DNA from: Onthophagus taurus
Taxonomy: Eukaryota; Arthropoda; Insecta; Coleoptera; Scarabaeidae
Length of the DNA stretch: 64,000 nt
Assembly: GCF_036711975.1 (NCBI RefSeq)
Contig: NC_091976.1
Coordinates: 23,994,001-24,058,000 of the forward strand
Reading direction: 5' to 3'
In this document: piece after piece, positions 1 through 64,000 of the stretch
How positions within the stretch are numbered: position 1 is the first letter of the stretch
How the letters are laid out: each line of letters starts with the position of its first letter
Notes under the pieces: model-generated
Database searches by the model: none
The model's input: the letters and a program-made list of their open reading frames with translations, nothing else
Told to the model about the DNA's origin: nothing
Position numbers and translations under genes: made by a program

Positions 1-1199
1 GAAGAAAGGTTATTTGAAACTAGAAACCGTAAAAAACAAATACCGAAAAGTAACGTCAAAGACCCAATTGCACAGATGGTCTAAATATATTGAAGAAAGA
101 GGGACATACAAAGAAAAATTAGCAGAAATTACCGAATTTGTAATTAATCAAGCGAGAGCCGCCGTAGATAATAAATTGCCACTACATGATATTGATATAC
201 GCAGATGGGCTATACAAGCTAGAAATGAAAAGAATTTATCTCCTCAACTGTTCAAAGCATCTCATAGCTGGGTGCAACGTTTTAAGAAAGCAAATCGGTT
301 AGTAAGCCGAAAAATAACAAAATTTCTATCCCAAAAACAAATTGGAAATGTTGATCGAGTAAAAACTTTAGCAAAAGATTTCGTTAAAGAGGCAAAGCTA
401 CAAATCCAAATATATGGACCTGAAAACACCTACAATTCGGATCAGAGCGGTTTTAACTTGGAATTCCATTCGGGAAGAACATTAAGCGATTTAGGAGTTA
501 AAACCGTAGAAAGTGTGGTCCAGTCGGTGTCATCTACAACGCACAGTTACACAATTCAACCCGTAATATCTGCTGATGGGAAACTTCTTTCTCCACTTTT
601 TATTGTTTTAAAAGAACCCTCTGGCAGCTTTGGACCGAGGGTAGCAAATACAATGTTTAAAGCAGACAATATATACGTTTTGGCATCAAAATCTGGAAAG
701 TTAACTTCAGAACACATGAAAAATTGGCTCCAAAATGTATATTTTCCAAATACTGGTTCTAAATCATTATTATTATTAGATTCTTGGAGTGGCCATTGTC
801 CTGAAGTTATTAGTGAAATAACTCCATCAGGTACTAATTTTAAACATTTATCTATACCTGCAGGGACAACAGGTCAAATACAGCCTTACTCGGCTTACTA
901 ACCGATTTGCTTTCTTAAAACGTTGCACCCAGCTATGAGATGCTTTGAACAGTTGAGGAGATAAATTCTTTTCATTTCTAGCTTGTATAGCCCATCTGCG
1001 TATATCAATATCATGTAGTGGCAATTTATTATCTACGGCGGCTCTCGCTTGATTAATTACAAATTCGGTAATTTCTGCTAATTTTTCTTTGTATGTCCCT
1101 CTTTCTTCAATATATTTAGACCATCTGTGCAATTGGGTCTTTGACGTTACTTTTCGGTATTTGTTTTTTACGGTTTCTAGTTTCAAATAACCTTTCTTC
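1..1199. repeat. Perfect inverted duplication (1-310 / 890-1199) within a pogo-type transposase
   Basis: Bases 1-310 reappear as an exact reverse complement at 890-1199 (position i pairs with 1200-i), with 579 bp of single-copy transposase sequence between them. Identity breaks at 311/889. The arm may extend left of the window because it starts at base 1. No mismatch was seen over 310 bp, so the duplication is either very recent or an assembly or cloning fold-back artefact. Confidence 0.95.
14..893 (+). pseudogene. pogo/Tigger-type DDE transposase, central part (truncated)
   Basis: The open frame reads a CENP-B-like helix-turn-helix (roughly residues 1-100, with a WSKYIEERGTYKEKL-like block and an SHSWVQRFKKAN DNA-binding helix), followed by the first part of a DDE_1 catalytic domain. 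The first catalytic Asp lies in NSDQSGFN and the second in LLLLDSWSGH. The frame then passes into unrelated residues after AGTTGQIQP, exactly where the inverted copy of the 5' part begins, so the third acidic residue is lost. The true N-terminus lies left of this frame; the opposite-strand copy shows what it looks like. The match to the Tigger/pogo (DDE_1, HTH_CenpB) family is strong. It cannot encode an active enzyme here. Confidence 0.85.
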
Positions 1200-1534
1200 C
1201 CACTTGTCCAGTAATTTACCGCCTCTAATTTGTACTCGTAGTCGATGTCATCCTTCAATGGACAATGAGCATCAGTATCTTCTACAAACCTGTCAGTTGT
1301 ATCCTGGTCTTCAATAATTTGCTGACCGTCATTGATGCCATTGGATGAATCGAAAATTAATACAGTTTCGTCTTCAATTTGCATATTGTAGTCTTCCATA
1401 CTTTCCATTAAAATACGCTGTATATTTTCTTTTAAACTAACTTCTGCTTCATTTACAGGAGTCTGGGGAATATTCATAACAGTAAAAACTGTCATTAGCA
1501 AATTTAAAACGTTTATTGGGTTTATTGTAACCAT
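893..1534 (-). pseudogene. pogo/Tigger-type transposase, N-terminal part (truncated)
   Basis: This minus-strand frame carries an acidic N-terminal leader of about 115 residues, then the same basic/HTH block found on the plus strand at 14-310. It runs out into junk (RVRLYLTCC...) at the inverted-repeat junction. It supplies the 5' end missing from the plus-strand copy, so both pieces come from one element that was rearranged head to head. The upstream sequence (1,535-1,620) shows no clear terminal inverted repeat to me. Confidence 0.8.
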
Positions 1535-1559
1535 TGCTTCTGTCAGTTGCTCTGAAACT

Positions 1560-3310
1560 AAAATCTACCCACTGGGCACACGTTCTTTTATACTAGAAAA
1601 AACTATTTTGAGAAATGACCTTTAGCAAGCGGCACTAAAAAAACAAATATTGTGCCAAAATTTTTTTGGTAGGTGTATTTTTGGCAACATTATGTAGAAT
1701 AAAAATAAACTTAACAATGTTAATGATGTGATAGAGAATTTCTATTTATTCTTTCATTAATTTTCCTTTATTAATAAAGGAATTTTATAGAAGATAGGAA
1801 AAAAGTGTTAAATTAATGAAAGAATAAATTTAACATTGAACATAAAAAACGTCAATTAGTAATGTAGAATAAACTTCTTTGGTATATTGAACTATTTTTT
1901 TTTGTCAGTTGCTTTTTAACTCATAAATAAATAAAATATCTTATTTATCTAGTAGTTTTATATTTATTATTTAAAGAAAATGAGGGTAGTTTACCTCGTG
2001 GAACATCGATAGATAGATTTTTAAAAAACAATACCACAGTTACGATGGCAGTTTTCATCTTCGAGGTATAAACAAAAAACTACCCCTAATTTGTAACCCT
2101 TATAACCATTTTCAAAAATTTTTACTTCAAATATAAAACAAACACAGTACCAAATTTCGCCGTAATCAACAAGTAATGCCCGGGATAGAATTAATTTTTA
2201 AGGGGGTGGTTAACCCCAACCACCCCTAAATGGTGTATTATGCCTTATTTTACATTAAACATTTTATTGTGCGACTAATTTACGGTTTTGTTAAAGTATT
2301 TTCAAAATACCTGACAATTTTATCACATCATTCTTACGAAAAGTGGTTACATGTTAACCCCCGTAACTTCGCTGGGGATGATCTAGAGCGAATGGGAAAA
2401 AACCCTTAACTAATATTTTTGAACGTGCTGGAAGTATACTTAATGCCGCCAAAATCGATAGGGTGGTTTTTAAATAATTCCAAAAAAATAGGGGTAGTTC
2501 GCCCTTCTTAACCCTCTGGTATATGTGTGATACATCAAAAGAAAGCTCTTTTAAAATGAATATCAGTTACAATTTACCAAATTTTGATAGCACTTTTCAT
2601 TTTTAAAATATAAGTGAAAACGTACTTTTTCTCCAAACTTTCAACCCCTATAACTCGCCCCAGGGGCTTTTACCGCACGTATAAAAAAATGTACGAACCT
2701 TATTTTGGCCCATTCTATGACTGTACCAAATTGCATCGAAATCGGTGAGACACAGTTGTGACACTTCCCTTGTTAGACTGGGCCGCAAGCGATCTCGGCT
2801 TAATTAATCAGACTTGTAGAGCATGTTCCCGTGATATGTACTTTTTAGATGAAGGTTACTTTTCACGCGAACTGTATATATTATAATTTTACTTACACAA
2901 AAAATAAAGACGAGACGTCGTCTATATTAACAAACACCAGCATGGTTTATTTCCGTTTCTTTTTAATTTATAATTCGAGTAAATCGCTCTAAAAAAATTA
3001 GAGGCGCAATTATTTGACATATTTTGTTTACATGTTACGTAGAAATGTTCAATGATTACAAAAAAATTTTACCGTTATTTTTTTTTATCGAACGGTTGCA
3101 AAGATATCGATCTCTAAATTGAGGGGCTTGACTTTTAGCACGGATAGTAGCAGAAAAAAGGTGATAAAATAGAAGCTATTCTAATTAATTTATATAAGGA
3201 GACGGGAATTTATTTAACTATTTCACTATGTTTTGTAAAAAATACATTTTTTATTTATAACTAAAATATTACAAACAAACTCTATTTAAAAATTAATTAT
3301 TTGTTACTTG
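1560..3310. other. Non-coding interval downstream of TUT1
   Basis: AT-rich and without a credible reading frame. Several short motifs recur (runs of 'accaccccta' and 'aactacccct' type, and a near-palindrome around 2,201-2,227), which suggests an old degraded repeat. An AATAAA on the minus strand at 3255-3250 is a plausible TUT1 polyadenylation signal, about 60 nt past its stop. Confidence 0.5.
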
Positions 3311-3313
3311 AAA

Positions 3314-6300
3314 TTAACTGGCGGTTTTATTAACATTTTCATTCATTTCACGTTCGTGTGCATTAAGCCAATGAGGTAGTCGGATGGCAAGAAATGTACA
3401 AATGCTCCGAAAGCACCCTTTCATAGAATTATGCTTTGTTATTATTATGTCCATTTCGATCGGATTATCCCGAGCGTTTATTGTTATTGTAAAATCAACG
3501 ATGGGTTGTAATAATGTGATGTTTTTACAAAGTACCTCACAAATATAGTTGGTTACTTGAATTTCCTTTTCTAAATTCGTGGCGTTATTATTTAATTCGA
3601 TATCGCGTCGAATTGCCCTTCTTGATTCCCATAAATTTTGCATTGCTTTGCATCGTAAACTAACCGAATCTAAAACACCTTCTTCTCGTTGAATTTGTTT
3701 ATCGGTGGTTACACTAATGTCACATTTTAATGCTTTTGCTAAAACGTTTATTATAAATTCGTTTACCATGGAGTACCAAACAAATTTGATTTCGTTCGGA
3801 CGATTTTCGCAATTTTCTGGAATCTTTTTCTCTAAATACTTTAAAGATTGCCCCATTATTAATTTAAATTTACATACATTCTCAGTTAATGTAAATCTTT
3901 CGTCGAGAGGTTCCGATGTGAAAAATTTATAAAGGGGTCCTTCTTTGTCGTTTTCTTTTTTATTTTTTTCTTGGAGTGTATTTAACGCGTGTTTACAAAA
4001 AAGTTTGAAATCATCCGCAACACGAGAACTCACAGCTTTAGTTAAATTATGATTGTGTTCGAATGGATCTTGAACGCAAATCGGCGTGTCAACTAAAAGA
4101 GGGAACATATTCACCAAATTTATTTTATAAGTTAAAAAATCATCCGATAAAATATCAGGTCGAAGAAAATCGGTTTTCGGCACAATTTTACCTAAATACG
4201 GACAAACAACGTATAAACTATAATCGAATTGACTATAATATTTAAAAAATCCTTCCAAAAGTTCAAATATTGATTTATTCGAAAGATTTTCATTCGTTAA
4301 ATTCGCAGGTAAAAAACCTCCGTTCCAACCATGTTGAATATTTTCAATCCCCGGCGATTTTTGCATCTCAATAACAGATTCGCAACGAAACGGTTCTTGT
4401 TGTAAATAAAAAATAAACATAATCGTTAACGCGTAATTACTAAATTTACTACTATTCCCATGCAATTCGTGCGAACTCGCCCAATATTTTATAATCATCG
4501 TAACCGTGCGCAATTGTGGAGCTAACGACATATAATATTTAATCAAATAAGTATTACAAACACCCAACATATTCTTGAAATTAAAATCACAACTTAATTG
4601 AGTCGGAACGTGAACGCATTTTACAATCGGCGTTTTCGCTTTCGGTATCGCTAAGACTTGAGCGAAACTTTTCGATTTAGGTAACGCATTTCGTGCCTTT
4701 TTAATAAACGTTTGCGTTGTCGGATCGGAATCTAACATATTCGCAACTTCAACGAAAACATCCACATCGCTGTATTTAAAATTTAAACCAGTTACTGTCG
4801 ATCCAAACGGAAAAATGCGGCAACCCTCTTTAAAAATTTGTTGTAACGTCAATTGAAGGTCCTCGCAAAGTATTTTGTACGATTCGATTTGTTGTTTTTG
4901 ATTCGGTTGTAAATGTTCCATTAATTTATTTATTTGCTCCTCGAATTGTAGATTTTTTAATGATGTGTTTATTAAATCGTGATCTAAATGGGGTTGTTCT
5001 ATATTTGGTTCATCTAAAAGGATTTATTTAATGTTTATGTAACTTAGAAAGTTAAATTCAGTAAGGATTAAAATGGCAGGAATATGGATAAAAGCAAGGA
5101 GAAAATAGGAGAGTTATAAAGATGGGGTCGTGGAATATTACAACTTTAACAAGAAAGGAAAAGGAAATAATGGATGAGATGGAAAGGTTTAGGGATAGAA
5201 ATAATGGGAATTATATTAAGTATAAAATTTTCAAACTATTATAGTCTATACTTTTCGGGAGTCCAAGAAAATACATTGAGCAAGATTTTTATTCAAGTCT
5301 GCAGAAAACCTTCGATAAATCCAGAGAACAAAGAGAGGAAGTATTATAATTATAATGGGAGACTGGAATGCGAGAATAGGTAATGATATACACAAGGGGG
5401 GAGGTAGTATAGGAGAATATGAGGATAAGGGAGCGGCAGTGATGAATAGAAATAGGCAAAGAATGCTGGAATTTTGTCAAATAAACGACTTATTGATTAG
5501 AAACACAATGTGGAGTCAAAGGAGGCAAGATAAATATACGTTTGTGGCGGAAGAAAGGAATGCTAAGAGTATTATTGATTACATGACATACACCCAGAAT
5601 CTCCAAAACAGAGTCGAAGAGGTAAAGACTGAAGCAGAAGCAGAAATGGAAACTAACCACAAACTAGTCATGGCAACTATTAATAATATAGAAATCGAAA
5701 GAGAAGAGATGACAACCTACATGAAAATAACAAGGCAGGAGGAAGAAAAACTAAAATATCAAGAAAAAACAAACAACGAAAATTTAAAAACTAGAAGAAA
5801 CAGAGAATTTAACGCTGGAGGGAAGGTGAAGAATTTTTGAAGAGATAATGCGAAATAAAGCTATGGAAGTTTGTGGAATGAGAAAATATAATAATCAGAC
5901 AAGTCCGACAGGCAATAAAGAAGAAGAAAGAGTCATGGAAGAAATATATAAGAACGAATTCGAAGAGGATAGGACAAACTATAGAACGAACAGAAATGTA
6001 GGTAAGAATATGTTAAGCTGGTAAGTTTGTGTCCTAAACTAAGGTTTTATTTTACTTCAAAAATTTTTCTTTATTTTGTATTCCGTACGTGTACTGATGT
6101 AAAAACATTTTTTTCCAAGATTTTAACTATATTATTGAATTTTTTGATTTTGTTAAATTAATTTTTTGTTTGTAAATTAGTTTGAAAGAAATTTAGATCC
6201 ATTCCTAAACCCCACCTACTAACAAAATATTTTTCCATTATATTGTATAATATTCTAAGTAAGTTCACCTTTTCAAATTCCGATTTCTCCTTACCGTTAT

Positions 6301-9019
6301 TAATACGTTCCGGTTAATATTTGTTAATTTGTTTCTTAAATTTAGGTACTGAAGATGAAACATTAGTTTCAAAACATGTCTGCTTGAATTGAATTAAACA
6401 TTTTAGTATTTCTCAAAAAGTTTTTACTTTTACCTACATCTTATTTTATATAAAAGGAAGCTACTCGAACTGTGAAAATTACAGAGCCATATGCCTATCA
6501 TCTACAAGTTACAAATTATACATAAGGATAATAGAGAAAAGGTTAAGAAGAGTAGTGGAGAATAAACTAGAAGATGAACAAGCAGCATACAGAGCAAGCA
6601 AACAAACGAACGATAACAATTGATGTAATCCGAAATATCATTAAAAGGAAAATATAGACGGCCAATGAACTATACCTAATATTCTTGGACCTAAAAGCAG
6701 CTTTTGACACGGTTAACACAAGACCTAGAACTAGAATCATTCGGGTTTAGCTGTCTTGAGAGACGTGAGGCTAAACCCGAATGTTTCTAGTTCTAGGTCT
6801 AATGTTAGTTCTAGTTTTACACTACCACTATCACTACAATTAACACAAGACCTAGAACTAGAATCTGCTTTCAATTATTTTTGTTAGTTTTTGTGGTATC
6901 ATTAGTTGTTCTAGACACTATCATATAATACTACGATTACATGTGTCAAAATCTGCTTTTAGGTCCAAGAATATTAGGTTATAGTTCATTGCCCATTAGG
7001 TTAGTTCTAGTGCAAAACTAGAACTAACACTAGACCGACAACTAGAAACATTCGGGTTTAGTCTCTCAAGACGGCTAAACCCGAATGATTCTAGTTCTAG
7101 GTCTCCTGTTAGTTCTAGTTTTAGTCCAATAAAAATATACAACATAGTGATATCTTTTATTAACTAGCGTTACCTAACACTGTCACTAGAACCGAATGGC
7201 TAAACCCGAATGATTCTAGTTCTAGTGATAGTGCTAGTGCAATATTAGAACTAACACTAGACCGAGAACTAGAAACATTCGGGTTTAGCCGCACGTCTCT
7301 CAAGACGGCTAAATCCGAATGATTCTAGTTCTACGTCTTGTGTTAGTTCTAGTTTTAGTGCACTAAAAATATGCAACATAGTGATATCTTATGCTAATTA
7401 GTGCTACCTACTAACATTAGACCTAGAACTAGAAACATTCGGGTTTAGCCGCACGTCTCAACCCGAATAGTTCTAGTTCTAGGTCTTCTGATAGTTCTAG
7501 TGATAGTGTAAACCTAGAACTAGAAACATTCGGATTTTGCAGTACGTTTCTCAAGACGGTTAAACACGAATGATTCTAGTTCTAGGTGTTGTGTTAGTTC
7601 TGGTAATAGTGCTAGTGTAAAACTAAAACTAACACTAGACCTAGAATTAGAAATATTCGGATTTTGCCGCACGTCTCTCAAGACGGCTAAAGCCAAATGA
7701 TTCTAGTTCTAGGTCTTGTGGTAGTTCTAGTGATAGTGTAAAACCAGATTTTGACACAATTAATCGTAGTATTACATGGTAGTGTCTAGAACAACTAATG
7801 GTACCACAAAAACTAACAAAAATAATTGAAAGCTTGTATAAGAAAGTCAAGAGCATAGTACAAATGAAGGGAAACATCAAAAACTTTTTAAATATGCAAG
7901 GGCATAAAACAAGGCGATAGCCTAAGCCCATTGTTATTTATAATATTAACAGTGATAGGTTATAAAAGTTTGGAATCAGTAAAAATTGATAACTTATTTA
8001 TATGCTGACGACATAGTGCTGATAGCAGAGAACCATAAAAAGGCAAGGAAGTTGGTTAAAATATGGACAGAAGAAATTGAAAAGATGGCCTAGAATTGTG
8101 ATAATAAATAAAAAGGAAATAAGAAATAACCCAAAAGAAATATTTATTAAAGAACAAAAGATAGAAGAAGTATCATCACATGAGTACTTGGGCAGTATAA
8201 TATCACAAGATGGAAGGATAGATTTAGACATAAATTTAAGAATAAGGAAAACAAACAACGTATATCATACTCTAAACAGAACAATTTTTGGGAAGAAGTA
8301 TACACTGGCAATATTACCATATGCCAGTGAATCATGGACACTACAAGATAGACAAGAAGGAAAGATTACAGCAATGGAAATGAAATTTTTACAAAAAATA
8401 GTGGGGAACACAAAGTGGGATAGGATAAGGAATGAGGAAATAAGACTGGGAGTAGATCAAGAGGAGATAATCAGCAAAATAGTGAAAAAGCACCTAAACT
8501 GGAACATAACACAATAATAAAAAAGGAAGAAATGGGAAGAAGAGAGGGAAGACTCTTGCAGATATAAAGGAATTAGCCAGGAACCAGAGGGAGTGGAAGA
8601 AATGGATGGAGGAATAGGATTAGGAGAAGAAGTAACTTAAAAAGGAAGATATTCTTACTTGCTTGTTCTTTTCTTTTTCTTGGTTTTATATACAATGTTT
8701 TACCCATAAAAAAAACTTTTTGTTTTTTGAGTAAACTTTGAGCGGTTGCCTCATCAGAGAATTCCACCAAAGCAAATCGATTTCCTTCGCCGATAAAAAC
8801 ATCTTTTGTTGGTCCAAAATCACTGAAAAACTTCACAATTTGTTCTTTAGCAACCAAATTGGGCAAACCAGTCACAAAAACGCCACATTTTTCCTTTTTG
8901 TTTAAAATGTGTTCATTGTGAACTGCTAATTGATGTTTTCTTCCAATGAAATGCGACTCTCTAGCTGATTTGTCTGGAAGGCTTACATTGCACAATACAC
9001 AAAAATTATTATCTCCCAT
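3314..9019 (-). CDS. TUT1: TUT1-like terminal uridylyltransferase / Star-PAP (2 exons)
   Basis: Model: exon 1 9019-8659, exon 2 5013-3314, 686 residues. The donor (A|GTAAG) and acceptor (TTTTAG|AT) join in frame (phase 1). Exon 1 encodes a U1-type C2H2 finger (C7, C10, H23, H29) and an RRM (about 46-115). Exon 2 encodes the nucleotidyltransferase core: GS at 191-192, catalytic Asp 203 and 205 in SDVDVFVEV, third Asp 263 in LSCDFNF, and the nucleotide-recognition motif VQDPFEHNHN (434-443) with a His (442) where UTP-selective enzymes have one. Finger + RRM + split core is the TUT1 architecture, the enzyme that oligouridylates U6 snRNA in vertebrates. Insect U6 specificity is inferred. The single 3.65-kb intron is almost entirely mobile DNA. 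The C-terminal ~190 residues are the least conserved to my eye. Confidence 0.88.
6711..7748. repeat. Array of palindromic 'CTAGAACTAGAA / TTCGGGTTTAGCC' hairpins
   Basis: At least five imperfect hairpins, each about 100 nt, built from arms reading (A)CTAGAACTAGAAACATTCGGG...TTTAGCC and their complements around a short ACGTCTCTCAAGACG-like loop. The array interrupts the LINE reverse transcriptase. TTTTGACAC occurs on both sides (6702-6710 and 7749-7757), consistent with a 9-bp target-site duplication. The same hairpin unit occurs at 21.2-21.56, 26.17-26.64, 41.56-41.64 and 62.24-62.34 kb, and as a fragment near 14.73 kb. A 9-bp duplication would fit a Mutator-like foldback element; that assignment is inference. 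Confidence 0.85.
6866..6993 (-). repeat. Inverted LINE fragment containing the empty insertion site
   Basis: Read on the minus strand, this stretch is continuous with LINE sequence on both sides of the hairpin array: the segment ending near 6,710 is joined directly to the segment starting near 7,749, with only one TTTTGACAC-like copy. It is therefore an inverted copy of the uninterrupted LINE trapped within the array. Confidence 0.75.
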
Positions 9020-9023
9020 TATA

Positions 9024-9029
9024 TTTATT
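9024..9029 (-). promoter_or_regulatory. AATAAA poly(A) signal between TRPT1 and TUT1
   Basis: On the minus strand an AATAAA lies 58 nt after the TRPT1 stop and 5 nt before the TUT1 ATG. If used for TRPT1, cleavage would fall inside TUT1 exon 1. The only sequence available for a TUT1 promoter outside TRPT1 coding DNA is this 67-bp, very AT-rich spacer. Confidence 0.5.
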
Positions 9030-9086
9030 AATTAATAAGATAAATTAATATCTAAAAGTTAATTATTAATTAAAAGTAAATAATTT

Positions 9087-9759
9087 TTAGCTATGTATAA
9101 TCTTACTTTCTATTATGTTAACAACTTTAAAAAAAAATTCGCTTGATATTAATCCATTTATATCTCCAGGGCTTAATATAACTTTATTTGGTGATAAATA
9201 AAACTTGAATCCAGAATCCAAAGCTTTTTTCAGGTCAATATAAATCAAAATTTCAACATTACCTCGAACACCACTAATACATTTATTTTTATCAATACTT
9301 TCTGTAAAATGAATATGTTCTCTAGTCATTCGGCTTAAACCCTCGCGTTTAATTTTATCCCAATTTCTCAAATACGTTCCATGTATTACATTTTCAACTC
9401 CACAACAATCTGTTATCGGTGTTAAGTCTAATTCTTTAACAACTCCAATTGAGTGCCCCTGATTAGCTTTGATTTTTAACTCTCCACTATCACTTTTTAT
9501 TAATGTAAACCTTTGTTTATTATTATTTTCCACAACTTTTATAATATCATTTACGTTAAACTTTCCTTTTAATTGTTTATACGCCAAAATCTGAGAAACT
9601 GGAACATAACCATCCGAAGATATCGTAAACCCTTCTTTATGGGCACCGTGTCTCAAAATCCATGTTAAAGTTTTACTTAAATACACATCATTTCCCTAAC
9701 GGCAAAATCGAAATTATTAAGATTACAACATCATCTCGAAACTTTACCTTATTGTACAT
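9087..9759 (-). CDS. TRPT1: tRNA 2'-phosphotransferase (Tpt1/KptA family; 2 exons)
   Basis: Model: exon 1 9759-9748 (codes MYNK), a 52-nt intron 9747-9696, exon 2 9695-9087; 206 residues. The splice (AAG|GTAAAG ... TTAG|GGA) is phase 0 and gives a natural start with DVYLSKTLTWILRHGA, the family's N-terminal signature. Conserved elements: Arg19-His20 in LRHGA, DGYVPVSQIL (winged-helix lobe), His109 in VIHGTY, Arg126 in LSRMTREHIHF, and Arg148 in SGVRGNVEILIYID. Together these give the Arg-His-Arg-Arg catalytic set. The enzyme transfers the splice-junction 2'-phosphate of ligated tRNA to NAD+, producing ADP-ribose 1''-2'' cyclic phosphate. At 206 aa it is on the short side for animals (human about 253). 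It shares its strand with TUT1, which starts 67 bp downstream, and it diverges from Aven. Confidence 0.93.
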
Positions 9760-10229
9760 CAGACAAGGGGATTATCCAAAAAAGAATCAATTTTTACAAC
9801 TAAAAATAAATAAATTTTTTGAGGTTAAGTTATCCTTGATCCCATATGCAAGCATTTTGGGGGCCAAACTAACCTCGTCCGGGAAAAATGGTTTCAAATA
9901 AACCCAATTTTGTTATCTTAATTTTTAAGTAATTCAGTTAACATCTGAAAAAAAAAATATTGAGACAAATGTGGCAGGTTTAATTAGGTTATTATTATTA
10001 CAGAAATCTGTAATTTTAAGTCATTGAATTATGTTTAATAAAGGTTAATAAATCAAAAATTTATTGAAATTATGAATAAATCAACAATTAAAGAAGAAAT
10101 TTTCATTATTTTGAAATCAATTCAATGTAAATTTATGAATAATTAATTAATATTTGAAACGTAACCTCAAAATCCTCAAAATCTAAAAACATAACCTCAA
10201 AATCATTTCCGTTATTTAAAGCAAGAAAA
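9760..10229. promoter_or_regulatory. Bidirectional promoter region TRPT1 / Aven
   Basis: A 470-bp AT-rich interval between two divergent start codons. No TATA box at a convincing distance and no long repeat is apparent. Short direct repeats of 'aacctcaaaatc' occur around 10,161-10,205. Shared regulation of the two genes is inferred from layout only. Confidence 0.5.
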
Positions 10230-11057
10230 ATGAGTGAATCAAAAAAAATGGGGTAATCATCCATATAAGTAACTTATATAACTTAATTTCATATATCATT
10301 TTAGAGCTTCCAAGTATAAAAATAATCAAAAATACAAAAATAAGTCAAAAGTGGTCCCTAAAGAGAAACAATCAGATTCCGTCGACGACGAAGATAAAAT
10401 CGTGATAGATAATGATTACCCTTACAGAAGACGAGGTTTAGAAAGTAACTGGCATAGATATGAAGTTATAGATGTACCAGAATCAGAAGAAATTATTGAT
10501 GTAGCTAAAGATTTTTCAGCAATCGTTTCAGCTCCTATTTCCCAAGGAAATTATTTCAAATTTAAAGCAGACAAAAGTCTGGATAACCTAAAAGATGAAG
10601 AAATAAAATGCGAAATGTTCAAAATCGATATGAACACATTGAGTTTGGGTTTATTGAGCATTCCCTTTCATATTCGATGTGGTATTGATGAAAAATGTTT
10701 TAGTGTATTTCACATTTATTTGCTTTTTATTCATTTTATTTATATTCTTAATTTTATTTTTAGGAAAGCAGTTTAAACGAAATTTTGGCAGATGCTGAGA
10801 GTGCAAAAATAAATTATTTGAAACATTTAAAAGAGAATGATGAGAAAAATGTTCAAATTAAAGAAGATGAAACTAAATCAACAAATAAGATTTTAATTGG
10901 TTTAATGGGTGATGATTTGAATGATTTAATTAAAAATGATGGTGATAATAAAGAATGTTCAATTACAAATTTTTCTACTAAGGAATTGAAGGGATTAAAA
11001 GAACCGAAAGAAAAAGATGATTTGGAGAAGTGGTTGGATGATATTTTAGATGATTAA
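10230..11057 (+). CDS. AVEN: Aven-like cell death / translation regulator (3 exons)
   Basis: Model: exons 10230-10252, 10305-10704 and 10764-11057; 238 residues. Splices are GG|GTAATC...TTTTAG|A (phase 2) and AGT|GTATTT...TTTTAG|GAA (phase 0), both restoring frame. Recognisable Aven-type blocks: SNWHRYEVIDVPE (about 50-62), AKDFSAIVSAP then FKFKADKSLD (a DFS...SF.QFRFA-like block), IDMNTLSLGLLSIPFHIR (the 'L...LQELPL.LRL' helix), and a C-terminal acidic LEKWLDDILDD like the terminal 'LEDWLD' motif. The N-terminus has a basic Lys/Asn/Tyr tract instead of the vertebrate RGG region. Vertebrate Aven binds Bcl-xL/Apaf-1 and aids translation of G-quadruplex mRNAs; whether the insect protein does so is unknown. 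Assignment rests on motif order, so it is good but not certain. Confidence 0.78.
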
Positions 11058-11462
11058 TAAATTATTAGTATGTTTAATGGAATAAAGATTTTTTTGGAAT
11101 AAATTGGAACCTATTTAGACTGATTATTACTTTATAACTTTAAAAAGTTTCATTAAATCCAAAAATTAAAACTGATTGAAACAAAATGTTTGAAGAAATG
11201 AGTTTTACAAAATGTTTGGATGATAATTTAGTTGATAAAATAAATAGATTATACATTTTTTGTTATTCAAATTTGTTCCATTTATTTTTTTGCACTAAAT
11301 CTGATAAATTTGCTAAATCGAAAAAGAAAAAAAACAACCTGTTGCCACACCAAAAAGTTAAAAATCATTCTTATCAGACACCTCTTTCCTAACACCGGCC
11401 TTTCTATATCTTTATCTACATTTCATACATAATAACCGACGTGCTGATATAAATACATTGCT

Positions 11463-11470
11463 TATAAAAA
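11463..11470 (+). promoter_or_regulatory. TATA box of GNMT
   Basis: TATAAAAA lies 63 nt before the GNMT ATG. A CATTTCATC initiator-like site falls about 28 nt downstream, giving a short 5' UTR of roughly 35 nt. A second TATAAATA lies slightly upstream (11448-11455). Confidence 0.55.
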
Positions 11471-11525
11471 GAAAAACCCCGTTTATGCAGGTTTCATTTC
11501 ATCTTGTAATTCGTTAAGTAAGACG

Positions 11526-14500
11526 ATGGCTGATACGGTATTTCGCGCGAGATCTTTAGGAACCCCCGCTGAAGGAGTTCGCGATCAATACGCCGATGGA
11601 AAAGCCGCGAGAGTTTGGCAAGTTTTTATTGGAGATCAAAAATCTCGTACACAAAATTACAAGAATTTCTTATTAAATTTGTTAAAGAAGAAAGGATGTA
11701 AAAGAATTTTAGATGTTGCGTGTGGAACAGGGTAAATAAATATATATTCATATTTTCATTTAAATAATTACATTTTGAGTAGAATTGATTCGGTTTGGTT
11801 ACTTGAAGAAGGATTTGAAGTGATTTCCGTGGACGCTTCTGATAAAATGTTAAAATATGCTTTACAAACTCGTTGGGCACGAAGAAAGGAAGCGGCTTTT
11901 GACAAATGGAGTAAATTTTATTTAATTAAGTTTGATTTTTTTTTAATATTTTTTTTTTAGTTATTGAGGAAGCAAATTGGTTAACACTTTATGATGACAT
12001 TCGCGAGCATATTGGGGGTGGATTTGATGCCGTGATTTGTTTAGGAAATTCTTTCGCCCACATGATGGATTCTTATGGTGATCAACGCGAACAAAAGTAA
12101 GAAAAACAATTTTAATCTCGATTAATTTAGTGACGTGGATAAAACCAAGAAGTAAACACATTACTGATATTGAAATGATGTAATAAACCGATAAGATAAT
12201 ATTAATTAATAATGTTTCTTTAATTTTCTTTTAGGCAAGCGTTAAAGAATTTCGAAAAATGCGTTAAACCCGGTGGCCTTTTATTAATCGACCATAGAAA
12301 TTACGATTATATCATTAATACGGGAAAAACACCAGCTAAATGTTTATATTACAACGTAATTAAAAATACTTTTGCAATGCTGGTTTTAAATCATTTATTT
12401 TTAGAGCGCACATATGACTGATATTAAAACTTCAGTTTTATTTGAAGCCGGTCGTCCCGCTATGGTTATGATGGATTATTTAATCAACGTTTCTGAACAA
12501 GAAAAAAATAAGCCGATTAATGAAGATGATATAAGGTATATAAAAAGAATTTGTTTTATTTATAAAGTAAAACCTCGATATAACAGATTAATACGGGAAA
12601 GTGACTGTCCAATATCGAACTATATTGTAATATAGAATCTATGAATTCTTCATATTTTCGTATTTTTCTCGATATTTTCGCATCTGGGAGCAAAAGTGAA
12701 AGAGAATAATATTGTTAAGGTTAAAATTTGCTACAACTTTTGTTCTAAAAGTATTTTTGTAATATGCTCCGAATCGCGAATGTTAGTATTACCAACATAT
12801 AAAACTACGAATTCAGCAAATTTTCGTATTTTCGTATTTTTGTTGATATTTTCGCATCTGACAGTAAAAGTGGAAGAGAGCAATATTGCTAAGAGTAAAA
12901 ATAGCTACAACTTTCGTTTCAAAAGAAAATTTGTAATATGCTCCGTTTCCCGAATGCTACCATTAACAACTTGAAAAAGCGACAAATTCATACAATTTTC
13001 CTATTTTTCTCGATATTGACGCATATGAGAGCAAAAGTGAAATAGAGCAATATTGTTAAGGATAAAATTTGCTACAACTTTTGTTCTAAAAGTTTTATTA
13101 TAATATGCTCCGAGTCCCCAGTGCTACCATTACCAACATATAAAACTACGAATTCGTCAATTTTTCATATTTTCGTATTTTTCTCGATATTTTCGCATCT
13201 GAGAGCAAAAGCAAAAGAGAGCAATATTGTTAAGAATAAAATTTGCTACAACTTTTGTTCTAAAAGTTTTTTTGAAATATGATCCGAATCCCCAGTGCTG
13301 TCATTACCAACATAAAAACTACGAATTCAGCAAAATTTCATATTTTCGTATTTTTCTCGCTATTTTCGCATCTGAGAGCAAAAGTGAAAGAGAGCAATAT
13401 TGTTAAGAATAATGTTTGCTACCACTTTTGTGTTGAAAGTTTTTTTGTAACATGCTCAAAATCCGAAGTGTCACCATTAACTTGTAAAACTGCGAAATTC
13501 ATCAAATTCTCATATTTTCGTATTTTTCTCGATATTTTTGCATCTGAGACCAAAAGGGAAAGAGATCAATATTGATAAATATAAAATTTGCTACAACTTT
13601 TGTTTTAAAAGTTTTATTGTATTACGATCCGAATCTCCAGTGCTACCATTAGCAACATATAAAACTACGAATTCGTCAATTTTTCATATTTTCGCATTTT
13701 TCTCGATATTTTTGCATCTGAGAGCAAAAGTAAAAGAGAGCAATATTGTTAAGAATAAAATTTGCTACAACTTTTGTTCTAAAAGTTTTTTTTAAATATG
13801 ATCCGAATCCCCAGTGCTACCATTACCAACATATAAAACTACGAATTCAGCAAATTTTCATATTTTCGTATTTTTCTTGATATTTTCGCATCTGAGAGCA
13901 AAAGTGGAAGAGAGCAATATTGCTAAGAATAAAATTAGCTACAACTTTCGTTTCAAAAGAAAATTTGTAATATGCTCCGTTTCCCGAATACTACCATTAA
14001 CTACTTGAAAAAGCAACAAATTCATCCAATTTTCATATTTTCCTATTTTTCTCGATATTGGCGCATCTGAGAGCAAAAATGAAAGAGAGCAATATTGTTA
14101 AGGTTAAAATTTGCTGTAACTTTTGTTCTAAAAGTTTTATTATAATATGCTCCGAGTCCCCAGTGCTACCATTACCAACATATAAAACTACGAATTCAGC
14201 AAAATTTCATATTTTTGTATTTTTCTTGATATTTTCGCATCTGAGAGCAAAAGCAAAAGAGAGCGATATTGTTAAGAATAAAATTTGCTACAACTTTTGT
14301 TCTAAAAGTTTTTTTGAAATGTGATCCGAATCCCCACCATTACCAACATATAAAACTACGTATTCAGCAAATTTTCATATTTTCGTATTTTTCTTGATAT
14401 TTTCGCATCTGAGAGCAAAAGTGGAAGAGAGCAATATTGCTAAGAATAAAATTAGCTACAACTTTCGTTTCAAAAGAAAATTGGTAATATGCTCCGTTTC

Positions 14501-15006
14501 CCGAATGTTACCATTAACAACTTGAAAAAGCAACAAATTCATCCAATTTTCATATGTTCCTATTTTTCTCGATATTGTCGCATCTGAGAACAAAAGTGAA
14601 AGAGAGCAATATTGTTAAGGATAAAATTTGCTACAACTTTTGTTATAATATGCTGCGAATCCCGAGTTACCATTAACAACATTTTTAAAATTGTCACATT
14701 TTCGTATTTTTCTCAGAACACTTTAGAACTAGAAACCGTACGTTTCTTAAGACTGCTATAGGAAGGCCCACGTTATATCCGTTACATCGAGATTCGTTAT
14801 ATCGAGGTTTTTTTTGTATTTTAAAGAACTTTTTTTTTTGTAGTGAATTTCGTTTATCTTATTATCCCCATCGATTGGAAGTGTTTAAAGCGATGCTATT
14901 GGAGGCTTTTAACAAGAAATGTATTCATAATTTATTCGGAGATTTTAAGAAATTAGAAGAAATCGAAACTCCAAACTTTTATATACACGTCGTTGAAAAA
15001 TTGTAA
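11526..15006 (+). CDS. GNMT: Glycine N-methyltransferase (6 exons)
   Basis: Model: exons 11526-11731, 11783-11910, 11961-12096, 12235-12355, 12405-12535 and 14844-15006; 294 residues, essentially the family length (human 295). All junctions are GT-AG and in frame. Key blocks: [19 protein letters not shown] at the N-terminus, SAM-binding LDVACGTG (62-69), [50 protein letters not shown], and [13 protein letters not shown] in the last exon. GNMT is a cytosolic enzyme that methylates glycine to sarcosine and buffers the SAM/SAH ratio. Exon 2 has a tandem GAGTAG acceptor (NAGNAG): the second AG gives the usual G-I-D-S, the first would insert one Arg. Intron 5 (2.3 kb) carries a transposon with tandem repeats; the other four introns are 49-138 nt. 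Confidence 0.97.
12565..14816. mobile_element. pogo-type non-autonomous element in GNMT intron 5
   Basis: The left end reads AAGTAAAACCTCGATATAAC (12565-12584) and the right end is its complement with a T-run variant (14796-14816). TA dinucleotides flank both (12563-12564, 14817-14818), as expected for Tc1/mariner/pogo TA duplications. The interior is about 12 tandem repeats (12,640-14,690) plus a short fragment of the CTAGAA hairpin (about 14,728-14,755). It has no transposase. The same terminus, next to one repeat unit and a hairpin, recurs at 62.1-62.5 kb. Confidence 0.82.
12640..14690 (+). repeat. ~173-bp tandem repeat, about 12 copies
   Basis: Each unit contains a 'GATATTTTCGCATCTGAGAG' block followed by 'AGAGCAATATTGTTAAGAAT' and 'TTTGCTACAACTTTTGTTCT'. 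The first block recurs near 12,670, 12,847, 13,013, 13,186, 13,360, 13,533, 13,707, 13,880, 14,053, 14,228, 14,396 and 14,567, a spacing close to 173 bp. At least two unit subtypes alternate (one with AAAAGTTTTT, one with CAAAAGAAAATTTG). The open frames across the array are incidental. Confidence 0.93.
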
Positions 15007-15490
15007 AAAGAAGCGATTGTAAATAAGTTATTTTTAATAAAAACAAATTTAACTTGATTTAAAGGTAATTAGTCTTAATTTAGATTTTGAACAGATTTTG
15101 TTTATGGATTCGAACCTAAAATGAAAGTAACACATTGCAAAATTTCTTATAAATATTAATTTCAATTCGAATTTATGTGTTTGTGTGTTTTTACGCAATT
15201 AGAATTGAAAGTAAAAAAAAGGTTTAATTATATTTTGTATATTAATCTTATATTGGTACGTTTTGTGGGGGTCATCGAGAGTGCGGGAGTAGTCCAAAGA
15301 GTTTTATAGTGGGAGACACCTCCGGGTGTACCTGTTCAGTTGCGGGTCCAGCCGCTAAGGCAATCGACATCCGCATCTCGGTTGGTGAGGATCGTTTTCT
15401 CGATCCTCCGCGTTTTAAACCTTTTCCACCTCCTACTCCAACACACTCTACTTCTTCTTCCTTCTTGTATTAGTTGAAGTTTCTTACGCG
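15007..15490 (+). promoter_or_regulatory. GNMT 3' region and upstream/5' UTR of the bHLH gene
   Basis: 15,036-15,041 holds AATAAA for GNMT. From about 15,255 base composition rises, and a pyrimidine-rich leader (CTCC/CTTCTTC runs) leads to the ATG at 15,491. No TATA box was found. The interval is probably promoter plus 5' UTR. Confidence 0.45.
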
Positions 15491-16183
15491 ATGTTGTTCA
15501 ACGACGATCTCACCCACAGACTGTCTTTACCTTTGGACAGTCCAACATACACAACTGATTCAAATAATAACAGCGATTCCGATAAATCTTCGAGAGGTGA
15601 TAAATATTCGTTAAGACCAAGATCATCGAAACGAAGAAATACGATTTCGACCAATTTTGACGAAGACACATTAAAATCTGTTCAAATTGTTGGTAAAAAT
15701 AATAACGTGAAGGTGAAACAAACAAAACCGAAGCAAAAACCGGCACCTTTGAGTAAGTACAGGCGTAAAACGGCAAATGCAAGAGAAAGAAGTCGAATGA
15801 GAGAAATTAATCAAGCTTTTGAAACGTTGAGAAGGGCAGTTCCGCATATTTGTTCATCTCAAAACGGGGCGAATGAAAAATTAACGAAGATAACAACTTT
15901 AAGATTGGCGATGAAATATATTTCTTCGTTGAGTGCAGTGTTAAGTGGTGCGGAGACGACCCAAGACTTGTTTTCGGATTGTTCCGAGTTGGATTGTTTC
16001 TTATTGGAATCAGATGGTGAATCTTTACCTTTACACTCGGATTTTTCTGATCATTCGTTGACCCCGGCCGATTTTTCGGTCGATTTCCCGGACGATTCTT
16101 TAACAACAGCCGATTTCGACCCGGTTTCGCCCGATTTCGGCGATCACATAAATTTCGATCCGTTTTTAGGCGATTTCAGTTAG
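15491..16183 (+). CDS. dei: bHLH transcription factor, delilah-like (single exon)
   Basis: 230 residues, intronless, with no in-frame ATG upstream. Basic region at about 90-103 (YRRKTANARERSRMREIN) with the E-box-contacting NARER pattern; helix-loop-helix at about 104-151 (FETLRRAVPHI ... KLTKITTLRLAMKYISSL). The N-terminal half is Ser/Asn/Lys-rich. The C-terminal ~65 residues are acidic and contain a degenerate F-D/P repeat (DFSDHS, ADFSVDF, ADFDPVSPDF), a likely activation domain. RRKTANARERSRMREIN and the FLLESDGESL block point to delilah/taxi, a tendon and wing-attachment factor in Drosophila. Another Atonal-superfamily member is possible; the bHLH call itself is firm. An AATAAA about 60 nt past the stop (near 16,250) and a second near 16,600 could end the transcript. 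Confidence 0.8.
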   Translation: MLFNDDLTHRLSLPLDSPTYTTDSNNNSDSDKSSRGDKYSLRPRSSKRRNTISTNFDEDTLKSVQIVGKNNNVKVKQTKPKQKPAPLSKYRRKTANARERSRMREINQAFETLRRAVPHICSSQNGANEKLTKITTLRLAMKYISSLSAVLSGAETTQDLFSDCSELDCFLLESDGESLPLHSDFSDHSLTPADFSVDFPDDSLTTADFDPVSPDFGDHINFDPFLGDFS

Positions 16184-17888
16184 TTTAAGACACTCGTTTT
16201 TTTTTAAGATAATCAAAGTGCCAATTTATCCGTCCTACAATTTGTATAAATAAATTTTAAGTTTTTTGGAAAAGAAATCTATTTATTTTTTAATTTGGGG
16301 TAAGATATTTTTGCTAAGAAAAAAATATTTTTACACGAAAAACCTATTTATTATTTTTTTTTTAATTATATTTTCTTTTTTACTATTATTTTTTTTATTA
16401 ATATTCTCGTGAATGATTTTCCAGTGCCAGTTGTTTTTTTTATTAAGTTTTTATTTTAATAAAATCAGTTTTATGTGATAAATATGTAAATAAGTAATTT
16501 GTAAGCTAGATTTTAATCTTTTTGTACATTTCTACACATTTTTTACGCTTTTTACTTGTGTAAATTACCCCTTTTTTTAATAATTAAGTTGAAATAAACA
16601 ATATTTTTTTATCCTCGACTTTCTTTTTTATTTCAATTTTATGGCATCATTTTTATATAAATCGATGGTAAGTAATTTTTAATATAACCTTTTTTCATTT
16701 TAAATTCAATCGCATTGGGTGTAAAAGAACACGATAACAATTCGCTTTCTTCGAGCTTCATGATATATATCCTTTTCTCGAACCGAGAGGTCTCCCCTTT
16801 TATTATTCCTTGCACATTTCGCGACCCGCTGCGTTGATATATAGGGTACAACTTGCACAATGCACGAATATAACAATTTGCGAACTGGTTTATTAAAACT
16901 AATTGCGATGTTTGCATTTCAAGATGTATTTATTAATAACACTCTCGTTATTAAGACAATATTATCATACAAGTTTACAAATTGCATTACAAAGTTCACT
17001 TCTTATGCTTTTAGTTGTTCTTAACGACAAAAATTTATTTATTTATAATGCGATTGCAAAATAATAAATTAAAACATAATCTAGCTTAACAATACCAATG
17101 CTAGATGGGGTTATCGTCTAGTTATGGACTAAATCAAGTTTGTAACAAAACCTAGCTTGCGATTAAAATTATATCAACCTAAATGCACCTCAGCATTACC
17201 AGGTGAAGTTGTACATCTTTGGACTAATTAACTTACAATTGGTCATCATGTGTTAGACTCAGACTTTGTGATCACATCATATTTAGGCATCCTTGCTTAC
17301 TATATTTATCTAACTGTATACAAAAATCTCTAAATAAAGCATTTAAAGAAATAAAGAGTAGGAAGCAATTGAAGCTTCTTCTTCTTATCAAAAGCCTTAT
17401 GACTTGTTATGAAGCTTCGTAATTCCTGGTTCTGCTTCTCCTGTGATACTGAGGTCCAACTGTTATTGCATCGCTTTGAAGATCTTCCTATCGGCTTTTT
17501 TTTGTATGTTTTACCATTTCTTGTACATTTTGCCAGGCATGACTGATCTATTCGTGCTACATGTTCATTTCATTCTCGTTATCTCTGCCGCACTCATCTG
17601 ACCATGTCTGGGGTGATGGATTTTTCTCTTTTCTTAAAGTAACTGGTAGTATCTGCTGAACGCTTTTGAGAAATTCAGAGAAACCATTAAGAATAGACTC
17701 TGATGGACTCCACCAGAAAGATATGTTCACCATGCACATTATTAGTGGTGGGTTTTGGCCGGATATTAAAAACCTATTACTTAGTACTCCACCATTCACA
17801 GGAATTAGTATCTCTTTTAGGCGTTGGACACTGCAGGTATCTAATAATCAAGTTCAAACCAAATACGACCTTTTTCATTGAATACAAC
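16184..17888. other. Intergenic interval after the bHLH gene
   Basis: T-rich 3' UTR-like sequence to about 16,620, then unremarkable AT-rich DNA. A frame at 17,799-17,557 (minus) has some coding flavour but I do not recognise it. Nothing else can be supported. Confidence 0.4.
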
Positions 17889-19735
17889 TTTATTTATATC
17901 AGGTTTGTCATTAACAACCTCATTGTAACAATCCCAATACGATATATAAAATCTCTTGTTGCAGTTTCGCCTAGTTTTCTTCTCTTCGCTTGTAATTCAT
18001 CATCACATTCATTACTAACAGAACTGTCGCTGTTATAACTTTTGATTATTAATTAAAGTATCCTGTTTTTAATGCAAAAACCCGTTTTGAAAAATCAGTT
18101 TCAGTTCTTGAGAAATAAATTTTTGAAATGAACGACAATTTTTTCGAATTTTACAATTTTCGCCGATTAAGTTTTAAAAATTCGTATAAAATCGATTGCT
18201 AGGAATATGAGTATGAAAATTTCCCAAAATGGTAATAAGAGTGTCCTCTTTCCAATGAACCAACCCGTATTGAAAAATAACTTTTAGGTTTTGAGAAAAC
18301 AATATTTGAAGTTTTAATAAAATTTTCGATGTTGCGATTTTCATCGATAATTTACAAAATTCGCTATAAACTTAATTTCTTGAAGGACCCTTGTGGAAAT
18401 ATCACCAATTATTAATTAAAGTATCCTCTTTTTAATGCAAAAAGCCGTTTTGAAAAATCACTTTTTTATTTTGAGAAATAAATTTTTGGAATGATCGACA
18501 ATTTTTTTCGAATTTTGCAATTTTCGCCGATTAAGTTTTAAAAATTCGTTTAAAATCCAATTCTTGGAATATGAGTATGAAAATTTCCCAAAGTGTTAAT
18601 AAGAGTGTCCTCTTTCCAATGAACCAACACGTTTTGAAAACTAACTTTTAGTTTTTGAGAAAACAATATTTAAAGTTTTGCTAAAATTTTCGATGTTGCA
18701 ATTTTCATCGATAACTTTCAAAATTCGCTATAAAATTTATTTCTTGAAGGATCCTAGTGAAAATATCATCAATTATTAATTAAAGTGTCCTCTTTTTAAT
18801 GCAACAAGCCGTTTTGAAAAATCACTGTCAGTTGTTGGGAAATAAAGTTTTGAAGTGATCGACAATTTTTTCGAATTTTGCAATTTTCGCCGATTAAGTT
18901 TTAAAAATTCGTATAAAATCGATTTCTTGAAATATGAGTATGAAAATTTCCCAAAATGGTAATAAGAGTGTCCTCTTTCCAATGAACCAACCCGTATTGA
19001 AAAATAACTTTTAGTTTTTGAGAAAACAATATTTAAAGTTTTGATAAAATTTTCGATGTTGCAATTTTCATCGATAACTTTCAAAATTCGCTATAAAATT
19101 AATTTCTTGAAGGATCCTATTGAAAATATCATCAACTATTAATTAAAGTATCCTGTTTTTAATGCAAAAAGCCGTTTTGAAAAATCACTTTCAGTTCTTG
19201 AGAAATAAATTTTTGAAATGAACGAAAATTTTTTCGATTTTGCAATTTTCGCCGATTAAGTTTTAAAAATTCGTATAAAATCCATTTCTTGGATTATGAG
19301 TATGCAAAAAAAAAGTTAATAAAAGTGTCCTCTTTGCAATGAACCAACTCGTTTTGAAAAATTACTTTTAGTTTTTGAGAAAACAATATTTAAAGTTTTA
19401 ATAAAATTTTCGATATTGCAATTTTCATCGATAACTTTCAAAATTCGCTATAAAATTTATTTCTTTAAGGATCCTTGTGGAAATATCACCAATTATTAAT
19501 TAAAGTAACCTCTTTTTAATGCAAAAAGTCGTTTTGAAAAATCACTTTCAGTTCTTGAGAAATAAATTTTTGAAATGATCACTTTAGAAATGTATCAGAA
19601 ATTATAACCATAATGGCCGGATAGATATTCCGGATAACCGGATATTCGACCGAAGGGGATGCCGAATATCCGGTATTCGGCTTTTCGTAAAATCACATTA
19701 TCATTTGTTAACCTTCAAAGTTGTTGTTAAAGTAA
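17889..19735 (-). mobile_element. hAT-derived fragment with internal minisatellite (copy 1)
   Basis: 17,889-18,040, read on the minus strand, resembles the acidic linker of ZBED-like hAT transposases (SDSSVSNECDDELQAKRRKL). It matches, in opposite orientation, 41,110-41,260 of the second copy. The other end (about 19,590-19,735) contains CCGGATATTCGG-type motifs matched by 39,780-39,900. Between them lies the minisatellite. The transposase is otherwise gone. Confidence 0.7.
18040..19590 (+). repeat. ~360-bp dimeric minisatellite, about 4.3 copies
   Basis: Two related halves of about 180 bp alternate. Half A carries 'GCCGTTTTGAAAAATCACTT' and 'GCCGATTAAGTTTTAAAAAT'; half B carries 'GTGTCCTCTTTCCAATGAAC' and 'TTTTCATCGATAACTTTCAA'. 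The A anchor recurs near 18,091, 18,450, 18,810, 19,170 and 19,530. The same array occurs inverted at 40,036-41,110. Confidence 0.92.
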
Positions 19736-20003
19736 TCAGATACTTTATTTCGAGTGTCTAAAACGATTTCTAAAACTACAATTTTTGGTAACTTATTTTA
19801 AATATTAAATAAATATAATATTACAATAAAAATTACTTTAAATTAAGCGATCTATCTAAAATAAAGTTATGTCACATTATTAAGTTATTTGCTTTAAAAC
19901 TTGAGTTCTAATCAACTCCTAAAACAAACAAATAAACTTCTTAAATTCTTATCTCTCTTCATAACTTGAAAATCCTTTCAGTATTGAACACATCTTTTAC
20001 AAA

Positions 20004-20805
20004 ATGTTACCAAAAATAATTCAATTCGTACTTTTCGTTTTAATTCCTTCCATGAAAAGTGAAACTTTGAATTGCGGAGGTATTTAATAACAATTACTTA
20101 TTTAATTAAATAAAATTATTCTTTTTAGATAATGAGTTAAGTTCACCTCAAAATTTTCAATCAAACGTAGATCAATTTTTATACTTTAATTGGTCCCCAC
20201 CAGAATCGTACGAAACATGTGAAGTCGAATACGAACTTCATATTAATAATTTAAACACTTCGGAATATCTTACTCCTGTAATAAACACTTTTGATCGAGA
20301 ATATGTTTATGATTATGAGAAGGATGGGCATATTTGTATTCATGTAAGATCGAAAGTTTATGCTATTTTTGATGGGGAATCAGATCCGGTTTACACAACA
20401 AATTTTTTGGGTAAATTTCAAAAATTATTTAATTAATTAATTAATAATATTCGATTAAAAATTTTATTTGTAGATCCTACGATTGAATTAGGACCACCGT
20501 CAAGTTTAACAATCGAAAACTCATCATCTTCATTAAAATTAAACTGGACAACACCGGAGGGTTACGAAAAATGTCGAGCTTATTTTATGTTTTTCATTAA
20601 AATAATATTAATTAACGCGGAAGAAACCGTTTTAATGACAAATGTTGCTGGATATGCATATTCTTATATTTACCAAGAAAACGACTTAAATGATTGTCAA
20701 GAAGCCGCCGTTGAAGTCGTTGGTTATTATAGAGGAATGCCAGGACATGCAATTTCAAAAACTATAATTTTTGGGCCCGATTGTAAACAAAAATTACCTT
20801 ATTAA
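20004..20805 (+). CDS. Secreted double FN3-like protein, paralogue 1 (3 exons)
   Basis: Model: exons 20004-20079, 20129-20410, 20474-20805; 229 residues; every intron is phase 1. A hydrophobic N-terminal signal peptide (IIQFVLFVLIPS) is followed by two beta-sandwich domains, each with an FN3-type core: FNWSPPESYETC ... NTSEYLTPV ... HICIHVRSKVYA, then LNWTTPEGYEKC ... DCQEAAVEVVGYYRG. Six cysteines follow a fixed plan shared with the two paralogues at 31.6-33.5 kb: one before domain 1, two in each domain (after P-P-x-x-Y-E-x, and late in the domain), and one at the C-terminus (PDCKQ). The last exon contains what is a separate fourth exon in the paralogues, so an intron was lost here. Function is unknown; an extracellular, disulphide-bonded binding protein is the reasonable reading. 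Confidence 0.85.
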
Positions 20806-21234
20806 TTGTTTCTTTTAAAAATAAAAATCTACAACAATGAACAATTCCCCCTTAATTCCGCTAATTAATCGTGAATAGGCAATTACTCTGGTAGATTCAA
20901 TTCGGTAGTTTGGTTCTTCTGTGGTCGATGGCGTCGTGCTGTGCCATCAGACGGCGGCAACGGCCCCATAAGACTAATTAATTATTGTAGTTGTTGTGGC
21001 CACGCTGATATCTCAGCTCTCCTCTAATCAATTATTAAGGTCTCTCGGACCAGTTATTAATAACGAATCGCATACCAAACTAAGACAGATCGTTACTATA
21101 AACTCTGATAGCAATGACAACTAAAATTTTTTTTCATATCATGAAAAAGTCACGATAATAAAGTCATCATAATAAATATTTTTGATAATTTATTATTTTT
21201 TTATGGACAGCTGTTCACACCGTTGTGTTCTGTC
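20806..21234. other. Intergenic interval, no feature recognised
   Basis: Begins with the 3' UTR of the FN3 gene. A GC-richer 150-bp patch (20,915-21,070) stands out but has no frame. Confidence 0.4.
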
Positions 21235-21560
21235 TTATTGTTAGTTAGTTCTAGTTTTATTTCAATAAAAAAATACAACAATCTAGTGGTGAATAATAAT
21301 TAAAACTAGAGCTGACAGTAGTACTAGATTAACACTACACCCGAATGTTCCTAGTTCTAGGTCTAGTGTTAGTTCTAGTTTTAGATCAACAAAAATATGC
21401 AACATAGTGATATCTAGTATTACCTAGCACTGTCCCTAGAACTAACTAGAATCATTCGGATTTAGCCGAAATTTTCTTCTTCTAGGTCTAGTATTAGTTC
21501 AAGTTTTAGTTTAATGAAAAATATACGACAATATCAACGTTATTGTATAACCACTAAAAC
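21235..21560. repeat. CTAGAA-type hairpin repeat, degenerate copy
   Basis: Contains GTTAGTTCTAGTTTTA, CCCGAATGTTCCTAGTTCTAG and related arms of the same hairpin unit described at 6.7-7.75 kb, more diverged. Confidence 0.75.
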
Positions 21561-21657
21561 TAGGAGAACTTTCTCTATAATGACAGTTGACTGAGAAGTC
21601 AGAGTTCCTAGTCGATATTTCAGACGGATGCCTTATTCAGGAACTGATCCATTTTGT

Positions 21658-21708
21658 CTTTTGTGTCGGCCCTGATGAGTTTACTGTGATGTTAATGAAA
21701 CACAAGGG
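21658..21708 (+). ncRNA. Hammerhead-ribozyme-like core, unit 1
   Basis: Order of parts matches a hammerhead with open stem III: stem III 5' arm 21658-21666, cleavage triplet G-T-C ending at C17 (21667), CTGATGA (21672-21678), stem II (21679-21696, imperfect), GAAA (21697-21700), stem III 3' arm 21700-21708. Stem III gives nine pairs including two G-U. Stem I is only GGCC between C17 and CTGATGA, so it cannot fold within one copy; it is self-complementary and could form between two copies. Activity is unproven. Confidence 0.5.
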
Positions 21709-21958
21709 TATGCCCGTAAGGACAACCATTAGCGACTACTGGGTTTGACAGTAAAAGTCAGTAAAGCTTAATCTAATCCTAAACCTCATTGTCCAGAACG
21801 AATTGTTTGTCGTGACTGAAAACTCTAGCTTCTGCGGAATTGAGCGTTAAGGAGGACTTTCGTTATAATGACAGTTGACTGAAAAGTTATAGTTCCTCGT
21901 TAATAATTCAGACAGATGTCTTATTCAGGCACTGAACCATTCTGTCAGCAAACACCCA

Positions 21959-22012
21959 AACTTTTCTGTCGGCCTGATGAGTTGACTGTGATGTCAACGA
22001 ACCACAAAGGTA
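21959..22012 (+). ncRNA. Hammerhead-like core, unit 2 (mutated)
   Basis: CTGATGA at 21974-21980 and a perfect 6-bp stem II, but the invariant GAAA has become GAAC (21999-22002), which should inactivate it. Confidence 0.4.
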
Positions 22013-22261
22013 TGCCCGTAAGGACAACCATTAGCGACTACTGAGTATGACTGTAAAAGTCAGTAAAGCTTAATCTAATCCTGAACCTCAGTGTCCAGAA
22101 CGAAGTGTTTGTCGTGACTGAAAAGTCTAGCTTCTGCGGCCTTGAGCGTTAAGAAGGACTTGCCTTATAATGACAGTTGACTGAAAAGTTAGAGTTCCTC
22201 GTCAATATTTCAGACGGATGCCTTATTCAGGCACTGAACCATTCTGTCAGCAAACACCCAA

Positions 22262-22313
22262 ACTTTTCTGTCGGCCTGATGAGTTGACTGTGATGTCAAC
22301 GAAACACAAAGGT
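22262..22313 (+). ncRNA. Hammerhead-like core, unit 3
   Basis: GTC (C17 at 22272), CTGATGA (22276-22282), a perfect stem II GTTGAC/GTCAAC, GAAA (22301-22304), and a stem III of nine pairs out of ten with one C-C mismatch. Only GGC separates C17 from the CTGATGA box, so stem I is effectively absent. Confidence 0.45.
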
Positions 22314-22563
22314 ATGCCCGTAAGGACAACCATTAGCGACTACTGAGTATGACTGTAAAAGTCAGTAAAGCTTAATCTAATCCTGAACCTCAGTGTCCAG
22401 AACGAAGTGTTTGTCGTGACTGAAAAGTCTAACTTCTGCGGCCTTGAGCGTTAAGAAGGACTTGCCTTATAATGACAGTTGACTGACAAGTTAGAGTTCC
22501 TCGTCAATATTTCAGACGGATGCCTTATTCAGGCACTGAACCATTCTGTCAGCAAACACCCAA

Positions 22564-22615
22564 ACTTTTCTGTCGGTCTGATGAGTTGACTGTGATGTCA
22601 ACGAAACACAAAGGT
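22564..22615 (+). ncRNA. Hammerhead-like core, unit 4
   Basis: As unit 3, with CTGATGA at 22578-22584 and GAAA at 22603-22606. The GGC linker is GGT here. Confidence 0.45.
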
Positions 22616-22864
22616 ATGCCCGTAAGGACAACCATTAGCGACTACTGAGTATGACTGTAAAAGTCAGTAAAGCTTAATCTAATCCTGAACCTCAGTGTCC
22701 AGAAGGAAGTGTTTGTCGTGACTGAAAAGTCTAGCTTCTGCGGCCTTGAGCGTTAAGAAGGACTTGCCTTATAATGTCAGTTGACTGAAAAGTTAGAGTT
22801 AGACCATTCTGTCAGCAAACACCCAAACATTTTTTTCAGGGTTGCCTACAGGCCTTTCTGACCT

Positions 22865-24465
22865 CATTTTCATTTTTTCATATCGCACATATACTTTTTT
22901 CTTTCAACGCCTTGCACAACTTGACAAACTAAGTATCTTTTGCTGAAAAAATTGTTTTCTTAAATTCTGGGCTATGAAGATATTTACAAAAAGAAAAATA
23001 AAACAACATTTTTCAAAATATAATTAAAAATATTTATTATACATTTTTGAAATCACCTTAGAACATCGATTAAAATTTATAAAGTACTATACATCGATTA
23101 AATGCTCAAAATGATGACCAATCACTTCTAAACATTTCTGAATTCTCATTGAAAACGTTCTCTGCATATTGCCAAGCATTTCTTTAGTTATTGATTTGCA
23201 ATTTTCATATTGTTTGGTGTTGTTGGAACCTGGTTGTAAACTTTCTCTTTGAGGTAACTCCAAAGAAAGAAATCGGGAGAAATTAAGTCGGGTGATCTAG
23301 CTGACCAATTCACCGGTCCATTACGTCCTATCCATTTTTCAGGAAACATTTCGTCTGAAACGTCTCTTGCGGCTAGAGCATAATGAGATGGACCTCCATC
23401 ATGCTGATATCATAGCGCAAGTCTTCGCTCCAGAATAAGGTCTTTCAACAAAACTGGTAAATTGTTCAACAAAAAATTCCTATACTTTCTGCCATTCAAA
23501 TTGCCATCAATGAAAAAAGGTCCAATTATTTTATTGCCAACAATGCCGCACCAGACATTAACTGACCAAGGTTTTTGATGATCAACTTGTCTTAGCCAAC
23601 GAGGATTTTCATGTGACCAGTAGTGAATGTTAGACGATTTACTTGGCCGTGATTGGTGAAAGTGAATTCGTCGGAAAATAGTACATTGAAGAAAAAATTT
23701 TCATTCAATCTTAATTTTTCCATAGCCCAAGTACAAAATTGCACACGATTTTCGAAATCATCGCCATGTAATTGTTGGTGTAGAGAGACACGAAATGCCT
23801 GATCTTTTGACAATTGACGGCAACTTACATGAGGATTAACATCTACAGCTGCTAAAACAGCTATTTGATTCGGCTCATTCGTAACCCATTTTGCACGTGT
23901 TCGTTTTTTTCCTCTACGTTACCACATTCCAGAAATGTTGTAACTATTCGATGTAAAGTTTTAGGACAAGGCGCTCTTTCTCCAGGAAATTTTCGAACAT
24001 ATATGCGATAGGCCTCAGCGAAATTTTCACGACTTTCACCGTAAGCTAACACCATCTGAATTTTCTGTGGAGTAGAGAAGTGCTCCATTTTTGCTTTGAT
24101 CACAATGATTTTTTCGCTTGAAATTTTTATCGCACGTGCAAGTTAGCGCACATCCAAACAAGGTTTAGAACAGGATTTACTCGATTTATAATCATTAAAA
24201 AAAATTTTTAATCAAGTTTCTAAGACGATTTCAAAAGTTAAGAAGAATTTTAATATTATTTTACGATTAATTAAATCGTTTTTTTTATTTATTAATTTTT
24301 TTTAATTACATTTTGTAACATGTTATTTTATTTTTGTTTTTGTTGATATCTTCACAACGGAGAGTTTATGAAAAAAAATTTTAAGCAAAAAGTAATCAGT
24401 TTGTCAAGTTGTTTAAGACTTTGAAAGAAAAAAGTATATGTGCCATTTGAAAAAATAAATATTCA
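22865..24465 (-). mobile_element. Mariner-like DNA element with DUF4817 transposase and long TIRs
   Basis: Terminal inverted repeats of about 150 bp (22,865-23,030 and 24,305-24,465; both contain GCACATATACTTTTTTCTTT and ACAACTTGACAAACT on corresponding strands) enclose a decayed minus-strand transposase. The TIRs are imperfect, so the copy is old. The left end touches the 302-bp satellite, the right end the long-inverted-repeat element. Confidence 0.8.
23030..24088 (-). pseudogene. DUF4817/HTH mariner-like transposase, frameshifted
   Basis: An N-terminal HTH domain of the DUF4817 type starts at the ATG at 24088 (MEHFSTPQKIQMVLAYGES) and is open to 23,861. After shifts, a DDE region is readable: FSDEFTFTNHGQVNR with the first Asp, a HDGGPSHYALAARDV-like block with the second, then MFPEKWIGRNG, VNWSARSPDL and SPDFFLW. 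Several stops and frame changes show it is inactive. This family is frequent in insect genomes and is often annotated as a Tc3-like transposase. Confidence 0.8.
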
Positions 24466-24469
24466 GGCT

Positions 24470-26022
24470 ATCTCGGAAACTATAAGAGATACAAAAAAAG
24501 TAGGTGCCATGTCCCGGTCTCTTTTTCCGAGACTAATCCAATCTCGTAAGGATCAAATCTCTATCTTCTTTTGTTTTTAAGTTATAGCCAAAAAGTTAAA
24601 TTTTAGTGATTTCAAAAAATGCTCATATTTCGTTTATTTTTGAAATTAGAGAAATGGGGTTAATACATTCTTAAGACACTTTTTTGAGTAGAATATACCG
24701 CCCTTGAAAATTTTTTAATGTAGCTGATAATTTTTGAGATATAACATAAAGTTGTATTTTTTTAAATACAAACTATACTTTATTATGATGTTACTGAAAA
24801 GAGCATATTTTTAGCTTTCCAATGATGTATCGCACGCATGATGTTTCTGCGGAAAATAAGCGTTATTTTTCAATTTTTAAAACATTAAAGATTAAAATTC
24901 AAATTTTTAATTATAGTAGGCGAGGAAAACGCTAAATACTACTTAGTTACTATAGCAACGTTTCCCGTTTAAGAAGTTCCGCATTATCTTTAAATAAAAC
25001 GATAAAATTAAATATAGAATATATTGGAGTCCGCTTTGAAGATGATACATAAGTCTTCATATCCCCATTCAAACGGTGTTTCAATGGAAAGTTCGCTACC
25101 AGTTTATGATCCCTAATTTTCCTCTATCTCACCCAATTTCAAAAGAAAAGATTGCTGATATCAAAAAGCTTCTACATCTTATGTTTGGGGAAAACTGGAA
25201 AAGTACTACCGAAGATTTCATTCATTGATACCGAACTGTTCTAATCTTACAACCAGTAAGTTGAGTAGAAGAAGATGACAGTTATGACTGTTTAGATCCT
25301 GAACTTGTCCATATTTAATTATTCATTAATTAATACATTTCTTGTATTTTTAATAAACAAACTTTACTTGCTAATCATTTTTTATTGGTGAACAAAGTCA
25401 GTGATAAGATGCTGAGAAATTTAAATTAACTATTCAAAGTTTTTATTCGTTGGTACAAAACCAACTTATCCTGAATAATGGTACAAAACCAACTTTATTC
25501 TGTCATATTCGTGCAAAACCACATTTTATAGCCACTATAGTGGTTAGTAGTATTTACTGTCCGGACCCGCCTACTATAATCAAAATTTTACACATTAGCG
25601 CTTACTATTTTCGAATTGAAAATTAACGCTTATTTTCTGCAAATACACCATACATGCGATACATTATTGGAAAGCTAAAAATATGCTCTTTTCTTTAACA
25701 TCATAATCAAGTATAGTTTGTATTTAAAAAAACACAACTTTGTGTTGTATCTCAAAAATCATCAAGTATATTTAAAACTTTTCAACGGCAGTATATTCCA
25801 CTTAAAAAAATTGTCTTAAGAACGTATCAACCCCATTCCTATAATTTGAAAAATAAACGAAATATGAGCATTTTTTGAAATCACGAAAATTTGATTTTTT
25901 GGCTATAACTTAAAAACAAAAGAAGATAGAGGTTTGATGTTTACGGGATTGAATCAGTCTCGAAAAAAGAGACCGGGACATGGCACCTACTTTTTTCGTA
26001 TCTCTTATAGTTTCTGAGATAG
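24470..26022. mobile_element. Element with ~465-bp terminal inverted repeats
   Basis: 24,470-24,935 and 25,558-26,022 are inverted copies of each other (outer end AGGCTATCTCGGAAACTATA / AGGCTATCTCAGAAACTATA), about 85% alike to my eye. The 620-bp centre has coding-like remnants (an ISKEKIADIKKLLHLMFGEN block near 25,150) and three tandem GGTACAAAACCAACTT-like units (25,455-25,520). I cannot assign a transposase superfamily. No clear target duplication was found. Confidence 0.75.
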
Positions 26023-26164
26023 CCTATAATAACACCCAAATTTGCCCACCCTGTACAATGTGTCTCGCTTCTCAACAAAAAATGTTTACTTGAAACTTTT
26101 TTCAATTCGAGTTTTTGTTTAGAGATATAAGCATATGTCATTTTAAATTAAACACCCGGTATAA

Positions 26165-26640
26165 CAATCTAGTGCTGAATAACAATTAAAAGTAGAACTA
26201 ACACTAGAATTGGAACTGGAAACATTCGGGTTTAGCAGCACGTCTCTGAAGACGGCTAAACTCGAATGATTCTAGTTCTTGGTCTAGCGCTGCATATCAA
26301 TTAAAACTAGAAATAACTCTAGACCTAGAACTAGAAAGTTTCGGGTTTAGCCGTGCGTCTGAAGATGGAATGTTTCTAAGGCAGAATATTTCTAGTTCTA
26401 GGTCTAGTGTTAGTTCTACTTTTAGTGCAATAACAATATGCAACATATGATATCTTATGCTAACTACCATTACCTACCACTGTCACTAGAACTAACATTA
26501 GATCTAAAACTAGAAACATCTAGGTTTAGCCGTTTTAAGAGATGCACGACTAAACGGAATGTTTCTAGTTCTAGTATTAGTTCTAGTGTTAGTCTACTTT
26601 TATTTGTTATTCAGCGCTAGATTATTGTATATTTTTATTA
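26165..26640. repeat. CTAGAA-type hairpin repeats
   Basis: Two to three hairpins with ATTCGGGTTTAGC/GCTAAACTCGAAT arms. Several arms remain well paired, so this copy is less decayed than the one at 21.2 kb. Confidence 0.8.
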
Positions 26641-28285
26641 TAACGGACACTGCGTTCCCCGTATCGATCCTTCCAAAACCACTCCAAACATTCTTTATAA
26701 TCACTAAAAAGTGTTTATGAATTGGTTTTTTTATAGTGTTGTAATTATTTGCAAAATTTATTGAAACGTTTAATTTGAAACTGCTATTATCACTGTTATA
26801 ATAATGTCGTGGTCGTTTTTATTGAACCAATTTCCACAAGCCATCGAATAAATAACGGCTGGATAATTACCTGGTTTAGTTTCGAACGAAGAAATGGCTC
26901 TAGGGGGTCTCGAAACAGAAGAGGCACGCGGAAAAAAGGTTAAAAAAATGTTTGGATTTTTCGGAAATCCCAATTAAGGAGTATCTTTCATCGAAAATTT
27001 TAATTAGGTACAATTATCCTTCATTTATTATGTGTTTTCTTTGATGGTTGTTATTTTTGGGATTAATTTATCAATTAAAATCCAAGTTTCTTCGGAACGT
27101 TTTATTTGAGGTGTTGCTAGTTGTAAATAGATTTCTATTTTAGGTAGGCGTAAGAGAACCGACCAATAGAAAGTTAATAATGAAATTGTCTCTCCAATGG
27201 AGCGACTCGCATAATTTCACGGCGCGCTCAACTACGGACCATTGAAGTTGATTTTTTTATGCGGCCTAATCGACCGTAAAATCTTCAAACAGACAACGTT
27301 CGTTTTCTTCTCCACCTTCAATTACCAACATGGAATAGAATAGACATTATTTGTATCTAAATGTTCGAAACGCATTAGGAATAGCACAAGAAAATTACGA
27401 TTAATTCTTTTCAAAGATGTTCAAGATATCATTTTCGTTTCGTTTTGTGATATTGAGGTGTTTCTCTTTGAATATTTTATCTTGTAATTAACATAATGAT
27501 TTTTTTTAAATAAATATTATGACAATAAGTTTCTAATAATCGATTCTATAATGAGAAGCCGGATTTATCTGTATAACATTATCGGGCAACGTCATCATCT
27601 AAATAAATAGATCAGAAGAGATTGTTAGGAATAGTTTTGACGTCTCGGATTGGAATCTATTTTTATCGCAACTTCACATCTTCAACTCTATTGAATAACG
27701 TAATGAAGAAACGAAATCTATTCCAATAACTCCTCATTGTTACTTTCAAATTAAAATTAAAAAAAATATGATACTAATAATCAAAAATTAAAAAAAATGT
27801 GTTATAAATTATAACTTAATTCGTTGAATTTTCTCTTCGCGTGCTAAATAATTTTATACGAATCCCTTTCATTTCCTTCTTGATTTCTTCTTCCATCGTA
27901 AATCGTCGATGATCGTCTATAGCGACCACCAGGGTCATTTGTCAGCGACATCTGCGAATCGATTGAACCCGATGCGAGCATTAATGCGTCGACCGAATGG
28001 CAATTAATGAAGAGCGTAACGGTGAGCGCGAATCGTCTTCCTGAAAAATGTCACTTTTTGTCGAGCTCGTTCGCATAACATCATAAAGATCATCAGATAG
28101 GACGACTCCGCGGGCATTCCAGTTCCTACGACCATCCTTTTCTTCATCATCATCGATTTCTTCACGTCCTCTTTTACCCAGATCACTTTACCCTTCACAT
28201 TAATAATTATTGATGTACGATTCGTATAAAACGATCCGTATCTTATTTTAAAAAGGAAATGATGATTTAAAGATAACGAAAATTT
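26641..28285. other. Intergenic interval, no gene recognised
   Basis: Open frames here are short and lack coding character. GC-richer stretches at 27,170-27,310 and 27,850-28,190 could be regulatory, but nothing specific is visible. Confidence 0.35.
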
Positions 28286-28289
28286 ACAA

Positions 28290-29950
28290 TGTTTTGATTT
28301 GTATTCTAAAGTTGGATTATTTTCTCTGTTAGAAATCAGTCTTCAGTATTTTAAAAACTTGCGCAGTAACGTGCTTTCAAAGAGAGAAGCTACATCAACG
28401 AAAGCTTTTCTCAAAACTGGATCGTTTTCGAAGATATTTGAGGTGAGTAAGATGAGGTCGCTTGCGGCCGAGGCGCTACATCGACATTATGCTTATTCAA
28501 AACTAGGTAGTTTTCGATGATGTTACATTTGAGTAAGCCAAGGTTGTTATTTTGTTAAACTAAATAATTTTTAAGGAAGTGCCGTTTAATTAAGCCGAAG
28601 TCGCTTGTGGCTGTCGCGGTACATCAATATAAGCTTTTCTCAAAACTGGGTAGATTTCGAAGATATTTGAGTTGAATAAGCCAAGGTCGATTGCGGCCGA
28701 GGCGCTACATCGACACTACTCCTATTCAAAACTATTATCCACAGCTGCCGAGTATCATGTGATTGATACTTTTTGCATCTCTGAAACCTTATCTCATTAA
28801 CCTTCTTTCGTAAGGATAGGATCGGGCATAGCGGGGGTGTGGGCGTATTTGTGCGTAACACTTTGAATTGCTGTTTGATTAATTGTATTAATGAGATGGC
28901 TTATGAGCGGATATGGGTTTTAATTAGGTTGGGATCTCGGAGTCATGTTATTGGTTGTTTGTATAAACCACCGTCTTTAAATAATGTAATCTTTGTTGAA
29001 CAGCTGGAAATACAATTAACTGAATTTAAGTTACAATATGATAATGATTTTGTACCTTGGTGATCTAAATATTAATTTGTTGAAAACTAGCCATAATGAT
29101 ACAATTAGTTTGCTTACTTTATTTGATTCTTTACAAATGACTCAAGTAATTGCTGAGCCGACTCATGTCACTGAGCCTACCGCGACGTTATTGGATGTTG
29201 TATCTGATGTTTCAGTTGTTGCTGGAAGTGGTGTGTTGTGTTGGGAAATTTCTGATCATGATCTTGTTTTTTGTAAGTGTAGTAACTTCTGTCGTAAACC
29301 CTTTTACTATTCCTTTAGAGATTTCTCTAATTTTGAATATCGTCAGTTTGCTAGTCACTTGTCTGCAATTCCGTTTGACATTATTTATTCTTTAGACATA
29401 GATGCTAAAGTTGAATTTTTCAATGAGGCGCTTTTGCAGTTGTTCAATGGGTTTGCGCCAATCAGAACCGTACAAATTACCAAACCAAGAACACCTTGGC
29501 TTACTGACAATATCAAACTTTTGCAGAGGCTTAGGGATACAGCTAAATTAAACTATAGAAGATCTAAAAAGGAAGGTCACTGGAAGTACTATAAAGAGCT
29601 GAGTAATTTACCAACATTAGTGATGCGTAATTGGAACTGTTTTTTGTAATCTGAAGTTACTTTACCCTTATGCTTCCATTTTCAGTGTGAAGCTTAAAAC
29701 TGTGCTGTGTGAAAGTATGGTGTTGTCTTTGTTCAATTATTGCTCGTCTATCTATGGTCCTTGTTTGGATTCGGTGTGTGTGTGCGTAGGGTTCAGGGGG
29801 TTCACAATGCTTGTATGAGGTATATATTTGGCATTCGAAAATTTGAATTTTTTATTTCATTATCTACGTACAATAAGAGCGCGACGTCCTGTCTAAAACA
29901 CACATCAGCCGGATTGGACAGAACTCTTCTGATGGGATAGGAATTGTATA
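28290..29950 (+). mobile_element. Non-LTR retrotransposon with deleted RT core
   Basis: 28,290-28,740 holds three or four imperfect ~130-bp tandem repeats (TCAAAACTGG.T.G.TTTCGAAGATATTTGAG, GCGGCCGAGGCGCTACATCGAC). An AP-endonuclease follows (28,839-29,640, two overlapping frames: GCLYKPPS, YLGDLNINLL, ISDHDLVFCK, PWLTDNIKLL). It then jumps directly to the C-terminal end of an RT (29,680-29,935, VRRVQGVHNACMRYIFGIRK). Most of the reverse transcriptase is missing, so it is a defective deletion derivative, jockey-like in layout. Confidence 0.8.
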
Positions 29951-30369
29951 ATAGGAAGTGATTGGATAGTAGGTAGTTTTGGAGGATGTTGATATGCAGT
30001 TTAATTAAGCGGAGATCAAAATATATTTCTTAAATTATTAAAATTTTACGCTTCTTGTAGTTAAAGAATATCTTGATAATTGTCGTTTTGAGGATACTAA
30101 CATTGTTGATGCTTTTAGACAGTTTTTGGTCATTTCCAACTGAATGACGTATATTGCACCTTGAAAATAAAGTTTCATAGCTTATCTGAATAAGATATCC
30201 GACATTGATGCAGTCTTTTTTTTTAAATAGGCAGTTTTCAAAGCAGCCAACAGAACTTCTGCATGAAAGTTGGAGAAAATACTTACAAAGCTTATGGTAA
30301 TAACAACATTTTGTAGTCAATATTCCACCATTGCTTAGGTTCACAAGTTTTCAGATCAAATTGAGAAGA

Positions 30370-30800
30370 CCCTCAATAGAAGAATACTAGAAAGGAAGCT
30401 ATATTGACCAATGAGATTCCTTGATGCAGCTCAAAGAAGCCATTTTGATGGTTTGTAGAGCACCATAGGAAGCAGAATATTCAAAGAGATCAGTGTACAT
30501 GTTCCACATGGTTCCGTTTTGGGACCATTCTTGTAACTGCATTGCATAAGCGACTTACCCAATCACAACGACGCAGCCATCATTCGCTGATAATGCGGCA
30601 AAATTTGCTACTGGATTTGAAATACAAGAAGCAACTAGTAAGCTATTGAAAGGTAGTGATATAGTGCAACTGTGGACACAAAGATAGAAAATCAAACTCT
30701 TCTAGTGTACATAGATGGTGTTGTACAGACGTTGGACACAAAGCTCAAATGGAAGGAACACGTGAAGAAATAATGCAAGAATTCGGCTTTAGAGAAAAAG
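30370..30800 (+). mobile_element. Jockey-like reverse transcriptase remnant
   Basis: Heavily mutated, but HVPHGSVLGPFL, SDLPNHNDAAI and LDTKLKWKEHVK blocks are readable in order in shifting frames, matching the PQGSVLGPLL and YLGV.LD..L.W..H parts of non-LTR RTs. The YADD box is not intact. Confidence 0.65.
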
Positions 30801-31608
30801 AACTCTTCTAATTGGTTTTCTTCTTCTTCCTTGTTGAAATCTCGTATTCGAGAAACGTGCTTTGATCATCCCTGTTCTCAGCCATCTTGAATCTACGCCC
30901 CAGATTTCGTCCCGTGATGATTACGAAAAAGCCCATATACCCTGTAGGGGATTTTCTATTTTCATTCTGCGCCAGCAAAACATCTCTAGGACATCCATTT
31001 TCTTTTTGTCCTTAGTGATTGCGTAAAACCAGAGCACAGGGCATAGTGACTTCTCGCATTAGTATCTAAAACCTTTGCTGTTAATGTGTATTAATCGATG
31101 GTTAGTTTTGTTAATGACCAATTTCAAGGGATCTCAGAAAAAGAAAGATGTGGAAATTCATAATAGATTCCCAGAGAACACTTAATTCATCTTTATGAGT
31201 TAATCACCACATCTCCTCATAACTTAACGTAGTGGATCCGTTATCTCTATGGTTATCTGTTCCATAATTATAAAGTTTTTTTTTTGTTCAGAATTGTTAA
31301 TTACAGGATTAAAATATCTTCGTATGATTCTGGTGGTAACCAATTAAAATATAAAATCGATTGAAGACATTGAGTTGTGTTTAACATAATCAAAAAAGAA
31401 AAAATAGTTGGGGTTTAATGGAATAAATACTTGATATTCAATTAAAATACCTTCCTCTTAATATGAGATAACTTTAGGAGAGGTTTATTTATTTATTTTA
31501 GTGTTTGATTAGAACTTAAGTTTTAAAGTAAATACATTTGAAGTATTTTGAAACATTTTATTTACACATCATAATGAGAAAAAAAAACTGTTAACTTTTT
31601 TTTTGATT
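30801..31608. other. Intergenic interval, nothing recognised
   Basis: No frame, repeat or RNA gene stands out in the 800 bp before the 3' end of FN3 paralogue 2. Confidence 0.4.
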
Positions 31609-32490
31609 TAATTCGAATGATTTTTTGTACAGTAACCTTTCGGACCTAATTATAAAAAGTCATCATTATAATGCTATCTTTAACATTGCAAATAACTTAC
31701 CATAAGTAACAGTTTTAGCAATCGTGTGCGATTTCCGGCCAAGGAAGTATCCAAAAACTTTAATAGCAACTACATCGCAGTAATATTCAAAGTCATAAGG
31801 ACCATAGACGTGGGTAGACTCAAGCTGTTTTATATAGTTCAATGAAGAAAACGTAATATTTCGGTCGATATCATAGAATTCAATTCCAAAATTGAAATAG
31901 TGTAAGGCTGCACACTGTTCATATCCTGCAGGTGGCAACCATTCGAGTTTCAATGTTTCTTGGGAGTTTTCCAATAAAAGTTGAACAGGTGCTCCTAATT
32001 CAGTAAGTGGATCTAAGAATTACATAATCAGTATAAAATCATTATAAAATCAAATAAGTGATAGATTATACCCAATGGTATAATGATAGCAGAAGCCGGC
32101 GTTGATGTTAAGCCTTCATAAGTAGCGTAAATAGTTGCGTTAAATGGATAGCATAAAAATTTTTCATAAGGAAATTTGAAGACTAAATTATTTGTTTTTT
32201 GAATATCAGTTAGGTATTCGGAAGAGTTTGCATTTCTAAGATGTATTAAATATTGCACATCACAAGATTCATAATATTCCGGTGGTTCCCATGATAGAGT
32301 TACAACTTGAGTGGCGTCTGGGGAAGCTTTAAAGTTTAAAGGAGGACCCAATGGGTATTCTAAACAACTTTTAGAACTTTCTGAATCTAAAGAAAACATT
32401 ATTATTATCATTTCTTTTTCTGACTCAATACTTACAAGTTCCTAAAATATATACAGAAAGGAGTAAAAAGCGAAGGATGTTGACCAACAT
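31609..32490 (-). CDS. Secreted double FN3-like protein, paralogue 2 (4 exons)
   Basis: Model: exons 32490-32436, 32386-32072, 32012-31701, 31646-31609; 239 residues; all junctions phase 1 and GT-AG. Signal peptide MLVNILRFLLLSVYILGT. Domain 1: LSWEPPEYYESCDVQYLIHL ... NSSEYLTDI ... FLCYPFNATIYA; domain 2: LEWLPPAGYEQCAALHYF ... YYCDVVAIKVFGYFLGR. The tail exon codes GPKGYCTKNHSN. Six cysteines match the family plan. The most diverged of the three in domain 1. A TATATA box (32534-32525, minus) sits about 40 nt upstream of the ATG. Function unknown. Confidence 0.85.
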
Positions 32491-32660
32491 TTTGGAAAAT
32501 AACTTACTTTTCTGTTAACATGCACTTATATATCGACAACTATCAGCACTTAAACAAAATTAAAAATGGATTTATATCTATAAGACTTAAAAATAAAAAA
32601 AATAATAAATTGATTAAATTTTTATTGCAATAGAAATCTTTTTAATATAAATTAAACATT

Positions 32661-33514
32661 TCATTTATTTCGGCCACAAAGTTTTGGTGGACCTAAAAAA
32701 GAAATCAAGTCAATTAATTCATTAATTAAAAATTAACTTTACTAACCAAAAACTATATTTGTCGAAATTGACCCTCCAGGTCTCCCTCTATAATAAGCCA
32801 TAATATTAACGACGGCATCTTGGCAGAAACTTGGAAGATACTCCGGATAAGGAAACGTAAAAGAATAAAATCCCATATTCCAAGCAAAAATATACTCCCC
32901 AGTTTCTTTCGAAGCGATACTAACTGAGTACATAAAAAAATAATAACACTTTTCATAACCAATCGGTGGGGTCCAAGTTAATATCAAAGCTTCATCTGTA
33001 TTATTAACAACAAAAGAAGCAGGAGCTCCCAATGCAGCCACAGGATCTAAACAAAAAATTATATTTATCGTATCGTATTTATTGTATCGTTATTTTTACC
33101 CAAAAAATTATAAGAATAAGTAACAGATGTTTCGGTATCGTGATTAGCATATAAAGTGGATTTGACGTCGATGCAAATTTGATCGTTCTTATCATAATCA
33201 AAAACGAAGTTGAGGTTCGTCAAGTTTTGAACAGGCGTTAAATACTGCGACGTATTCGCATTTTGGATATGAAGGTTATAATCAACAGCGCAATTTTCAA
33301 ATCCAAGTGGAGGCATCCAAGAAAGATATAAATTATTGTCAACGGACGAAACAAAATCTCGAGCCGGTCCTAACTCGGCTAAAAAAATTGTTTAGAATCA
33401 AATTAATTTGTTTAAAATTAATTTAATAAAATTACCTGCACATGATTCTTCAGCACCAATTTCGTTACAAAATGTAACGCTTAAAAGGAAAATTAAAAGT
33501 AATTTAACCAACAT
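32661..33514 (-). CDS. Secreted double FN3-like protein, paralogue 3 (4 exons)
   Basis: Model: exons 33514-33436, 33378-33100, 33046-32747, 32692-32661; 229 residues; all junctions phase 1. Signal peptide MLVKLLLIFLLSVTF, then EESCAG. Domain 1: LSWMPPLGFENCAVDYNLHI ... NTSQYLTPV ... QICIDVKSTLYA; domain 2: LTWTPPIGYEKCYYFFMY ... FCQDAVVNIMAYYRGRPGG. The tail exon codes GPPKLCGRNK. It is closer to paralogue 1 (20 kb) than to its neighbour paralogue 2. A TATATATA box (33558-33550, minus) lies about 40 nt before the ATG. It is head-to-tail with paralogue 2, with 170 bp between them. Confidence 0.87.
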
Positions 33515-33819
33515 TTTGATAGTAATGAATGATTCTGTGATGTACTTTGTTATATATAAGGAGAAAAATAAGATGATTTGCGGAAGAAAGAACTTGATTT
33601 TGTGATTAGATAAATAAAAATTCATATAGATCAAATCTCAACGAGTTATTTAAGTTGTTATTTATAACTAATTAAGATTCTATCAAGTTTCCGTTTAAAG
33701 ATAAATAATATACATATATAATAATAATAAAAAAAATAAAATAACTTATATTACAACATGTGTTGTAATAGAAATGATTGTCCAAATGAGTTGAATAAAG
33801 AGAAGAAACTGTGAATAGA

Positions 33820-34195
33820 CATTGCAAATGAGACTAGATACTGCTTGCAGAAGCCTACACAACTGCGTATAGAAGACTAGTTACATTAGTGTGTTGGCAG
33901 CACACTAAATATTGTTAATGGAAGATTAGAAACTAAAACTTCTGCTTGTAGATGGAAATGGAATTCTAGACATTGCAAATAAGACAAGATACTGCTTGCT
34001 GGAGACTGCCTACTGCGTGCAGAAAGCTGCCTACTACTTGCTGAAGACTCTAACTACGTACAGAAGACTTGAAGAAGAATTGGTACTGTTGGCAGCACAC
34101 TAAATATTATTAATGGAAGATTAGGAACTGAAACTGCTGCTGGCAGAAGTCAAGATAGTGATAGAGATAGAGGTCTAGACATTGCAAAGTAAAGT
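33820..34195 (+). repeat. ~197-bp repeat with nested 'TACTGCTTGCAGAAGACT' units
   Basis: GTTGGCAGCACACTAAATAT recurs about 195 bp apart (33,893 and 34,089). Within each unit a degenerate ~18-bp motif 'TACTGCTTGCAGAAGACT' repeats. The same family occurs at 35,695-35,760, 36,090-36,420 (inverted), 38,590-39,080, 39,365-39,530 and 59,080-59,200 (inverted). Confidence 0.85.
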
Positions 34196-35690
34196 AAATT
34201 TATTTATTCAAAGAAATTAACTACAGAATTAATTAATTTCTTAAATACGTCAAAGGAAAAAGTCACATAATAATAATAGATAAATACACTAAAAATTTTT
34301 ATTCATCCAGAATTGACGACTCCAAATATTCTGGGATACTGTAGAAGGTGTACTTCTTAAGAAGATTTTTCTTTGTAAAATAATGAATACGGAAAGCTTC
34401 GTATTGGTACTGGGTACTTATTGTAGAGGTGCAAACCTAGTATTAGTGAGTTAGAGTTAAGTCTACTTTTTGGAATACGCAGTCACTGGTAGTATCTGGT
34501 GTTATACATATGTAAATCTTCAATCTTATCTAGTCAGGCCTAACGCGTAACGTCATTATATCGTATTTGATAAATAGGGGCTTGCATGTTGATGTTTGAG
34601 GAACTCCATCAGTTGTCCGAATGGCATTCTTTTGCAGACGAAAAACTTTGGGCATGGGAAGAGTTACCCCATACCGCAATTCCATCCAGCATAGAAGCAT
34701 GAAATAAGGCAAAGTAAACTGTCTTGGTTTCCTCGCTGCCATATATTTGACCACTGTATTTGTTACAAAGTAATTCTACATTGTTGTATCAAGTAAGAAG
34801 ACTGTCCAGAACAACACCCAAATATTGCAACTCTCCTTCTTGGAACTCGTGATGAATTCGACTAGTTGTCAAGTAGATGTTGTTGGAGTTTTCACGATTT
34901 GTAACAAGTTTATTGGTAGTAAACCAGTTAGATGTAGATGTGCAAGTTCTAAGATCTTCTTTCCCTCGGCCCGCTAAGATGGTACCCTGAGGCACTTCAA
35001 TTTTAATACATTTTATATCGCTCTTCACTTAATTCCATTCCACTATTTGGGAGAAATATACTCCATGGAAACGATAATATGTCATCTTGCTCAGAAAAAT
35101 CTCATGGTCCATACAGACAAACGCATTTGAAAGATCATGGAAGTGTGCTAGACAGTTTTACTCATATTCGAAACAATCGTAAACCCATTCAATCACTCTC
35201 TGAAGGGAGTTTACGGTTGATTTAGCTTTTCTAAACCTATATTGCTCCTCAGTGAAATATTTATTCTTATCAAAAAAGTTTATTATAAAAGGCTGGTAGA
35301 ATAGCAATAGGTCTGTAGTTATTTATATTCTCGGGACCACCCTTTTTAAGTATTGGTATAATTTTGGCAAGTTTTAATCTGTCGGGAAACACACCTTCTC
35401 TAATTGAGCAGTTTATAATATCAGAAACTGGATCTTTTATGATGTTTACAGTTTCTTTCAAAAGATGGATACTGAAACGTACACATCCTCTGTGCATTTG
35501 CCTTGGAATGATTTTATTATGGCTGCTATTTCATCTTGATTTGTAGGGAAATAGAAGAATGAGAGATGTTTTTTCGGAATTTTACATGGATAGGTTGAGT
35601 TTGGGTAAATGGCAGAGTGGTTATAAGGTCTTTAGGAATATTTGTGAAGAATTCGTTAAAGGAGTTAGGAGTTAAACTAGTTGGGGTTAA
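34196..35690 (-). mobile_element. Jockey-like non-LTR element inserted in the 197-bp repeat
   Basis: Minus-strand RT blocks in order: VSDIINCSIREGVFPDRLKL and IIPILKKGGPENINNYRPIA (about 35,470-35,270), FTTNKLVTNRENSNNIYL with ELQYLGVVLDS (34,930-34,790), and a C-terminal YGVTLPMPKVFRLQKNAIRT (34,690-34,600). Stops and shifts are common. CAGAAG-type repeats continue on both sides. ACATTGCA occurs near both edges (about 34,187 and 35,690) and may be its target duplication. Confidence 0.75.
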
Positions 35691-35987
35691 CATTGCATGT
35701 CTTTTCCGTCCAGATAAGTCTAAATACTGCTTACAGAAGACTAAGAAGATTAAAGTCAGTCGCTTTTGGTCTTTCTTCTTTCACTAATTTTGTAGGTATA
35801 TTTTCATACTAATTCATCGGCAAGAGGCGTTGTTGTTGCCGCAGTGTTTAGGTAATTTTTAGATTCGTGAGTTGATTTCCTTCTTCCTCTTTTATCTGTG
35901 CATGTCGTATGTGAAGGTGGTGTTTGCGAAGTCTAAATTGATCCGAGAATAAATAGTAAATTCGCTACTCCAGGTCATTCCGGGATT

Positions 35988-37025
35988 CAGAGGCGGCGCT
36001 ACCGGGGGGTGCAAGGGGTGTACTGCACCCGGGCGCCGCCTAAAAGGGCCCCGCCGAACTTTTAGTCTCCACAAAGTAATTTTAGTTTTTAGAAGGCAGT
36101 ATTTAGTGTTCCAGACGCTGTATTTAGACCTGTCGGAAGTATCTAGTCTTCAGAAAGGAATATTTAGTCTTCTAGAAGCAGTATCTAGTCTTCTGCCAAC
36201 GTTATGTATGTTTTCTGCAACAATATCTTATCTTTCTTTTGCAGTACTTAGACCTGTCAGCAGTATCTAGTCTTCAGAAAGCAGTATTTAGTCTCCACAA
36301 AGCAATTTTAGTCTTTAGAAAGCAGTATTTAGTGTTCCAGATGCTGTATTTAGACCTGTCGGCAGTATCTAGTCTTCAGAAAGCAGTATTTAGTTTTTTG
36401 GAAGCATTAGATCTTTTTGGGAGCCTCTTGTTATCTATACGGATCTTGTACCACCAGGTACCTCATTTCTGCAGCTGTTACTTTGCTTTTGTGCTTATCC
36501 TGCATTGGTAAAGTTTCCGTATTGGTGATTTCCTGTCCTGTGCAATAACAAGACAAGTCCATTGGTTTCTTGTTCATATTCTTCGCATTCTTTTATTGAA
36601 CACATAAGTATTGTCATGAAAAATCATGTTTGGTTTATAATCAATTTTCTGTTTTCTCTGAACAGTAATTTCAGACTCATGTGGATTTTGAACAATGTAA
36701 TTCCTGTTTTTTGCTGAAGTCTAGTTTATAACTATTGCAATTTCAGACTTTTTCTTGCAAATTAACCTTCTGACCAGAGTATTCCCGATTATTCCCTTAA
36801 GTTTGGTTTTTCATCAGTATAATTCTTAAATTTTTGCTGAAGTACGGATTATGATTATTCCAGTCTTTTTTTATATTTCTTTGATCATTTTATTTTCTTT
36901 AATTAAAATGCATTTTTTAATTTTTTTAAATTAAAATGAATTTTGAATTGTTCCCCCGCATTTTGAGCGTTTCCCCCCCGCATTCCGCCCAAAATGCTTG
37001 GGAGGGGGGGCGCCACTCCGGGTGC
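35988..37025. mobile_element. hAT (ZMYM1-like) terminal fragments
   Basis: Starts with CAGAGGCGGCGCTACCGGGG and a GCACCCGGGCGCCGCC block (35,988-36,055), typical of the ends of hAT elements that carry ZMYM1-like transposases. A related GGGCGCCACTCCGGGTGCA block lies near 37,005-37,023. The interior is 197-bp-family repeat (36,090-36,420) and anonymous AT-rich DNA; no transposase remains. Confidence 0.55.
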
Positions 37026-37259
37026 AGAAAAGTGTCTATTGATTGCAGAAGATTACAACTCCTTACTACTGCTATTAGACAAAATATTTTTTAATGTCTT
37101 GACTTTTTAATTGATTAGATAAATAAAAATTCATATAGATTCTATAGATATAAGTGTCCGTTTAAAGACAAATAATAAAAAAAATGAGTCATATTGTAAT
37201 AACAATATGTATTGTTATAGAAACGATTGTCCGAGTGAGTTGAATAAAGAGAAGAAACC

Positions 37260-38221
37260 GTGAGTATTCAGAACAAGAGGGTCAAAGTTCACGAATTAGC
37301 AAATCGGTTTTTGAATCCCGCTAAACAATAACGTCCCGTTTGTTGGTTTGTTGGGTTGTGGGGTTTGAAGACGTTTTAGAATAGAGAGAGAATAAGAGGA
37401 GAGCCGATCGTGCACACGGAGCCCTTTTTAGATCGCGAATGCATTACACGATGTAGCTTAAGCTTCCCCATTCCCCCTGTTCGAAAAACACGTGTTCGTG
37501 TGAATTTATACAAACACCGGGGCCTTAATTTAGTCAATAAATTCTACCCACGGGTGGGTAACGTGTTTTCTGTTATGTTACCGGTAAAGAAAAAAACGGA
37601 AACAATAGGGAATTGTTTTCGTTTTTGAATTAAAATTTTATAAACGTAGAAAATTATCGTACTTTTCCTTCGACTTATACATAATAAAATGTAAGATGAA
37701 ATTTACCAATCAAAAGTAGGATCAAAATCAACATGAATGAATGAAGGTAATTGTTATCGTTGAGGTAGATCTACGCTCTAATTAGGTGGTTTTGAAGTGG
37801 ATCGCCTAATTTAACGGCTGGTTTCAAACGGCGCCGTCGACAAAATTACTAATTAACGGGCACTAATTATTGATTTTAAATCGGGATCGCGTACATTAGC
37901 CTTTGCGATCGGAAATCTTTTGAGTTGATCTTTTCCCCTCTTTCTTATCGCGCGTTAAATACCTCCGACTTGGCGTTCGTTTTTTTCGGCCGCGTTCCGA
38001 GGTTCGTTTGCGATATTTTTCAGGTGCCCGAGCGTTCATTACGGCGTTAATACGGCCCGACCGCGATGGTTAACGAATCTTTAATCCCTTTAAAATAACC
38101 CCGACGCTGCGCGATGCCCATAAATTTTGCGCTAATAATGCTCGAACCGCGTCGCACTCACAAAAAACCCGGTTCGCGCTTTTTAAATCTTCCCCGTCAT
38201 GACCCCGCGCGAACCGGCGCG
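37260..38221 (+). promoter_or_regulatory. CpG-rich upstream region of a putative gene
   Basis: Composition shifts sharply here from AT-rich repeats to mixed, CpG-rich sequence (many CG steps at 37,800-38,220) with no mobile-element signature. It leads directly to a TATA box and a Kozak-type ATG, so proximal promoter or enhancer DNA is the natural reading. Confidence 0.5.
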
Positions 38222-38230
38222 TATATAAAT
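38222..38230 (+). promoter_or_regulatory. TATA box (TATATAAAT)
   Basis: A canonical TATA box in a GC-rich context, 43 nt before the ATG at 38,265. The transcription start would fall near 38,250. Confidence 0.55.
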
Positions 38231-38264
38231 TAAAAGAGACCCCCGTCTAATGGATAGATACACC

Positions 38265-38323
38265 ATGGCGTTATCCGAAGACCAATCTTACCAAAGAGAT
38301 GACGGTCACGATTCTGTGTATAG
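38265..38323 (+). CDS. Putative first coding exon of an unidentified gene
   Basis: CACCATGG is an ideal start context. The frame reads MALSEDQSYQRDDGHDSVY and reaches a possible donor AG|GTACTC at 38,323 (phase 2). No downstream exon could be found in the window. The predicted leader would be very short if the TATA box is used. I do not recognise the protein. The frame continues open to about 38,398 if unspliced, so a small peptide or chance frame is possible. Confidence 0.35.
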
Positions 38324-38589
38324 GTACTCTTTCTCTCTAATATTGCACAGATTGTTTTTCCCCCCAATTAACTTCACCACTGCTTGTCTTCACGTTTAGC
38401 TCAACCGTGATTTATTGGTATCGTTACTATACAACCAAAGTAAAATTACTCACATAATCTCTTCTTCAAATTCTATTTACGTTTTCTTTACCAAATGATG
38501 ATACAATCCTTAGAAGGCTTTTTGCATTATTGCAACCTTATTCTGTGAAGTAATACTAGTAATGAATTTTCAAGATACTTCAGAAAATG

Positions 38590-39080
38590 AATGGAAGAAG
38601 GATAGACTTGGAAGAGGGTGGAGGCAAAGCTGAGAAGATTAATGATACTATTGCTAGAAGGCTAAATATTGCTTGTGAGGGGCTATGTGCTGCTGGCGTG
38701 AGATTAGATACTGCTGGCAGAAGGCAAGATAGTGGTAATTTAGACATTGCAAATAAGACTAGATACTGCTTGCTAGAAACTGCCTACTGCTTACAGAAGA
38801 CTACAACTGCTTACAGAAGCCGAGATACTACAGGGAATAGATTGGAATTGTTGGTAGTATACTAAATGTTGCTATTAGAAGAGTAGGAACTAAAATTACT
38901 GCTGGCAGAAGGCAAGATTATAGTAATAGAACTTTAGATTACAATTAAGGTTAGATACTGCTTGCAGGAGATTACCTACTGCTTTCAGAAGACTACAACT
39001 ACTTACAGAAGACTAGATACTATAGGGAGAAGACTGGAATTGTTGGTAGCACACTAAATATTGTTAATAGAAGATGTTTA
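38590..39080 (+). repeat. ~197-bp 'CAGAAG' repeat, second block
   Basis: Two-plus units (GTTGGTAGTATACTAAATG near 38,850 and GTTGGTAGCACACTAAATA near 39,047), with the nested 18-bp motif between them. Confidence 0.85.
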
Positions 39081-39364
39081 TTTTTCTTAACTGGTAGGCA
39101 CTGGTTAACAACAAAATCTTGCTTCTAAGTTTCAATAAACTTTATTAGCAAACTTAAACTTAATATGTATAATTTGTAATTGGTTATGAGAGCCTGCTCC
39201 GCGTGAAACGAAGGCACTATTTCTTGCAGGCTGATTTTTTATCAGAAATATAACCACAACCCTTACCCAAATACTTAAATATAAACACACAAACGCATTC
39301 CAACGCTTAACTAAATAAACAAACTAATACGATAAAAAAACTATAATACATACATACATACATA

Positions 39365-39530
39365 CTGTTGGCAGAAGTTAAAATAATGGTAATGGAAGTC
39401 TATACATTGCAAATAAGACTAGATACTGCTTGCAGGAGACTGCCTATTGCTTGCAGAAAACTGCCTACTGCTTCCAGAAGACTACAACTGCTTACAGTAG
39501 ACTAGATAGGACTGTCAGAAGGGTGGTGGA
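39365..39530 (+). repeat. ~197-bp 'CAGAAG' repeat, third block
   Basis: One unit-length stretch beginning ACTGTTGGCAGAAG, preceded by a (CATA)n microsatellite (39,345-39,366). Confidence 0.8.
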
Positions 39531-39774
39531 ACTAAAATTACACAAAATGTTACTATTATGACTCTAAAAGTAGTCTTACATTTTTCGAATTTAAGTAAAA
39601 GTGCTTGAATTTTCTAGATTGCCGCCTCCCCAAGCAAATTTTTATCTATCCAAGCACAAGATCATCTAGGGTTTGTGATCCGTTCTCTTAATGCATGCTT
39701 TTTTAACCTCTAATTCATTGGCGGTTCTTAATTTGTTACCTAAATCGTCATATACTACCAACTAGTGTTGGAAC

Positions 39775-41270
39775 GGATGGTGATTTTGCGAAAAGCCGGA
39801 TACCGGATATTCGGCATCCCCTTCGGCCGAATATCCACTTATCCGGTATATCTATCCACCCATTATGGTTATAATATCTGGTGCATTTAATAAGTGATAC
39901 CCTACATTACCACATTATTGCGATATTTGAATAAAAATGAAATTAAGAAGAAAGGTGATAAGATATGTCAACTTGTTTAGATCCAAGGTACAAAATGAAC
40001 TTTTTTGATGCTGATTTAACTAACGAAGTAACTCTAAAAAGAGGATACTTTATTTAATAATTGGCGATATTTTTACAAGGATCCTTCAAGAAATGAATTT
40101 TATAGCGAATTTTACAAGTTATCGATGAAAATTGCAACATCGAAAATGTTATCAAAACTTCAAATATTGTTTTGTCAAAAACTAAAAGTTATTTTTCAAA
40201 ACGGGTAGGTTCATTGGAAAGAGGACACTCTTATTAACACTTTGGGAAATTTTCATACTCATATTCCAAGAATTGGATTTTATACGAATTTTAAAAACTT
40301 AATCAGCGAAAATTGCAAAATTCGAAAAAATTGTCGATCATTTCAAAAATTTATTTCTCAAGAACTGAAAGTGATTTTTCAAAACGCCTTTTTGCAATAA
40401 AAAGAGGATACTTTAATTAATAATTGGCGATATTTTCACAAGGATCCTTCAAGAAATGAATTTTATAGCGAATTTTACAAGTTATCGATGAAAATTGCAA
40501 CATCGAAAATTTTATCAAAACTTCAAATATTGTTTTCTCAAAAACTAAAAGTTATTTTTCAAAACGGGTAGGTTCATTGGAAAGAGGACACTTCTATTAA
40601 CACTTTGTGAACTCTTTTCAAACTCATACTCCAAGAAATCGATTTTATACGAATTATTAAACTTTATTGGGCGAAAATTGCAAAATTCGAAAAACTTCTC
40701 TTTCATTTCAAAAATTTATTTCTCAAGAACTGAAAGTGATTTTTCAAAACGCCTTTTTGCATTAAAAAGAGTATACTTTAATTAATAATTGGCGATATTT
40801 CCACAAGGATCCTTCAAGACGTGAATTTTATAGCGAATTTTACAAGTTATCGATGAAAATTGCAACATCGAAAATTTTATCAAAACTTCAAATATTGTTT
40901 TCTCAAAAACTAAAAGTTATTTTTCAAAACGGGTAGGTTCATTGGAAAGAGGACACTTCTATTAACACTTTGTGAAACTTTCAAACTCATATTCCAAGAA
41001 ATCGATTTTATACGAATTATTAAACTTTGTAGGGCGAAAATTGCAAAATTCGAAAAACTTCTCTTTCATTTCAAAAATCTATTTCTCAAGAACTGAAAGT
41101 GATTTTTCAGATCAAAACAATTAATATCATCGAAAGTAATAACAGCGATAGTTCTGTTAGTAATGGTTGTGAAACTACAACAAGAGATTTTATATATCGT
41201 ATTGGGATTGTTACAATGAGGTTGCTAATGACAAACCTGATATAATTTGTAAAAGGTTCTTAGTTGTTGT
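39775..41270 (+). mobile_element. hAT remnant with internal minisatellite (copy 2)
   Basis: The left end has CCGGATATTCGG-type sequence. At 39,965-40,036 the frame reads STCLDPRYKMNFFDADLTNE, the LDPRYK motif of ZBED-like hAT transposases. The coding sequence is then interrupted by the ~360-bp dimeric minisatellite (40,036-41,110, inverted relative to copy 1) and resumes as NNSDSSVSNGCETTTRDF, the acidic linker that normally follows. Both copies carry the minisatellite next to the same linker, so it was in the element before it spread. Confidence 0.78.
40036..41110 (-). repeat. ~360-bp dimeric minisatellite, about 3 copies
   Basis: Reverse complement of the array at 18,040-19,590, with the same A/B half-unit order. 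Unit-to-unit divergence is similar in both arrays. Confidence 0.92.
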
Positions 41271-41559
41271 ATTTATTTAAGGAAAAAATACATAATATTG
41301 TGTCGACAGTTTTATTACTTTTTTTATTTATGTATTAACATTACAATACTCAATACTTAACTGCTACTTATTAATTCTATTCTAACTTATTACCTATAAT
41401 GCTTAATCATTGCATTTTTGCATATGTCCCAATTTCACTCGCGTTCACTAACCTTTTGTCTGTAATCAATTTACGCGTTGTCCATTACACCTTCGAACTG
41501 ACTTCGAACCAGTTTCTGAAGAAGGTTGCAACATGGCATCCGAAACGTCAAACCTTTTC

Positions 41560-41640
41560 TTAAAAGACGCACGGCAAAACCCGAAAGTTTCTAGTGTTAG
41601 TTCTAGTTTTAGTTCTAATTTTAGTTTAATTACTATTATT
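41560..41640. repeat. CTAGAA-type hairpin fragment
   Basis: A half hairpin (ACCCGAAAGTTTCTAGTGTTAGTTCTAG) next to the gypsy fragment. Confidence 0.6.
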
Positions 41641-41694
41641 ATTTAATTTTTAATTAATCATTATTAATCTTCCTATCCTACAACATATTATATA

Positions 41695-42377
41695 TTATTT
41701 TATACTAAATATCTCTTTATTATTAATTTTTTTTTCACATTTTACTTTATAAGGACCTTTATATATTGGGTCAAGTTTATTATTATTTTCACTTTTTATT
41801 AAAACTTTATCGTTAAATTTATATTTAATGTTGTTACTAGTTCGATCTAATTGATTTTTCCGTTTATTTTCAGATTCAATTAAAGTATTTTTTCCGTCTT
41901 GCCATGCATGTTGTAATCTGAACTTTAATTTGCTTGCATAATTTTCAAAATTATATACTGGGTCTATTTTAGTTGTTAATTTTGAAGGTAAATTGCAACG
42001 TTTACCAAAAACAAGTTCATATGAAGTGTATTTAGTCTGTGTGCACCGTGTTATTAAAGGAAAAACACCAAAAAGGTACCCAACTGCTCCAAGTATCTGG
42101 AAATATTTGATATTTGTATTCTTAAGTACGCGCCTCAATTTTTATGAGTATTCTGTAATGCACCAACCGTTTCATGATGATAAGCGGTAGAGTTTAAACG
42201 TTTAATATTTAAAATTTTTCCTACATCTTGAAAGATTTGTGCTAAAAATTCAATGCCTTGATCCATAATTATTTCGTTTGGAATATCATGTTTTAAAATG
42301 AAGTTGTTAACAAATGATTTAGCTACAGTTAAGGCTTCCTTATCTCTGATACAGTATCCTTCAATAAATTTTGTCAA
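41695..42377 (-). mobile_element. Ty3/gypsy-type integrase fragment
   Basis: Two overlapping minus-strand frames. The first has the integrase core (DQGIEFLAQIFQDVGKILNI, then STAYHHETVGALQNTHKN; the usual STAYHPES motif is altered). The second has the downstream part (LGAVGYLFGVFPLITRCTQT, YTSYELVFGKRCNLPSK, and a DKVLI...LDPIYKGPYKV chromo-like/GPY module). A one-frame shift at about 42,137 separates them. No LTR, protease or RT was found in the window, so this is a truncated piece. Confidence 0.85.
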
Positions 42378-44919
42378 GTTCTATTGGGGTTGGGTTGGGA
42401 TGGGTAGATTTTTAATATAGTTGCCGGATATATCTACGTTCCACCACTACTACCAACCTTACTCAACCCTCCAGGTCTTTACAGTTTTATTTTGTACAGA
42501 ATTCATAAAAGCTCTAAATCCTTCCATTGAGAGATAGCGAGAGATCTTTCTGTATGAAGCCGAATTAAAGAGGATTCCATTTCACACACAACCCGTTATC
42601 GTCCCCTCGTATTTTGTTCTTCGTTTCTTGGACGTCTTTGAATATCCCTCCACAACAAATTTTAATATTTTATTCATTTATTTCTTTTAGTATCTTTAGT
42701 ATACTTTGATTATAAACTGCATTGCAAAGAAAATAAATATTGAACAAACTTGAAAGAATATCTCAACTCCTAAATCAACATCAAAGTTGGATGGCAGGGC
42801 ATTTACCAACTTCGAAACCGGAGTCAATTTAGAAAACAGAACGTTCAGGTTTTTCCCTTAAGTCCGTGTCCGAAGTGGGCCCGAGGACAAAGCCACGTTC
42901 TCCCTCTATAAACAGAGCATTTATCTCGCGCAAAGCGCACTCTTCAAAGGTGGAAGCGAAATTGGTAGCCTTTGGCTCTGCGGTATTTCGCGAATGGCGG
43001 CCAAACCAACGTACCACGCCGCTCAACAGACTCGTGATAAATTAATAGCCTGGGGTTGTTGACAATACTGTTATTCGCACCTCGATATTAATGTTTAGAA
43101 GCCCATGAAATTGGTTTTCGAATTTTTTTCTTCCGGTAAGCCGAGAAGAAGAAAACCTAAAGCGCCATTAATCTATTCTTGAAATATTACTTTTACAAAT
43201 GTTTAAGTGATGAATTGTTAAACTTATCTAGAAGTAAGTTGTGTGTGATTATTGATGGTTTAGTTTGCTATGATGGTTTAATTGAAGAAAGTTTAAAGAA
43301 AAAAACAATAATATTTTACGTGGTTTACGGTAGCTTTGGTGGGCGAACACAATGTTTATCGAATTCCGTACGTGTCCCGTCCATAAACATTAAAATTTAT
43401 CGACAGCGTTCTTGGAAAACGGCGGTACGCCACTGGGGCCGCACAAAGCGCTTCGTCGCGGGTTCGGGTCGCTTTCTAACTTTTTTAAAACCGACGTCAC
43501 GGCGTCTTTATTGTGCCCCGTTGATATATGGTGACGTAAAGTGCTTGTTTGCTTCTGTTTGGAAATACTTATACCACACACACTTCATTATAAAATATCT
43601 AATTAAATATTTATTAAGAAACGTCCGGTTTCAATTTCAAGTGAATATCAAATAATCAACATCCACTTTATAATTTTCTCCGACCACTTCTACTTTTAAA
43701 GTGTTTTTTAAAATTAGTATCGTTCGGAGTTGAATAAACCAATAAAGAAAGAAACATTGTTGTTCAGCAGAACACTTGAAAACGTCGACACTTTATGTAA
43801 AACGATTACAAAGTTCTATTTGAAACGTTTTAAACATTAAACGGGGGTTCATTTTTCACAATTATCAACGGCGATTAGCGCAGTGGCGTGCGACGTGTTT
43901 ACATCATTACTCGGAGGGATCCATTTGCGTCTCTTCGCGCCCGCGGCGATAAAGATTCCATCGCAAACCAATCCAAATAAATGACACCGCCTCACCGCCG
44001 TTCGCTACAATAACAAATTGCCCAACGCCATTTGCATAAAGTAAATAAACACAAGTCTTTAAGTGTTGGTTTTGTACCATTACATCTCTTTATATAATTT
44101 TTAAGTGTACTATTTTTTTGTATACTAGGAAATCGTATATAGATCCCATTTAAGGATCATTTCTTGTAATGATAGTTCGAAGACATACCCAATTGGGAAA
44201 ACGTCGCATTAACATTACGGCCGTTACTCGCAAGATAGTCGTTATTAATGCGTTGTTTATTCGTCGCAAAAGGACTCATCGATCAACTTTCAGAAAACCA
44301 AACGTTATCCCGTTTACAGATCTGATTGCAGACATTAGAATTTTCCGTAAAAGCTACGATAACTCACGGTCGGATAAACGCGCATTTACTGAATCGAACA
44401 ACATAATCTTAGTCTCGCGAATGAAACGGGTCTGTATCCTGCTTAATAAGGCGTACCATGTTTCATAACCATGAATTTATTATTCCAATGAGATATCTAC
44501 GACCTAAAACTTTATATTTATTCATTTTTATTTTCATTTTTCACGACCGACTTACTTTCGGGATTTTAAACTCTCCATAAAACCCGAAAGGAATTTTGAT
44601 TTTACAGCTTTCATTCGTTTCTTCCCTCGCACAGATACGGACTAATGGCGTACAAATTAAACGAAATAAAACGGTACCGGCTTTTAAAAAACGAAAGAGC
44701 CAAACATTTTGGCCGATGATGCTGAAATTTTAATCGGAACACTTCTTTTTCTTGCAAATTAACTCTCGATTTATGTGACGTTTATTATTTCGACCGTGTG
44801 AACTCCTCGACGAAAGGTGACATTTAATTATTTCCACGAAACTTCCGCCAAACTTCATTCATTGGTATAATTAAGTCAGATTTATAAATATTTAAAAACG
44901 AATTCGGAGAATTTATTCT
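42378..44919. other. Gene-poor interval with CpG-rich patches
   Basis: CpG-rich, repeat-free patches occur at about 42,780-43,060, 43,330-43,530 and 43,860-44,030. Open frames there exist on several strands at once, which reflects base composition rather than coding. A minus-strand frame at 43,581-43,390 weakly resembles a BED finger (STLRHHISTGHN) but lacks supporting context. Confidence 0.4.
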
Positions 44920-46330
44920 CAATGGGTTAGGTTGGGTTGATTTAGCAGCTCCATGCTAGATATCATCGTTTGTGGGAATCCGAATGTAAAAAAGCTTATT
45001 CCTGCGTCTTTAGTCTCACTTTAGAGATCAATATCTGCCTAACCGTTCGATGAAAAAAATTGCGATATAATTTGATGTAATCACTGAACATTTCTACGTA
45101 ACATATGTGAATTTGAAAACATTCGGCTTCACGGTATTATTTTTACCGCTAGTTAAATGAAAAATGTACCAGATATGGTGTGTGTTCCAGACTGGACGTC
45201 GCGCCTTTATTTTTTTTATGTGGGTAAAATACGCTGTTAGAAGACGATTTGCTCTCTAAAAATTAAGAAATTTTACAACATTTTTCTATTTACTAATAAT
45301 GGGAAAGGATTTTAGGTTGATGTGAGGAAGATCTCTTGATAGGAAGATAATAGATGTGATCTAAGACTACTCTCTTTATAATCTACACCTGTTAGATGAT
45401 ATTAGATGAGAATTATCGGAACTTATCGGAAAACGAATTCGCGTTCGACCGAGAAAGTCGTGAAAAATGTTTAATAGTCTTTTTTTAGTTTTTTAGTCTT
45501 TTTTTAGTTTAATTTTAGACACTTCTTGCATTAAAGCAACCGGAACAATTAGATCAAGTCTGCATTCCTCGAGGTTGCCAATGCATTCTAAAGAGTATAA
45601 CATCAAGAATTGATTCTCAATGGGTTAGGTTGGATTGATTTAGCAGCTCCATGCTAGATAAAGAATTTTATTTCTGCATTTAAGCCTCACTTTACAGATC
45701 GATATCTGCGCAACCACTCGTTGAAAAAAATTGTGGTAAAGTTTGCTGTAATCACTGAACTTTTCTACGTAACATATGTCAACTTGAAAGTTTTCGGCTT
45801 CGCGGTATTCTTTTTATCGCGAGTTAAATGAAAATCGTACCAGATTTGTGAGGGTGCGAACTTAATCCCCTTTGCGATTTTTTTTCTCAAAAACTATTTG
45901 ACGACAAACTTTCAATTTTGAACAGGTTGTAGCCTGATATGTTCTTAATGAGGGGTATATTTTATTTTTTCGATATTCCATATAGTTTTGCAGATAATTG
46001 CGAATTCGTAGGTTGAAAACGGTTGGGCTCTAATTTGTTTAGATTTAAACGAATTATACATTAAAAAAAAACAGAAACTAGCCGTGCGGCGTGAGAGGGG
46101 TTCCGTCCAATCAGAAATGATTGTGCTGGTGTATGTTCTAGACTGGACGTCGCGCCTTTATTTTTTTTGTGGGTAAAATAAAGGTGATACGCTATTAGAA
46201 GACTATTTGCTCTGTAAAAATCAAGAAATTTTACAACATCCTTCTATTACTAATAGTGGGAAAGAATGTATGGAAGTTTTGCTGATGGGGAAATAATAGA
46301 TGTGATCAGGAAAAGAAGTGTTAAAGAGAC
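44920..46330 (+). repeat. Left flank modules of the satellite block (direct repeats)
   Basis: CTCAATGGGTTAGGTTGG... (44,920) returns at 45,615; GTTCTAGACTGGACGTCGCG... (about 45,185) returns at 46,135 and again at 49,100 beyond the satellite; TTATACATTAAAAA...CCGTGCGG (about 46,050) returns at 49,020. So the satellite is bracketed by, and partly duplicated with, modules of one larger element. Confidence 0.8.
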
Positions 46331-48960
46331 GGTTTTTCAAAATATCGTCTAGTTTTTGAGATACTAATGATTAAACATGATCTCACTTTTCTGAATAAAC
46401 AACTATTGTCTATCATTTTCAAAATATTGTAATAAATTGTTTAATTATTATGATTTAATGATTTATGAAATTAAAAGCACTTGTTGAACAAATCATAACC
46501 TTTCCAATAAAAGAAACGGATTTTCAAAATATTGTCTAGTTTTTGAGATATTAATGTTTAAATATGATCTCACTTTTCTGGATAAACAATTATTGTCTAC
46601 TATTTTCAAAAAATCGTAATAAATTGTAGGTTTAATGAATTCTTATGAAATTATCAGCACTTGTTGTACAAATTATAAGCTTTCTAATAAAAGAGACGGA
46701 TTTTCAAAATATTGTCTATTTCTTGAGATATTAATTTGTAACATGATCTCATTTCTCTAGATAAATAATTATTTTCAAAAGATCGTAATAAATTGTAGGT
46801 TTAATGAATTCTTATGTAAATATCAGCACTTGTTGAACAAATCATAAGGTTTCTAATAAAAGAGACGGATTTTCAAAATATTGTCTATTTCTTGAGATAT
46901 TAAGTTTTAACATGATCTCACTTTTCTGGATAAATAATTATTTTCAAAAGATCGTAATAAATTGTAGGTTTAATGAATTCTTATGTAAATATCAGCATTT
47001 GTTGAACAAATCATAAGCTTTCCAATGAAAGAAACGGATTTTCAAAATATTGTCTAGTTTTTGAGATATTAATGTTTAAATATGATCTCACTTTTCTGGA
47101 TAAACAATTATTGTCTATTATTTTCAAGAAATCGTAATAAATTGTAGGTTTAATGAATTCTTATGAAATTATCAGCACTTGTTGAACAAATCATAAGGTT
47201 TCTAATAAAAGAGACGGATTTTCAAAATATTGTCTATTTCTTGAGATATTAATTTGTAACATGATCTCATTTCTCTAGATAAATAATTATTTTCAAAAGG
47301 TCGTAATAAATTGTAGGTTTAATGAATTCTTATGTAAATATCAGCATTTGTTGAACAAATCATAAGCTTTCCAATGAAAGAAACGGATTTTCAAAATATT
47401 GTCTAGTTTTTGAGATATTAATGTTTAAATATGATCTCACTTTGCTGGATAAACAATTATTGTCTATTATTTTCAAGAAATCGTAATAAATTGTAGGTTT
47501 AATGAATTCTTATGAAATTATCAGCACTTGTTGTACAATTTATAAGCTTTCTAATAAAAGAGACGGATTTTCAAAATATTGTCTATTTCTTGAGATATTA
47601 ATTTGTAACATGATCTCATTTCTCTAGATAAATAATTATTTTCAAAAGATCGTAATAAATTGTAGGTTTAATGAATTCTTATGTAAATATCAGCACTTGT
47701 TGAACAAATCATAAGGTTTCTAATAAAAGAGACGGATTTTCAAAATATTGTCTATTTCTTGAGATATTAAGTTTTAACATGATCTCACTTTTCTGGATAA
47801 ATAATTATTTTCAAAAGATCGTAATAAATTGTAGGTTTAATGAATTCTTATGTAAATATCAGCACTTGTTGAACAAATCATAAGCTTTCCAATGAAAGAA
47901 ACGAATTTTCAAAATATTGTCTAGTTTTTGAGATATTAATGTTTAAATATGATCTCACTTTTCTGGATAAACAATTATTGTCTATTATTTTCAAGAAATC
48001 GTAATAAATTATTGTAGGTTTAATGAATTCTTATGAAATTATCAGCACTTGTTGTACAAATTATAAGCTTTCTAATAAAAGAGACGGATTTTCAAAATAT
48101 TGTCTATTTCTTGAGATATTAATTTGTAACATGATCTTATTTCTCTAGATAAATAATTATTTTCAAAAGATCGTAATAAATTGTTGGTTTAATGAATTCT
48201 TATGTAAATATCAGAACTTGTTGAACAAATCATAAGCTTTCCAATGAAAGAAACGGATTTTCAAAATATTGTCTAGTTTTTGAGATATTAATGTTTAAAT
48301 ATGATCTCACTTTGCTGGATAAACAATTATTGTCTATTATTTTCAAGAAATCGTAATAAATTGTAGGTTTAATGAATTCTTATGAAATTATCAGCACTTG
48401 TTGTACAGCAATTTATAAGCTTTCTAATAAAAGAGACGGATTTTCAAAATATTGTCTATTTCTTGAGATATTAATTTTTAACATGATCTCACTTTTCTAG
48501 ATAAATAATTATTTTCAAAAGATCGTAATAAATTGTAGGTTTAATGAATTCTTATGTAAGTATCAGCACTTGTTGAACAAATCATAAGCTTTCCAATGAA
48601 AGAAACGGATTTTCAAAATAGTGTCTAGTTTTTGAGGTATTAATGTTTAAATATGATCTCACTTTGCTGGATAAACAATTATTGACTATTATTTTCAAAA
48701 AATCGTAATAAATTGTAGGTTTAATGAATTCTTATGAAATTATCAGCACTTGTTGTACAATTTATAAGCTTTCTAATAAAAGAGACGGATTTTCAAAATA
48801 TTGTCTATTTCTTGAGATATTAATTTTTAACATGATCTCACTTTTCTTGATAAATAATTATTTTCAAAAGATCGTAATAAATTGTAGGTTTAATGAATTC
48901 TTATGTAAATATCAGCACTTGTTGAACAAATCATAAGGTTTCCAATGAAAGAAGCGGATT
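46330..48960 (+). repeat. ~170/179-bp dimeric satellite, about 15 monomers
   Basis: The anchor AGACGGATTTTCAAAATATTG recurs near 46,331, 46,505, 46,692, 46,862, 47,033, 47,212, 47,382, 47,561, 47,731, 47,900, 48,079, 48,249, 48,434, 48,604 and 48,784. Two subtypes (one with TCTATTTCTTGAGATATTAA, ~170 bp; one with TCTAGTTTTTGAGATATTAA, ~179 bp) mostly alternate, giving a ~349-bp higher-order repeat with occasional doublets of the first type. Copies are highly alike. Confidence 0.93.
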
Positions 48961-49290
48961 TTGAAAATATCTTGTAGTTATTGATGCGGTTATGTTGAAA
49001 ATCGCTGGGCTCTAACGAATTATACATTAAAAAGTAACAGAAATTAACCGTGCGGGTTAGAGGGGTTCCGCCCAAACGGAAATGATGGTGCTGGTGTACG
49101 TTCTAGACTGGACGTCGCGCCTTTATTTTGTTATGTAGGTAAAATAAAGGTGGTACGCTGTTAGAACACGATTTGCTCTTTAAAAATCCAAAAATTTTAC
49201 AACATCCTTCTATTTACTAATAGTGGGAAAGGATTTTGGGTTGAGGTGAGGAAGATAATAGAAGTGATCAGGGAGCACCCCTTTGTAATC
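48961..49290 (+). repeat. Right flank module of the satellite block
   Basis: Repeats the 46,050-46,320 module (GGACGTCGCGCCTTTATTTT and AATAGTGGGAAAGGATT), closing the block. Confidence 0.8.
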
Positions 49291-49299
49291 TACACCTCA

Positions 49300-52200
49300 T
49301 GTTGGATGAGAAATCAGTCAGTTCAAAATCCTAATGATTTAATTAATTGATACTTTCTTTTTTTATGTTATTATTATGACACAACTTATATTGGTTAACA
49401 AAATTTATGATTATTTATGAAAAAATAAAAAAAAAGATATGTAAGTATGTTATTGTAAAAGTTATAAGATAAGATTTTGTCATATACAAGACTTCCGCAT
49501 TCTTCTGGAAATTTGAGATGTAAAAATGTTGGTACAGATCTCATCTGTTGTTGGTGAATGTTTTCTTTTTTCGATAAAATCTCCGGCGAATTCGCGCAAT
49601 ACGAGAAGCGGGGTAATCGAGAATTTCGCAGAGATCCCCGGTGCTTATAACGGGCCGTCGAGGTTCGCGTAAACTATGCACAGTATGAGAGAAGAAAACT
49701 TGGTGAGGGGCGTTGGCGCGATAAATCTTCCTGAGTAATGAGCGCATATGAAGACATAAAATTGCCCGATGCCCGGCCACACCTTTTTCAGTTCAATTGA
49801 CAGACAATCGACAGCCGGGCCGAATTATCATCGGCGGCCGCGGCCTTTTCTGACAATAAAATTACACCTAAATTACAGGAATAGCCCGACACCGAACGAA
49901 CTGTAACACTTTTTGCACTAATTGTACCCGAAACGAATATTCCGTTGTCAATGTTTGACTTTAATTGAGAGATAATTTTACATGAGGATTCTCTGTGTCA
50001 TTAACGTTTTTGAAAAAAAAAATAAACAAAAAAGATGAATATAAATCAATTTCTTTTCAAGTTGGTCAACTCACGCAATTTTATTACTAGATGTAAGAAT
50101 ATGCTGAGACGATGATATTAATAGTTAATAAAAGAAAAGGCAAGATTAAAGCTCTCAAGTAACGCGGGGTTAGTTGGTCATCTTTAATTTGTAATCAAAA
50201 ATGTATAGCGGGTTGTACCCAGAAAATATATTGGATCGTTCGACAACTTAATCATTTCGTGCTAATCCGCAAGAAAGAAAACCTTAAGCGTTCCTCATTA
50301 GCCCTAGAGAGTTAAATAATGGTCAGCCCGTAATATAGGAAAATATTTATGAGTTTGGCACTTAATTAAAACGAACCCGACGCGTAGACGATAAATCAGA
50401 GGAGTTGGCGATTTATATGGTGGATGATTTACGCGGGCGCTTGTTAAAATTAAATTCGCTTTAAGTACGTTAAAAGGTTACAGTTATGTAAATGAATCGG
50501 CCTCGAAGATACGGTAAACCTACTAAATCGGGGTCAAGTATTGTTGTGTCACTACCCGCTCGTATAAAACGCTACAATGGCATTTATAATAATTAAGCTA
50601 TTAAATATATTTTCCTTCTATGGCAATTACGATGGCGCCCGCCGCCATAAATCAGAGTATTATTAGTTATTGCTGCCATATTAAAAAAAAAATATTTTAA
50701 TTGATTACTCCCGACGTTGATAACTTAACCAACCGTGATACGCGCCGTAATTTTGAATGGTCTATTCAAAAAAGTCGTTACAAAATATAACTTTCCCTGT
50801 AACGCATTTGTAATCGCTACACTGACGCTAATAAGCGATCAATTATTAAATTCCAAAGTGGTTTACAATTGATTGGAATAAATTAACCGATCGGTTTTTG
50901 CGGAGAACGCCGTCCAACGGACAGTGATTGATAACGACCATTGTTCCCTGTTCCATGTTAAAGCAGGTGTTTCACTACAAACTATATTTAGCACTTGACG
51001 CGCGGCCGACTTATAGTTACGACCGCAAGAACACGTCTTTCCTTTTGATTCTACCACTTTTAAACTACCAAAGAGATTCTCTTTTCGAACCGACCACATC
51101 GTTCATTGCCGCACCAATTGGAAAATATCCCGTATGTATAAAGATTGAACATTACTGAACCCATTTACAGAACGATAAATCACCCGGTCAAAACTAAAAC
51201 CGTACCGTACGTTTGTAATCTAGGACTTTAATTTTTCTCTCTCGACTCGGGTACGACTTAGAATAATTGCGTTATCAACATCTTGGCGTGCCCCTTATAA
51301 TGGGTTTTGACGATTTTCATCGGAATCCGAGCATAACACACGCACAAACCGGACTTTCATTTGTCTTTACTGATTGTTTTTGTGTATGCAATTTGATAAA
51401 TCACGCGTCTAATTTCTTCGTCTTGGACGATTGGATAACCCCCCTTTGCTTTTAAATGTATATTTTCTCTTTAAATTCTACATAATTTTATGAAACGAGC
51501 ATGTTGAGATGAAATGCGTCTGGTAATAAAACAATAATTACGCGCAGTTAATCAAATGTCATGAATTAGGTTACGCTGACAAGCAGTCAAATTTATGACG
51601 CAGATAAATTCGCTGTAAATGCGACGGTCGGCGCTTTTCGCTCGAATATCCGTGATTTACGGCATAAACACGGTTAATTGCGTGTATGGTTTACGAAAAC
51701 CATCACGTTCGGCGGCCAGTCATTGTTTGAGAATAAAATAAAATAACGCTGACGGAGAATGGGAGACACGTTCTAAAACAATCGGACCCGTTGACACCGT
51801 GTAAAGTGTGTTAATACGATGTGTTCTTCTTAGATGCAACCGTCCGATATGTAAATGAGGCGCGGAACCGCGCGCGCGGTTGTAATTATTTTTAATAGGC
51901 AATTTGCGCCTCTGGTCACGTATAGTTCGGGACCCTATGAGTCCGAGTCCGGATACGAATCTGATGAAATTCGCGATTTATTTATGCCGTCTAATTGGCA
52001 TTTCGATTCGTGTCCGATTTCAATTTCAATCGGTCGTATCCCAGCGGATCCGGAGACCGCCTTTGTTCTACTTGTAAATTTTTTCTTGTCGGACATATTT
52101 TTTCCCAATTCCGACATCGTTGTGTATGTAAACAGTCGACGGGGCGCGCCTCGATCGCTCCTTTGCACTTCGATCGGCCGAGCCGCAAGGGAGCCGAACG

Positions 52201-53420
52201 CATTTTTTCCACTTTTCACACATCACAAGTGCGACTACAAATGTCTCTTTATAGAGAACACACTTTTTCGTGTAGATATCTACACCGGATAAGAACGCCG
52301 CCGCATGAATTTAACTCCCGAACACTTCTGATCCTGATATTGGTGTATACAGGACCGTCTTTTATCATTTTTAATACCATTCAAAAGTTTTTAACAAACT
52401 TGATTTTGTTACAATTTCTTCCTTAGTTCTATCCCTGAATCTATATTAACTCTAATATCGTTACTTTTCAACTATCTGTTTCATAACGTGGTCTTTTTGA
52501 TTGTCTCCTCTCTATCAATCCTAAATGGTTCTACTCATGTGGTTATAACAAACTTAGAACATCATTGACACACTAATACAGTTGTCAAGAAGGCTTCTTT
52601 ATGAGGATCCTACTCGTCCAAATTGTAAACTTATATTGAGTTCATCAAAACCATTACCCACGTCTAAAACTGGAAGGAGATAATTAAATGTGTTCTTCAG
52701 ATTAGGTGATACAAGTCTTTTTAAGAACTTTCTCCTAAATAACTTAATATACAAACACATTAAAACATTTTTTGTAATTCTCAAACTCTGGAAAAGCTTT
52801 GCCTTCAGAGTTGTAACGATGAGCACGAATAATGGTACTCTGAGACAACTTCTCCGAATGCAATGTTAAACAAAACTTGAAAGGTAAAAAATCGGGTTGA
52901 AACCTGGATCGTCTTATAACTTAGATGTGGTAGCAGAAAAAGTTGGGTTGGGTAGGGATACCAAGATCACAAAGGGGTTAAAAGCGACTCAGAAACCTTT
53001 CCTACTATTCCATGAAATGGCTATAGAGTGCCAATTACTGCAGGCGATTTGTCAACTTTTACCAACACGATGTGCTTAAACACAATAAAATGTAATTGGA
53101 AACGGTAAACAGGGTAATGCTTTAGTAATATAATAATACTTTGGACATGTTCCCTATAGATACATGACTAACTATGATGGAACAACGTCATTCATACTCC
53201 TCAAAAACTCCCCCTCTTCTTCGCACTTCTTCGTTCTTGGCAGTCTGGTATCGCTCGCGCATAACTTCGGTGTGTCGGCGAATATAGGTGTTCAAAAATT
53301 CTTCTTTCTTTCTTCTCTATTTACTCTTCTCTTGTCAAAAAACTCTTTTCCTTGATCGGACTCTACCGCCTCAGGCTAAGTGATTCCTGCCTCGTCCTCC
53401 AGCTCAAGATCCATGATTGC
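49300..53420. other. Gene-poor, CpG-patch region
   Basis: No recognisable gene or mobile element. CpG-rich patches at about 49,540-49,930, 50,170-50,420, 50,880-51,070 and 51,600-52,290 produce overlapping open frames on both strands (densest at 51,855-52,290). None has a family signature, so I read them as candidate regulatory DNA. Confidence 0.4.
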
Positions 53421-54640
53421 GTGAAAACATAGGAATCCATTACTTTTCTGAAACATTTATTTCTTACCTCATACCTCGATGAGAGGGCATAGGCCCCCTC
53501 ATTTATTCTTCATCCAGTCGTCATCTTCCCATTTATCCTCTGTACGAGAGGGCTGTACGAAAGTCAGGAGAGGGGTGTCCTGACTTTCATCTCGTTCATC
53601 TTCGTTTCTTCACTTGAGCCCCTATGGTTACATGAAACATAGGAATCCTTTTACTTTTCTGAAATTATTATTTCCTACCTCATACCTGGATGAGAGGGCA
53701 TAAGCTCCCTCATTTGTTCTTCGTCCAGGCATCGCCTTCCCTTTTGTTGCCTGGCTGATCGGGCAGACGGCCCCTCTCTTGTTCTTTATCCCTTCCGTCT
53801 CTGTTTCTGGGCTAGTGATTCCCCTCATGATTTCTCTTGCCTTTATCCTTATACTCTCACCAACCTTCCTCCTCTCCAACTCTTCTCTTCTCTTCTACTT
53901 CCTTCTCCCTCATTATATTAGTTAGGAGATACATTATTTCTTCCCCCCTTTCTTTTGTCTCCACCAATATATCGCCTATCGTTTCGATTGTAATACTGCC
54001 TCCAATCTTAAACTCCGCACTTTTTCGTATTATCTCAAATAAATCTTGCACATTCGAACACCGTGTGCTCAGGGGTATCCTCTACGCCACATCCGTACCA
54101 GCATCGACTTGTTCTTATTTTTTTAATTTTATTCAGGTATTTCCCGAAGATTTCATGCCCCAATATTGCCTGGGTTGCGTAGTAATTGCTGCTTGGTCCT
54201 TGATTCTGCCATTTCTCCACGTTTTTTATGAAGTGGCTTGCCCATCCTCCATATCTCGTCCACCTCTCTTGCCATCGCCGGTACATCTCCTCCCTGTTTT
54301 GTTGCTTCTTTGTTTTGGACTCCCAGTTGCGGGCTCTCTCCCATACTAGTAGATCATATAGAGGGCACCCAGCCAAAGCTCCTACCGCATCCGTAACCCA
54401 ACCCAACCCAACCACCATTAAAGCCAAATCGTCAGCATAGGCCACCAGTTACATCTCTTCCACTAGTAGTTCCTCCAACATTTCGTCAAACGCTATATTC
54501 CAGAGCAAAGATTCCAATATGGATCCCTATGGAACTCCCCTCGTGATTTGGAACTTCCTGTGTTCATAGACCACATATCTCGCATTCAGGTAGTCCTGTA
54601 TCGTATAGAACAGATAATTCGGTACTTATTTTCTTCTCAT
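53420..54640 (-). mobile_element. R1-type non-LTR retrotransposon fragment
   Basis: Minus-strand reading gives QDYLNARYVVYEHRKFQITRG, a GSILE(S)LLWNIAFDEMLEEL block and the catalytic YADDLALMV (about 54,440), then a direct jump to the C-terminal region with NWESKTKKQQNR, YGGWASHFIKNVEKWQ and a Cys/His motif (CWYGCGVEDTPEHTVFEC). The RT 3' half is deleted. The layout matches R1-clade elements. A ~105-bp segment with TGAGAGGGCATA is duplicated at about 53,425-53,530 and 53,632-53,735. Confidence 0.8.
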
Positions 54641-56775
54641 AGCATCAATAATGTTGCTCCATGGCCCCAACCCAAATCAACCGCACCCAGCTAGCAATAT
54701 TTCGTCATTTGCCTGTGGATTCGTTTTGAAACTAAATTCTGCGTTTAGCAACGAATTCTCCATATTATTTCAAAAACGCAGATATACTGAAAAAATCGGT
54801 GTAATATCTGGTTGCAGATGCCTAATCCTTATTAACTAGGTAAGTGTACTTACTAAGTTACACTATACATCATGATTAACGTCATATTGGAAAGAATGAT
54901 AAATATTACAAACTTCTGTAAAACTTTTAAAAATAATTTATTATTGTTGTTAAATACGGTCCTGTAAGGACGATCTGCGACGCGTGCATACAAATACACA
55001 CGGTTACGGTGTCAGCGGCGGCAGCGTCTTTTAAAATAACTAACAAGGCCGATAAATTTCGACCGTTGTTTATTGGGAAATTTCTTTTTTAAAACGGCCG
55101 CCGCGGTTTTATTCAGATTTTTTGAAACTGCTCGCCATTCAATGTAAAACCGGCGTCGCCGCGACCTCTCCAAAAACCCGAACCTCGGAGGACCGAGAGA
55201 CGTTTCGATGGCAATTGTGCCCAATATCTATCTATCTGACTGTTGTCGATTCCACAAGCTTTGAATAAAAATAAATAAATAAATGATAGTATTTTATGTT
55301 CCCAATTTAACTGGTACTCATAGTTCTGTATTGATGGACCTTGCTTGTAACGGGAAACTTGTTCCTATATTTACGTTTTGTGCATCATGCTGGATAATTG
55401 GTTTCGAGACAACGAGAGCAATGCAAAAAATTCGATTTTCGAAAATTAATTTTACTTTTGACACTTGTTTTGTAAATATCCGTATATATAATCGTCCCCC
55501 TCGAAACGAAAAAGAAGTAGAAGGGGGTACCAACGCCCAAACTTCATCGGCCCTGATCGCAGATAAGAGAAATGAGATATAAATCAACCGGTGGAAAAGT
55601 CACTAATGGTAAGATGATAGGATGAGATTGCGGTTCGGCTGCCCGGCTACTGGTTAACGTCCGATTGCTCTTCCTCCGCTTTGATCGATAGCATCTCTTC
55701 GCCCAAAAAGACGTTCATTAATCCCTTTGGTAACGAGACCTTTTGAGATATTTTTTCCTCCCTTTTCATTTCTTATCCTTAGAGAGAGCAAACGCTTATT
55801 GCAATCGGTAACGTCATAAATACGCGATTTATTGTCGGTTTTGTCGTGTCTTGAAAACTACCTTACTATTAGTACTATGAGACACTATTTCTTATACTAC
55901 GAAACAGGATGTACTAAGTTTCTAGAAGCTATCCATTGTCGGTGAAGTTAATATTAAGTCGGAGATACATAGAAATTAGAAATTAAATTAAAACTTGAAT
56001 AATTAGATATAAATTTAACGTTAAATTAACGTTGTTATCTAACTTAATAATTTTATTGAACGTGTACCAAAAACTTTCTTGGTTTTATAATAATTTCTAT
56101 TAAATTTAATGAATATTTTGATGTTAATAGTATCTACTCACCTTAAAATAAGAAATACCATCTGTGGTAAACATGAATTATTGATATTTTAGGTGAGGCC
56201 GCGAACGGAAGCCCTCAACCCGCCATTTATCTAGTTTATTAGAACGCACATAATTATATAGTTAATGCAGTCGGGCGTTTTATCCGACAATACGTTATTG
56301 ATTGTGGATCCACGTCCTCAATAATTTCAAAGTGATTTATAGCGACTGAAAGATTGAAACTTGAGATCGGTTTTGCCGTCTAATGCGTATAATTTGTCTA
56401 CATGCATTACCACTCACTCATACAGAAGAAACTTATTTTCTTCATTATTTCCATTCCAACAATAATTAAATTGGTCCACTCAAATTGGTCTTTAAGGTTG
56501 ATTAGTTTACAAAAGAATTCGCCGCAAGGAAATACAACTAACGGGGGAGTTGTTTGGAAAAAGAAAAAGTACTAAAAGCGTGCTTAAGCTCTGGGTAACC
56601 CTATTAATATTTATTGTTCTCAGAGGTAGGTCGCTATTATTTCCTATTCACCGTTTGCCTGACTATTATTAAAGATTTTCGCTTAGTCATTACCACCACG
56701 AAATACCCATTCAAATTAATTACTATATTTAATATTGTATAGTATATTATATATATTTATATTATATATTTATAT
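54641..56775. other. Gene-poor interval
   Basis: CpG-rich patches at 54,960-55,210 and 55,625-55,820. The frame at 55,224-55,012 (minus) is basic and low-complexity and is not credible. Nothing else recognised. Confidence 0.4.
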
Positions 56776-57957
56776 ACAGGCTGATTTATAACATACGGAG
56801 CAGACTAAAGGTAAAACTGAAGAGATTTTCTTAATAATGTTTTGTTAAAAACTTAATAGTTACATAGATATCGCATGTTAATTTTTTAAATAATTTAATG
56901 CCATTTTTGAGAAACGCTGATATTCAGTAAAGAACAATTAAAATACTTGTCAACGCCATCGTCATTTTTGAAGGAGCTGTAAAACTAGACAATTTATTAT
57001 TTCAGTAGTTTTGTTATTTTAGATAATACGTAATTTGTTAAAAGAAATAATAGATGTTAATTTATAAAACGTCTAATAATAATGTTTTAAATGCAAAATT
57101 ACAAAATCTCTAAAACAACTATTTAGCTACTCTAAAATTGCAGCCGCAAAGGATAATCAGCGCGAGTCAGTCCTTGCACCTTTTGGGGTATAAACCATTA
57201 CTTTTCAACAAAGTTCTGGGAAACTTCGAGTTAGTGAGAAGATTTGATGAATTTTGACAGGGTATTTGCATCTGCATCAACAATTTCTAGAACTTCTTCT
57301 TCTACATTCACTCCATATCTGTTTGGTCTACTGCCACCAAGACCTTTCTTAAGTTGCCTGTCTTCCCCGCTGGACTAACAGAAGAAAAGTGTTTTCTGTC
57401 GATTTGGAAATCGTTTCAAATACAGATCTCTTGCATGTGCAGCGTTTTCTCTAGTAGCTCCATAAACAATAAGCACATCTATGTATTCCTCGTTACTGTA
57501 ATGTGCCATTGTACTTTATGATTTGTAATAGTTCTAATTTTGACGTTAAATTACATTGTTTATTAACTGTTAAATAACATGTCCGCTGCAAACTAACCGA
57601 GTCAACTGGATTGGCAGCAATAAAAAGATGGTATCAGCGGTTCCCAACAAAAAAACACCAGTTTTTGAGCGTTTTAACAAATTTTTAAATAGCCGTAACT
57701 GCTATATTACAAAGATTTTATTATTTTTGTTAATTATGCATTGTTTAACTAACCCCGAAATATTCGCAGCTTGTATTTAAACGTAATGTAATATCGTATA
57801 TTGTAAGTAATGCTAGGCCATTAATTCGTTCTATATCTTTGTGATTATTAAGTTGTGGTCAAAACATTATTAAGAAAATATCTTCAATTTGGCCTCTAGT
57901 ACCTACCTTTTTAGTCTGCTCTGTATGTTATAAATCACCCTGTATATTTATATATAT
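56776..57957 (-). mobile_element. Second DUF4817 mariner-like element, internally deleted
   Basis: TIRs of about 70-90 bp: ACAGGCTGATTTATAACATA (56,776) and its counterpart ACAGGGTGATTTATAACATA at the right end (57,957, reverse strand), both continuing through AGCAGACTAAA and TTCTTAATAATGTTTTG. The flanks are TATATTTATATA simple sequence, so a TA target duplication is possible but ambiguous. The inside, minus strand, reads the start of a DUF4817 HTH (MAHYSNEEYIDVLIVYGATR at 57,510 downward, then RDLYLKRFPNRQ); the DDE domain is absent. Confidence 0.8.
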
Positions 57958-58900
57958 TTATATAGGGTGTCTCACGTAACTGGTTCGTTAGAACTTTTTT
58001 AGGTTCCACTATTCATAGAGGTTTGAAATTTTGGTAGCATGGGTTGTTCATTCTAAACTTTCCATCTAAAATATTTTCCACCACTTCCGGTCTACCGGAA
58101 GTAGACCACAACTTCGTTATTTTAAATGGAATGCTATAGTTTTTATTACACCTTTCTTCTTCCTTATTACACTTTTACCTAGCGTTGTTTGTTTTCGAGT
58201 TATTTTGATTTTAAGGCTTTTTTGGCAAATTTCACCATGCTCTTTAAAAGCCCATATCTCAAATAACGTTCATTAAAAAACCTATAAATTGGTACGATTA
58301 CTCTTCAGATATTGTCAAATAGATTGTCATTTCTTGTATCAGAGTATCTTATTCTGGGTGGTCAAATATTGAATTACCGTATCTCCATATTCAATGGCTA
58401 GAAAATCGAAAATTTTAAATGGAATGCCCTGTATTTTTTTACCATATCAGAAAGGGAATTTAATTCTCTACAAATTATCTATAATCATTCTTATACCTAT
58501 TTATTGTAGTTTCCCTGATATTGGGAAATTAATCAACGCCGATATTTTAAATTTGTTTTTATATTCATGGCGAATGTAATAAATTTTTGGATAAGACGTG
58601 TCGAACATTTAATGAGAGGCGTTTTGCTCTTCTTATTGTTTCAAGTTATTTTTCATTGTAGTGTTTTTTAAGACGTAGTTTCTTGATACCTAGATATTTG
58701 ATGTTTTCTAAGGTCTTAATTTACCATGTTCTGTTTGGATGTACGGAGAGTCCTCTTTGATGTTGTGGTAAGGTAGTAAGAGCTGGAATTTGGAAGGGTT
58801 GGGTTGTAGTCTCCATTTGAATAGCCAGGCAAGTACCTCGTTGTAGAATGTTTGCATTTCTTTTATTGTTTCAATTAGGGTTTTGCGTGGGTGACCAATG
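57958..58900 (-). mobile_element. Repeat-derived DNA with a non-LTR RT scrap
   Basis: 57,965 begins TAGGGTGTCTCACGTAACTG, a type of end seen on many insect DNA elements, but I found no partner end. 58,640-58,900 on the minus strand reads EVLAWLFKWRLQPNPSKFQL, an RT C-terminal block of a jockey-like LINE. Confidence 0.5.
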
Positions 58901-59079
58901 GGTTTTGCGATTTTGGTCGAATAGGGAATGGTTTGGAAAAAAATGTCGAAACAGTAAATATTGTATGTCGATCCAAGATTTCATCCGCTCTTCCTGTTGA
59001 TTCCCTTTGGAAAGAAGCAGATGTTTCGCCAAGATCTCACCTGGCATCTTCAGTGCGTTGTCATAGTCTCCTGTCAGCA

Positions 59080-59200
59080 GTTTGCCAGTAGTATCTAGTC
59101 TTCTGCTAACAATATTTCATGTTCTGGCAGCTGTATTTCGTCCTCTGTCGGCAGTATTTAGTCTTCTGCCAGCAGTATTTCGTCTTCTCCCAGCAGAATT
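59080..59200 (-). repeat. 'CAGAAG' repeat, inverted short block
   Basis: Five to six degenerate copies of AGTATTTAGTCTTCTGCCAG, the reverse complement of the 18-bp motif in the 33.8- and 38.6-kb blocks. Confidence 0.8.
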
Positions 59201-60479
59201 TAGGTTTCCCAATCTAACTCAATCCAACCCAACCCATATTTCGTCTTTTGTCAGTATATATATAGTATATTTATTAACAAAAATTTGTTAAACCATGAAT
59301 ATATATAATTGTATCAATCAAATCCGTTTCCTTTCAATTCTAATATTCGTATCTAAAAGTAATAGCTTCAGGTGCAATCTTACTTTCCGCGGCAAATTAA
59401 TTCGCGACCATCGGATTTACATGTAAACGACGTGGAGTATCGCACGCACCACTTTCGTAGCACCGCAATAAGAACAACAATCGCCGTAATTTCGCAAATG
59501 CAAATTGTATCTCCGCGTGCATTACACGTTCTCTAGTTTCGGACGTCGTAAACCGGGCACTTTACCGGGTGTTTGCAACGGCGACAATGGCGACAAACGA
59601 CGCCGATGTCGCGGCCCGAGGCGCAGGTGCCCCATGCGATAATCACGGAATGCGAATGCCGCCCACCGGTAAAGCCGTGACAACTTGTTCGGAACGCGCC
59701 GTCCCGACCGTTAGCCTAGGATTGTCGCCCCATAAACGCCTCGGATTCCCTCTTGTGTCCCCCCCTTTTTAAGAAAAATCCATCTCAATAGCGGACACGG
59801 CAAATTACGCTTATGGACGTTGCGAATATTTCACTTTATTGTGGATCGTCGTACTCCGGCCAACGTTAATGAGCCCGGTTAGTGTTTGATGCATTGCGGT
59901 CGTTTTCGCGACGATGGCGACAGTGATTTCAGATTGTTCGCGTTTACGTCCGCCCTAATGACCCCATTCGTCTTCGAAGACATAACGACCTTTTATGAGA
60001 CATTTTCATCGAGAATTTCTAAGAATAACTTTTCTACCATTTTGTTGATGATGTCTTATATCATAACATTTTATAATTTCTTATATAAATTTTATTTGCT
60101 TTTCATATTACTTTTGATGTACCTCAAAAAACAGAAAATATTTACAAAAAGAAGACTCCGTTTTATTTAATGCATAATACAATGTGAAAAACTATTACTA
60201 CGCCATCTATCAGTAAGTAGATTATTGATTCATTACAATAGCTGTCATCTATTGGGCTATAACTGAACTTTTATTTTAATACTTTTACGTGTTCAAAGAT
60301 ATAGTCTCATTTATAATAATTTTAGAATTCAATTGTACGAAGGGATTTTAAAAAAATTTCGGAAGTAGCAATATTCAATCACTTTCACATTTTTTTAGAT
60401 ATTCATTTAGAAATTTATTCAGTTTGCAATTCGATTGAGATACATAATGCTAAACGCGAATTAGTGTATTTACTTCTAC
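59201..60479. other. Gene-poor interval with a CpG-rich core
   Basis: 59,370-59,960 is CpG-rich and contains an ATG in fair context (about 59,587, GACAATGG) opening a ~60-residue frame without recognisable homology. Treated as non-coding. The rest is AT-rich. Confidence 0.4.
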
Positions 60480-60892
60480 CCTACCGATTTATCAGTAGAC
60501 TTACCGATATACATGTCTCAGGCAAATGGTTATTTCAGGTAGATATCTTTTTCTTGGTCAGATACTGTCTGCCTAGGCAAAGAGTAGTTCGTTACAGTTT
60601 TATCTAAGTTTGTTTTAGGCAAATACCATTTTTTCGATACAGCAATGCAATATAGAGTAGATACCTGTTCACAATAAAATAAAGTAGTTCCTATCGTTAT
60701 CAACCTACTTTTCTTAAATTAAAGTCACTAATCAGTGTCAAACGAGTCGTATCATTTTCAAAAAACATTCATATCAGTTTCATATACTTTTATTAAGTTT
60801 AATAAAAATACAAATAAACGGTTTATTTCTTGAAGACTTTAATACTAAATACAAAAATTTACTTGTTTTGACAACAGTAAATAACGAATTAA

Positions 60893-61902
60893 CCCTGCTG
60901 GTCTGTTCACACCTCCTATACACTTGTATCGTTCGGGTCAATATGACCCGAAACATAAAAAAGGAAATGATAATGAAATATTGTTATAAAAAGCTATTTT
61001 TATGTTTTACAATTTAGACAGAAGCATGTACAGGGTGTCCAAATTTCGATGGATTTGCAGGGTATCTCAGTTATTATGAAAGATAGAAGGTTGCGGCTTT
61101 CGCGAACCTGAGCTACTATTTTGTGAAATCCTTCGAGATTTGTCATTTCAATTATTGTATTTTCTACAGCATTATGAAATGTAACTTGAAATGACGACTT
61201 GATGTCACCAATGCAGCTACTGGCATTGGCTCTTGTAAGTCGCGGTTGTTTCGACTTCCATTTTATTCTTCCATCCTTTGAAGAACAAATTTGCTCATTT
61301 GTACTTAGATGCATAGTATCGACTTCACCATTAGAGCTGTCACTTTCAGATGCTTCCCTTGTATGATCTTCATATTCGAAAATATCTTCATTATTGTCAG
61401 ATGCTTCAATATACGCTTGTAACTCTTTGTCAGTCAAAGGTCTGCGACGTGCCATGTTGAATGTAAAAGCGAATACTGAATCATAACTGCATCGATGCCT
61501 TGTTTTATACTCTCAACATCGTTAGCAAGCACAGACTTCTCAACGCACGCGTGTAGTGAACGCTTATGAAAGTATTCATATGGATATAGACTATAAGAAT
61601 CTATGGTCACAGATACAAGTACAGACTTGTTACTGTACTGTATATCTAAAGTTTTTACTATATTTTTGCTTCAAACAATATATTTTAGTTGAAAATGTAA
61701 TAAAATAAAGTTCGGTATATGTGTAACATTTGAAAGTATATTAACAAAAATACATAACATTCAAAAATGTAATATGAAATAACAAACCCCTAATATTGAC
61801 AAATAAAGTCACCAGTGTCCAAACAGAAAAACAATTAAACAAAACCATAATTTAGGATTACATTTTCTTTCGGGCCAAAAACACCCAAACAGTACAGTAG
61901 GG
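60893..61902 (-). mobile_element. piggyBac-type element (about 1.0 kb, deletion derivative)
   Basis: TTAA target duplications at 60889-60892 and 61903-61906 flank ends CCCTGCTGGTCTGTTC and (reverse) CCCTACTGTACTGTTT, 12 of 16 bases identical. It contains the 5' part of a piggyBac transposase on the minus strand. At 1,010 bp it lacks the catalytic domain. Confidence 0.88.
61000..61455 (-). pseudogene. piggyBac transposase, N-terminal part
   Basis: 151 residues. MARRRPLTDKELQAYIEASD, then an acidic leader (NNEDIFEYE, SESDSSNGEVD), then GDIKSSFQVTFHNAVENTII, similar to the start of the piggyBac DDE_Tnp_1_7 domain. It ends in unrelated residues at an internal deletion; no DDD motif remains. It sits within the TTAA-flanked ends, so it is the element's own gene. 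Confidence 0.8.
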
Positions 61903-62109
61903 TTAATGCTTAAAGAGCAATTTGCCTGAAAATATTTTTGCCATATGCTATTTGCGTAGGAAAGTAGAATTTAGACTGAAATAAATGGAATAAAACTATT
62001 TGCCTAGGCAGATAGTATCTGACTAGGAAAAAGCTATTTACCTGAAACAACCATTGCCGACGACATAGACAATAGTCTACCGATATAGGTACGACTTTCT
62101 TTTATCTAC

Positions 62110-62492
62110 GAAATTCATCAAATTTTGATATTTTCATATTTTTCTCAATATCTATGCGTCTACAAGCAAAAGTGAAAAAGAGCAATATTGTTAAGAATAA
62201 AATTTGCTACAACTTTTGTTATAAAAGTTTTTTTATAACTCATCTAAACCCGAATGTTTCTAGTTCTAGGTCTCGTGTTACTTCTAATTTTATTCTAATG
62301 AAAAATATACAACTAGTAACTAGCAAATATACAAGCAGGAACTAATGTCCTTGATTTATACATCATATATGTAGACAACTCGAGGAATAACCCGAGTTGG
62401 ATTCTATCTATGAGCGCTAACATTTCTATTTAAATATAATACTGATGTATTAAATAGTTACTATTGAGATCTGTTATATCGAGGTTTTACTG
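62110..62492. mobile_element. pogo-type element fragment: one satellite unit + hairpin + right TIR
   Basis: One diverged copy of the 173-bp GNMT-intron repeat (62,120-62,235) is joined to a CTAGAA hairpin fragment (62,236-62,345). The element ends GTTATATCGAGGTTTTACTG (62,473-62,492), followed by TA. It has the same order of parts as the 12.6-14.8 kb element, so the two are relatives with very different repeat counts. Confidence 0.75.
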
Positions 62493-62494
62493 TA

Positions 62495-64000
62495 AGAGTT
62501 AATTTACACCAAAAGGTTCTCCTCCCAACCCAAGAAGATATTAAACGTCACTCGATACGTGCGCTCATTTGCCGATAATTATAACCGGTACCGCTATATG
62601 GAACGGTTGAGAAGAAAAGAAAAAGTTAAAGAAAACGTTGGAAGTAAACAACGAACGGTACGGCGGCGCTCCCCTCCGGCTTAATTAGATGGAGAGTAAC
62701 GATTATTTTTCGCCCCTCACGTTCCCAACCCGCGTCCTTTCGGATCAAAGGTGAACTCCGTGAACCCTACGAATGACACGCCTTCCGGGTTCTGTAATTA
62801 TTAACAGGGAACTTCATTAGGAAGGAAATTTCTAACCCGTAGATATTCTACCAACATCCAACCAATATATCCAACAAATATCTATCGAACGTTCAAGTAA
62901 TATTCATTAAGGTTATTAAATAATCTCGATAATTTAAGAATATTAAAGACATAAAATTTTATTGACAAGCAAAGAAAAATGTAAAAAAAAATTAATTAGT
63001 CACATATTAACTTAATAACGTTGGGGAATTAATGCAACAAAAGAAGAGGTTTAAATTTTTAAAGAAGATTCGATTTCTGCTAAAAACACGAAGCCTTGTC
63101 AACGTACTCCGTAATCTTTAGACGACATAAGACTTGATAATAATCATCAGAGACGTTGCAATTATAATCTGATCCGACTACCACCCAACAAACAAAATAG
63201 AAAAGTTTTTCGATTAAGCAAAGAGGATTAAATATTTTTAATTTTCGTCATCTTTTATATGTTTACACTTTAAGACCTATTGATTGTATATAAGAAGTTG
63301 TTGTTGGCCGGTTCGTGATCTCGGCCTATACAATAACAAATCACGTTTATGATGATTTCATTTCACCGTGTACACGTCGCCCAGCAGAGGGCATAACAAT
63401 AACTCCCGGAACCCTTGTGTCGACTGTTAACGTTTTTGATCCCGTAACCTTTACTCCTCTGGGGTTGAAAATTTATGATAATACCATTCCGGTACGGGAT
63501 ACGGAAGCTATAACGTTCTTTGTTCCCTATCCTATGAACGGTGTGACACGAGTTTGATCAGGAATACTCGACTACTTCATTTCCATCTCTATATATCTAC
63601 TACTAAAATTATTATTCTATATAAATACTTCTTATTTATTACTATTTATTAACTTTATCCATTATAATTATATACTTCTTATTGTACCCTAAAATCTATG
63701 ACCGTTATAGAGTTATTCCAAAATTCTTTTTGCGTTTAAACTCAATTCAATGAAAGCCAGACATATTCCTGGAATGAATTAGTGCAATCCGGGCTTCTGT
63801 TTGAATTCCTCGACGTATTAAAAAAAGTGTACAACTGACACTAGAAAGAAGACGAAATCCACCTAAGCACCAAAACAAGCTATGAATTAAGATATGGATA
63901 AGAAATCTGTATTTTATTTCGACTGATTTGATTTTGTCGTTCTTACGAAAGAGAATTTTCAAATTAATCCCGAACAGTATCTTCTTCTCTGAACTCCAAA
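62495..64000. other. Window end, no confirmed gene
   Basis: A CpG-rich patch at 62,540-62,820. An 80-codon frame at 63,315-63,557 (plus) has coding-like composition and ends cleanly, but starts on GTG, has no recognisable domain and no clear splice context; it could be an exon of a gene extending outside the window. Confidence 0.35.

What the first reader, a model, noticed from the sequence alone, without database searches (positions are those of the whole stretch)
21570..22850. Tandem repeat whose units carry hammerhead-ribozyme-like cores
Seen: four of the five 302-bp units contain, in order, GTC, CTGATGA, a stem II hairpin, GAAA (GAAC in unit 2), and arms that pair as stem III (nine pairs in unit 1; nine of ten in unit 3). 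Bases differ between units 1 and 3 in ways that mostly keep pairing (A or G opposite U). Known: hammerheads occur in satellite DNAs and retrozyme-like RNAs of animals. Odd: stem I is just GGCC or GGC, so one copy cannot fold a normal three-way junction. The GGCC of unit 1 is self-complementary, which suggests pairing between two copies (a double hammerhead) or loss of stem I.
Basis: partly seen in the sequence, partly recalled or inferred. Interest (0 to 1): 0.85.

Follow-up and report, generated by a model that had tools for sequence, protein, structure and literature searches.

The report
Tandem repeat with stem-less hammerhead ribozyme
A small tandem repeat in an animal genome (probably an insect) belongs to a scattered repeat family carrying a hammerhead self-cutting RNA motif that lacks one of its three arms, so it may be able to cut only when two copies pair up.

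Summary
Four tandem hammerhead-like cores lie in units 1-4 (21562-22755). The same genome has relatives with a scoring core at 21 other loci, many much more divergent. Across them stems II and III change sequence but stay paired: 8 of 15 pairs have two-sided changes in 13 sequences, 10 of 15 in 29, with 0 of 500 shuffles reaching this. Rfam's type III hammerhead model finds 2 of 9 relatives tried, far below threshold, with stem I deleted. This is a genuine hammerhead descendant.

The tiny stem I is not a local loss. Of 27 alignment rows showing the spot, 24 have exactly four bases, 13 of them GGCC; only window units 2-4 have three. Best reading: a retrozyme-like retroposon whose type III hammerhead has a loopless, palindromic helix I, so a full hammerhead forms only between two copies sharing helix I. 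Mobility is supported by a recurrent 5' end and one target-site duplication. The dimer step is inferred and the folding evidence is mixed: exact dimer in 2 of 11 cores. The window array itself looks decayed and is probably inactive.

The parts
21562..22832 (+). tandem array: units 1-4 plus a fifth fragment
21562..21849 (+). unit 1 (288 bp)
21850..22151 (+). unit 2 (302 bp)
22152..22453 (+). unit 3 (302 bp)
22454..22755 (+). unit 4 (302 bp)
22756..22832 (+). fragment of a fifth unit, no hammerhead core
   Evidence: and sequence
21658..21708 (+). hammerhead domain, unit 1: III' 21658-21666, C17 21667, stem I GGCC 21668-21671, CUGAUGA 21672-21678, stem II 21679-21684/21691-21696 (one U.U mismatch), GAA 21697-21699, III 21700-21708
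   Evidence: model R1 77.0 bits (unit is in the model's training set)
21961..22010 (+). hammerhead domain, unit 2: stem I GGC 21971-21973; GAAC and C.C defects
   Evidence: R1 79.5 bits (training set)
22263..22312 (+). hammerhead domain, unit 3: stem I GGC 22273-22275, perfect 6-bp stem II, stem III 8 of 9
   Evidence: R1 83.9 bits (training set)
22565..22614 (+). hammerhead domain, unit 4: stem I GGU 22575-22577
   Evidence: R1 83.0 bits (training set)

Best explanation
The array is one copy of a dispersed, retrozyme-like, non-coding retroposon family. Each unit (about 220-325 bp) carries a type III hammerhead whose stem I is reduced to four bases, ancestrally GGCC, with no loop. One copy alone can form stems II and III but not helix I. 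In a transcript of two or more units, or between two RNAs, the self-complementary GGCC of one copy pairs with that of another; the III' arm of each then pairs with the III arm of the other. This gives two complete hammerhead cores sharing one 4-bp helix I, each cutting after GUC to release unit-length RNA that can be circularised and reverse transcribed. Monomers would then be stable, and only multimers would cut. Shown here: the conserved core order, covarying stems II and III, the near-constant four-base spacer, dispersal, a recurrent 5' end and one target-site duplication. Inferred: cleavage, dimerisation, circularisation and the reverse transcriptase used. The window array is a decayed member (three-base stem I in units 2-4, C.C in stem III of units 2-4, GAAC in unit 2, U.U in unit 1). 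My odds: hammerhead descent 0.93, mobile retroposon 0.75, obligate dimer through helix I 0.45, window copy inactive 0.8.
For: Stems II and III: 87.7% of cells paired, 8 of 15 pairs with two-sided changes, covariation score 0.303; 0 of 500 shuffles reach any of these three; slid controls give at most 48.2% paired and 2 such pairs. On 29 matches, 10 of 15 pairs, 0 of 500 (that alignment is fitted to the structure). Several different stem II sequences are each complementary (L015, L029, L042, L156, L164). An unconstrained circular consensus fold of 14 whole units also finds stem II and the inner part of stem III. Rfam RF00008 (type III) aligns the L015 and L038 cores with the loop of stem I absent. 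Spacer: 24 of 27 rows have four bases, 13 GGCC, 17 of 24 self-complementary if G.U is allowed. GGCC ranks 1-3 of 256 tetranucleotides for between-strand helix I pairing in 6 of the 7 GGCC cores tried. Unconstrained co-folding gives the exact double hammerhead for L009b and L011. Mobility: starts at the same unit position with flanks unlike a unit end in 9 of 25 loci, one 11-13 bp target-site duplication at L050, arrays of about one to four units.
Against: No cleavage or RNA data. The exact dimer appears in only 2 of 11 cores, 2 of 7 with GGCC; pairing probabilities for w1, L015a, L015b, L045 and L144 are about 0.10 or less, and L144 ranks 15 of 256. In full-length tandem folds the double hammerhead lies 15-24 kcal/mol above the MFE, and is about equal to two single stem-III forms in L015 and L009 but 7-8 kcal/mol worse in the window pairs. 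7 of 24 four-base spacers are not self-complementary, and two otherwise well-formed cores have GGCG (L029) and GGCA (L164). One shuffle measure (further pair types) does not support structure: 343 of 500, 17 of 500. Two cores sharing only 4 bp may clash, because stems I and II pack side by side in active hammerheads; no 3D modelling was done. The observed recurrent 5' and 3' ends do not coincide with the predicted cut site.
Confidence: 0.5

Rival explanations
1. A hammerhead relic without catalysis: the family descends from an ordinary type III hammerhead element whose stem I was deleted in a common ancestor, and copies spread by retroposition without needing cleavage.
For: No monomer can form three stems. 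Most copies have core or stem defects. The recurrent ends of insertions do not fall at the cut site. Ordinary-looking type III hammerheads exist in some insects (passages of PMC7936874).
Against: Stems II and III keep covarying between subfamilies that all already have the four-base spacer, which is not expected after loss of function in their common ancestor.
Confidence: 0.27
2. A monomer-active hammerhead variant: with stems II and III stacked, the four-base GGCC bridges the junction (perhaps a single G-C pair) and supports slow cutting without a true helix I.
For: Spacer length is nearly constant at four in decayed and intact copies alike. Cores with GGCG and GGCA keep good stems II.
Against: A helix I is part of every hammerhead described in the passages I saw. 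Conserved GGCC sequence is not explained by a mere bridge.
Confidence: 0.13
3. GGCC pairs elsewhere in the same unit, for instance with the second GGCC near the unit end, as a switch or an architectural contact rather than helix I.
For: The unit end often carries a GGCC box (for example TGCGGCCTTGAGCG): 9 of the 44 loose pattern matches have it; many of the others are a different, AACC-type site.
Against: A third strand pairing the spacer would put C17 and C3 at opposite ends of one helix, which is not a hammerhead junction. No covariation was tested between the two boxes.
Confidence: 0.06
4. Chance resemblance in a satellite repeat.
For: No Rfam hammerhead hit in the window and no unusual local folding energy.
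Against: 8 genome matches against 0 for the reversed control; covariation; about 0.01 descriptor hits per shuffled window against 2 observed.
Confidence: 0.03

Closest known systems
Metazoan non-LTR retrozymes (passages of PMC7229834)
   Same: Short tandem arrays of units around 300 bp, low G+C, dispersed, no LTR; target-site duplications longer than 4 bp when present; hammerhead in each unit.
   Different: Those carry type I hammerheads; here the strand order is type III and stem I is a loopless quartet.
Double hammerheads of newt satellite RNA and avocado sunblotch viroid, and palindromic stem III dimers in animal repeats (passages of PMC6155905, PMC6466107, PMC3088659)
   Same: A hammerhead too weak alone that becomes complete as a dimer through a short palindromic stem.
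   Different: Those merge stem III; here the shared stem would be stem I.
Double hammerhead proposed for Dolichopoda cave cricket pDo500 satellite (passages of PMC2837043)
   Same: Insect satellite; stem I would form between two sequences.
   Different: There stems I and II are intermolecular and stem III is local, and a single-hammerhead fold with its own stem I also exists.
Type III hammerheads in termite and dipteran genomes and in HDV-like RNAs (passages of PMC7936874)
   Same: Type III order in insect DNA.
   Different: They have longer than usual helices I and II; here helix I is almost absent.
Penelope-like element minimal type I hammerheads (passages of PMC7761336)
   Same: A stem reduced to almost nothing; dimers proposed.
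   Different: Type I, with helix III reduced. The same genome has such motifs (L016-L027, L160-L163), a near mirror image of this family.
Non-circularly permuted hammerheads (PMC10085705: first of eight parts, section 13 and passages)
   Same: Hammerhead cores in unusual connectivity.
   Different: Order here is the ordinary S-C-G of type III.

Membership tests
Hammerhead ribozyme | Conserved core CUGANGA ... GAAA with UH cut site | tested here: met
   Window units 1, 3, 4 complete; unit 2 has GAAC. Relatives vary, many with core changes.
Hammerhead ribozyme | Stems II and III formed and covarying | tested here: met
   the further-pair-types measure is not supportive (343/500, 17/500).
Hammerhead ribozyme | Stem I: a helix joining cut site and CUGANGA | tested here: not met
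   Three or four bases only in all 27 informative rows; no helix possible within one copy. A two-copy helix is possible but unproven.
Hammerhead ribozyme | Rfam clan CL00010 score above gathering | tested here: not met
   None in the window; RF00008 25.6 and 22.5 bits in L015 and L038 against 48.5; the other 7 family loci tried gave none.
Hammerhead ribozyme | Self-cleavage after UH | not testable with these tools
   Needs in vitro transcription or RNA data.
Type III hammerhead | 5'-to-3' order cut-site strand, CUGANGA strand, GAAA strand | tested here: met
Metazoan non-LTR retrozyme | Short tandem units (about 150-450 bp), low G+C | tested here: met
   14 units cut out, 218-325 bp, G+C 0.386-0.451, 13 of 14 below 0.45.
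Metazoan non-LTR retrozyme | Type I hammerhead | tested here: not met
   Order is type III.
Metazoan non-LTR retrozyme | Target-site duplications longer than 4 bp | tested here: inconclusive
   One clear case, L050, of 24 loci compared; long matches at L011, L048 and L156 are explained by local or unit repeats.
Metazoan non-LTR retrozyme | Expressed as small circular RNA | not testable with these tools
   No RNA data held.
Stem III double hammerhead | Short palindromic stem III shared by two copies | tested here: not met
   Stem III here spans up to 9 pairs that can close within one copy.

The most novel reading that the evidence does not exclude
A natural hammerhead that works only as a dimer through a loopless palindromic helix I: the mirror image of the stem III double hammerheads, evolved in a type III retrozyme-like family of an animal, so that multimers cut and monomer circles are spared. 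The same genome also carries Penelope-like type I motifs with a loopless stem III.
Probability: 0.4. Interest if true: 0.78.

Novelty: new variant of a known kind. Interest (0 to 1): 0.62.

Why it matters
If true, animal retrozymes are not confined to type I hammerheads, and evolution has found at least two ways (stem III and stem I) to make cutting depend on having two copies. It would give a testable case of how small RNA elements keep their circles intact while cutting their multimers. It also shows that models expecting a stem I hairpin, such as Rfam's, can miss such families.

Tried and rejected
Chance or simple satellite: rejected by covariation and genome counts. Loss of stem I in this array only: rejected, since no examined relative has more. 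Non-circular permutation: rejected, order is normal. The GTCGTGC-CTGATGA family found by the first pattern search (508 matches, 132 in controls, only the first places listed) looked at first like the same thing with stem I GUGC; flanks show a type I layout with loopless ACAUGU stem III and GCAC downstream, 3' of Penelope-like reverse transcriptase or GIY-YIG frames in two of the four loci looked at more widely, so it was set aside. Rfam did not hit those tried either. Viral contigs: 66 stretches with the exact 15-mer TGTCGGCCCTGATGA; with model R1 the best scored 23.3 bits, E 0.0037 (L071), against 65-87 bits for 14 of the 29 cores; not followed further. Full-length folding to test the dimer: inconclusive. 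Searching the whole genome by covariance model was not possible.

Rows dropped: in the spacer count, 2 of 29 rows (L009:1120-1178 and L070) lack the spot. In one search, 7 of 27 sources gave no core (L012, L039, L049, L140, L141, L150, L152). In the 5'-end count L029 and L049 were left out because their upstream flanks resemble a unit end (10 and 12 of 14; 376 of 400 random flanks lie at 6-9 or 377 at 6-10 less extremes, see the table), and L014 because it is ambiguous. The regular-expression count was too loose (54 matches, many spurious; missed L042) and is not used for the spacer figures.

Full report
What is there. The window lies in a 291-Mb genome in 33 contigs; I take it for an insect from its gene and repeat content, which was not tested. 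At 21562-22832 there is a tandem array: unit 1 of 288 bp, units 2-4 of 302 bp and a fragment of a fifth. Each of units 1-4 holds, on the + strand, a stem III 5' arm, GUC, three or four bases, CUGAUGA, a stem II hairpin, GAA(A/C) and the stem III 3' arm. Stem II is 6 bp (with one U.U mismatch in unit 1); stem III has 9 of 9 pairs in unit 1 and 8 of 9 in units 3 and 4.

Is it more than chance? In the window alone the case is suggestive: 2 descriptor hits against 44 in 4410 shuffled windows, no Rfam hammerhead hit, and no unusual local stability. The relatives decide it. A search of the own genome with one unit gave 17 matches, 5 of them in the array itself and the rest dispersed; further queries extended the family. 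A covariance model from 13 domains, four from the window and nine from relatives, matched 29 cores in the window and 19 other loci, out of 27 sources tried, and two more loci later. Stems II and III covary: 8 of 15 pairs with changes on both sides in the 13 and 10 of 15 in the 29, with 0 of 500 shuffles as high for percentage paired, pairs and cells with two-sided changes, and covariation score. The measure 'further pair types' does not stand out (343 and 17 of 500 shuffles reach it). Some stem II sequences differ wholly while staying complementary: GUUGAC/GUCAAC in the window, GUCGG/CCGAU in L015, GCUCGUA/UACGAGC in L029, CUUGCA/UGCAAG in L164. Rfam's RF00008 aligns the L015 and L038 cores with stem I's loop absent (25.6 and 22.5 bits, gathering 48.5); the other seven family loci in that call gave no hammerhead hit.

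Stem I. In the 29-row alignment, 27 rows show the spacer between GUC and CUGAUGA. Three, all in the window, have three bases; 24 have four. Of these 13 are GGCC, 3 GGCT, 1 GGTC, 2 AGCC, and one each GGCG, AACC, GACT, GGAC and GACC. Outside that alignment I saw GGCA (L164), GGCT (L165), AGCC (L012 and a second unit of L050) and GGCC (a second unit of L053). Seventeen of 24 are self-complementary if G.U is allowed. Several departures are what CpG decay at C17-G1.1 would give (GTT-GG, GTC-AG); that is my inference. So the four-base GGCC is most likely ancestral in the family and the three-base form of window units 2-4 a local, later loss. Rows are not independent: L055 gives three, L015, L009 and L045 two each.

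Mechanism. One copy cannot form helix I. Two copies can: GGCC of A with GGCC of B, III' of A with III of B, III' of B with III of A, stems II local. In a tandem transcript this is fully nested. Evidence is mixed. Among all 256 quartets GGCC ranks 1, 1, 1, 2, 3, 3 and 15 in the seven GGCC cores, but the absolute probability is high only in two (0.95, 0.91). In tandem folds the enforced double hammerhead is about equal to two single stem-III forms in L015 (-120.5 against -121.9 kcal/mol) and L009 (-170.9 against -171.5), 7-8 kcal/mol worse in the window pairs, and always above the MFE by 15-24. These energies contain no tertiary terms. I hold the dimer mechanism at about 0.45.

Mobility. Units are 218-325 bp with G+C 0.386-0.451 in the 14 I cut out, in arrays of about one to four. 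Of 25 loci examined by eye (24 and L164), 9 start within a few bases of the same unit position with upstream flank unlike a unit end (window, L009, L015, L048, L050, L053, L067, L144, L164). The unit origin was chosen from the window copy and several of these loci were used to cut units, so this is not fully independent. At L050 the insertion is flanked by CCTTCATCTTC. Three loci (L050, L053, L055) end at the same model position, in GGCCCTGAT, inside the core. Neither recurrent end is the predicted cut site, so the reverse-transcribed RNA was not simply the cut monomer. This fits a non-LTR retroposon; the animal retrozyme literature expects Penelope or LINE machinery (passages of PMC7229834), and Penelope-like reverse transcriptase and GIY-YIG frames are present in this genome.

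Comparison with what is known. Animal retrozymes carry type I hammerheads (passages). Known double hammerheads share stem III; the cricket pDo500 proposal has stems I and II between molecules. Type III hammerheads are known in some insect genomes, with long helices I. In six paper searches and the passages I read I saw no hammerhead with a loopless palindromic stem I; papers outside this library, and most of the listed ones, were not read. By the membership test this fails one defining feature of a hammerhead (stem I in the unit) and one of a metazoan retrozyme (type I). It looks like, and may have worked like, both.

The window copy. Three-base stem I in units 2-4, C.C in their stem III, GAAC in unit 2 and U.U in unit 1 suggest that this array is inactive. 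The interest lies in the family, of which the L015 array (two units, GGCC in both, complete cores, 93% alike) looks a suitable one to test.

Noticed in passing
L016-L027, L160-L163 (and many of the matches): A second hammerhead-like family: GUGC-CUGAUGA-stem II-GAAACAUGUA-GCAC, type I layout with loopless palindromic stem III, 3' of a Penelope-like reverse transcriptase frame (L161) or a GIY-YIG frame (L162). Rfam gives no hammerhead hit at the loci tried.
   Followed up: partly
L050 1626, L053 1323, L055 1211: Three insertions end at the same position, GGCCCTGAT, nine bases past the predicted cut; unexplained.
   Followed up: partly
window 21240-21560; L009 and L011 flanks: Copies sit inside or next to CTAGTTCTAG-type interspersed repeats.
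   Followed up: no
units, e.g. window 21860-21865 with 22032-22037: Long-range complementarity UCGCUA (UCGUUA in unit 2) with UAGCGA near the middle of the unit, and GACTGAAAAGTC-type hairpins, suggest a highly structured unit RNA.
   Followed up: partly
window 12644-14648, 18045-19580, 40035-41109, 46323-48984: A+T-rich tandem arrays with periods of about 170-180 and 349-365 bp.
   Followed up: no
window 3314-5023 (-), 9087-9695 (-), 15419-16183 (+): Likely host genes by Pfam: MTPAP-like poly(A) polymerase, Tpt1/KptA RNA 2'-phosphotransferase, bHLH factor.
   Followed up: no
G000:C2:17952250-17953050 (L164): A very divergent subfamily with another stem II and spacer GGCA, unit of about 325 bp.
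   Followed up: partly
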